Positions 1-64,000 of a stretch of 64,000 nt of DNA are shown piece by piece. The translations under genes were made by a program, and so were the position numbers. The notes beneath the pieces are model-generated. The model saw only the letters and a program-made list of their open reading frames with translations. It made no database searches and was not told the DNA's origin. The DNA comes from Odiellus spinosus. Taxonomy: Eukaryota; Arthropoda; Arachnida; Opiliones; Phalangiidae. The stretch is from assembly GCA_963920705.1 (NCBI GenBank), contig OY987232.1, positions 186,001-250,000 on the forward strand, written 5' to 3'. Within the stretch, counting starts at the first letter, position 1; every line of letters starts with the position of its first letter.

Positions 1-59
1 TAGATCCACCAATTTCCCAAGTTTAGATTCACAAATTTCCAAGTATAGATTCACAAATT

Positions 60-2362
60 TCCCAAGTATAGATTCACAAATTTCCCAAATGTAGATTCAC
101 AAATTTCCCAAGTATAGATTCACAAATTTCCCAAGTATAGATCCACCAATTTCCCAAGTATAGATCCACCAATTTCCCAAGTTTAGATTCACAAATTTCT
201 CAAGCATAGATTCACAAATTTCCCAAGTATAGATTCACATATTTCCCAAGTATAGATTCACAAATTTCCCAAGTATAGATCCATCAATTTCCCAAGTATA
301 GATTCACAAATTTCCCAAGTATAGATTCACAAATTTACCATGTATAGATTCACAAATTTCACAAGTATATATTCACAAATTTACCATGTATAGATTCACA
401 AATTTCCCAAGTATAGATTCACATATTTCCCAAGTATAGATTCACAAATTTCCCAAGTATAGATCCATCAATTTCCCAAGTATAAATCCACCAATTTCCC
501 AAGTATAGATCCACCAATTTCCCAAGTTTAGATTCACAAATTTCTCAAGTATAGATTCACAAATTTCCCAAGTATAGATTCACAAATTTCCCAAGTATAG
601 ATTCTCAAATTTCCCAAGTATAAATTCACAAATTTCCCAAGTATAGATTCACATATTTACCATGTATAGATTCACATATTTCAAAAGTATAGATTCAAAA
701 ATTTCCCAAGTACAGACTCACAAATTTTCCAAGAATAGATTCACAAATTTCCCAAGTATAGATTCACAAATTTTCCAAGTATAGATTCACAAAATTCCCA
801 AGCATAGATTCACAAATTTTCCAAGTATAGATTCACAAAATTCCCAAGTATAGATTCACAAATTTCCCAAATGTAGATTCACAAATTTCCCAAGTATAGA
901 TTCACAAATTTCCCAAGTATAGATCCACCAATTTCCCAAGTATAGATCCACCAATTTCCCAAGTTTAGATTCACAAATTTCTCAAGCATAGATTCACAAA
1001 TTTCCCAAGTATAGATTCACATATTTCCCAAGTATAGATTCACAAATTTCCCAAGTATAGATCCATCAATTTCCCAAGTATAGATTTACAAATTTCCCAA
1101 GTATAGATTCACAAATTTACCATGTATAGATTCACAAATTTCACAAGTATAGATTCACAAATTTACCATGTATAGATTCACAAATTTCCCAAGTATAGAT
1201 TCACATATTTCCCAAGTATAGATTCACAAATTTCCCAAGTATAGATCCATCAATTTCCCAAGTATAAATCCACCAATTTCCCAAGTATAGATCCACCAAT
1301 TTCCCAAGTTTAGATTCACAAATTTCTCAAGTATAGATTCACAAATTTCCCAAGTATAGATTCACAAATTTCCCAAGTATAGATTCTCAAATTTCCCAAG
1401 TATAAATTCACAAATTTCCCAAGTATAGATTCACATATTTACCATGTATAGATTCACATATTTCAAAAGTATAGATTCAAAAATTTCCCAAGTACAGACT
1501 CACAAATTTTCCAAGAATAGATTCACAAATTTCCCAAGTATAGATTCACAAATTTTCCAAGTATAGATTCACAAAATTCCCAAGCATAGATTCACAAATT
1601 TTCCAAGTATAGATTCACAAAATTCCCAAGTATAGATTCACAAATTTCCCAAATGTAGATTCACAAATTTCCCAAGTATAGATTCACAAATTTCCCAAGT
1701 ATAGATCCACCAATTTCCCAAGTATAGATCCACCAATTTCCCAAGTTTAGATTCACAAATTTCTCAAGCATAGATTCACAAATTTCCCAAGTATAGATTC
1801 ACATATTTCCCAAGTATAGATTCACAAATTTCCCAAGTATAGATCCATCAATTTCCCAAGTATAGATTTACAAATTTCCCAAGTATAGATTCACAAATTT
1901 ACCATGTATAGATTCACAAATTTCACAAGTATAGATTCACAAATTTACCATGTATAGATTCACAAATTTCCCAAGTATAGATTCACATATTTCCCAAGTA
2001 TAGATTCACAAATTTCCCAAGTATAGATCCATCAATTTCCCAAGTATAAATCCACCAATTTCCCAAGTATAGATCCACCAATTTCCCAAGTTTAGATTCA
2101 CAAATTTCTCAAGTATAGATTCACAAATTTCCCAAGTATAGATTCACAAATTTCCCAAGTATAGATTCTCAAATTTCCCAAGTATAAATTCACAAATTTC
2201 CCAAGTATAGATTCACATATTTACCATGTATAGATTCACATATTTCAAAAGTATAGATTCAAAAATTTCCCAAGTACAGACTCACAAATTTTCCAAGAAT
2301 AGATTCACAAATTTCCCAAGTATAGATTCACAAATTTTCCAAGTATAGATTCACAAAATTCC
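60..2362 (+). repeat. 782-bp higher-order repeat, three tandem copies
   Basis: The copies lie at about 60-841, 842-1,623 and 1,624-2,362. The period is 34 monomers (34 x 23 = 782). The rare CCCAAATGTAG unit recurs at 87, 869 and 1,651, and TTTAG followed by TTCTCAAGCATAG recurs at the same spacing. Between copies 1 and 2 I noticed only two substitutions (GATTCAC to GATTTAC near 1,085 and ATATATTCAC to ATAGATTCAC near 1,150). Such near-identity means recent amplification or conversion. Copy 3 ends slightly short, where CAAGCATAG becomes CAAGTATAG. Confidence 0.93.
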
Positions 2363-4085
2363 CAAGTATAGATTCACAAATTTCCCAAGTATAGATCCAT
2401 CAATTTCCCAAGTATAGATTCACAAATTTCCAAGTATAGATTCACAAATTTCCCAAGTATAGATTCACAAATTTCCCAAGTGTAGATTCACAAATTTCCC
2501 AAGTATAGATTCACAAATTTACCAAGTATAGATTCACCAATTTCCCAAGTATAGATCCACCAATTTCCCAAGTATAGATCCACCAATTTCCCAAGTATAC
2601 ATCCACTAATTTCCCAAGTTTAGATTCACAAATTTCTCAAGCATAGATTCACAAATTTCCCAAGTATAGATTCACAAATTTCCCAAGTATAGATTCTCAA
2701 ATTTCCCAAGTATAGATTCACAAATTTTCCAAGTATAGATTCACAAAATTCCCAAGCATAGATTCACAAATTTTCCAAGTATAGATACACAAAATTCCCA
2801 AGCATAGATTCACAAATTTCCCAAGTATAGATTCAAAATTTCCCAAGTATAGATTCACAAATTTACCATGTATAGATTCAAAAATTTCCAAGTATAGATT
2901 CACAAATTTCCCAAATGTAGATTCACAAATTTCCCAAGTATAGATTCACAAATTTTCCAAGAATAGATTCACAAATTTCCCAAGCATAGATTCACAAATT
3001 TCCCAAGTATAGATTCACAAATTTCCCAAGTGTAGATTCACAAATTTCCCAAGTATAGATTCACAAATTTACCAAGTATAGATTCACCAATTTCCCAAGT
3101 ATAGATCCACCAATTTCCCAAGTATAGATCCACCAATTTCCCAAGTATACATCCACTAATTTCCCAAGTTTAGATTCACATATTTACCAAGCATAGATTC
3201 ACAAATTTCCCAAGTATAGATTCACATATTTCCCAAGTATAGATTCACAAATTTCCCAAGTATAGATTAACAAATTTCCCAAGTATAGATTCACAAATTT
3301 CCAAGTATAGATTCACAAATTTCCCAAGTATAGATTCACAAATTTCCCAAGTATAGATTCACAAATTTCCCAAGTATAGATTCACAAATTTACCAAGTAT
3401 AGATTCACCAATTTCCCAAGTATAGATCCACCAATTTCCCAAGTATAGATCCACCAATTTCCCAAGTATAGATTCACAAATTTCCCAAGTATAGATTCCC
3501 AAATTTCCCAAGTATAGATTCACAAATTTTCCAAGTATAGATTCACAAAATTCCCAAGCATAGATTCACAAATTTTCCAAGTATAGATCCATCAATTTCC
3601 CAAGTATAAATCCACCAATTTCCCAAGTATAGATCCACCAATTTCCCAAGTTTAGATTCAAAAATTTCCAAGTATAGATTCACAAATTTCCCAAATGTAG
3701 ATTCACAAATTTCCCAAGTATAGATTCACAAATTTTCCAAGAATAGATTCACAAATTTCCCAAGCATAGATTCACAAATTTCCCAAGTATAGATTCACAT
3801 ATTTCCCAAGTATAGATTCACAAATTTCCCAAGTATAGATTCACAAATTTCCCAAGTATAGATTCACAAATTTCCAAGTATAGATTCACAAATTTCCCAA
3901 GTATAGATTCACAAATTTCCCAAGTGTAGATTCACAAATTTCCCAAGTATAGATTCACAAATTTACCAAGTATAGATTCACCAATTTCCCAAGTATAGAT
4001 CCACCAATTTCCCAAGTATAGATCCACCAATTTCCCAAGTATACATCCACTAATTTCCCAAGTTTAGATTCACAAATTTCTCAAG

Positions 4086-7000
4086 CTTAGATTCACAAAT
4101 TTTCCAAGTATAGATTCACAAAATTCCCAAGCATAGATTCACAAATTTTCCAAGTATAGATCCATCAATTTCCCAAGTATAGATTCACAAATTTTCAAGT
4201 ATAGATTCACAAATTTCCCAAGTTTAGATTCACAAATTTCCCAAGTGTAGATTCACAAATTTCCCAAGTAGAGATTCACAAATTTTCCAAGAATAGATTC
4301 ACAAATTTCCCAAGCATAGATTCACAAATTTCCCAAGTATAGATTCACATATTTCCCAAGTATAGATTCACAAATTTCCCAAGTATAGATCCATCAATTT
4401 CCCAAGTATAGATTCACAAATTTCCAAGTATAGATTCACAAATTTCCCAAGTATAGATTCACAAATTTCACAAGTATAAATTCACAAATTTACCATGTAT
4501 AGATTCACAAATTTCCCAAGTATAGATTCACATATTTCCCAAGTATAGATTCACAAATTTCCCAAGTATAGATCCATCAATTTCCCAAGTATAAATCCAC
4601 CAATTACCCAAGTATAGATCCACCAATTTCCCAAGTTTAGATTCACAAATTTCTCAACTATAGATTCACAAATTTCCCAAGTATAGATTCACAAATTTCC
4701 CAAGTATAGATTCTCAAATTTCCCAAGTATAAATTCACAAATTTCCCAAGTATAGATTCACATATTTACCATGTATAGATTCACATATTTCAAAAGTATA
4801 GATTCAAAAATTTCCCAAGTAGAGATTCACAAATTTTCCAAGAATAGATTCACAAATTTCCCAAGCATAGATTCACAAATTTCCCAAGTATAGATTCACA
4901 TATTTCCCAAGTATAGATTCACAAATTTCCCAAGTATAGATCCATCAATTTCCCAAGTATAGATTCACAAATTTCCAAGTATAGATTCACAAATTTCCCA
5001 AGTATAGATTCACAAATTTCCCAAGTGTAGATTCACAAATTTCCCAAGTATAGATTCACAAATTTACCAAGTATAGATTCACCAATTTCCCAAGTATAGA
5101 TCCACCAATTTCCCAAGTATAGATCCACCAATTTCCCAAGTATACATCCACTAATTTCCCAAGTTTAGATTCACAAATTTCTCAAGCATAGATTCACAAA
5201 TTTCCCAAGTATAGATTCACAAATTTCCCAAGTATAGATTCTCAAATTTCCCAAGTATAGATTCACAAATTTTCCAAGTATAGATTCACAAAATTCCCAA
5301 GCATAGATTCACAAATTTTCCAAGTATAGATACACAAAATTCCCAAGCATAGATTCACAAATTTCCCAAGTATAGATTCAAAATTTCCCAAGTATAGATT
5401 CACAAATTTACCATGTATAGATTCAAAAATTTCCAAGTATAGATTCACAAATTTCCCAAATGTAGATTCACAAATTTCCCAAGTATAGATTCACAAATTT
5501 TCCAAGAATAGATTCACAAATTTCCCAAGCATAGATTCACAAATTTCCCAAGTATAGATTCACATATTTCCCAAGTATAGATTCACAAATTTCCCAAGTA
5601 TAGATTCACAAATTTCCCAAGTATAGATTCACAAATTTCGAAGTATAGATTCACAAATTTCCCAAGTATAGATTCACAAATTTCCCAAGTTTAGATTCAC
5701 AAATTTCCCAAGTATAGATTCACAAATTTACCAAGTATAGATTCACCAATTTCCCAAGTATAGATCCACCAATTTCCCAAGTATAGATCCACCAATTTCC
5801 CAAGTATACATCCACTAATTTCCCAAGTTTAGATTCACAAATTTCTCAAGCTTAGATTCACAAATTTTCCAAGTATAGATTCACAAAATTCCCAAGCATA
5901 GATTCACAAATTTTCCAAGTATAGATCCATCAATTTCCCAAGTATAGATTCACAAATTTTCAAGTATAGATTCACAAATTTCCCAAGTTTAGATTCACAA
6001 ATTTCCCAAGTGTAGATTCACAAATTTCCCAAGTAGAGATTCACAAATTTTCCAAGAATAGATTCACAAATTTCCCAAGCATAGATTCACAAATTTCCCA
6101 AGTATAGATTCACATATTTCCCAAGTATAGATTCACAAATTTCCCAAGTATAGATCCATCAATTTCCCAAGTATAGATTCACAAATTTCCAAGTATGGAT
6201 TCACAAATTTCCCAAGTATAGATTCACAAATTTCACAAGTATAAATTCACAAATTTACCATGTATAGATTCACAAATTTCCCAAGTATAGATTCACATAT
6301 TTCCCAAGTATAGATTCACAAATTTCCCAAGTATAGATCCATCAATTTCCCAAGTATAAATCCACCAATTACCCAAGTATAGATCCACCAATTTCCCAAG
6401 TTTAGATTCACAAATTTCTCAACTATAGATTCACAAATTTCCCAAGTATAGATTCACAAATTTCCCAAGTATAGATTCTCAAATTTCCCAAGTATAAATT
6501 CACAAATTTCCCAAGTATAGATTCACATATTTACCATGTATAGATTCACATATTTCAAAAGTATAGATTCAAAAATTTCCCAAGTAGAGATTCACAAATT
6601 TTCCAGAATAGATTCACAAATTTCCCAAGCATAGATTCACGAATTTCCCAAGTATAGATTCACATATTTCCCAAGTATAGATTCACAAATTTCCCAAGTA
6701 TAGATCCATCAATTTCCCAAGTATAGATTCACAAATTTCCAAGTATAGATTCACAAATTTCCCAAGTATAGATTCACAAATTTCCCAAGTGTAGATTCAC
6801 AAATTTCCCAAGTATAGATTCACAAATTTACCAAGTATAGATTCACCAATTTCCCAAGTATAGATCCACCAATTTCCCAAGTATAGATCCACCAATTTCC
6901 CAAGTATACATCCACTAATTTCCCAAGTTTAGATTCACAAATTTCTCAAGCATAGATTCACAAATTTCCCAAGTATAGATTCACAAATTTCCCAAGTATA

Positions 7001-10000
7001 GATTCTCAAATTTCCCAAGTATAGATTCACAAATTTTCCAAGTATAGATTCACAAAATTCCCAAGCATAGATTCACAAATTTTCCAAGTATAGATACACA
7101 AAATTCCCAAGCATAGATTCACAAATTTCCCAAGTATAGATTCAAAATTTCCCAAGTATAGATTCACAAATTTACCATGTATAGATTCAAAAATTTCCAA
7201 GTATAGATTCACAAATTTCCCAAATGTAGATTCACAAATTTCCCAAGTATAGATTCACAAATTTTCCAAGAATAGATTCACAAATTTCCCAAGCATAGAT
7301 TCACAAATTTCCCAAGTATAGATTCACATATTTCCCAAGTATAGATTCACAAATTTCCCAAGTATAGATTCACAAATTTCCCAAGTATAGATTCACAAAT
7401 TTCGAAGTATAGATTCACAAATTTCCCAAGTATAGATTCACAAATTTCCCAAGTGTAGATTCACAAATTTCCCAAGTATAGATTCACAAATTTACCAAGT
7501 ATAGATTCACCAATTTCCCAAGTATAGATCCACCAATTTCCCAAGTATAGATCCACCAATTTCCCAAGTATACATCCACTTATTTCCCAAGTTTAGATTC
7601 ACATATTTACCAAGCATAGATTCACAAATTTCCCAAGTATAGATTCACAAATTTCCCAAGTATAGATTCACAAATTTCCCAAGTATAGATTCACAAATTT
7701 CCAAGTATAGATTCACAAATTTCCCAAGTATAGATTCACAAATTTCCCAAGTGTAGATTCACAAATTTCCCAAGTATAGATTCACAAATTTACCAAGTAT
7801 AGATTCACCAATTTCCCAAGTATAGATCCACCAATTTCCCAAGTATAGATCCACCAATTTCCCAAGTATACATCCACTAATTTCCCAAGTTTAGATTCAC
7901 AAATTTCTCAAGCTTAGATTCACAAATTTTCCAAGTATAGATTCACAAAATTCCCAAGCATAGATTCACAAATTTTCCAAGTATAGATCCATCAATTTCC
8001 CAAGTATAGATTCACAAATTTTCAAGTATAGATTCACAAATTTCCCAAGTTTAGATTCACAAATTTCCCAAGTGTAGATTCACAAATTTCCCAAGTAGAG
8101 ATTCACAAATTTTCCAAGAATAGATTCACAAATTTCCCAAGCATAGATTCACAAATTTCCCAAGTATAGATTCACATATTTCCCAAGTATAGATTCACAA
8201 ATTTCCCAAGTATAGATCCATCAATTTCCCAAGTATAGATTCACAAATTTCCAAGTATAGATTCACAAATTTCCCAAGTATAGATTCACAAATTTCACAA
8301 GTATAAATTCACAAATTTCCCAAGTAGGGATTCACAATTTTTCCAAGAATAGATTCACAAATTTCCCAAGCATAGATTCACAAATTTCCCAAGTATAGAT
8401 TCACATATTTCCCAAGTATAGATTCACATATTTCCCAAGTATAAATTCACAAATTTCCCAAGTATAGATTCACATATTTACCATGTATAGATTCACATAT
8501 TTCAAAAGTATAGATTCAAAAATTTCCCAAGTAGAGATTCACAAATTTTCCAAGAATAGATTCACAAATTTCCCAAGCATAGATTCACGAATTTCCCAAG
8601 TATAGATTCACATATTTCCCAAGTATAGATTCACAAATTTCCCAAGTATAGATCCATCAATTTCCCAAGTATAGATTCACAAATTTCCAAGTATAGATTC
8701 ACAAATTTCCCAAGTATAGATTCACAAATTTCCCAAGTGTAGATTCACAAATTTCCCAAGTATAGATTCACAAATTTACCAAGTATAGATTCACCAATTT
8801 CCCAAGTATAGATCCACCAATTTCCCAAGTATAGATCCACCAATTTCCCAAGTATACATCCACTAATTTCCCAAGTTTAGATTCACAAATTTCTCAAGCA
8901 TAGATTCACAAATTTCCCAAGTATAGATTCACAAATTTCCCAAGTATAGATTCTCAAATTTCCCAAGTATAGATTCACAAATTTTCCAAGTATAGATTCA
9001 CAAAATTCCCAAGCATAGATTCACAAATTTTCCAAGTATAGATACACAAAATTCCCAAGCATAGATTCACAAATTTCCCAAGTATAGATTCAAAATTTCC
9101 CAAGTATAGATTCACAAATTTACCATGTATAGATTCAAAAATTTCCAAGTATAGATTCACAAATTTCCCAAATGTAGATTCACAAATTTCCCAAGTATAG
9201 ATTCACAAATTTTCCAAGAATAGATTCACAAATTTCCCAAGCATAGATTCACAAATTTCCCAAGTATAGATTCACATATTTCCCAAGTATAGATTCACAA
9301 ATTTCCCAAGTATAGATTCACAAATTTCCCAAGTATAGATTCACAAATTTCGAAGTATAGATTCACAAATTTCCCAAGTATAGATTCACAAATTTCCCAA
9401 GTGTAGATTCACAAATTTCCCAAGTATAGATTCACAAATTTACCAAGTATAGATTCACCAATTTCCCAAGTATAGATCCACCAATTTCCCAAGTATAGAT
9501 CCACCAATTTCCCAAGTATACATCCACTTATTTCCCAAGTTTAGATTCACATATTTACCAAGCATAGATTCACAAATTTCCCAAGTATAGATTCACAAAT
9601 TTCCCAAGTATAGATTCACAAATTTCCCAAGTATAGATTCACAAATTTCCAAGTATAGATTCACAAATTTCCCAAGTATAGATTCACAAATTTCCCAAGT
9701 GTAGATTCACAAATTTCCCAAGTATAGATTCACAAATTTACCAAGTATAGATTCACCAATTTCCCAAGTGTAGATTCACAAATTTCCCAAGTATAGATTC
9801 ACAAATTTACCAAGTATAGATTCACCAATTTCCCAAGTATAGATCCACCAATTTCCCAAGTATAGATCCACCAATTTCCCAAGTATACATCCACTAATTT
9901 CCCAAGTTTAGATTCACAAATTTCTCAAGCTTAGATTCACAAATTTTCCAAGTATAGATTCACAAAATTCCCAAGCATAGATTCACAAATTTTCCAAGTA

Positions 10001-11036
10001 TAGATCCATCAATTTCCCAAGTATAGATTCACAAATTTTCAAGTATAGATTCACAAATTTCCCAAGTTTAGATTCACAAATTTCCCAAGTGTAGATTCAC
10101 AAATTTCCCAAGTAGAGATTCACAAATTTTCCAAGAATAGATTCACAAATTTCCCAAGCATAGATTCACAAATTTCCCAAGTATAGATTCACATATTTCC
10201 CAAGTATAGATTCACAAATTTCCCAAGTATAGATCCATCAATTTCCCAAGTATAGATTCACAAATTTCCAAGTATAGATTCACAAATTTCCCAAGTATAG
10301 ATTCACAAATTTCCCAAGTATAGATTCTCAAATTTCCCAAGTATAAATTCACAAATTTCCCAAGTATAGATTCACATATTTACCATGTATAGATTCACAT
10401 ATTTCAAAAGTATAGATTCAAAAATTTCCCAAGTAGAGATTCACAAAATTTCCAAGAATAGATTCACAAATTTCCCAAGCATAGATTCACAAATTTCCCA
10501 AGTATAGATTCACATATTTCCCAAGTATAGATTCACAAATTTCCCAAGTATAGATCCATCAATTTCCCAAGTATAGATTCACAAATTTCCAAGTATAGAT
10601 TCACAAATTTCCCAAGTATAGATTCACAAATTTCCCAAGTGTAGATTCACAAATTTCCCAAGTATAGATTCACAAATTTACCAAGTATAGATTCACCAAT
10701 TTCCCAAGTATAGATCCACCAATTTCCCAAGTATAGATCCACCAATTTCCCAAGTATACATCCACTAATTTCCCAAGTTTAGATTCACAAATTTCTCAAG
10801 CATAGATTCACAAATTTCCCAAGTATAGATTCACAAATTTCCCAAGTATAGATTCTCAAATTTCCCAAGTATAGATTCACAAATTTTCCAAGTATAGATT
10901 CACAAAATTCCCAAGCATAGATTCACAAATTTTCCAAGTATAGATACACAAAATTCCCAAGCATAGATTCACAAATTTCCCAAGTATAGATTCAAAATTT
11001 CCCAGGTATAGATTCACAAATTTACCATGTATAGAT
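4086..11036 (+). repeat. About 2-kb segmental tandem repeat, four copies
   Basis: The copies begin at the rare CTTAGATTCAC unit at 4,086, 5,851, 7,913 and 9,930. Between copies 1 and 2 the offset is 1,765, falling to 1,764 after a one-base loss (TTCCAGAATAG near 6,602). Other markers agree: TTTCGAAG at 5,637, 7,401 and 9,349, and TAGATACAC at 5,327, 7,091, 9,039 and 10,941. Copies 2 and 3 are offset by 2,062 before, and 1,948 after, a five-monomer internal loss in copy 3 near 8.3 kb. A 298-bp segment precedes copy 3. Part of the unit is also present at about 2.5-2.95 kb (offset 2,545). Confidence 0.88.
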
Positions 11037-14000
11037 TCACAAATTTCCCAAGTATAGATTCACATATTTCAATAGTATAGATTCAAAAATTTCCCAAGTA
11101 TAGATTCACAAATTTACCATGTATAGATTCACATATTTCCCAAGTATAGATTCACAAATTTCCCAAGTATAGATTCACATATTTCCCAAGTATAGATTCA
11201 CAAATTTCCCAAGTATAGATCCATCAATTTCCCAAGTATAAATCCACCAATTTCCCAAGTATAGATCCACCAATTTCCCAAGTTAAGATTCTCAAATTTC
11301 TCAAGTATAGATTCTCAAATTTCCCAAGTATAGATTCACAAATTTCCCAAGTATAGATTCTCAAATTTCCCAAGTATAAATTCACAAATTTTCCAAGTAT
11401 AGATTCACAAATTCCCAAGCATAGATTCACAAATTTCCCAAGTATAGATTCAAAATTTCCCAAGTATAGATTCACATATTTACCATGTATAGATTCACAT
11501 ATTTCAAAAGTATAGATTCAAAAATTTCCCAAGTAGAGATTCACAAATTTTCCAAGAATAGATTCACAAATTTCCCAAGCATAGATTCACAAATTTCCCA
11601 AGTATAGATCCATCAATTTCCCAAGTATAGATTCACAAATTTCCAAGTATAGATTCACAAATTTTCCAAGTATAGATTCACAAATTTCCCAAGTGTAGAT
11701 TCACAAATTTCCCAAGTATAGATTCACAAATTTACCAAGTATAGATTCACCAATTTCCCAAGTATAGATCCACCAATTTCCCAAGTATAGATCCACCAAT
11801 TTCCCAAGTATACATCCACTAATTTCCCAAGTTTAGATTCACAAATTTCTCAAGCATAGATTCACAAATTTCCCAAGTATAGATTCACAAATTTCCCAAG
11901 TATAGATTCACATATTTACCATGTATAGATTCACATATTTCAAAAGTATAGATTCAAAAATTTCCCAAGTAGAGATTCACAAATTTTCCAAGAATAGATT
12001 CACAAATTTCCCAAGCATAGATTCACAAATTTCCCAAGTATAGATCCATCAATTTCCCAAGTATAGATTCACAAATTTCCAAGTATAGATTCACAAATTT
12101 TCCAAGTATAGATTCACAAATTTTCCAAGTGTAGATTCACAAATTTCCCAAGTATAGATTCACAAATTTACCAAGTATAGATTCACCAATTTCCCAAGTA
12201 TAGATCCACCAATTTCCCAAGTATACATCCACTAATTTCCCAAGTTTAGATTCACAAATTTCTCAAGCATAGATTCACAAATTTCCCAAGTATAGATTCA
12301 CAAATTTCCCAAGTATAGATTCTCAAATTTCCCAAGAATAGATTCACAAATTTTCCAAGTATAGATACACAAAATTCCCAAGCATAGATTCACAAATTTC
12401 CCAAGTATAGATTCAAAATTTCCCAAGTATAGATTCACAAATTTACCATGTATAGATTCACAAATTTCCCAAGTATAGATTCACATATTTCAATAGTATA
12501 GATTCAAAAATTTCCCAAGTATAGATTCACAAATTTCCCAAGTATAGATTCACAAATTTACCATGTATAGATTCACAAATTTCAATAGTATAGATTCACA
12601 AATTCCCCAAGTATAGATTCACAAATTTACCATGTATAGATTCACATATTTCCCAAGTATAGATTCACAAATTTCCCAAGTATAGATTCACATATTTCCC
12701 AAGTATAGATTCACAAATTTCCCAAGTATAGATCCATCAATTTCCCAAGTGTAGATTCACAAATTTACCAAGTATAGATTCACCAATTTCCCAAGTATAG
12801 ATCCACCAATTTCCCAAGTATAGATCCACCAATTTCCCAAGTATACATCCACTAATTTCCCAAGTTTAGATTCACAAATTTCTCAAGCTTAGATTCACAA
12901 ATTTTCCAAGTATAGATTCACAAAATTCCCAAGCATAGATTCACAAATTTTCCAAGTATAGATCCATCAATTTCCCAAGTATAGATTCACAAATTTTCAA
13001 GTATAGATTCACAAATTTCCCAAGTTTAGATTCACAAATTTCCCAAGTATAGATTCACAAATTTACCAAGTATAGATTCACCAATTTCCCAAGTATAGAT
13101 CCACCAATTTCCCAAGTATAGATCCACCAATTTCCCAAGTATACATCCACTAATTTCCCAAGTTTAGATTCACATATTTACCAAGCATAGATTCACAAAT
13201 TTCCCAAGTATAGATTCACAAATTTCCCAAGTATAGATTCACAAATTTCCCAAGTATAGATTCACAAATTTCCAAGTATAGATTCACAAATTTCCCAAGT
13301 ATAGATTCACAAATTTCCCAAGTGTAGATTCACAAATTTCCCAAGTATAGATTCACAAATTTACCAAGTATAGATTCACCAATTTCCCAAGTATAGATCC
13401 ACCAATTTCCCAAGTATAGATCCACCAATTTCCCAAGTATACATCCACTAATTTCCCAAGTTTAGATTCACAAATTTCTCAAGCTTAGATTCACAAATTT
13501 TCCAAGTATAGATTCACAAAATTCCCAAGCATAGATTCACAAATTTTCCAAGTATAGATCCATCAATTTCCCAAGTATAGATTCACAAATTTTCAAGTAT
13601 AGATTCACAAATTTCCCAAGTTTAGATTCACAAATTTCCCAAGTGTAGATTCACAAATTTCCCAAGTAGAGATTCACAAATTTTCCAAGAATAGATTCAC
13701 AAATTTCCCAAGCATAGATTCACAAATTTCCCAAGTATAGATTCACATATTTCCCAAGTATAGATTCACAAATTTCCCAAGTATAGATCCATCAATTTCC
13801 CAAGTATAGATTCACAAATTTCCAAGTATAGATTCACAAATTTCCCAAGTATAGATTCACAAATTTCACAAGTATAAATTCACAAATTTCCCAAGTAGAG
13901 ATTCACAAATTTTCCAAGAATAGATTCACAAATTTCCCAAGCATAGATTCACAAATTTCCCAAGTATAGATTCACATATTTCCCAAGTATAGATTCACAA

Positions 14001-15870
14001 ATTTCCCAAGTATAGATCCATCAATTTCCCAAGTATAGATTCACAAATTTCCAAGTATAGATTCACAAATTTCCCAAGTATAGATTCACAAATTTCACAA
14101 GTATAAATTCACAAATTTACCATGTATAGATTCACAAATTTCCCAAGTATAGATTCACATATTTCCCAAGTATAGATTCACAAATTTCCCAAGTATAGAT
14201 CCATCAATTTCCCAAGTATAAATCCACCAATTACCCAAGTATAGATCCACCAATTTCCCAAGTTTAGATTCACAAATTTCTCAACTATAGATTCACAAAT
14301 TTCCCAAGTATAGATTCACAAATTTCCCAAGTATAGATTCTCAAATTTCCCAAGTATAAATTCACAAATTTCCCAAGTATAGATTCACATATTTACCATG
14401 TATAGATTCACATATTTCAAAAGTATAGATTCAAAAATTTCCCAAGTAGAGATTCACAAATTTTCCAAGAATAGATTCACAAATTTCCCAAGTATAGATT
14501 CACATATTTCCCAAGTATAGATTCACAAATTTCCCAAGTATAGATCCATCAATTTCCCAAGTATAGATTCACAAATTTCCAAGTATAGATTCACAAATTT
14601 CCCAAGTATAGATTCACAAATTTCCCAAGTGTAGATTCACAAATTTCCCAAGTATAGATTCACAAATTTACCAAGTATAGATTCACCAATTTCCCAAGTA
14701 TAGATCCACCAATTTCCCAAGTATAGATCCACCAATTTCCCAAGTATACATCCACTAATTTCCCAAGTTTAGATTCACAAATTTCTCAAGCATAGATTCA
14801 CAAATTTCCCAAGTATAGATTCACAAATTTCCCAAGTATAGATTCTCAAATTTCCCAAGTATAGATTCACAAATTTTCCAAGTATAGATTCACAAAATTC
14901 CCAAGCATAGATTCACAAATTTTCCAAGTATAGATACACAAAATTCCCAAGCATAGATTCACAAATTTCCCAAGTATAGATTCAAAATTTCCCAAGTATA
15001 GATTCACAAATTTACCATGTATAGATTCACAAATTTCCCAAGTATAGATTCACATATTTCAATAGTATAGATTCAAAAATTTCCCAAGTATAGATTCACA
15101 AATTTACCATGTATAGATTCACATATTTCCCAAGTATAGATTCACAAATTTCCCAAGTATAGATTCACATATTTCCCAAGTATAGATTCACAAATTTCCC
15201 AAGTATAGATCCATCAATTTCCCAAGTATAAATCCACCAATTTCCCAAGTATAGATCCACCAATTTCCCAAGTTTAGATTCTCAAATTTCTCAAGTATAG
15301 ATTCTCAAATTTCCCAAGTATAGATTCACAAATTTCCCAAGTATAGATTCTCAAATTTCCCAAGTATAAATTCACAAATTTTCCAAGTATAGATTCACAA
15401 ATTCCCAAGCATAGATTCACAAATTTCCCAAGTATAGATTCAAAATTTCCCAAGTATAGATTCACATATTTACCATGTATAGATTCACATATTTCAAAAG
15501 TATAGATTCAAAAATTTCCCAAGTAGAGATTCACAAATTTTCCAAGAATAGATTCACAAATTTCCCAAGCATAGATTCACAAATTTCCCAAGTATAGATC
15601 CATCAATTTCCCAAGTATAGATTCACAAATTTCCAAGTATAGATTCACAAATTTTCCAAGTATAGATTCACAAATTTCCCAAGTGTAGATTCACAAATTT
15701 CCCAAGTATAGATTCACAAATTTACCAAGTATAGATTCACCAATTTCCCAAGTGTAGATCCACCAATTTCCCAAGTATAGATCCACCAATTTCCCAAGTA
15801 TACATCCACTAATTTCCCAAGTTTAGATTCACAAATTTCTCAAGCATAGATTCACAAATTTCCCAAGTAT
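10320..15870 (+). repeat. About 1.5-kb duplicated segment, copies about 4.0 kb apart
   Basis: About 10,320-11,900 recurs at about 14,335-15,870. The offset is 3,990 through most of it (for example CACATATTTCAATAG at 11,061 and 15,051, and the 22-bp unit ACAAATTCCCAAGC near 11,410 and 15,400) and 4,013 at the left end, where one copy lacks a monomer. The interval between the copies (about 11.9-14.3 kb) contains further rearranged pieces of the 4-11 kb unit, including CTTAGATTCAC at 12,888 and 13,484. Limits are approximate. Confidence 0.8.
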
Positions 15871-16299
15871 AGATTCTCAAATTTCCCAAGAATAGATTCA
15901 CAAATTTTCCAAGTATAGATTCACAAAATTCCCAAGCATAGATTCACAAATTTTCCAAGTATAGATACACAAAATTCCCAAGCATAGATTCACAAATTTC
16001 CCAAGTATAGATTCAAAATTTCCCAAGTATAGATTCACAAATTTACCATGTATAGATTCACAAATTTCCCAAGTATAGATTCACATATTTCAATAGTATA
16101 GATTCAAAAATTTCCCAAGTATAGATTCACAAATTTCCCAAGTATAGATTCACAAATTTACCATGTATAGATTCACAAATTTCAATAGTATAGATTCACA
16201 AATTTCACAAGTATAGATTCACAAATTTACCATGTATAGATTCACATATTTCCCAAGTATAGATTCACAAATTTCCCAAGTATAGATTCACATATTTCC

Positions 16300-18810
16300 C
16301 AAGTATAGATTCACAAATTTCCCAAGTATAGATCCATCAATTTCCCAAGTATAAATCCACCAATTTCCCAAGTATAGATCCACCAATTTCCCAAGTTTAG
16401 ATTCTCAAATTTCTCAAGTATAGATTCTCAAATTTCCCAAGTATAGATTCACAAATTTCCCAAGTATAGATTCTCAAATTTCCCAAGTATAAATTCACAA
16501 ATTTTCCAAGTATAGATTCACAAAATTCCCAAGCATAGATTCACAAATTTTCCAAGTATAGATACACAAAATTCCCAAGCATAGATTCACAAATTTCCCA
16601 AGTATAGATTCAAAATTTCCCAAGTATAGATTCACAAATTTACCATGTATAGATTCACAAATTTCCCAAGTATAGATTCACATATTTCAATAGTATAGAT
16701 TCAAAAATTTCCCAAGTATAGATTCACAAATTTCCCAAGTATAGATTCACAAATTTACCATGTATAGATTCACAAATTTCCCAAGTATAGATTCACATAT
16801 TTCGCAAGTATAGATTCACAAATTTCCCAAGTATAGATTCTCAAATTTCCCAAGTATGGATTCACAAATTTCCCAAGTATAGATCCACAAATTTCCAAAG
16901 TATAGATTCACAAATTTCCCAAGTATAGATTCACAAATTTCCCAAGTGTAGATTCACATATTTCCAAAGTATAGATTCACAAATTTCCCAAGTATAGATT
17001 CACAAATTTCCCAAGTATAGATCCATCAATTTCCCAAGTATAAATCCACCAATTTCCCAAGTATAGATCCACCAATTTCCCAAGTTTAGATTCACAAATT
17101 TGTCAAGTATAGATTCACAAATTTCCCAAGTATAGATTCACAAATTTCCCAAGTATAGATTCTCAAATTTCCCAAGTATAAATCCACCAATTTCCCAACT
17201 ATAGATCCACCAATTTCCCAAGTTTAGATTCACAAATTTCTCAAGTATAGATTCACAAATTTCCAAAGTATAGATTCACAAATTTCCCAAGTATAGATTC
17301 ACATATTTCAAAAGTATAGATTCAAAAATTTCCCAAGTATAGATTCACAAATTTCCCAAGTATAGATTCACAAATTTACCATGTATAGATTCACAAATTT
17401 CCCAAGTATAGATTCACAAATTTCCCAAGTATAGATCCATCAATTTCCCAAGTATAAATCCACCAATTTCCCAAGTATAGATCCACCAATTTCCCAAGTA
17501 TAGATTCACAAATTTACCATGTATAGATTCACAAAATTCCCAAGTATAGATTCACAAATTTCCCAAGTATAGATTCTCAAATTTCCCAAGTATAAATCCA
17601 CCAATTTCCCAAGTATAGATCCACCAATTTCCCAAGTATAGATCCACCAATTTCCCAAGTTTAGATTCACAAATTTCTCAAGTATAGATTCACAAATTTC
17701 CCAAGTATAGATTCACATATTTCCCAAGTATAGATTCACAAATTTCCCAAGTATAGATCCATCAATTTCCCAAGTATAAATCCACCAATTTCCCAAGTAT
17801 AGATCCACCAATTTCCCAAGTTTAGATTCTCAAATTTCTCAAGTATAGATTCTCAAATTTCCCAAGTATAGATTCACAAATTTCCCAAGTATAGCTTCTC
17901 AAATTTCCCAAGTATAAATTCACAAATTTTCCAAGTATAGATTCACAAAATTCCCAAGCATAGATTCACAAATTTTCCAAGTATAGATACACAAAATTCC
18001 CAAGCATAGATTCCTTAATTTCCCAAGTATAGATTCAAAATTTCCCAAGTATAGATTCACAAATTTACCATGTATAGATTCACAAATTTCCCAAGTATAG
18101 ATTCACATATTTCAATAGTATAGATTCAAAAATTTCACAAGTATAGATTCACAAATTTCCCAAGTATAGATTCACAAATTTACCATGTATAGATTCACAA
18201 ATTTCCCAAGTTAGATTCACATATTTCCCAAGTATAGATTCACAAATTTCCCAAGTATAGATTCACATATTTCACAAGTATAGATTCACAAATTTCCCAA
18301 GTATAGATTCACAAATTTACCATGTATAGATTCACAAATTTCACAAGTATAGATTCACATATTTCCCAAGTATAGATTCACAAATTTCCCAAGTATAGAT
18401 CCATCAATTTCCCAAGTATAAATCCACCAATTTCCCAAGTTTAGATTCTCAAATTTCTCAAGTATAGATTCACAAATTTCCCAAGTATAGATTCACAAAT
18501 TTCCCAAGTATAGATTCTCAAATTTCCCAAGTATAAATTCACAAATTTTCCAAGTATAGATTCACAAATTCCCAAGCATAGATTCACAAATTTCCCAAGT
18601 ATAGATTCAAAATTTCCCAAGTATAGATTCACATATTTACAATGTATAGATTCACATATTTCAAAAGTATAGATTCAAAAATTTCCCAAGTAGAGATTCA
18701 CAAATTTTACAAGAATAGATTCACAAATTTCCCAAGCATAGATTCACATATTTCCCAAGTATAGATTCACAAATTTCCCAAGTATAGATTCACAAATTTC
18801 CCAAGTATAG
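16300..18810 (+). repeat. Satellite stretch without a clear long-range period
   Basis: Ordinary F monomers. I could not assign a clean higher-order period by eye, although pieces resemble 11-12.7 kb and 15-16.3 kb (CAATAGTATAG and GATACACAAAATTCCC units). Local oddities are TTCGCAAGTATAG near 16,803, TTTGTCAAGTATAG near 17,100, GATTCCTTAATTTCC near 18,010 and a 22-bp unit CCCAAGTTAGATTC near 18,207. No non-satellite sequence was seen. Confidence 0.7.
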
Positions 18811-20505
18811 ATTCACAAATTTCCAAGTATAGATTCACAAATTTCCCAAGTATAGATTCACAAATTTCCCAAGTGTAGATTCACAAATTTCCCAAGTATA
18901 GATTCACAAATTTACCAAGTATAGATTCACCAATTTCCCAAGTATAGATCCACCAATTTCCCAAGTATACATCCACTAATTTCCCAAGTTTAGATTCACA
19001 TATTTACCAAGCATAGAATCACAAATTTCCCAAGTATAGATTCACAAATTTACCATGTATAGATTCACAAATTTCCCAGTATAGATTCACATATTTCCCA
19101 AGTATAGATTCACAAATTTCCCAAGTATAGATTCACATATTTCCCAAGTATAGATTCACAAATTTCCCAAGTATAGATCCATCAATTTCCCAAGTATAAA
19201 TCCACCAATTTCCCAAGTTTAGATCCACCAATTTCCCAAGTTTAGATTCTCAAATTTCTCAAGTATAGATTCTCAAATTTCCCAAGTATAGATTCACAAA
19301 TTTCCCAAGTATAGATTCTCAAATTTCCCAAGTATAAATTCACAAATTTTCCAAGTATAGATTCACAAAATTCCCAAGCATAGATTCACAAATTTTCCAA
19401 GTATAGATACACAAAATTCCCAAGCATAGATTCACAAATTTCCCAAGTATAGATTCAAAATTTACCATGTATAGATTCACAAATTTCCCAAGTATAGATT
19501 CACATATTTCAATAGTATAGATTCAAAAATTTCCCAAGTATAGATTCACAAATTTCCCAAGTATAGATTCACAAATTTACCATGTATAGATTCACAAATT
19601 TCACAAGTATAGATTCACATATTTCCCAAGTATAGATTCACAAATTTCCCAAGTATAGATTCACAAATTTCCAAGTATAGATTCACAAATTTCCCAAGTA
19701 TAGATTCACAAATTTCCCAAGTGTAGATTCACAAATTTCCCAAGTATAGATTCACAAATTTACCAAGTATAGATTCACCAATTTCCCAAGTATAGATCCA
19801 CCAATTTCCCAAGTATACATCCACTAATTTCCCAAGTTTAGATTCACATATTTACCAAGCATAGAATCACAAATTTCCCAAGTATAGATTCACAAATTTA
19901 CCATGTATAGATTCACAAATTTCCCAGTATAGATTCACATATTTCCCAAGTATAGATTCACAAATTTCCCAAGTATAGATTCACATATTTCCCAAGTATA
20001 GATTCACAAATTTCCCAAGTATAGATCCATCAATTTCCCAAGTATAAATCCACCAATTTCCCAAGTATAGATCCACCAATTTCCCAAGTTTAGATTCTCA
20101 AATTTCTCAAGTATAGATTCTCAAATTTCCCAAGTATAGATTCACAAATTTCCCAAGTATAGATTCTCAAATTTCCCAAGTATAAATTCACAAATTTTCC
20201 AAGTATAGATTCACAAAATTCCCAAGCATAGATTCACAAATTTTCCAAGTATAGATACACAAAATTCCCAAGCATAGATTCACAAATTTCCCAAGTATAG
20301 ATTCAAAATTTACCATGTATAGATTCACAAATTTCCCAAGTATAGATTCACATATTTCAATAGTATAGATTCAAAAATTTCCCAAGTATAGATTCACAAA
20401 TTTCCCAAGTATAGATTCACAAATTTACCATGTATAGATTCACAAATTTCACAAGTATAGATTCACATATTTCCCAAGTATAGATTCACAAATTTCCCAA
20501 GTATA
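18810..20505 (+). repeat. 848-bp tandem duplication
   Basis: Two copies, about 18,810-19,658 and 19,658-20,505. The unusual TAGAATCAC unit (19,015 and 19,863) and the 22-bp unit CCCAGTATAG (19,075 and 19,923) both recur at 848 bp. One clear difference is TTTAGATCCACC near 19,219 against TATAGATCCACC in copy 2. The period equals 37 monomers minus three bases, set by its 22-bp units. Confidence 0.9.
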
Positions 20506-23500
20506 GATCCATCAATTTCCCAAGTATAAATCCACCAATTTCCCAAGTTTAGATTCTCAAATTTCTCAAGTATAGATTCACAAATTTCCCAAGTATAGAT
20601 TCACAAATTTCCCAAGTATAGATCCACCAATTTCTCAAGTATACATCCACTAATTTCCCAAGTTTAGATTCACATATTTACCAAGCATAGATTCACAAAT
20701 TTACCATGTATAGATTCACAAATTTCACAAGTATAGATTCACATATTTCCCAAGTATAGATTCACAAATTTCCCAAGTATAGATCCATCAATTTCCCAAG
20801 TATAAATCCACCAATTTCCCAAGTTTAGATTCTCAAATTTCTCAAGTATAGATTCACAAATTTCCCAAGTATAGATTCACAAATTTCCCAAGTATAGATT
20901 CTCAAATTTCCCAAGTATAAATTCACAAATTTTCCAAGTATAGATTCACAAATTCCCAAGCATAGATTCACAAATTTCCCAAGTATAGATTCAAAATTTC
21001 AGAAGTATAGATTCACATATTTACAATGTATAGATTCACATATTTCAAAAGTATAGATTCAAAAATTTCCCAAGTAGAGATTCACAAATTTTACAAGAAT
21101 AGATTCACAAATTTCCCAAGCATAGATTCACATATTTCCCAAGTATAGATTCACAAATTTCCCAAGTATAGATTCACAAATTTCCCAAGTATAGATTCAC
21201 AAATTTCCAAGTATAGATTCACAAATTTCCCAAGTATAGATTCACAAATTTACCAAGTATAGATTCACCAATTTCCCAAGTATAGATCCACCAATTTCCC
21301 AAGTATACATCCACTAATTTCCCAAGTTTAGATTCTCAAATTTCTCAAGTATAGATTCACAAATTTCCCAAGTATAGATTCACAAATTTCCCAAGTATAG
21401 ATTCTCAAATTTCCCAAGTATAAATTCACAAATTTTCCAAGTATAGATTCACAAATTCCCAAGCATAGATTCACAAATTTCCCAAGTATAGATTCAAAAT
21501 TTCAGAAGTATAGATTCACATATTTACAATGTATAGATTCACATATTTCAAAAGTATAGATTCAAAAATTTCCCAAGTAGAGATTCACAAATTTTACAAG
21601 AATAGATTCACAAATTTCCCAAGCATAGATTCACATATTTCCCAAGTATAGATTCACAAATTTCCCAAGTATAGATTCACAAATTTCCCAAGTATAGATT
21701 CACAAATTTCCAAGTATAGATTCACAAATTTCCCAAGTATAGATTCACAAATTTCCCAAGTGTAGATTCACAAATTTCCCAAGTATAGATTCACAAATTT
21801 ACCAAGTATAGATTCACCAATTTCCCAAGTATAGATCCACCAATTTCCCAAGTATAGATCCACCAATTTCTCAAGTATACATCCACTAATTTCCCAAGTT
21901 TAGATTCACATATTTACCAAGCATAGATTCACAAATTTACCATGTATAGATTCACAAATTTCACAAGTATAGATTCACATATTTCCCAAGTATAGATTCA
22001 CAAATTTCCCAAGTATAGATCCATCAATTTCCCAAGTATAAATCCACCAATTTCCCAAGTTTAGATTCTCAAATTTCTCAAGTATAGATTCACAAATTTC
22101 CCAAGTATAGATTCACAAATTTCCCAAGTATAGATTCTCAAATTTCCCAAGTATAAATTCACAAATTTTCCAAGTATAGATTCACAAATTCCCAAGCATA
22201 GATTCACAAATTTCCCAAGTATAGATTCAAAATTTCAGAAGTATAGATTCACATATTTACAATGTATAGATTCACATATTTCAAAAGTATAGATTCAAAA
22301 ATTTCCCAAGTAGAGATTCACAAATTTTACAAGAATAGATTCACAAATTTCCCAAGCATAGATTCACATATTTCCCAAGTATAGATTCACAAATTTCCCA
22401 AGTATAGATTCACAAATTTCCCAAGTATAGATTCACAAATTTCCAAGTATAGATTCACAAATTTCCCAAGTATAGATTCACAAATTTACCAAGTATAGAT
22501 TCACCAATTTCCCAAGTATAGATCCACCAATTTCCCAAGTATACATCCACTAATTTCCCAAGTTTAGATTCACATATTTACCAAGCATAGAATCACAAAT
22601 TTCCCAAGTATAGATTCACAAATTTACCATGTATAGATTCACAAATTTCCCAAGTATAGATTCACATATTTCCCAAGTATAGATTCACAAATTTCCCAAG
22701 TATAGATTCACATATTTCCCAAGTATAGATTCACAAATTTCCCAAGTATAGATCCATCAATTTCCCAAGTATAAATCCACCAATTTCCCAAGTTTAGATT
22801 CTCAAATTTCTCAAGTATAGATTCACAAATTTCCCAAGTATAGATTCACAAATTTCCCAAGTATAGATTCTCAAATTTCCCAAGTATAAATTCACAAATT
22901 TTCCAAGTATAGATTCACAAATTCCCAAGCATAGATTCACAAATTTCCCAAGTATAGATTCAAAATTTCAGAAGTATAGATTCACATATTTACAATGTAT
23001 AGATTCACATATTTCAAAAGTATAGATTCAAAAATTTCCCAAGTAGAGATTCACAAATTTTACAAGAATAGATTCACAAATTTCCCAAGCATAGATTCAC
23101 ATATTTCCCAAGTATAGATTCACAAATTTCCCAAGTATAGATTCACAAATTTCCCAAGTATAGATTCACAAATTTCCAAGTATAGATTCACAAATTTCCC
23201 AAGTATAGATTCACAAATTTACCAAGTATAGATTCACCAATTTCCCAAGTATAGATCCACCAATTTCCCAAGTATACATCCACTAATTTCCCAAGTTTAG
23301 ATTCACATATTTACCAAGCATAGAATCACAAATTTCCCAAGTATAGATTCACAAATTTACCATGTATAGATTCACAAATTTCCCAAGTATAGATTCACAT
23401 ATTTCCCAAGTATAGATTCACAAATTTCCCAAGTATAGATTCACATATTTCCCAAGTATAGATTCACAAATTTCCCAAGTATAGATCCATCAATTTCCCA

Positions 23501-24900
23501 AGTATAAATCCACCAATTTCCCAAGTATAGATCCACCAATTTCCCAAGTTTAGATTCTCAAATTTCTCAAGTATAGATTCTCAAATTTCCCAAGTATAGA
23601 TTCACAAATTTCCCAAGTATAGATTCTCAAATTTCCCAAGTATAAATTCACAAATTTTCCAAGTATAGATTCACAAAATTCCCAAGCATAGATTCACAAA
23701 TATTCCAAGTATAGATACACAAAATTCCCAAGCATAGATTCACAAATTTCCCAAGTATAGATTCAAAATTTACCATGTATAGATTCACAAATTTCCCAAG
23801 TATAGATTCACATATTTCAATAGTATAGATTCAAAAATTTCCCAAGTATAGATTCACAAATTTCCCAAGTATAGATTCACAAATTTACCATGTATAGATT
23901 CACAAATTTCACAAGTATAGATTCACATATTTCCCAAGTATAGATTCACAAATTTCCCAAGTATAGATCCATCAATTTCCCAAGTATAAATCCACCAATT
24001 TCCCAAGTTTAGATTCTCAAATTTCTCAAGTATAGATTCACAAATTTCCCAAGTATAGATTCACAAATTTCCCAAGTATAGATTCTCAAATTTCCCAAGT
24101 ATAAATTCACAAATTTTCCAAGTATAGATTCACAAATTCCCAAGCATAGATTCACAAATTTCCCAAGTATAGATTCAAAATTTCAGAAGTATAGATTCAC
24201 ATATTTACAATGTATAGATTCACATATTTCAAAAGTATAGATTCAAAAATTTCCCAAGTAGAGATTCACAAATTTTACAAGAATAGATTCACAAATTTCC
24301 CAAGCATAGATTCACATATTTCCCAAGTATAGATTCACAAATTTCCCAAGTATAGATTCACAAATTTCCCAAGTATAGATTCACAAATTTCCAAGTATAG
24401 ATTCACAAATTTCCCAAGTATAGATTCACAAATTTACCAAGTATAGATTCACCAATTTCCCAAGTATAGATCCACCAATTTCCCAAGTATAGATCCACCA
24501 ATTTCTCAAGTATACATCCACTAATTTCCCAAGTTTAGATTCACATATTTACCAAGCATAGATTCACAAATTTCCCAAGTATAGATTCACAAATTTCCCA
24601 AGTATAGATTCACAAATTTCCCAAGTATAGATTCACAAATTTCCAAGTATAGATTCTCAAATTTCCCAAGTATAGATTCACAAATTTCCCAAGTGTAGAT
24701 TCACAAATTTCCCAAGTATAGATTCTCAAATTTCCCAAGTATAAATTCACAAATTTTCCAAGTATAGATTCACAAATTCCCAAGCATAGATTCACAAATT
24801 TCCCAAGTATAGATTCACATATTTACAATGTATAGATTCACATATTTCAAAAGTATAGATTCAAAAATTTCCCAAGTAGAGATTCACAAATTTTACAAGA
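20505..24900 (+). repeat. Nested duplications of 503, 733, 733 and 1,215 bp
   Basis: The rare TTTCAGAAGTATAG unit occurs at 20,997, 21,500, 22,233, 22,966 and 24,181. It is each time followed by ACATATTTACAATGTATAG and later by TTTTACAAGAATAG. Successive spacings are 503, 733, 733 and 1,215 bp. The two 733-bp steps are a clean tandem pair; the shorter and longer steps are the same block with monomers removed or added, the last including part of the 848-bp unit. Confidence 0.87.
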
Positions 24901-27900
24901 ATAGATTCACAAATTTCCCAAGCATAGATTCACATATTTCCCAAGTATAGATTCACAAATTTCCCAAGTATAGATTCACAAATTTCCCAAGTATAGATTC
25001 ACAAATTTCCAAGTATAGATTCACAAATTTCCCAAGTATAGATTCACAAATTTCCCAAGTGTAGATTCACAAATTTCCCAAGTATAGATTCACAAATTTA
25101 CCAAGTATAGATTCACCAATTTCCCAAGTATAGATCCACCAATTTCCCAAGTATAGATCCACCAATTTCCCAAGTATACATCCACTAATTTCCCAAGTTT
25201 AGATTCACATATTTACCAAGCATAGATTCACAAATTTCCCAAGTATAGATTCACAAATTTCCCAAGTATAGATTCACAAATTTCCCAAGTATAGATTCAC
25301 AAATTTCCAAGTATAGATTCACAAATTTCCCAAGTATAGATTCACAAATTTCCCAAGTGTAGATTCACAAATTTCCCAAGTATAGATTCACAAATTTACC
25401 AAGTATAGATTCACCAATTTCCCAAGTATAGATCCACCAATTTCCCAAGTATAGATCCACCAATTTCCCAAGTATACATCCACTAATTTCCCAAGTTTAG
25501 ATTCACAAATTTCTCAAGCTTAGATTCACAAATTTTCCAAGTATAGATTCACAAAATTCCCAAGCATAGATTCACAAATTTTCCAAGTATAGATCCATCA
25601 ATTTCCCAAGTATAGATTCACAAATTTTCAAGTATAGATTCACAAATTTCCCAAGTTTAGATTCACAAATTTCCCAAGTGTAGATTCACAAATTTCCCAA
25701 GTAGAGATTCACAAATTTTCCAAGAATAGATTCACAAATTTCCCAAGTATAGATCCATCAATTTCCCAAGTATAGATTCACAAATTTCCAAGTATAGATT
25801 CACAAATTTCACAAGTATAAATTCACAAATTTACCATGTATAGATTCACAAATTTCCCAAGTATAGATTCACATATTTCCCAAGTATAGATTCACAAATT
25901 TCCCAAGTATAGATCCATCAATTTCCCAAGTATAAATCCACCAATTACCCAAGTATAGATCCACCAATTTCCCAAGTTTAGATTCACAAATTTCTCAACT
26001 ATAGATTCACAAATTTCCCAAGTATAGATTCTCAAATTTCCCAAGTATAAATTCACAAATTTCCCAAGTATAGATTCACATATTTACCATGTATAGATTC
26101 ACATATTTCAAAAGTATAGATTCAAAAATTTCCCAAGTAGAGATTCACAAATTTTCCAAGAATAGATTCACAAATTTCCCAAGCATAGATTCACAAATTT
26201 CCCAAGTATAGATTCACATATTTCCCAAGTATAGATTCACAAATTTCCCAAGTATAGATCCATCAATTTCCCAAGTATAGATCCACCAATTTCCCAAGTA
26301 TACATCCACTAATTTCCCAAGTTTAGATTCACAAATTTCTCAAGCATAGATTCACAAATTTCCCAAGTATAGATTCACAAATTTCCCAAGTATAGATTCT
26401 CAAATTTCCCAAGTATAGATTCACAAATTTTCCAAGTATAGATTCACAAAATTCCCAAGCATAGATTCACAAATTTTCCAAGTATAGATACACAAAATTC
26501 CCAAGCATAGATTCACAAATTTCCCAAGTATAGATTCAAAATTTCCCAAGTATAGATTCACAAATTTACCATGTATAGATTCACAAATTTCCCAAGTATA
26601 GATTCACATATTTCAATAGTATAGATTCAAAAATTTCCCAAGTATAGATTCACAAATTTACCATGTATAGATTCACATATTTCCCAAGTATAGATTCACA
26701 AATTTCCCAAGTATAGATTCACATATTTCCCAAGTATAGATTCACAAATTTCCCAAGTATAGATCCATCAATTTCCCAAGTATAAATCCACCAATTTCCC
26801 AAGTATAGATCCACCAATTTCCCAAGTTTAGATTCTAAAATTTCTCAAGTATAGATTCTCAAATTTCCCAAGTATAGATTCACAAATTTCCCAAGTATAG
26901 ATTCTCAAATTTCCCAAGTATAAATTCACAAATTTTCCAAGTATAGATTCACAAATTCCCAAGCATAGATTCACAAATTTCCCAAGTATAGATTCAAAAT
27001 TTCCCAAGTATAGATTCACATATTTACCATGTATAGATTCACATATTTCAAAAGTATAGATTCAAAAATTTCCCAAGTAGAGATTCACAAATTTTCCAAG
27101 AATAGATTCACAAATTTCCCAAGCATAGATTCACAAATTTCCCAAGTATAGATCCATCAATTTCCCAAGTATAGATTCACAAATTTCCAAGTATAGATTC
27201 ACAAATTTTCCAAGTATAGATTAACAAATTTCCCAAGTGTAGATTCACAAATTTCCCAAGTATAGATTCACAAATTTACCAAGTATAGATTCACCAATTT
27301 CCCAAGTATAGATCCACCAATTTCCCAAGTATAGATCCACCAATTTCCCAAGTATACATCCACTAATTTCCCAAGTTTAGATTCACAAATTTCTCAAGCA
27401 TAGTTTCACAAATTTCCCAAGTATAGATTCACAAATTTCCCAAGTATAGATTCTCAAATTTCCCAAGAATAGATTCACAAATTTTCCAAGTATAGATTCA
27501 CAAAATTCCCAAGCATAGATTCACAAATTTTCCAAGTATAGATCCACCAATTTCCCAAGTATACATCCACTAATTTCCCAAGTATAGATTCTCAAATTTC
27601 CCAAGAATAGATTCACAAATTTTCCAAGTATAGATTCACAAAATTCCCAAGCATAGATTCACAAATTTTCCAAGTATAGATACACAAAATTCCCAAGCAT
27701 AGATTCACAAATTTCCCAAGTATAGATTCAAAATTTCCCAAGTATAGATTCACAAATTTACCATGTATAGATTCACAAATTTCCCAAGTATAGATTCACA
27801 TATTTCAATAGTATAGATTCAAAAATTTCCCAAGTATAGATTCACAAATTTCCCAAGTATAGATTCACAAATTTACCATGTATAGATTCACAAATTTCAA

Positions 27901-30900
27901 TAGTATAGATTCACAAATTTCCCAAGTATAGATTCACAAATTTACCATGTATAGATTCACATATTTCCCAAGTATAGATTCACAAATTTCCCAAGTATAG
28001 ATTCACATATTTCCCAAGTATAGATTCACAAATTTCCCAAGTATAGATCCATCAATTTCCCAAGTATAAATCCACCAATTTCCCAAGTATAGATTCACAT
28101 ATTTACCATGTATAGATTCACATATTTCAAAAGTATAGATTCAAAAATTTCCCAAGTAGAGATTCACAAATTTTCCAAGAATAGATTCACAAATTTCCCA
28201 AGCATAGATTCACAAATTTCCCAAGTATAGATTCACATATTTCCCAAGTATAGATTCACAAATTTCCCAAGTATAGATCCATCAATTTCCCAAGTATAGA
28301 TTCACAAATTTCCAAGTATAGATTCACAAATTTCCCAAGTATAGATTCACAAATTTCCCAAGTGTAGATTCACAAATTTCCCAAGTATAGATTCACAAAT
28401 TTACCTAGTATAGATTCACCAATTTCCCAAGTATAGATCCACCAATTTCCCAAGTATAGATCCACCAATTTCCCAAGTATACATCCACTAATTTCCCAAG
28501 TTTAGATTCACAAATTTCTCAAGCATAGATTCACAAATTTCCCAAGTATAGATTCACAAATTTCCCAAGTATAGATTCTCAAATTTCCCAAGTATAGATT
28601 CACAAATTTTCCAAGTATAGATTCACAAAATTCCCAAGCATAGATTCACAAATTTTCCAAGTATAGATACACAAAATTCCCAAGCATAGATTCACAAATT
28701 TCCCAAGTATAGATTCAAAATTTCCCAAGTATAGATTCACAAATTTACCATGTATAGATTCACAAATTTCCCAAGTATAGATTCACATATTTCAATAGTA
28801 TAGATTCAAAAATTTCCCAAGTATAGATTCACAAATTTACCATGTATAGATTCACATATTTCCCAAGTATAGATTCACAAATTTCCCAAGTATAGATTCA
28901 CATATTTCCCAAGTATAGATTCACAAATTTCCCAAGTATAGATCCATCAATTTCCCAAGTATAAATCCACCAATTTCCCAAGTATAGATCCACCAATTTC
29001 CCAAGTTTAGATTCTCAAATTTCTCAAGTATAGATTCTCAAATTTCCCAAGTATAGATTCACAAATTTCCCAAGTATAGATTCTCAAATTTCCCAAGCAT
29101 AAATTCACAAATTTTCCAAGTATAGATTCACAAATTCCCAAGCATAGATTCACAAATTTCCCAAGTATAGATTCAAAATTTCCCAAGTATAGATTCACAT
29201 ATTTACCATGTATAGATTCACATATTTCAAAAGTATAGATTCAAAAATTTCCCAAGTAGAGATTCACAAATTTCTCAAGCATAGATTCACAAATTTCCCA
29301 AGTATAGATTCACAAATTTCCCAAGTATAGATTCTCAAATTTCCCAAGTATAGATTCACAAATTTTCCAAGTATAGATACACAAAATTCCCAAGCATAGA
29401 TTCACAAATTTCCCAAGTATAGATTCAAAATTTCCCAAGTATAGATTCACAAATTTACCATGTATAGATTCACAAATTTCCCAAGTATAGATTCACATAT
29501 TTCAAAAGTATAGATTCAAATATTTCCCAAGTATAGATTCACAAATTTACCATGTATAGATTCACATATTTCCCAAGTATAGATTCACAAATTTCCCAAG
29601 TATAGATTCACATATTTCCCAAGTATAGATTCACAAATTTCCCAAGTATAGATCCATCAATTTCCCAAGTATAAATCCACCAATTTCCCAAGTATAGATC
29701 CACCAATTTCCCAAGTTTAGATTCTCAAATTTCTCAAGTATAGATTCTCAAATTTCCCAAGTATAGATTCACAAATTTCCCAAGTATAGATTCTCAAATT
29801 TCCCAAGTATAAATTCACAAATTTTCCAAGTAGAGATTCACAAATTCCCAAGCATAGATTCACAAATTTCCCAAGTATAGATTCAAAATTTCCCAAGTAT
29901 AGATTCACATATTTACCATGTATAGATTCACATATTTCAAAAGTATAGATTCAAAAATTTCCCAAGTAGAGATTCACAAATTTTCCAAGAATAGATTCAC
30001 AAATTTCCCAAGCATAGATTCACAAATTTCCCAAGTATAGATCCATCAATTTCCCAAGTATAGATTCACAAATTTCCAAGTATAGATTCACAAATTTTCC
30101 AAGTATAGATTCACAAATTTCCCAAGTGTAGATTCACAAATTTCCCAAGTATAGATTCACAAATTTACCAAGTATAGATTCACCGATTTCCCAAGTATAG
30201 ATCCACCAATTTCCCAAGTATAGATCCACCAATTTCCCAAGTATACATCCACTAATTTCCCAAGTTTAGATTCACAAATTTCTCAAGCATAGATTCACAA
30301 ATTTCCCAAGTATAGATTCACAAATTTCCCAAGTATAGATTCTCAAATTTCCCAAGAATAGATTCACAAATTTCCCAAGTATAGATTCAAAATTTCCCAA
30401 GTATAGATTCACATATTTACCATGTATAGATTCACATATTTCAAAAGTATAGATTCAAAAATTTCCCAAGTAGAGATTCACAAATTTTCCAAGAATAGAT
30501 TCACAAATTTCCCAAGCATAGATTCACAAATTTCCCAAGCATAGATTCACAAATTTCCCAAGTATAGATCCATCAATTTCCCAAGTATAGATTCACAAAT
30601 TTCCAAGTATAGATTCACAAATTTTCCAAGTATAGATTCACAAATTTCCCAAGTGTAGATTCACAAATTTCCCAAGTATAGATTCACAAATTTACCAAGT
30701 ATAGATTCACCAATTTCCCAAGTATAGATCCACCAATTTCCCAAGTATAGATCCACCAATTTCCCAAGTATACATCCACTAATTTCCCAAGTTTAGATTC
30801 ACAAATTTCTCAAGCATAGATTCACAAATTTCCCAAGTATAGATTCACAAATTTCCCAAGTATAGATTCTCAAATTTCCCAAGAATAGATTCACAAATTT

Positions 30901-32925
30901 TCCAAGTATAGATACACAAAATTCCCAAGCATCGATTCACAAATTTCCCAAGTATAGATTCAAAATTTCCCAAGTATAGATTCACAAATTTACCATGTAT
31001 AGATTCACAAATTTCCCAAGTATAGATTCACATATTTCAATAGTATAGATTCAAAAATTTCCCAAGTATAGATTCACAAATTTCCCAAGTATAGATTCAC
31101 AAATTTACCATGTATAGATTCACAAATTTCAATAGTATAGATTCACAAATTTCCCAAGTATAGATTCACAAATTTACCATGTATAGATTCACATATTTCC
31201 CAAGTATAGATTCACAAATTTCCCAAGTATAGATTCACATATTTCCCAAGTATAGATTCACAAATTTCCCAAGTATAGATCCATCAATTTCCCAAGTATA
31301 AATCCACCAATTTCCCAAGTATAGATCCACCAATTTCCCAAGTTTAGATTCTCAAATTTCTCAAGTATAGATTCTCAAATTTCCCAAGAATAGATTCACA
31401 AATTTCCCAAGTATAGATTCTCAAATTTACCAAGTATAAATTCACAAATTTTCCAAGTATAGATTCACAAAATTCCCAAGCATAGATTCACAAATTTTCC
31501 AAGTATAGATACACAAAATTCCCAAGCATAGATTCACAAATTTCCCAAGTATAGATTCAAAATTTCCCAAGTATAGATTCACAAATTTACCATGTATAGA
31601 TTCACAAATTTCCCAAGTATAGATTCACATATTTCAATAGTATAGATTCAAAAATTTCCCAAGTATAGATTCACAAATTTCCCAAGTATAGATTCACAAA
31701 TTTACCATGTATAGATTCACAAATTTCCCAAGTATAGATTCACATATTTCCCAAGTATAGATTCACAAATTTCCCAAGTATAGATTCACATATTTCCCAA
31801 GTATAGATTCACAAATTTCCCAAGTATAGATCCATCAATTTCCCAAGTATAAATCCACCAATTTCCCAAGTATAGATCCACAATTTTCCCAAGTTTAGAT
31901 TCTCAAATTTCTCAAGTATAGATTCTCAAATTTCCCAAGTATAGATTCACAAATTTCCCAAGTATAGATTCTCAAATTTCCCAAGTATAAATTCACAAAT
32001 TTTCCAAGTATAGATTCACAAAATTCCCAAGCATAGATTCACAAATTTTCCAAGTATAGATACACAAAATTCCCAAGCATAGATTCACAAATTTCCCAAG
32101 TATAGATTCAAAATTTCCCAAGTATAGATTCACAAATTTACCATGTATAGATTCACAAATTTCCCAAGTATAGATTCACATATTTCAATAGTATAGATTC
32201 AAAAATTTCCCAAGTATAGATTCACAAATTTCCCAAGTATAGATTCACAAATTTACCATGTATAGATTCACAAATTTCCCAAGTATAGATTCACATATTT
32301 CCCAAGTATAGATTCACAAATTTCCCAAGTATAGATTCACATATTTCACAAGTATAGATTCACAAATTTCCCAAGTATAGATTCACAAATTTACCATGTA
32401 TAGATTCACATATTTCACAAGTATAGATTCACATATTTCCCAAGTATAGATTCACAAATTTCCCAAGTATAGATCCATCAATTTCCCAAGTATAAATCCA
32501 CCAATTTCCCAAGTTTAGATTCTCAAATTTCTCAAGTATAGATTCATAAATTTCCCAAGTATAGATTCACAAATTTCCCAAGTATAGATTCTCAAATTTC
32601 CCAAGCATAAATTCACAAATTTTCCAAGTATAGATTCACAAATTCCCAAGCATAGATTCACAAATTTCCCAAGTATAGATTCAAAATTTCCCAAGTATAG
32701 ATTCACATATTTACAATGTATAGATTCACATATTTCAAAAGTATAGATTCAAAAATTTCCCAAGTAGAGATTCACAAATTTTACAAGAATAGATTCACAA
32801 ATTTCCCAAGCATAGATTCACAAATTTCCCAAGTATAGATCCATCAATTTCCCAAGTATAGATTCACAAATTTCCAAGTATAGATTCACAAATTTCCCAA
32901 GTATAGATTCACAAATTTCCCAAGT
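24900..32925 (+). repeat. F satellite with rearranged copies of the 4-16 kb units
   Basis: The marker order at 25.5-28 kb (CTTAGATTCAC at 25,519, TAAATTCAC, CCAATTACCC, GATACACAAAATTCCC, CAATAGTATAG, the 22-bp ACAAATTCCC) follows that of about 13.5-15.5 kb, but with internal losses of several hundred bases. Similar order recurs at 28.1-29.2, 29.3-30.3 and 30.3-32.7 kb. Units GATTCATAAATTT and CAAGCATAAATTC appear near 32,540 and 32,600. All sequence is satellite, and exact block limits need a computed self-alignment. Confidence 0.75.
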
Positions 32926-33793
32926 GTACATTCACAAATTTCCCAAGTATAGATTCACAAATTTACCAAGTATAAATTCACCAATTTCCCAAGTATAGAT
33001 CCACCAATTTCCCAAGTATAAATCCACCAATTTCCCAAGTATACATCCACTAATTTCCCAAGTTTAGATTCACAAATTTCTCAAGCATAGATTCTCAAAT
33101 TTCCCAAGTATAGATTCACAAATTTTCCAAGTATAGATTCACAAAATTCCCAAGCATAGATTCACAAATTTCCCAAGTATAGATTCAAAATTTCCCAAGT
33201 ATAGATTCACAAATTTACCATGTATAGATTCACAAATTTCCCAAGTATAGATTCACATATTTCAATAGTATAGATTCAAAAATTTCCCAAGTATAGATTC
33301 ACAAATTTCCCAAGTATAGATTCACAAATTTACCATGTATAGATTCACAAATTTCCCAAGTATAGATTCACATATTTCCCAAGTATAGATTCACAAATTT
33401 CCCAAGTATAGATTCACATATTTCACAAGTATAGATTCACAAATTTCCCAAGTATAGATTCACAAATTTACCATGTATAGATTCACAAATTTCACAAGTA
33501 TAGATTCACATATTTCCCAAGTATAGATTCACAAATTTCCCAAGTATAGATCCATCAATTTCCCAAGTATAAATCCACCAATTTCCCAAGTATAGATTCA
33601 CATACGTCCCAAGTATAGATTCACAAATTTCCCAAGTATAGATTCACAATTTTCCAAGTATAGATTCACAAATTTCCCAAGTATAGATTCACAAATTTCC
33701 CAAGTGTAGATTCACAAATTTCCCAAGTATAGATTCACAAATTTCCCAAGTATAGATTCACCAATTTCCCAAGTATAGATCCACCAATTTCCC

Positions 33794-33811
33794 AAGTATC
33801 ACCTATTTCCC
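33794..33811 (+). repeat. 18-bp truncated monomer (copy A)
   Basis: The unit GTATCACCTATTTCCCAA lacks five bases of the normal 23, where GTATAGATCCACC would stand. It is the shortest monomer I saw in the window and recurs in copy B at 36,245-36,262. Confidence 0.9.
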
Positions 33812-36244
33812 AAGTATAGATCTACCAATTTCCCAAGTTTAGATTCACAAATTTCTCAAGCATAGATTCACAAATTTCCCAAGTATAGATTCACAAATTT
33901 CCCAAGTATAGATTCTCAAATTTCCCAAGTATAGATTCACAAATTTTCCAAGTATAGATTCACAAAATACCCAAGCATAGATTCACAAATTTTCCAAGTA
34001 TAGATACAAAAAATTCCCAAGCATAGATTCACAAATTTCCCAAGTATAGATTCAAAATTTCCCAAGTATAGATTCACAAATTTACCATGTATAGATTCAC
34101 AAATTTTCCAAGTATAGATTCACATATTTCAATAGTATAGATTCAAAAATTTCCCAAGTATAGATTCACAAATTTCCCAAGTATAGATTCACAAATTTAC
34201 CATGTATAGATTCACATATTTCCCAAGTATAGATTCACAAATTTCCAAGTATAGATTCACAAATTTCCCAAGTATAGATTCACAAATTTCCCAAGTGTAG
34301 ATTCACAAATTTCCCAAGTATAGATTCACAAATTTCCCAAGTATAGATTCACAAATTTCCCAAGTATAGATTCACAAATTTCCCAAGTATAGATCCATCA
34401 ATTTCCCAAGTATAAATCCACCAATTTCCCAAGTATAGATCCACCAATTTCCCAAGTTTAGATTCACAAATTTCCAAGTATAGATTCACAAATTTCCCAA
34501 GTATAGATTCACAAATTTCCCAAGTATAGATTCACAAATTTCCCAAGTGTAGATTCACAAATTTCCCAAGTATAGATTCACAAATTTCCCAAGTATAGAT
34601 TCACCAATTTCCCAAGTATAGATCCACCAATTTCCCAAGTATAGATCCACCAATTTCCCAAGTTTAGATTCACAAATTTCTCAAGCATAGATTCACAAAT
34701 TTCCCAAGTATAGATTCACAAATTTCCCAAGTATAGATTCTCAAATTTCCCAAGTATAGATTCACAAATTTTCCAAGTATAGATTCACAAAATTCCCAAG
34801 CATAGATTCACAAATTTCCCAAGTATAGATTCACAAATTTCCAAAGTATAGATTCACAAATTTCCCAAGTATAGATTCACATATTTCAAAAGTATAGATT
34901 CAAAAATTTCACAAGTATAGATTCACAAATTTCCCAAGTATAGATTCATAAATTTCCAAAGTATAGATTCACAAATTTCCCAAGTGTAGATTCTCAAATT
35001 TTCCAAGTATAGATTCACAAATTTTCCAAGTATAGATTCACAAAATTCCCAAGCATAGATTCACAAATTTCCGAAGTATAGATTCACAAATTTCCAAAGT
35101 ATAGATTCACAAATTTCCCAAGTGTAGATTCACAAATTTCCCAAGTATAGATTCACAAATTTCCCAAGTATAGACTCACCAATTTCCCAAGTATAGATCC
35201 ACCAATTTCCCAAGTATAGATCCACCAATTTCCCAAGTATAGATCCACCAATTTCCCAAGTTTATATTCACAAATTTCTCAAGCATAGATTCACAAATTT
35301 CCCAAGTATAGATTCACAAATTTCCCAAGTGTACATTCACAAATTTCCCAAGTATAGATTCACAAATTTACCAAGTATAAATTCACCAATTTTCCAAGTA
35401 TAGATCCACCAATTTCCCAAGTATAAATCCACCAATTTCCCAAGTATACATCCACTAATTTCCCAAGTTTAGATTCACAAATTTCTCAAGCATAGATTCA
35501 CAAATTTCCCAAGTATAGATTCACAAATTTCCCAAGTATAGATTCTCAAATTTCCCAAGTATAGATTCACAAATTTTCCAAGTATAGATTCACAAAATTC
35601 CCAAGCATAGATTCACAAATTTCCCAAGTATAGATTCAAAATTTCCCAAGTATAGATTCACAAATTTACCATGTATAGATTCACAAATTTCCCAAGTATA
35701 GATTCACATATTTCAATAGTATAGATTCAAAAATTTCCCAAGTATAGATTCACAAATTTCCCAAGTATAGATTCACAAATTTACCATGTATAGATTCACA
35801 AATTTCCCAAGTATAGATTCACATATTTCCCAAGTATAGATTCACAAATTTCCCAAGTATAGATTCACATATTTCACAAGTATAGATTCACAAATTTCCC
35901 AAGTATAGATTCACAAATTTACCATGTATAGATTCACAAATTTCACAAGTATAGATTCACATATTTCCCAAGTATAGATTCACAAATTTCCCAAGTATAG
36001 ATCCATCAATTTCCCAAGTATAAATCCACCAATTTCCCAAGTATAGATTCACATACGTCCCAAGTATAGATTCACAAATTTCCCAAGTATAGATTCACAA
36101 TTTTCCAAGTATAGATTCACAAATTTCCCAAGTATAGATTCACAAATTTCCCAAGTGTAGATTCACAAATTTCCCAAGTATAGATTCACAAATTTCCCAA
36201 GTATAGATTCACCAATTTCCCAAGTATAGATCCACCAATTTCCC

Positions 36245-36262
36245 AAGTATCACCTATTTCCC
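36245..36262 (+). repeat. 18-bp truncated monomer (copy B)
   Basis: The same 18-bp unit as in copy A of the 2,451-bp duplication, followed by the same TAGATCTACC variant. It was inherited by duplication and did not arise twice. Confidence 0.9.
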
Positions 36263-37774
36263 AAGTATAGATCTACCAATTTCCCAAGTTTAGATTCACA
36301 AATTTCTCAAGCATAGATTCACAAATTTCCCAAGTATAGATTCACAAATTTCCCAAGTATAGATTCTCAAATTTCCCAAGTATAGATTCACAAATTTTCC
36401 AAGTATAGATTCACAAAATACCCAAGCATAGATTCACAAATTTTCCAAGTATAGATACAAAAAATTCCCAAGCATAGATTCACAAATTTCCCAAGTATAG
36501 ATTCAAAATTTCCCAAGTATAGATTCACAAATTTACCATGTATAGATTCACAAATTTTCCAAGTATAGATTCACATATTTCAATAGTATAGATTCAAAAA
36601 TTTCCCAAGTATAGATTCACAAATTTCCCAAGTATAGATTCACAAATTTACCATGTATAGATTCACATATTTCCCAAGTATAGATTCACAAATTTCCAAG
36701 TATAGATTCACAAATTTCCCAAGTATAGATTCACAAATTTCCCAAGTGTAGATTCACAAATTTCCCAAGTATAGATTCACAAATTTCCCAAGTATAGATT
36801 CACAAATTTCCCAAGTATAGATTCACAAATTTCCCAAGTATAGATCCATCAATTTCCCAAGTATAAATCCACCAATTTCCCAAGTATAGATCCACCAATT
36901 TCCCAAGTTTAGATTCACAAATTTCCAAGTATAGATTCACAAATTTCCCAAGTATAGATTCACAAATTTCCCAAGTATAGATTCACAAATTTCCCAAGTG
37001 TAGATTCACAAATTTCCCAAGTATAGATTCACAAATTTCCCAAGTATAGATTCACCAATTTCCCAAGTATAGATCCACCAATTTCCCAAGTATAGATCCA
37101 CCAATTTCCCAAGTTTAGATTCACAAATTTCTCAAGCATAGATTCACAAATTTCCCAAGTATAGATTCACAAATTTCCCAAGTATAGATTCTCAAATTTC
37201 CCAAGTATAGATTCACAAATTTTCCAAGTATAGATTCACAAAATTCCCAAGCATAGATTCACAAATTTCCCAAGTATAGATTCACAAATTTCCAAAGTAT
37301 AGATTCACAAATTTCCCAAGTATAGATTCACATATTTCAAAAGTATAGATTCAAAAATTTCACAAGTATAGATTCACAAATTTCCCAAGTATAGATTCAT
37401 AAATTTCCAAAGTATAGATTCACAAATTTCCCAAGTGTAGATTCTCAAATTTTCCAAGTATAGATTCACAAATTTTCCAAGTATAGATTCACAAAATTCC
37501 CAAGCATAGATTCACAAATTTCCGAAGTATAGATTCACAAATTTCCAAAGTATAGATTCACAAATTTCCCAAGTGTAGATTCACAAATTTCCCAAGTATA
37601 GATTCACAAATTTCCCAAGTATAGACTCACCAATTTCCCAAGTATAGATCCACCAATTTCCCAAGTATAGATCCACCAATTTCCCAAGTATAGATCCACC
37701 AATTTCCCAAGTTTATATTCACAAATTTCTCAAGCATAGATTCACAAATTTCCCAAGTATAGATTCACAAATTT

Positions 37775-40700
37775 CCCAAGTATAGATTCTCAAATTTCCC
37801 AAGTATAGATTCACAAATTTTCCAAGTATAGATTCACAAAATTCCCAAGCATAGATTCACAAATTTTCCAAGTATAGATACACAAAATTCCCAAGCATAG
37901 ATTCACAAATTTCCCAAGTATAGATTCAAAATTTCCAAGTATAGATTCACAAATTTACCATGTATAGATTCACAAATTTCCCAAGTATAGATTCACATAT
38001 TTCAATAGTATAGATTCACATATTTCCCAAGTATAGATTCAAAAATTTCCCAAGTATAGATTCACAAATTTCCCAAGTATAGATTCACAAATTTACCATG
38101 TATAGATTCACAAATTTCCCAAGTATAGATTCACATATTTCCCAAGTATAGATTCACAAATTTCCCAAGTATAGATTCACAAATTTACCATGTATAGATT
38201 CACAAATTTCCCAAGTATAGATTCACATATTTCCCAAGTATAGATCCATCAATTTCCCAAGTATAGATTCACAAATTTCGAAGTATAGATTCACAAATTT
38301 CCCAAGTATAGATTCACAAATTTCCCAAGTGTAGATTCACAAATTTCCCAAGTATAGATTCACAAATTTCCCAAGTATAGATTCACAAATTTCCCAAGTA
38401 TAGATTCACCAATTTCCCAAGTATAGATCCACCAATTTCCCAAGTATAGATCCACCAATTTCCCAAGTTTAGATTCACAAATTTCTCAAGCATAGATTCA
38501 CAAATTTCCCAAGTATAGATTCACAAATTTTCCAAGTATAGATTCACAAAATTCCCAACAATAGATTCACAAATTTTCCAAGTATAGATTCACAAAATTC
38601 CCAAGCATAGATTCACAAATTTCCCAAGTATAGATTCACATATTTCACAAGTATAGATTCACAAATTTCCCAAGTTTAGATTCACAAATTTCTCAAGCAT
38701 AGATTCACAAATTTCCCAAGTATAGATTCACAAATTTCCCAAGTATAGATTCTCAAATTTCCCAAGTATAGATTCACAAATTTTCCAAGTATAGATTCAC
38801 AAAATTCCCAAGCATAGATTCACAAATTTCCCAAGTATAGATTCACAAATTTCCAAAGTATAGATTCACAAATTTCCCAAGTATATATTCACATATTTAC
38901 AATGTATAGATTATCAAATTTCAAAAGTATAAATTCACAAATTTTCCAAGTAGAGATTCACAAATTTTACAAGAATAGATTCACAAATTTCCCAAGCATA
39001 GATTCACAAATTTCCCAAGTATAGATCCATCAATTTCCCAAGTATAGATTCACAAATTTCCAAGTATAGATTCACAAATTTCCCAAGTATAGATTCACAA
39101 ATTTCCAAAGTATAGATTCACAAATTTCCCAAGTGTAGATTCACAAATTTCCCAAGTATAGATTCACAAATTTCCCAAGTATAGATTCACCAATTTCCCA
39201 AGTATAGATCCACCAATTTCCCAAGTATACATCCACTAATTTCCCAAGTTTAGATTCACAAATTTCCCAAGTTTAGATTCACAAATTTCTCAAGCATAGA
39301 TTCACAAATTTCCCAAGTATAGATTCACAAATTTCCCAAGTATAGATTCTCAAATTTCCCAAGTATAGATTCACAAATTTTCCAAGTATAGATTCACAAA
39401 ATTCCCAAGCATAGATACACAAAATTCCCAAGCATAGATTCACAAATTTCCCAAGTATAGATTCAAAATTTCCCAAGTATAGATTCAAAATTTCCCAAGT
39501 ATAGATTCACAAATTTCCCAAGTATAGATTCACAAATTTCCCAAGTATAGATTCAAAAATTTCCCAAGTATAGATTCACAAATTTCCAGAGTATAGATTC
39601 ACAAATTTACCATGTATAGATTCACAAATTTACCATGTATAGATTCACAAATTTCCCAAGTATAGATTCACAAATTTCCCAAGCATAGATTCACATATTT
39701 CACAAGTATAGATTCACAAATTTCCCAAGTATAGATTCACAAATTTCCCAAGTATAGATCCATCAATTTCCCAAGTATAGATTCACAAATTTCCAAGTAT
39801 AGATTCACAAATTTCCCAAGTATAGATTCACAAATTTCCCAAGTGTAGATTCACAAATTTCCCAAGTATAGATTCACAAATTTCCCAAGTATAGATTCAC
39901 CAATTTCCCAAGTATAGATCCACCAATTTCCCAAGTATAGATTCACAAATTTCCCAAGTATAGATTCACAAATTTCCCAAGTATAGATTCACAAATTTAC
40001 CATGTATAGATTCACAAATTTCCCAAGTATAGATTCACATATTTCCCAAGTATAGATTCACAAATTTCCCAAGTATAGATTCACAAATTTACCATGTATA
40101 GATTCACATATTTCCCAAGTATAGATTCACAAATTTCCCAAGTATAGATCCATCAATTTCCTAAGTATAAATCCACCAATTTCCCAAGTATAGATCCACC
40201 AATTTCCCAAGTTTAGATTCACAAATTTCCAAGTATAGATTCACAAATTTCCCAAGTATAGATTCACAAATTTCCCAAGTGTAGATTCACAAATTTCCCA
40301 AGTATAGATTCACAAATTTTCCAAGTATAGATTCACCAATTTCCCAAGTATAGATCCACCAATTTCCCAAGTATAGATCCACCAATTTCCCAAGTTTAGG
40401 TTCACAAATTTCTCAAGCATAGATTCACAAATTTCCCAAGTATAGATTCACAAATTTCCAAGTATAGATTCACAAATTTCCCAAGTATAGATTCACAAAT
40501 TTTCCAAGTATAGATTCACAAAATTCCCAAGCATAGATTCACAAATTTTCCAAGTATAGATTCACAAAATTCCCAAGCATAGATTCACAAATTTCCCAAG
40601 TATAGATTCAAAATTTCCCAAGTATAGATTCACAAATTTACCATGTATAGATTCACAAATTTCCCAAGTATAGATTCACATATTTCAAAAGTATAGATTC

Positions 40701-41500
40701 ACAAATTTCCCAAGTAGAGATTCACAAATTTTCCAAGTATAGGTTCACAAATTTCCCAAGCATAGATTCACAAATTTCCCAAGTATAGATTCACATATTT
40801 CCCAAGTATAGATTCACAAATTTCCCAAGTATAGATCCATCAATTTCCCAAGTATAAATTCACAAATTTCTCAAGCATAGATCCACCAATTTCCCAAGTT
40901 TAGATTCACAAATTTCCCAAGTATAGATTCACAAATTTCCCAAGTATAGATTCTCAAATTTCCCAAGTATAGATTCACAAATTTTCCAAGTATAGATTCA
41001 CAAAATTCCCAAGCATAGATTCACAAATTTCCCAAGTATAGATTCACAAATTTCCAAAGTATAGATTCACAAATTTCCCAAGTATAGATTCACATATTTC
41101 AAAAGTATAGATTCAAAAATTTCACAAGTATAGATTCACAAATTTCCCAAGTATAGATTCATAAATTTCCAAAGTATAGATTCACAAATTTCCCAAGTGT
41201 AGATTCTCAAATTTCCCAAGTATAGATTCACAAATTTTCCAAGTATAGATTCACAAATTTCCGAAGTATAGATTCACAAATTTCCAAAGTATAGATTCAC
41301 AAATTTCCAAAGTATAGATTCACAAATTTCCCAAGTGTAGATTCACAAATTTCCCAAGCATAGATTCACAAATTTCCCAAGTATAGATTCACCAATTTCC
41401 CAAGTATAGATCCACCAATTTCCCAAGTATAGATCCACCAATTTCCCAAGTATAGATCCACCAATTTCCCAAGTTTAGATTCACAAATTTCTCAAGCATA
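37775..41500 (+). repeat. F satellite, transition region
   Basis: Ordinary F monomers rich in TTCCAAAG, CCCAACAATAG (near 38,554), GATTATCAAATTTCAAAAG (near 38,920) and GATTCATAAATTTCC (near 41,157) units. The last CATCCACTAATT unit of the window is near 39,230. Pieces of 34.8-35.2 kb (TTCATAAATTTCC, TTCCGAAG) recur at 41.0-41.35 kb. No non-satellite sequence was seen. Confidence 0.75.
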
Positions 41501-42855
41501 GATTCACAAATTTCCCAAGTATAGATTCACAAATTTCCCAAGTATAGATTCTCAAATTTCCCAAGCATAGATTCACAAATTTTCCAAGTATAGATTCACA
41601 AAATTCTCAAGCATAGCTTCACAAATTTTCCAAGTATAGATACACAAAATTCCCAAGCATAGATTCACAAATTTCCCAAGTATAGATTCAAAATTTCCTA
41701 AGTATAGATTCACAAATTTACCATGTATAGATTCACAAATTTCCCAAGTATAGATTCACATATTTCAATGGTATAGATTCAAAAATTTCCCAAGTATAGA
41801 TTCACAAATTTCCCAAGTATAGATTCACAAATTTACCATGTATAGATTCACAAATTTCCCAAGTATAGATTCACATATTTCCCAAGTATAGATTCACAAA
41901 TTTCCCAAGTATAGATTCACATATTTCCCAAGTATAGATTCACAAATTTCCCAAGTATAGATCCATCAATTTCCCAAGTATAGATTCACAAATTTCCAAG
42001 TAGAGATTCACAAATTTCCCAAGTATAGATTCACAAATTTCCCAAGTGTAGGTTCACAAATTTCCCAAGTATAGATTCACAAATTTCCCAAGTATAGATT
42101 CACCAATTTCCCAAGTATAGATCCACCAATTTCCCAAGTATAGATTCACATATTTCCCAAGTATAGATTCACAAATTTCTCAAGCATAGATTCACAAATT
42201 TCCCAAGTATAGATTCACAAATTTCCCAAGTATAGATTCTCAAATTTCCCAAGTATAGATTCACAAATTTTCCAAGTATAGATTCACAAAATTCCCAACA
42301 ATAGATTCACAAATTTTCCAAGTATAGATTCACAAAATTCCCAAGCATAGATTCACAAATTTCCCAAGTATAGATTCACATATTTCACAAGTATAGATTC
42401 ACAAATTTCCCAAGTATAGATTCACAAATTTACCATGTATAGATTCACAAATTTCCCAAGTATATGTTCACATATTTCCCAAGTATAGATTCACAAATTT
42501 CCCAAGAATAGATCCATCAATTTCCCAAGTATAAATACACCAATTTCCCAAGTATAGATCCACAATTTCCCAAGTTTAGATTCACAAATTTCTCAAGTAT
42601 AGATTCACAAATTTCCCAAGTATAGATTCACAAATTTCCCAAGAATAGATTATCAAATTTCCCAAGTATAAATTCACAAATTTTCCAAGTATAGATTCAC
42701 AAATTTCCCAAGCATAGATTCACAAATTTCCCAAGTATAGATTCACATATTTCCCAAGTATAGATTCACAAATTTCCCAAGTATAGATCCATCAATTTCC
42801 CAAGTATAGATTCACAAATTTCCAAGTATAGATTCACAAATTTCCCAAGTGTAGA
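41500..42855 (+). repeat. Dispersed duplication, copy 1 (broken by inverted island)
   Basis: It matches about 49,500-50,849 in the same orientation. The offset is 8,017 for TTTCCTAAG (41,697 and 49,714), CAATGGTATAG (41,766 and 49,783), GTAGGTTC (42,048 and 50,065) and CCCAACAATAG (42,294 and 50,311). It becomes 7,994 for GATTATCAAATTT (42,648 and 50,642) and the final GTGTAG (42,849 and 50,843), a one-monomer net change. Copy 1 stops at the first orientation switch, whereas copy 2 reads through. Confidence 0.9.
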
Positions 42856-42892
42856 AATTGGTGAATCTATACTTGGGAAATTTGAGAATCTA
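42829..42892. other. F-to-R switch 1: hairpin at island left edge
   Basis: The F monomer matches through GTGTAGA (ending 42,855) and the R monomer matches from GAAATTGG (starting 42,854), so GA is shared. Arms 42,829-42,855 and 42,866-42,892 are complementary over 27 bp with two mismatches, around a 10-base loop (AATTGGTGAA). The short shared sequence and hairpin geometry fit a template switch or microhomology-mediated joining; that mechanism is inferred. Confidence 0.93.
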
Positions 42893-43514
42893 TACTTGGG
42901 AAATTTGTGAATCTATACTTGGGAAATTTGTGAATCTATGCTTGAGAAATTTGTGAATCTAAACTTGGGAAATTGGTGGATCTATACTTGGGAAATTGGT
43001 GGATCTATACTTGGGAAATTGGTGAATCTATACTTGGGAAATTTGTGAATCTATACTTGGGAAATTTGTGAATCTATACTTGGGAAATTTGTGAATCTAC
43101 ACTTGGGAAATTTGTGAATCTATACTTGGGAAATTTGTGAATCTATACTTGGAAATTCGTGAATCTATACTTGGGAAATTGATTGATCTATACTTGGGAA
43201 ATTTGTGAATCTATACTTGGGAAATATGTGAATCTATACTTGGGAAATTTGTGAATCTATGCTTGAGAAATTTGTGAATCTAAACTTGGGAAATTGGTGG
43301 ATCTATACTTGGGAAATTGGTGGATCTATACTTGGGAAATTGGTGAATCTATACTTGGGAAATTTGTGAATCTATACTTGGGAAATTTGTGAATCTATAC
43401 TTGGGAAATTTTTGAATCTATACTATTGAAATATGTGAATCTATACTTGGGAAATTTGTGAATCTATACATGGTAAATTTGTGAATCTATACTTGGGAAA
43501 TTTGGAATCTATAC
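42854..43514 (-). repeat. 661-bp inverted satellite island (R orientation)
   Basis: About 29 monomers on the opposite strand, embedded in the F array. Read as its reverse complement, the island aligns base for base with 45,728-46,388: paired coordinates always sum to 89,242, so there is no net indel. I saw three differences in 661 bp. They are AGATTCAC against AGACTCAC near 45,779, TTCCAAG against TTCCGAG near 46,091, and GATCCACC against GTTCCACC near 46,262. Rare shared markers include GATTCCAAATT, GATCAATCAA, CACGAATTTCC and CAATAGTATAG. It is an inverted duplicate, not an in-place inversion, because the forward copy is still present downstream. A second forward copy lies at about 48,527-49,187. 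Confidence 0.96.
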
Positions 43515-43537
43515 AAATTTCCCAAGTATAGATTCAC
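43481..43537. other. R-to-F switch 2: perfect 23-bp-arm hairpin
   Basis: R sequence runs to ATAC at 43,514 and F sequence restarts at ACAAATTT from 43,513, sharing AC. The arms 43,481-43,503 and 43,515-43,537 are exact reverse complements over one full monomer length, with an 11-base loop (GGAATCTATAC). Beyond the arms the two sides stay broadly complementary because both are satellite. Confidence 0.94.
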
Positions 43538-43668
43538 AAATTTCCCAAGTGTAGATTCACAAATTTCCCAAGTGTAGATTCACAAATTTCCCAAGTATAG
43601 ATTCACAAATTTCCCAAGTATAGATTCTCAAATTTCCCAAGTATAGATTCACAAATTTTCCAAGTATA

Positions 43669-43850
43669 GATTCACATATTTCCCAAGTATAGATTCACAA
43701 ATTTCCCAAGTATAGATCCATCAATTTCCCAAGTATAGATTCACAAATTTCCAAGTATAGATTCACATATTTCCCAAGTATAGATTCACAAATTTCCCAA
43801 GTATAGATCCATCAATTTCCCAAGTATAGATTCACAAATTTCCAAGTATA
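43669..43850 (+). repeat. 91-bp tandem duplication
   Basis: A four-monomer block (three of 23 bp and one of 22 bp) occurs twice, with GATCCATC at 43,715 and 43,806 and each copy containing CACATATTTCCC and the short CAAATTTCCAAG unit. It is the smallest clean multi-monomer duplication I noticed. Confidence 0.85.
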
Positions 43851-45299
43851 GATTCACAAATTTCCCAAGTATAGATTCACAAATTTCCCAAGTGTAGATT
43901 CACAAATTTCCCAAGTATAGATTCACAAATTTCCCAAGTATAGATTCTCAAATTTCCCAAGTATAGATTCACAAATTTTCCAAGTATAGATTCACAAAAT
44001 TCCCAAGCATAGATTCACAAATTTTCCAAGTATAGATTCACAAAATTCCCAAGCATAGATTCACAAATTTCCCAAGTATAGATTCAAAATTTCCCAAGTA
44101 TAGATTCACAAATTTACCATGTATAGATTCACAAATTTCCCAAGTATAGATTCACATATTTCAAAAGTATAGATTCACAAATTTCCCAAGTATAGATTCA
44201 CAAATTTACCATGTATAGATTCACAAATTTCCCAAGTATAGATTCACATATTTCCCAAGTATAGATTCACAAATTTCCCAAGTATAGATCCATCAATTTC
44301 CTAAGTATAAATCCACCAATTTCCCAAGTATAGATCCACCAATTTCCCAAGTTTAGATTCACAAATTTCCAAGTATAGATTCACAAATTTCCCAAGTATA
44401 GATTCACAAATTTCCCAAGTGTAGATTCACAAATTTCCCAAGTATAGATTCACAAATTTCCCAAGTATAGATTCACCAATTTCCCAAGTATAGATCCACC
44501 AATTTCCCAAGTTTAGGTTCACAAATTTCTCAAGCATAGATTCACAAATTTCCCAAGTATAGATTCACAAATTTCCCAAGTATAGATTCTCAAATTTCCC
44601 AAGTATAGATTCACAAATTTTCCAAGTATAGATTCACAAAATTCCCAAGCATAGATTCACAAATTTTCCAAGTATAGATTCACAAAATTCCCAAGCATAG
44701 ATTCACAAATTTCCCAAGTATAGACTCACAAATTTCCGAAGCATAGATTCACAAATTTACCATGTATAGATTCACAAATTTCCCAAGTATAGATTCACAA
44801 ATTTCCCAAGTATAGATTCACATATTTCCCAAGTATAGATTCACAAATTTCCCAAGTATAGATTCACAAATTTCCCAAGAATAGATTCACATATTTCAAA
44901 AGTACAGATTCAAAAATTTCCCAAGTATAGATTCACAAATTTCCCAAGTATAGATTCACAAATTTACCATGTATAGATTCACAAATTTCCCAAGTATAGA
45001 TTCACATATTTCCCAAGTATAGATTCACAAATTTCCAAAGTATAGATTCACAAATTTCCCAAGTATAGATTCACAAATTTACCATGTATAGATTCACAAA
45101 TTTACCAAGTATAGATTCACAAATTTCCCAAGTGTAGATTCACAAATTTCCCAAGTATAGATTCACAAATTTCCCAAGTATAGATTCACCAATTTCCCAA
45201 GTATAGATCAAACAATTTCCCAAGTATAGATCCACCAACTTCCCAACTTTAGATTCACAAATTTCCCAAGCATAAATTCACAAATTTCCCAAGTATAGA

Positions 45300-48200
45300 T
45301 CCATCAATTTCCCAAGTATAGATTCACAAATTTCCAAGTATAGATTCACAAATTTCCCAAGTATAGATTCACAAATTTCCCAAGTGTAGATTCACAAATT
45401 TCCCAAGTATAGATTCACAAATTTCCCAAGTATAGATTCACCAATTTCCCAAGTATAGATCCACCAATTTCCCAAGTATAGATCCACCAATTTCCCAAGT
45501 ATAGATCCACCAATTTCCCAAGTTTAGATTCACAAATTTCTCAAGCATAGATTCACAAATTTCCAAGTATAGATTCACAAATTTCCCAAGTATAGATTCT
45601 CAAATTTCCCAAGTATAGATTCACAAATTTTCCAAGTATAGATTCACAAAATTCCCAAGCATAGCTTCACAAATTTTCCAAGTATAGATACACAAAATTC
45701 CCAAGCATAGATTCACAAATTTCCCAAGTATAGATTCCAAATTTCCCAAGTATAGATTCACAAATTTACCATGTATAGACTCACAAATTTCCCAAGTATA
45801 GATTCACATATTTCAATAGTATAGATTCAAAAATTTCCCAAGTATAGATTCACAAATTTCCCAAGTATAGATTCACAAATTTCCCAAGTATAGATTCACC
45901 AATTTCCCAAGTATAGATCCACCAATTTCCCAAGTATAGATCCACCAATTTCCCAAGTTTAGATTCACAAATTTCTCAAGCATAGATTCACAAATTTCCC
46001 AAGTATAGATTCACATATTTCCCAAGTATAGATTCACAAATTTCCCAAGTATAGATCAATCAATTTCCCAAGTATAGATTCACGAATTTCCGAGTATAGA
46101 TTCACAAATTTCCCAAGTATAGATTCACAAATTTCCCAAGTGTAGATTCACAAATTTCCCAAGTATAGATTCACAAATTTCCCAAGTATAGATTCACAAA
46201 TTTCCCAAGTATAGATTCACCAATTTCCCAAGTATAGATCCACCAATTTCCCAAGTATAGTTCCACCAATTTCCCAAGTTTAGATTCACAAATTTCTCAA
46301 GCATAGATTCACAAATTTCCCAAGTATAGATTCACAAATTTCCCAAGTATAGATTCTCAAATTTCCCAAGTATAGATTCACCAATTTCCCAAGTATAGAT
46401 CCACCAATTTCCCAAGTATAGATTCACCAATTTCCCAAGTTTAGGTTCACAAATTTCTGAAGCATAGATTCACAAATTTCCCAAGTATAGATTCACAAAT
46501 TTCCCAAGTATAGATTCTCAAATTTCCCAAGTATAGATTCACAAATTTTCCAAGTATAGATTCACAAAATTCCCAAGCATAGATTCACAAATTTTCCAAG
46601 TATAGATTCACAAAATTCCCAAGCATAGATTCACAAATTTCCCAAGTATAGATTCAAAATTTCCCAAGTATAGATTCACAAATTTACCATGTATAGATTC
46701 ACAAATTTCCCAAGTATAGATTCACATATTTCCCAAGTTTAGATTCACAAATTTCTCAAGCATAGATTCACAAATTTCTCAAGTATAGATTCACAAATTT
46801 CCCAAGTATAGATTCTCAAATTTCCCAAGTATAGATTCACAAATTTTCCAAGTATAGATACACAAAATTCCCAAGCATAGATTCACAAATTTCCCAAGTA
46901 TAGATTCAAAATTTCCTAAGTAAAGATTCACAAATTTACCATGTATAGATTCACAAATTTCCCAAGTATAGATTCACATATTTCAATGGTATAGATTCAA
47001 AAATTTCCCAAGTATAGATTCACAAATTTCCCAAGTATAGATTCACAAATTTACCATGTATAGATTCACAAATTTCCCAAGTATAGATTCACAAATTTCC
47101 CAAGTATAGATTCACAAATTTCCCAAGTATAGATTCACCAATTTCCCAAGTATAGATCCACCAATTTCCCAAGTATAGATCCACCAATTTCCCAAGTATA
47201 GATCCACCAATTTCCCAAGTTTAGATTCACAAATTTCTCAAGCATAGATTCACAAATTTCCCAAGTATAGATTCACAAATTTCCCAAGTATAGATTCTCA
47301 AATTTCCCAAGTATAGATTCACAAATTTTCCAAGTATAGATTCACAAAATTCCCAAGCATAGCTTCACAAATTTTCCAAGTATAGATACACAAAATTCCC
47401 AAGCATAGATTCACAAATTTCCCAAGTATAGATTCCAAATTTCCCAAGTATAGATTCACAAATTTACCATGTATAGACTCACAAATTTCCCAAGTATAGA
47501 TTCACATATTTCAATAGTATAGATTCAAAAATTTCCCAAGTATAGATTCACAAATTTCCCAAGTATAGATTCACAAATTTCCCAAGTATAGATTCACCAA
47601 TTTCCCAAGTATAGATCCACCAATTTCCCAAGTATAGATCCACCAATTTCCCAAGTTTAGATTCACAAATTTCTCAAGCATAGATTCACAAATTTCCCAA
47701 GTATAGATTCACATATTTCCCAAGTATAGATTCACAAATTTCCCAAGTATAGATCAATCAATTTCCCAAGTATAGATTCACGAATTTCCGAGTATAGATT
47801 CACAAATTTCCCAAGTATAGATTCACAAATTTCCCAAGTGTAGATTCACAAATTTCTCAAGCATAGATTCACAAATTTCCCAAGTATAGATTCACAAATT
47901 TCCCAAGTATAGATTCTCAAATTTCCCAAGTATAGATTCACAAATTTTCCAAGTATAGATACACAAAATTCCCAAGCATAGATTCACAAATTTCCCAAGT
48001 ATAGATTCAAAATTTCCTAAGTAAAGATTCACAAATTTACCATGTATAGATTCACAAATTTCCCAAGTATAGATTCACATATTTCAATGGTATAGATTCA
48101 AAAATTTCCCAAGTATAGATTCACAAATTTCCCAAGTATAGATTCACAAATTTACCATGTATAGATTCACAAATTTCCCAAGTATAGATTCACAAATTTC

Positions 48201-49740
48201 CCAAGTATAGATTCACAAATTTCCCAAGTATAGATTCACCAATTTCCCAAGTATAGATCCACCAATTTCCCAAGTATAGATCCACCAATTTCCCAAGTAT
48301 AGATCCACCAATTTCCCAAGTTTAGATTCACAAATTTCTCAAGCATAGATTCACAAATTTCCCAAGTATAGATTCACAAATTTCCCAAGTATAGATTCTC
48401 AAATTTCCCAAGTATAGATTCACAAATTTTCCAAGTATAGATTCACAAAATTCCCAAGCATAGCTTCACAAATTTTCCAAGTATAGATACACAAAATTCC
48501 CAAGCATAGATTCACAAATTTCCCAAGTATAGATTCCAAATTTCCCAAGTATAGATTCACAAATTTACCATGTATAGACTCACAAATTTCCCAAGTATAG
48601 ATTCACATATTTCAATAGTATAGATTCAAAAATTTCCCAAGTATAGATTCACAAATTTCCCAAGTATAGATTCACAAATTTCCCAAGTATAGATTCACCA
48701 ATTTCCCAAGTATAGATCCACCAATTTCCCAAGTATAGATCCACCAATTTCCCAAGTTTAGATTCACAAATTTCTCAAGCATAGATTCACAAATTTCCCA
48801 AGTATAGATTCACATATTTCCCAAGTATAGATTCACAAATTTCCCAAGTATAGATCAATCAATTTCCCAAGTATAGATTCACGAATTTCCGAGTATAGAT
48901 TCACAAATTTCCCAAGTATAGATTCACAAATTTCCCAAGTGTAGATTCACAAATTTCCCAAGTATAGATTCACAAATTTCCCAAGTATAGATTCACAAAT
49001 TTCCCAAGTATAGATTCACCAATTTCCCAAGTATAGATCCACCAATTTCCCAAGTATAGTTCCACCAATTTCCCAAGTTTAGATTCACAAATTTCTCAAG
49101 CATAGATTCACAAATTTCCCAAGTATAGATTCACAAATTTCCCAAGTATAGATTCTCAAATTTCCCAAGTATAGATTCACCAATTTCCCAAGTATAGATC
49201 CACCAATTTCCCAAGTATAGATTCACCAATTTCCCAAGTTTAGGTTCACAAATTTCTGAAGCATAGATTCACAAATTTCCCAAGTATAGATTCACAAATT
49301 TCCCAAGTATAGATTCTCAAATTTCCCAAGTATAGATTCACAAATTTTCCAAGTATAGATTCACAAAATTCCCAAGCATAGATTCACAAATTTTCCAAGT
49401 ATAGATTCACAAAATTCCCAAGCATAGATTCACAAATTTCCCAAGTATAGATTCAAAATTTCCCAAGTATAGATTCACAAATTTACCATGTATAGATTCA
49501 CAAATTTCCCAAGTATAGATTCACATATTTCCCAAGTTTAGATTCACAAATTTCTCAAGCATAGATTCACAAATTTCCCAAGTATAGATTCACAAATTTC
49601 CCAAGTATAGATTCTCAAATTTCCCAAGTATAGATTCACAAATTTTCCAAGTATAGATACACAAAATTCCCAAGCATAGATTCACAAATTTCCCAAGTAT
49701 AGATTCAAAATTTCCTAAGTAAAGATTCACAAATTTACCA
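45300..49740 (+). repeat. Overlapping 1,698-, 1,101- and 2,799-bp duplications
   Basis: Marker positions show a compound duplication. CATAGCTTCAC lies near 45,660, 47,358 and 48,459. GATCAATCAA lies at 46,054, 47,752 and 48,853 (steps 1,698 then 1,101). CCTAAGTAAAG lies at 46,915, 48,016 and 49,714 (steps 1,101 then 1,698). TTAGGTTCAC followed by TTCTGAAGC lies at 46,441 and 49,240 (2,799, the sum of the two steps). The block carries the forward counterpart of the inverted island at 45,728-46,388, a full second copy at about 48,527-49,187 and a partial one from 47,426. Confidence 0.91.
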
Positions 49741-50849
49741 TGTATAGATTCACAAATTTCCCAAGTATAGATTCACATATTTCAATGGTATAGATTCAAA
49801 AATTTCCCAAGTATAGATTCACAAATTTCCCAAGTATAGATTCACAAATTTACCATGTATAGATTCACAAATTTCCCAAGTATAGATTCACATATTTCCC
49901 AAGTATAGATTCACAAATTTCCCAAGTATAGATTCACATATTTCCCAAGTATAGATTCACAAATTTCCCAAGTATAGATCCATCAATTTCCCAAGTATAG
50001 ATTCACAAATTTCCAAGTAGAGATTCACAAATTTCCCAAGTATAGATTCACAAATTTCCCAAGTGTAGGTTCACAAATTTCCCAAGTATAGATTCACAAA
50101 TTTCCCAAGTATAGATTCACCAATTTCCCAAGTATAGATCCACCAATTTCCCAAGTATAGATCCACCAATTTCCCAAGTTTAGATTCACAAATTTCTCAA
50201 GCATAGATTCACAAATTTCCCAAGTATAGATTCACAAATTTCCCAAGTATAGATTCTCAAATTTCCCAAGTATAGATTCACAAATTTTCCAAGTATAGAT
50301 TCACAAAATTCCCAACAATAGATTCACAAATTTTCCAAGTATAGATTCACAAAATTCCCAAGCATAGATTCACAAATTTCCCAAGTATAGATTCACATAT
50401 TTCACAAGTATAGATTCACAAATTTCCCAAGTATAGATTCACATATTTCCCAAGTATAGATTCACAAATTTCCCAAGAATAGATCCATCAATTTCCCAAG
50501 TATAAATACACCAATTTCTCAAGTATAAATACACCAATTTCCCAAGTATAGATCCACAATTTCCCAAGTTTAGATTCACAAATTTCTCAAGTATAGATTC
50601 ACAAATTTCCCAAGTATAGATTCACAAATTTCCCAAGAATAGATTATCAAATTTCCCAAGTATAAATTCACAAATTTTCCAAGTATAGATTCACAAATTT
50701 CCCAAGCATAGATTCACAAATTTCCCAAGTATAGATTCACATATTTCCCAAGTATAGATTCACAAATTTCCCAAGTATAGATCCATCAATTTCCCAAGTA
50801 TAGATTCACAAATTTCCAAGTATAGATTCACAAATTTCCCAAGTGTAGA
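49500..50849 (+). repeat. Dispersed duplication, copy 2 (unbroken)
   Basis: The partner of 41,500-42,855. It carries two consecutive ATAAATACACC units (50,502 and 50,525) where copy 1 has one, and lacks a TTTACCATG unit present in copy 1. After its GTGTAG at 50,843 the F array continues with a second GTGTAG unit and ordinary monomers. It therefore shows what the site at 42,85x may have looked like before the inverted island arrived. Confidence 0.88.
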
Positions 50850-51910
50850 TTCACAAATTTCCCAAGTGTAGATTCACAAATTTCCCAAGTATAGATTCAC
50901 AAATTTCCCAAGTATAGATTAACCAATTTCCCAAGTATAGATCCACCAATTTCCCAAGTATAGATCCACCAATTTCCCAAGTATAGATCCACCAATTTCC
51001 CAGGTTTAGATTCACAAATTTCTCAAGCATAGATTCACAAATTTCCCAAGTATAGATTCACAAATTTCCCAAGTATAGATTCTCAAATTTCCCATGTATA
51101 GATTCACAAATTTTCCAAGTATAGATTCACAAAATTCCCAAGCATAGATTCACAAATTTTCCAAGTATAGATACACAAAATTCCCAAGCATAGATTCACA
51201 AATTTCCCAAGTATAGATTCAAAATTTCCCAAGTATAGATTCACAAATTTACCATGTATAGATTCACAAATTTCCCAAGTATAGATTCACATATTTCAAT
51301 AGTATAGATTCAAAAATTTCCCAAGTATTGATTCACAAATTTCCCAAGTATAGATTCACAAATTTTCTATGTATAGATTCACAAATTTCCCAAGTATAGA
51401 TTCACATATTTCCCAAGTATAGATTCACAAGTTTCCCAAGTATAGATTAACATATTTTCCAAGTATAGATTCACAAAATTCCCAAGCATAGATTCACAAA
51501 TTTCCCAAGTATAGATTCAAAATTTCCCAAGTATAGATTCACAAATTTACCATGTATAGATTCACAAATTTCCCAAGTATAGATTCACATATTTCAAAAG
51601 TATAGATTCAAAAATTTCCCAAGTAGAGATTCACAAATTTTCCAAGTATAGGTTCACAAATTTCCCAAGCATAGATTCACAAATTTCCCAAGTATAGATT
51701 CACATATTTCCCAAGTATAGATTCACAAATTTCCCAAGTATAGAACAATCAATTTCCCAAGTATAGATCCACCAATTTCCCAAGTTTAGATTCACAAATT
51801 TCTCAAGTATAGATTCACAAATTTCCCAAGTGTAGATTCACAAATTTCCCAAGTATAGATTCACAAATTTCCAAAGTATAGATTCACAAATTTCAGAAGT
51901 ATAGATTCAC
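50849..51910 (+). repeat. F satellite, last stretch before the main switch
   Basis: Plain F monomers with scattered private variants: GATTAACC near 50,930, CCCAGGTTTAG near 51,001, AAGTATTGATTC near 51,326, TTTTCTATG near 51,363, GATTAACATATTTTCC near 51,447 and TAGAACAATCAATT near 51,743. These one-off changes suggest less homogenisation near the switch. No non-satellite sequence was seen. Confidence 0.75.
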
Positions 51911-51947
51911 TTTTGAAATATGTGAATCTATACTTGGGAAATTTGTG
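51885..51947. other. F-to-R switch 3: hairpin at main polarity change
   Basis: F sequence ends at GATTCAC (51,910) and R sequence begins with ACTTTTGAAATATGTG (51,909), sharing AC. The arms 51,885-51,910 and 51,922-51,947 are complementary over 26 bp with two adjacent mismatches (AG against CC) and an 11-base loop (TTTTGAAATAT). From here the array stays R to the window end. The variants next to the switch are not mirrored: the left side has CCAAAG and CAGAAG units where the right side has TTTACCATG-type and CTTTTGAATTTT units. Confidence 0.94.
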
Positions 51948-52639
51948 AATCTATACATGGTAAATTTGTGAATCTATACTTGGGAAATTTTGAATCTATA
52001 CTTGGGAAATTTGTGAATCTATGCTTTTGAATTTTGTGAATCTATACTTGGAAAATTTGTGAATTTATACCTGGGAAATTTGTGAATCTATGCTTTTGAA
52101 TTTTGTGAATCTATACTTGGAAAATTTGTGAATTTATACTTGGGAAATTTGAGAATCTATACTAGGAAAATTTGTGAATCTATGCTTGGGAAATTTGTGA
52201 ATCTAAAGTTGGGAAATTTGTGAATCTATACATAGTAAATTTGTGAATCTATACTTGGGAAATTTGTGAATCTATACTTGGGAAATATGTGAATCTATAC
52301 TTGGGAAATTTGTGAATCTATACATGGGAAATTTGTGAATCTATACTTGGGAAATTTGTGAATCTATACTTGGGAAATTTGTGAATCTATACTTGGGAAA
52401 TTTGTGAATCTACACTTGGGAAATTTGTGAATCTATACTTGGGAAATTTGTGAATCTATACTTTGGAAATTTGTGAATCTATACTTGGGAAATATGTGAA
52501 TCTATACTTTGGAAATTTGTGAATCTATGCGTGGGAAATTTGTGAATCTATACTTGGGAAATTTGTGAATCTATAGTTGGGAAATTTGTGAATCTATTAT
52601 TGGGAAATTTGTGAATCTACACTTGGGAAATTTGTGAAT

Positions 52640-54730
52640 CTATACTTGAGAAATTTGTGAATCTAAACTTGGGAAATTGGTGGATCTATACTTGGGAAAT
52701 TGGTGGATCTATACTTGGGAAATTGGTGGATTTATACTTGGGAAATTGATGGATCTATACTTGGGAAATTTGTGAATCTGTACTTTTGAAATATGTGAAT
52801 CTATACTTGGGAAATTTGTGAATCTATACTTTGGAAATTTGTGAATATATACTTGGGAAATTTCTGAATCAAAACTTGGGAAATTGGTGGATCTATACTT
52901 GGGAAATTGGTGGATTTATACTTGGGAAATTGATGGGTCTTTACTTGGGAAATTTGTGAATCTATACATGGTAAATTTGTGAATTTATACTTGGGAAATT
53001 TTGAATCTATACTTGGGAAATTTGTGAATCTATGCTTTTGAATTTTGTGAATCTATACTTGGAAAATTTGTGAATCTATACTTGGGAAATTTGAGAATCT
53101 ATACTAGGAAAATTTGTGAATCTATGCTTGGGAAATTTGTGAATCTAAAGATGGGAAATTGGTTGATCTATACTTGGGAAATTGGTGGATCTATACTTGG
53201 GAAATTGGTGAATCGATACTTGGGAAATTTGTGAATCTATACTTGGGAAATTTGTGAATCTACACTTGGGAAATTTGTGAATCTATACTTGGAAATTTGT
53301 GAATCTATACTTGGGAAATTTGTGAATCTATACTTGGGAAATTTGTGAATCTATACTTGGGAAATATGTGAATCTATACTTGGGAAATTTGTGAATATAT
53401 ACATGGTAAATTTGTTAATCTATACTTGGGAAATTTGTGAATCTATACTTTGGAAATTTGTGTATCTATACTTGGGAAATTTGTGAATCTACACTTGGGA
53501 AATTTGTGAATCTATACTTGGGAAATTTGTGAATCTATACTTTGGAAATTTGTGAATCTATACTTGGGAAATTTGTGAATCCATACTTGGGAAATTTGTG
53601 AGTCTATACTTGGGAAATTTGTGAATCTATACTTGGGAAATATGTGAATCTATACTTGGGAAATTTGTGAATCTATATATGGTAAATTTGTGAATCTATA
53701 CTTGGGAAATTTGTGAATCTATACTTGAGAAATTTGTGAATCTAAACTTGGGAAATTGGTGGATCTATACTTGGGAAATTGGTGGATTTATACTTGGGAA
53801 ATTGATGGATCTATACTTGGGAAATTTGTGAATCTGTACTTTTGAAATATGTGAATCTATACTTGGGAAATTTGTGAATCTATACTTTGGAAATTTGTGA
53901 ATCTATACTTGGGAAATTTCTGAATCAAAACTTGGGAAATTGGTGGATCTATACTTGGGAAATTGGTGGATTTATACTTGGGAAATTGATGGGTCTATAC
54001 TAGGGAAATTTGTGAATCTATACATGGTAAATTTGTGAATCTATACTTGGGAAATTTTGAATCTATACTTGGGAAATTTGTGAATCTATGCTTTTGAATT
54101 TTGTGAATCTATACTTGGAAAATTTGTGAATCTATACTTAGGAAATTTGAGAATCTATACTAGGAAAATTTGTGAATCTATGCTTGGGAAATTTGTGAAT
54201 CTAAAGATGGGAAATTGGTTGATCTATACTTGGGAAATTGGTGGATCTATACTTGGGAAATTGGTGAATCTATACTTGGGAAATTTGTGAATCTATACTA
54301 GGGAAATTTGTGAATCTACACTTGGGAAATTTGTGAATCTATACTTGGGAAATTTGTGAATCTATACTTGGAAATTTGTGAATCTATACTTGGGAAATTT
54401 TTGAATCTATACTTGGGAAATTTGTGAATCTATACTTGGGAAATATGTGAATCTATACTTGGGAAATTTGTGAATATATACATGGTAAATTTGTGAATCT
54501 ATACTTGGGAAATTTGTGAATCTATACTTTGGAAATTTGTGTATCTCTACTTGGGAAATTTGTGAATCTACACTTGGGAAATTTGTGAATCTATACTTGG
54601 GAAATTTGTGAATCTATACTTTGGAAATTTGTGAATCTATACTTGGGAAATTTGTGAATCCATACTTGGGAAATTTGTGAATCTATACTTGGGAAATATG
54701 TGAATCTATACTTGGGAAATTTGTGAATCT
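52640..54730 (-). repeat. 1,056-bp tandem duplication (R block)
   Basis: CTGAATCAAAAC recurs at 52,864 and 53,920 and CTATGCTTTTG at 53,030 and 54,086, both 1,056 bp apart. CTATATATGG near 53,674 and 54,729 is 1,055 bp apart, showing small indels. CTGAATCAAAAC occurs a third time at 55,712, in a partial, rearranged copy. Confidence 0.87.
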
Positions 54731-56013
54731 ATATATGGTAAATTTGTGAATCTATACTTGGGAAATTTGTGAATCTATACTTGGGAAATTTGTGAATCTA
54801 TACTTGGGAAATTTGTGAATCTATACTTGGGAAATATGTGAATCTATCCTTGGGAAATTTGTGAATCTATACATGGTAAATTTGTGAATCTATACTTGGG
54901 AAATTTGTGAATCCATACTTGGGAAATTGGTGGATCTATACTTGGGAAATTGGTGGATTTATACTTGGGAAATTTGTGAATCTATACTTGGGAAATTTGT
55001 GAATCTACACTTGGGAAATTTGTGAATCTATACTTGGGAAATTTGTGAATCTATACTTTGGAAATTTGTGAATCTATACTTGGGAAATTTGTGAATCTAC
55101 ACTTGGGAAATTTGTGAATCTATACTTGGGAAATTTGTGAATCTATACTTGAGAAATTTGTGAATCTAAACTTGGGAAATTGGTGGATCTATACTTGGGA
55201 AATTGGTGGATTTATACTTGGGAAATTTGTGAATCTATACTTGGGAAATTTGTGAATCCATACTTGGGAAATTTGTGAATCTATACTTGGGAAATTTGTG
55301 AATCTATACTTGGGAAATTCGTGAATCTATACTTTGGAAACTTGTGAATCTATACTTGGGAAATATGTGAAACTATAATTTGGAAATTTGTGAATCTATG
55401 CGTGGGAAATTTGTGAATCTATACTTGGGAAATTTGTGAATCTATAGTTGGGAAATTTGTGAATCTATACTTGGGAAATTTGAGAATCTATACTTGGGAA
55501 ATTTGTGAATCTTTACTTGAGAAATTTGTGATTCTAAACTTGGGAAATTGGTGGATCTATACTTGGGAAATTGGTGGATTTATACTTGGGAAATTGATGG
55601 ATCTATACTTGGGAAATTTGTGAATCTGTACTTTTGAAATATGTGAATCTATACTTGGGAAATTTGTGAATCTATACTTTGGAAATTTGTGAATCTATAC
55701 TTGGGAAATTTCTGAATCAAAACTTGGGAAATTGGTGGATCTATACTTGGGAAATTTGTGAATCTACACTTGGGAAATTTGTGAATCTATACTTGGGAAA
55801 TTTGTGAATCTATACTTGGGAAATTTGTGAATCTATACTTGGGAAATATGTCAATCTATACATGGGAAATTTGTGAATCTATACATGGTAAATTTGTGAA
55901 TCTATACTTGGGAAATTTGTGAGTCTATACTTTGGAAATTTGTGTATCTATACTTGGGAAATTTGTGAATCTACACTTGGGAAATTTGTGAATCTATACT
56001 TGGGAAATTTATG
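54730..56013 (-). repeat. R satellite, mixed segment
   Basis: R monomers with rearranged parts of the 1,056-bp unit. Private variants are GGAAACTTGTG near 55,336, GAAACTATAATTTGG near 55,369, CTATGCGTGGG near 55,397 (also near 52,526) and TATGTCAATC near 55,849. No non-satellite sequence was seen. Confidence 0.72.
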
Positions 56014-57390
56014 AATCTTTACTTTGGAAATTTGTGAATCTATACTTGGGAAATTTGTGAATCCATACTTGGGAAATTTGTGAATCTATACTTGGGAAAT
56101 TTGTGAATCTATACTTGGGAAATATGTGAATCTATACTTGGGAAATTTGTGAATCTATACATGGTAAATTTGTGAATCTATACTTGGGAAATTTGTGAAT
56201 CTATAGTTGGGAAATTTGTGAATCTATACTTGGGAAATTTGTAAATCTACGCTTGGGAAATTTGTGAATCTATACTTGAGAAATTTGTGAATCTAAACTT
56301 GGGAAATTGGTGGATCTATACTTGGGAAATTGGTGGATTTATACTTGGGAAATTGATGGATCTATACTTGGGAAATTTGTGAATCTATACTTGGGAAATA
56401 TGTGAATCTATACATGGTAAATTTGTGAATCTATACTTGGGAAATTTTGAATCTATACTTGGGAAATTTGTGAATCTATGCTTTTGAATTTTGTGAATCT
56501 ATACTTGGAAAATTTGAGAATCTATACTTGGGAAATTTGAGAATCTATACTAGGAAAATTTGTGAATCTATGCTTGGGAAATTTGTGAATCTAAAGTTGG
56601 GAAATTTGTTGATCTATACTTGGGAAATTGGTGGATCTATACTTGGGAAATTGGTGAATCTATACTTGGGAAATTTGTGAATCTATACTTGGGAAATTTG
56701 TGAATCTTTACTTTGGAAATTTGTGAATCTATACTTGGGAAATTTGTGAATCCATACTTGGGAAATTTGTGAATCTATACTTGGGAAATTTGTGAATCTA
56801 TACTTGGGAAATATGTGAATCTATACTTGGGAAATTTGTGAATCTATACATGGTAAATTTGTGAATCTATACTTGGGAAATTTGTGAATCTATAGTTGGG
56901 AAATTTGTGAATCTATACTTGGGAAATTTGTAAATCTACGCTTGGGAAATTTGTGAATCTATACTTGAGAAATTTGTGAATCTAAACTTGGGAAATTGGT
57001 GGATCTATACTTGGGAAATTGGTGGATTTATACTTGGGAAATTGATGGATCTATACTTGGGAAATTTGTGAATCTATACTTGGGAAATATGTGAATCTAT
57101 ACATGGTAAATTTGTGAATCTATACTTGGGAAATTTTGAATCTATACTTGGGAAATTTGTGAATCTATGCTTTTGAATTTTGTGAATCTATACTTGGAAA
57201 ATTTGAGAATCTATACTTGGGAAATTTGAGAATCTATACTAGGAAAATTTGTGAATCTATGCTTGGGAAATTTGTGAATCTAAAGTTGGGAAATTTGTTG
57301 ATCTATACTTGGGAAATTGGTGGATCTATACTTGGGAAATTGGTGAATCTATACTTGGGAAATTTGTGAATCTATACTTGGGAAATTTGT
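56013..57390 (-). repeat. 689-bp tandem duplication (R block)
   Basis: Copies 56,013-56,701 and 56,702-57,390. Three markers agree at 689 bp: GAATCTTTACTTTGG (56,013 and 56,702), GTAAATCTACGC (56,241 and 56,930) and CTATGCTTTTG (56,476 and 57,165). The period is 30 monomers minus one base. The 235-bp distance between the last two markers recurs again at 59,044 and 59,279. Confidence 0.92.
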
Positions 57391-57510
57391 GAATCTACAC
57401 TTGGGAAATTTGTGAATCTATACTTGGGAAATTTGTGAATCTATACTTGGAAATTTGTGAATCTATACTAGGAAAATTTGTGAATCTATGCTTGGGAAAT
57501 TTGTGTATCT

Positions 57511-59100
57511 AAAGTTGGGAAATTGGTTGATCTATACTTGGGAAATTGGTGGATCTATACTTAGGAAATTGCTGAATCTATACTTGGGAAATTTGTGAAT
57601 CTATACTTGGGAAATTTGTGAATTTACACTTGGGAAATTTGTGAATCTATACTTTGGAAATTTGTGTATCTATACTTGGGAAATTTGTGAATCTACACTT
57701 GGGAAATTTGTGAATCTATACTTGGGAAATTTGTGAATCTATACTTTGGAAATTTGTGAATCTATACTTGGGAAATTTGTGAATCCATACTTGGGAAATT
57801 TGTGAATCTATACTTGGGAAATTTGTGAATCTATACTTGGGAAATATGTGAATCTATACTTGGGAAATTTGTGAATCTATATATGGGAAATTTGTGAATC
57901 TATACTTGGGAAATTTGTGAATCTATACTTGGGAAATTTGTGAATCTATACTTGGGAAATTTGTGAATCTATACTTGGGAAATATGTCAATCTATACTTG
58001 GGAAATTTGTGAATCTATACATGGTAAATTTGTGAATCTATACTTGGGAAATTTGTGAGTCTATACTTTGGAAATTTGTGTATCTATACTTGGGAAATTT
58101 GTGAATCTACACTTGGGAAATTTGTGAATCTATACTTGGGAAATTTGTGAATCTTTACTTTGGAAATTTGTGAATCTATACTTGGGAAATTTGTGAATCT
58201 ATACATGGTAAATTTGTGAATCTATACTTGGGAAATTTGTGAATCTATAGTTGGGAAATTTGTGAATCTATACTTGGGAAATTTGTAAATCTACGCTTGG
58301 GAAATTTGTGAATCTATACTTGAGAAATTTGTGAATCTAAAGTTGGGAAATTGGTTGATCTATACTTGGGAAATTGGTGGATCTATACTTGGGAAATTGC
58401 TGAATCTATACTTGGGAAATTTGTGAATCTATACTTGGGAAATTTGTGAATCTACACTTGGGAAATTTGTGAATCTATACTTTGGAAATTTGTGTATCTA
58501 TACTTGGGAAATTTGTGAATCTACACTTGGGAAATTTGTGAATCTATACTTGGGAAATTTGTGAATCTATACTTTGGAAATTTGTGAATCTATACTTGGG
58601 AAATTTGTGAATCCATACTTGGGAAATTTGTGAATCTATACTTGGGAAATTTGTGAATCTATACTTGGGAAATATGTGAATCTATACTTGGGAAATTTGT
58701 GAATCTATATATGGTAAATTTGTGAATCTATACTTCGGAAATTTGTGAATCTATACTTGGGAAATTTGTGAATCTATACTTGGGAAATTTGTGAATCTAT
58801 ACTTGGGAAATATGTCAATCTATACTTGGGAAATTTGTGAATCTATACATGGTAAATTTGTGAATCTATACTTGGGAAATTTGTGAGTCTATACTTTGGA
58901 AATTTGTGTATCTATACTTGGGAAATTTGTGAATCTACACTTGGGAAATTTGTGAATCTATACTTGGGAAATTTGTGAATCTATACTTGGGAAATTTGTG
59001 AATCTATAGTTGGGAAATTTGTGAATCTATACTTGGGAAATTTGTAAATCTACGCTTGGGAAATTTGTGAATCTATACTTGAGAAATTTGTGAATCTAAA
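57511..59100 (-). repeat. 828-bp tandem duplication (R block)
   Basis: Copies start at the CTAAAGTTGGG-type unit at 57,511 and 58,339. GCTGAATC (57,571 and 58,399) and TATGTCAATC (about 57,984 and 58,812) recur at the same 828 bp, exactly 36 monomers. The right part of copy 2 is about three monomers shorter: GTAAATCTACGC at 58,284 recurs at 59,044, a step of 760. Confidence 0.9.
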
Positions 59101-59458
59101 CTTGGGAAATTGGTGGATCTATACTTGGGAAATTGGTGGATTTATACTTGGGAAATTGATGGATCTATACTTGGGAAATTTGTGAATCTATACTTGGGAA
59201 ATATGTGAATCTATACATGGTAAATTTGTGAATCTATACTTGGGAAATTTTGAATCTATACTTGGGAAATTTGTGAATCTATGCTTTTGAATTTTGTGAA
59301 TCTATACTTGGAAAATTTGAGAATCTATACTTGGGAAATTTGAGAATCTATACTAGGAAAATTTGTGAATCTATGCTTGGGAAATTTGTGAATCTAAAGT
59401 TGGGAAATTTGTTGATCTATACTTGGGAAATTGGTGGATCTATACTTGGGAAATTTGT

Positions 59459-60945
59459 GAATATATACATGGTAAATTTGTGAATCTATACCTGGGAAAT
59501 TTGTGAATCTATACTTTGGAAATTTGTATATCTATACTTGGGAAATTTGTGAATCTACACTTGGGAAATTTGTGAATCTATACTTGGGAAATTTGTGAAT
59601 CTATACTTTGGAAATTTGTGAATCTATACTTGGGAAATTTGTGAATCCATACTTAGAAAATTTGTGAATCTATACTTGGGAAATTTGTGAATCTATACTT
59701 GGGAAATATGTGAATCTATACTTGGGAAATTTGTGAATCTATATATGGTAAATTTGTGAATCTATACTTGGGAAATTTGTGAATCTATACTTGGGAAATT
59801 TGTGAATCTATACTTGGGAAATTTGTGAATCTACACTTGGGAAATTTGTGAATCTATACTTGGGAAATTTGTGAATCTATACTTGGAAATTTGTGAATCT
59901 ATACTTGGGAAATTTGTGAATCTATACTTGGGAAATTTGTGAATCTATACTTGGGAAATATGTGAATCTATACTTGGGAAATTTGTGAATATATACATGG
60001 TAAATTTGTGAATCTATACCTGGGAAATTTGTGAATCTATACTTTGGAAATTTGTATATCTATACTTGGGAAATTTGTGAATCTACACTTGGGAAATTTG
60101 TGAATCTATACTTGGGAAATTTGTGAATCTATACTTTGGAAATTTGTGAATCTATACTTGGGAAATTTGTGAATCCATACTTAGAAAATTTGTGAATCTA
60201 TACTTGGGAAATTTGTGAATCTATACTTGGGAAATATGTGAATCTATACTTGGGAAATTTGTGAATCTATATATGGTAAATTTGTGAATCTATACTTGGG
60301 AAATTTGTGAATCTATACTTGGGAAATTTGTGAATCTATACTTGGGAAATTTGTGAATCTATACTTGGGAAATATGTGAATCTATACTTGGGAAATTTGT
60401 GAATCTATACATGGTAAATTTGTGAATCTATACTTGGGAAATTTGTGAATCTATACTTTGGAAATTTGTGTATCTATACTTGGGAAATTTGTGAATCTAC
60501 ACTTGGGAAATTTGTGAATCTATACTTGGGAAATTTGTGAATCTATACTTTGGAAATTTGTGAATCTATACTTGGGAAATTTGTGAATCCATACTTAGAA
60601 AATTTGTGAATCTATACTTGGGAAATTTGTGAATCTATACTTGGGAAATATGTGAATCTATACTTGGGAAATTTGTGAATCTATATATGGTAAATTTGTG
60701 AATCTATACTTGGGAAATTTGTGAATCTATACTTGGGAAATTTGTGAATCTATACTTGGGAAATTTGTGAATCTATACTTGGGAAATATGTGAATCTATA
60801 CTTGGGAAATTTGTGAATCTATACATGGTAAATTTGTGAATCTATACTTGGGAAATTTGTGAATCTATACTTTGGAAATTTGTGTATCTATACTTGGGAA
60901 ATTTGTGAATCTACACTTGGGAAATTTGTGAATCTATACTTGGGA
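59459..60945 (-). repeat. 528-bp and 414-bp overlapping duplications (R block)
   Basis: GAATATATACATGG (59,459 and 59,987) and TTGTATATC (59,524 and 60,052) recur at 528 bp. GAATCCATACTTAG (60,171 and 60,585) and TGTGTATCTA (60,467 and 60,881) recur at 414 bp, exactly 18 monomers. The block carrying GAATATATACATGG is found again at 62,426 and 63,602. Confidence 0.89.
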
Positions 60946-61619
60946 AATATGTGAATCTATACTTGGGAAATTTGTGAATCTATACATGGTAAATTTGTGA
61001 ATCTATACTTGGGAAATTTGTGAATCTATAGTTGGGAAATTTGTGAATCTATACTTGGGAAATTTGTGAATCTACGCTTGGGAAATTTGTGAATCTATAC
61101 TTGAGAAATTTGTGAATCTAAACTTGGGAAATTGGTGGATCTATACTTGTGAAATTGGTGGATTTATACTTGGGAAATTGATGGATCTATACTTGGGAAA
61201 TTTGTGAATCTATACTTGGGAAATATGTGAATCTATACTTGGGAAATTTGTGAATCTGTACATGGTAAATTTGTGAATCTATACTTGGAAAATTTTTGAA
61301 TCTGTACTATTGAAATATGTGAATCTATGCTTGGGAAATTTGTGAATCTATACTTTGGAAATTTGTGAATCTAAACTTGGGAAATTGGTGGATCTATTCT
61401 TGGGAAATTGGTGGATTTATACTTGGGAAATTGATGGATCTATACTTGGGAAATTTGTGAATCTATACTTGGGAAATATGTGAATCTATACTTGGGAAAT
61501 TTGTGAATCTATGCTTCGAAAATTTGTGAATCTATACTTGGGAAATTTGTGAATCTATACTTGGGAAATTTTTGAATCTAAACTTGGGAAATTTGAGAAT
61601 CTATACTTGGGAAATTTGT

Positions 61620-63870
61620 GAATCTATACTTGGGAAATTTTTGAATCTATACTTGGGAAATTTGAGAATCTATACTTGGGAAATTTGTGAATCTATACTT
61701 GGGAAATTTGTGAATCTAAAGTTGGGAAATTGGTGGATCTATACTTGGGAAATTAGTGAATCTATACTTGGGAAATTATAGAATCTATACTTGAGAAATT
61801 TGTGAATCTAAACTTGGGAAAAATTGGTGGATCTATACTTGGGAAATTGGTGGATTTATACTTAGGAAATTGATGGATCTATACTTGGGAAATTTGTGAA
61901 TCTATACTTGGGAAATATGTGAATCTATACTTGGGAAATTTGTGAATCTATACATGGTAAATTTGTGAATCTATACTTGGGAAATTTGTGAATGTATACT
62001 TGGGAAATTTTTGAATCTATACTTTTGAAATATGTGAATATACATTTGGGAAATTTGTGAATCTATACTTGAGAAATTTGTGAATCTATACTTGAGAAAT
62101 TTGTGAATCTAAACTTTCGAAATTGGTGGATCTATACTTGGGAAATTTGTGGATCTATAGTTGGGAAATTGGTGGATTTATACTTGGGAAATTTGAGAAT
62201 CTATACTTGGGAAATTTGTGAATCTATACTTGGGAAATTTATGAATCTATACTTGGGAAATTTGTGAATCTACACTTGGGAAATTTGTGAATCTATACTT
62301 GGGAAATTTGTGAATCTATACTTGGAAATTTGTGAATCTATACTTGGGAAATTTGTGAATCTATACTTGGGAAATTTGTGAATCTATACTTGGGAAATAT
62401 GTGAATCTATACTTGGGAAATTTGTGAATATATACATGGTAAATTTGTGAATCTATACCTGGGAAATTTGTGAATCTATACTTTGGAAATTTGTATATCT
62501 ATACTTGGGAAATTTGTGAATCTACACTTGGGAAATTTGTGAATCTATACTTGGGAAATTTGTGAATCTATACTTTGGAAATTTGTGAATCTATACTTGG
62601 GAAATTTGTGAATCCATACTTAGAAAATTTGTGAATCTATACTTGGGAAATTTGTGAATCTATACTTGGGAAATATGTGAATCTATACTTGGGAAATTAT
62701 AGAATCTATACTTGAGAAATTTGTGAATCTAAACTTGGGAAAAATTGGTGGATCTATACTTGGGAAATTGGTGGATTTATACTTAGGAAATTGATGGATC
62801 TATACTTGGGAAATTTTTGAATCTATACTTGGGAAATTTGAGAATCTATACTTGGGAAATTTGTGAATCTATACTTGGGAAATTTGTGAATCTAAAGTTG
62901 GGAAATTGGTGGATCTATACTTGGGAAATTAGTGAATCTATACTTGGGAAATTATAGAATCTATACTTGAGAAATTTGTGAATCTAAACTTGGGAAAAAT
63001 TGGTGGATCTATACTTGGGAAATTGGTGGATTTATACTTAGGAAATTGATGGATCTATACTTGGGAAATTTGTGAATCTATACTTGGGAAATATGTGAAT
63101 CTATACTTGGGAAATTTGTGAATCTATACATGGTAAATTTGTGAATCTATACTTGGGAAATTTGTGAATGTATACTTGGGAAATTTTTGAATCTATACTT
63201 TTGAAATATGTGAATATACATTTGGGAAATTTGTGAATCTATACTTGAGAAATTTGTGAATCTATACTTGAGAAATTTGTGAATCTAAACTTTCGAAATT
63301 GGTGGATCTATACTTGGGAAATTTGTGGATCTATAGTTGGGAAATTGGTGGATTTATACTTGGGAAATTTGAGAATCTATACTTGGGAAATTTGTGAATC
63401 TATACTTGGGAAATTTATGAATCTATACTTGGGAAATTTGTGAATCTACACTTGGGAAATTTGTGAATCTATACTTGGGAAATTTGTGAATCTATACTTG
63501 GAAATTTGTGAATCTATACTTGGGAAATTTGTGAATCTATACTTGGGAAATTTGTGAATCTATACTTGGGAAATATGTGAATCTATACTTGGGAAATTTG
63601 TGAATATATACATGGTAAATTTGTGAATCTATACCTGGGAAATTTGTGAATCTATACTTTGGAAATTTGTATATCTATACTTGGGAAATTTGTGAATCTA
63701 CACTTGGGAAATTTGTGAATCTATACTTGGGAAATTTGTGAATCTATACTTTGGAAATTTGTGAATCTATACTTGGGAAATTTGTGAATCCATACTTAGA
63801 AAATTTGTGAATCTATACTTGGGAAATTTGTGAATCTATACTTGGGAAATATGTGAATCTATACTTGGGA
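61620..63870 (-). repeat. 1,176-bp tandem duplication (R block)
   Basis: About 61,620-62,694 matches 62,796-63,870. Markers 1,176 bp apart are AAATTATAGAATC (61,773 and 62,949), TGAATATACATTTGGG (62,035 and 63,211) and GAATATATACATGG (62,426 and 63,602). An extra partial copy of the AAATTATAGAATC block at 62,694-62,795 joins the two, so the same block also recurs at offsets of 921 and 255 bp. Confidence 0.9.
61812..61836 (-). repeat. 25-bp expanded monomer
   Basis: This unit reads GGGAAAAATTGGTGG where normal units have GGGAAATTGGTGG, gaining two A residues, so it is 25 bp long. It recurs near 62,738 and 62,993 through the local duplications. It is the only lengthened monomer class I noticed; most length variants are 22 bp. 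Confidence 0.82.
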
Positions 63871-64000
63871 AATTTGTGAATCTATATATGGTAAATTTGT
63901 GAATCTATACTTGGGAAATTTGTGAATCTATACTTGGGAAATTTGTGAATCTATACTTGGGAAATTTGTGAATCTATACTTGGGAAATATGTGAATCTAT

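Follow-up and report, generated by a model that had tools for sequence, protein, structure and literature searches.

How does a short piece of a satellite array come to lie in the opposite orientation to its surroundings, and when, relative to the changes around it, did this happen? The past of a satellite array tends to be lost from its sequence, and the origin of the strand switches within such arrays is mostly inferred. In the array described here the copied source, an uninterrupted paralogue of the target, private junctions and an order of mutation and duplication all appear to survive within about 8 kb. The stretch that was analysed (the window, 64,000 bp, C8:186,001-250,000) belongs to an assembly of 443,074,358 bases in 286 contigs. 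Positions are those of the window unless a contig is named.

The inverted island and its forward copies

The window consists from end to end of a 23-bp satellite (unit TAGATTCACAAATTTCCCAAGTA), which runs on the + strand up to approximately 51.9 kb and on the - strand beyond that point, except for the island. Contig C8 begins within the satellite and, among the matches listed in an exact-pattern search, its patterns are also present on C11, C12 and C90. A literature search for a 23-bp satellite yielded no related paper by title. Two other observations concern the array itself. An exact direct repeat of 2,244 bp (33,087-35,330 and 35,538-37,781, offset 2,451), the longest found within the window, is a recent segmental duplication inside the array. 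At C8:144,260-144,490 the array contains approximately 230 bp that are not satellite and bear terminal inverted repeats, a sequence which we take to resemble a small non-autonomous DNA transposon.

The island (42,854-43,514, - strand) comprises 661 bp of the 23-bp satellite, its units being oriented opposite to those around it. Its reverse complement aligns to 45,728-46,388 on the + strand with three substitutions and no indel, and the paired coordinates sum to 89,242. All these particulars, first given by a sequence-only reading of the window, proved exact, and the 661-bp inverted copy is thereby confirmed. Past both ends the identity is lost abruptly. The differing sites (forward base first, then the island base in the sense of the array) are 45,780 (C/T), 46,092 (G/A) and 46,261 (T/A). 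The forward counterpart, which would be the descendant of the probable template, has an identical second copy at an offset of 2,799 bp (48,527-49,187, + strand). A third, partial counterpart on the + strand (47,426-48,085) is identical to the forward copies over its first 431 bp and then diverges; it carries two of the three altered states.

The sequence-only reading had also placed four rare markers in the shared piece, and this piece indeed contains four clusters of 15-mers with few occurrences in C8:1-260,000. A private 23-base marker, CACGAATTTCCRAGTATAGATTC, occurs at four sites genome-wide, namely in the island and the three forward copies, all within 6 kb. A second marker has six sites genome-wide, four of which are again the island and the forward copies, and the other two align to the island at just 88% and 90%.

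Candidate sources were ranked by genome-wide exact patterns, together with a gapped comparison in C8:1-260,000. No match comparable at full length was found in that gapped ranking or among the genome-wide marker patterns. Among the best 25 gapped matches, the next are the partial copy at 47,426-48,085 (96.4%, 23 mismatches and one gap) and 37,918-38,576 (95.6%), the remaining ones being lower; ungapped, the next match within the window has 39 mismatches. The + strand copy at 38,281-38,530 matches 42,901-43,150 of the island exactly (250 bp), a part in which the source at 45,728 has one mismatch, and across the full 661 bp the 37.9-kb copy is far worse than that source. A word-based DNA search, which skips common words, scored 6 of 1,510 candidates (best 94%) and missed the window's own copies, so that its list is no ranking.

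Chance similarity was rejected as an explanation. Besides the much weaker next matches, only 4 of 108 opposite-strand pieces of 330 bp have a match on the + strand with at most two mismatches (ungapped), the median piece having 16. Two of these four pieces derive from the island and two from an 897-bp inverted match described below. A mobile element was likewise rejected, the island consisting throughout of satellite units equal to array sequence with nothing foreign in it. A known structured RNA was rejected as its identity as well, since Rfam at the gathering threshold matched no structured RNA in the window.

Relative order of the changes

For each differing site the two states were counted in C8:1-260,000 on both strands, with the island and the forward copies included. 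The 23-mer with the island state outnumbers that with the forward state by 416 to 3 at 45,780 and by 516 to 4 at 46,261. At 46,092 the 23-mer includes the private marker and gives 1 to 3, and a 15-mer gives 232 to 3. In line with the sequence-only reading, the island holds the common state in C8:1-260,000 at all three sites, and both full forward copies share the rarer one. The pattern CACGAATTTCC(A/G)AGTATAGATTC has four occurrences genome-wide, the island alone having A and the three forward copies G. For the altered 23-mer of 45,780 there are 23 further, distant occurrences (on C8 beyond 1.4 Mb, and on C90), and that of 46,261 is found in two more places in C8:1-260,000 (C8:28,557 and 31,517). 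These two altered states can therefore recur or be transferred, which the state at 46,092 does less easily because its marker is private.

The tandem copies at an offset of 2,799 bp differ at 2 of 1,576 positions (45,563-47,138) versus 3 of 661 for the island, in agreement with the island having come first. The start of the copy at 47,426 falls in an exact tract of 596 bp that it has in common with the first forward copy. Most simply, the changes at 45,780 and 46,092 would have occurred after the split from the island and before the local tandem amplification. The relative order of island, changes in the source and 2,799-bp tandem duplication is thus well supported by the three sites, on the assumption that the template belonged to the forward lineage and not to another haplotype or a lost copy. 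Of the earlier claim that the event is dated directly, the readable relative order stands; it amounts to no date, and inverted copying is not unique in the array.

A different order, which we consider rather unlikely, would have the island copied after the tandem duplication, with the common bases regained by gene conversion, or copied from a template on another haplotype that lacked the changes. In favour of such a course, patchwork differences are frequent across the array, and two of the altered states are found again elsewhere. Gene conversion would, however, have to act three times. Moreover, the common base at 46,092 lies only 8 bases from the private marker that the island has retained, so that the conversion tract must end inside those bases. 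Both objections concern gene conversion and do not bear on the haplotype version. This alternative concerns the timing and is compatible with each of the mechanisms considered below.

Junctions, target site and origin of the island

At the left junction (42,854-42,855, + strand) the left flank and the source of the island overlap by the 2 bp GA, and at the right junction (43,513-43,514, + strand) the source and the right flank overlap by AC, both as determined by eye. In a repeat, overlaps of 2 bp are too short to exceed chance clearly, and they are weak evidence. Each junction word, a 19-mer on the left and a 20-mer on the right, is single-copy genome-wide.

The left flank points to a paralogue of the target site. 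Its 330 bp (42,526-42,855, + strand) are identical to 50,520-50,849, and it is precisely at the island junction that this identity breaks off; the next best match of 300 bp of this flank in the window is 96.3%. Farther to the left, identical blocks of 263 and 440 bp occur at the offset of 8,017, with diverged patches in between. The paralogue (50,520-50,916, + strand) is uninterrupted and runs past 50,849 with a GTGTAGA doublet that is also present to the right of the island. In the window this doublet is found only at 50,843 and 43,549. Genome-wide it occurs 266 times; on the + strand of C8:1-260,000 11 occurrences fall within the initial 24 kb, and these two are the only others. The right flank (43,515-43,622, + strand) is homologous to the paralogue, at 99.1% over 110 columns with 43,513 against 50,807. 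Over 300 columns the identity is 92%, which is inside the background. Since the right flank diverges after approximately 110 bp, the paralogue does not represent a clean empty allele. When the flanks were spliced and compared with the window, the best match (93.4%) was at the 50.8-kb paralogue itself and no clean empty site was found.

In its initial 41 bp the right flank repeats the 40 bp with which the left flank ends, and the one additional C argues against a simple target duplication. Two readings of the target site fit: the strand may have re-entered its template approximately 40 bp behind its exit, or 3 bp may have been lost at insertion, in which case the target site would have had two units more than the paralogue.

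The direction of copying, from the forward sequence to the island, would follow from the left edge of the source. The 400 bp to the left of 45,728 match 37,516-37,917 at 98.5%, and the homologue of the island begins there at 37,918. This continuity with the homologue at 37.5-38.6 kb means that the forward arrangement exists outside these copies too. The + run from 43,506 to 51,879, with the forward copies inside it, has no break in orientation, which indicates that the template was retained in place. The partial copy at 47,426, the paralogue at 50,849, the 2-bp junction overlaps and flanks that resemble the background are newly recognised here.

A copy is present, its source stayed, and the flanks of the source were left behind, a combination by which inverted templated insertions are recognised. 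Template switching, of the classes known as MMBIR and FoSTeS, is the usual explanation for such insertions. It appears probable that the island originated in this way. While the satellite was being replicated or a break in it repaired, the nascent strand would have left its template at the present position 42,855 and switched to the opposite strand of a neighbour a few kb farther right in the array. About 657-661 bases would have been copied backwards from this neighbouring stretch, and the strand would have returned to within approximately 40 bases, or two repeat units, of its departure, with an overlap of about 2 bases at each switch. Afterwards the source would have gained three substitutions, and would then have been amplified in tandem at offsets of 1,101, 1,698 and 2,799 bp. 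The observed inverted copy, private junction words, background-like flanks, uninterrupted paralogue and rare forward states provide the material for this reading. From them we infer that the island was synthesised by template switching (MMBIR/FoSTeS-like, or synthesis-dependent repair) rather than joined in as a loose fragment. We propose no selected function for it.

The same junctions have to be weighed for non-replicative repair, in which a loose double-stranded fragment, or an extrachromosomal piece of the array, would have been inserted backwards into a break by ligation. Extrachromosomal DNA can be released from satellite arrays, and the short junction overlaps are equally compatible with end joining. 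Nevertheless, the source locus retained its copy, so that the fragment would have to come from an additional copy. We regard this origin as unlikely, even though the sequence features do not appear to separate fragment ligation clearly from template switching.

An inversion in place, in which two breaks would have flipped a forward tandem duplicate of the source situated at 42.9 kb, would yield identical inverted sequence. Near-identical direct duplicates are moreover very common in the array: 113 of 170 sampled 330-bp segments of the + strand have one with at most two mismatches (ungapped). The flanks argue against it. Over 300 bp, those of the island and the source are alike at 0.889 on the left and 0.926 on the right, compared with a background median of 0.893 and a 95th percentile of 0.95, and as they are no more alike than the background, the ends of the duplicate would have to coincide with those of the inversion. 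The paralogous site at 50,849, furthermore, is without a forward copy at the junction, and altogether we consider such an inversion quite improbable. An assembly artefact, whether from a chimeric or fold-back read or from a mis-join among near-identical repeats, is very improbable: the region is a highly repetitive array known from the assembly alone, but a fold-back molecule would equal and adjoin its source, whereas the island has three differences and lies 2.2 kb away, and the A beside the private marker is unique in the assembly, so that no other assembled copy can simply have supplied the island.

Returning to template switching, the available part of a study of MMBIR-mediated templated insertions (MMB-TIs) describes insertions copied in inverted orientation from templates close by and bordered by microhomology, the insertions measuring from 10 bp up to the read length and the templates being sought within 100 bp (PMC8421209). 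As far as that description goes, the island resembles them in being copied backwards from a template close by, with putative short microhomology at the junctions and a probable return near the origin. It differs in being longer (661 bp), in having a more distant template (2.2 kb, versus the 100 bp within which theirs were sought) and in having donor and recipient in one satellite array (PMC8421209).

Strand switches elsewhere in the array

The inverted copying is not an isolated event. Opposite-strand segments, which the sequence-only reading had not noticed, occur elsewhere in the array. In C8:1-260,000 there are nine strand switches, the two of the island included. The orientation changes from + to - near C8:87,000, 91,900, 105,345, 228,854 (island) and 237,905 (51.9 kb in the window), and from - to + near C8:90,790, 97,480, 109,735 and 229,514 (island).

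The switch at 51.9 kb (51,898-51,928, across the change of strand) is separate from the island. Its 31-base + to - junction is common to C8:91,891 and C8:105,339, and as an exact match this word has exactly three occurrences genome-wide. A 30-base - to + junction word with one variable base likewise has three exact occurrences genome-wide (C8:90,780, 97,469 and 109,723). Flanks anchored at these junctions were compared, as BLAST of 1 kb beside the switches gave mostly undiscriminating matches of 87-94%. The sequences to the right of the 91,900 and 105,345 junctions agree at 99% over 400 bp, those to the left of 97,480 and 109,735 at 98.8% over 800 bp, and those to the right of 90,790 and 109,735 at 96.5% over 400 bp, with a background median of 0.89 and a 95th percentile of 0.918 (400 bp) or 0.91 (800 bp). 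Most other anchored comparisons of 400-800 bp lie within or near the background. The high identities indicate that some opposite-strand blocks were multiplied along with their junctions, whereas the island is single. Like the six switches with recurrent junctions, the island lies in the same satellite and has short overlaps (by eye) between + and - units; unlike them, it has single junction words and a recognisable source, whereas their words recur three times each.

These observations suggest a further possibility, which we put forward tentatively and regard as doubtful: small inverted template-switch islands, each arising once with private junctions, may seed the alternating-strand architecture, tandem duplication and unequal exchange then spreading both junctions into larger blocks. 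If true, such seeding would explain the opposite-strand blocks with two recurrent junctions that are seen six times in C8:1-260,000. The survival of the source, the target paralogue, the private junctions and the order of changes, in an array that has recurrent, duplicated switches too, makes satellite template switching testable by comparison of haplotypes.

In the available part of a study of human alpha-satellite HOR units, few inversions are described inside them (PMC9859433). The island resembles known arrays with inverted runs of monomers in that monomers of opposite orientation lie in a homogeneous array. It differs from them in that the source, the target paralogue and the order of later changes can still be read, and in the further switches of the surrounding array on C8. 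A limited literature search found no announcement of an inverted templated insertion in a satellite with both its source and the order of changes. The type of event is already known, and the island is a clear case of it rather than a new phenomenon; what is unusually clear is the preserved order of the steps.

Another inverted match in the array is exact over 897 bp, between 16,805-17,701 of the window (in a + block) and C8:254,354-255,250 (in a - block). It is longer and cleaner than that of the island, and the local orientation is kept on both sides, so that it is an inverted transfer preserving local orientation. Finally, outside the satellite, a COX1 match on the 16-kb contig C286 has an open frame under the invertebrate mitochondrial code and is probably that of an arthropod. 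Stretches resembling COX1 with in-frame TGA and TAG occur at several places on the 13.7-Mb contig C17; these are probably nuclear copies of mitochondrial DNA.
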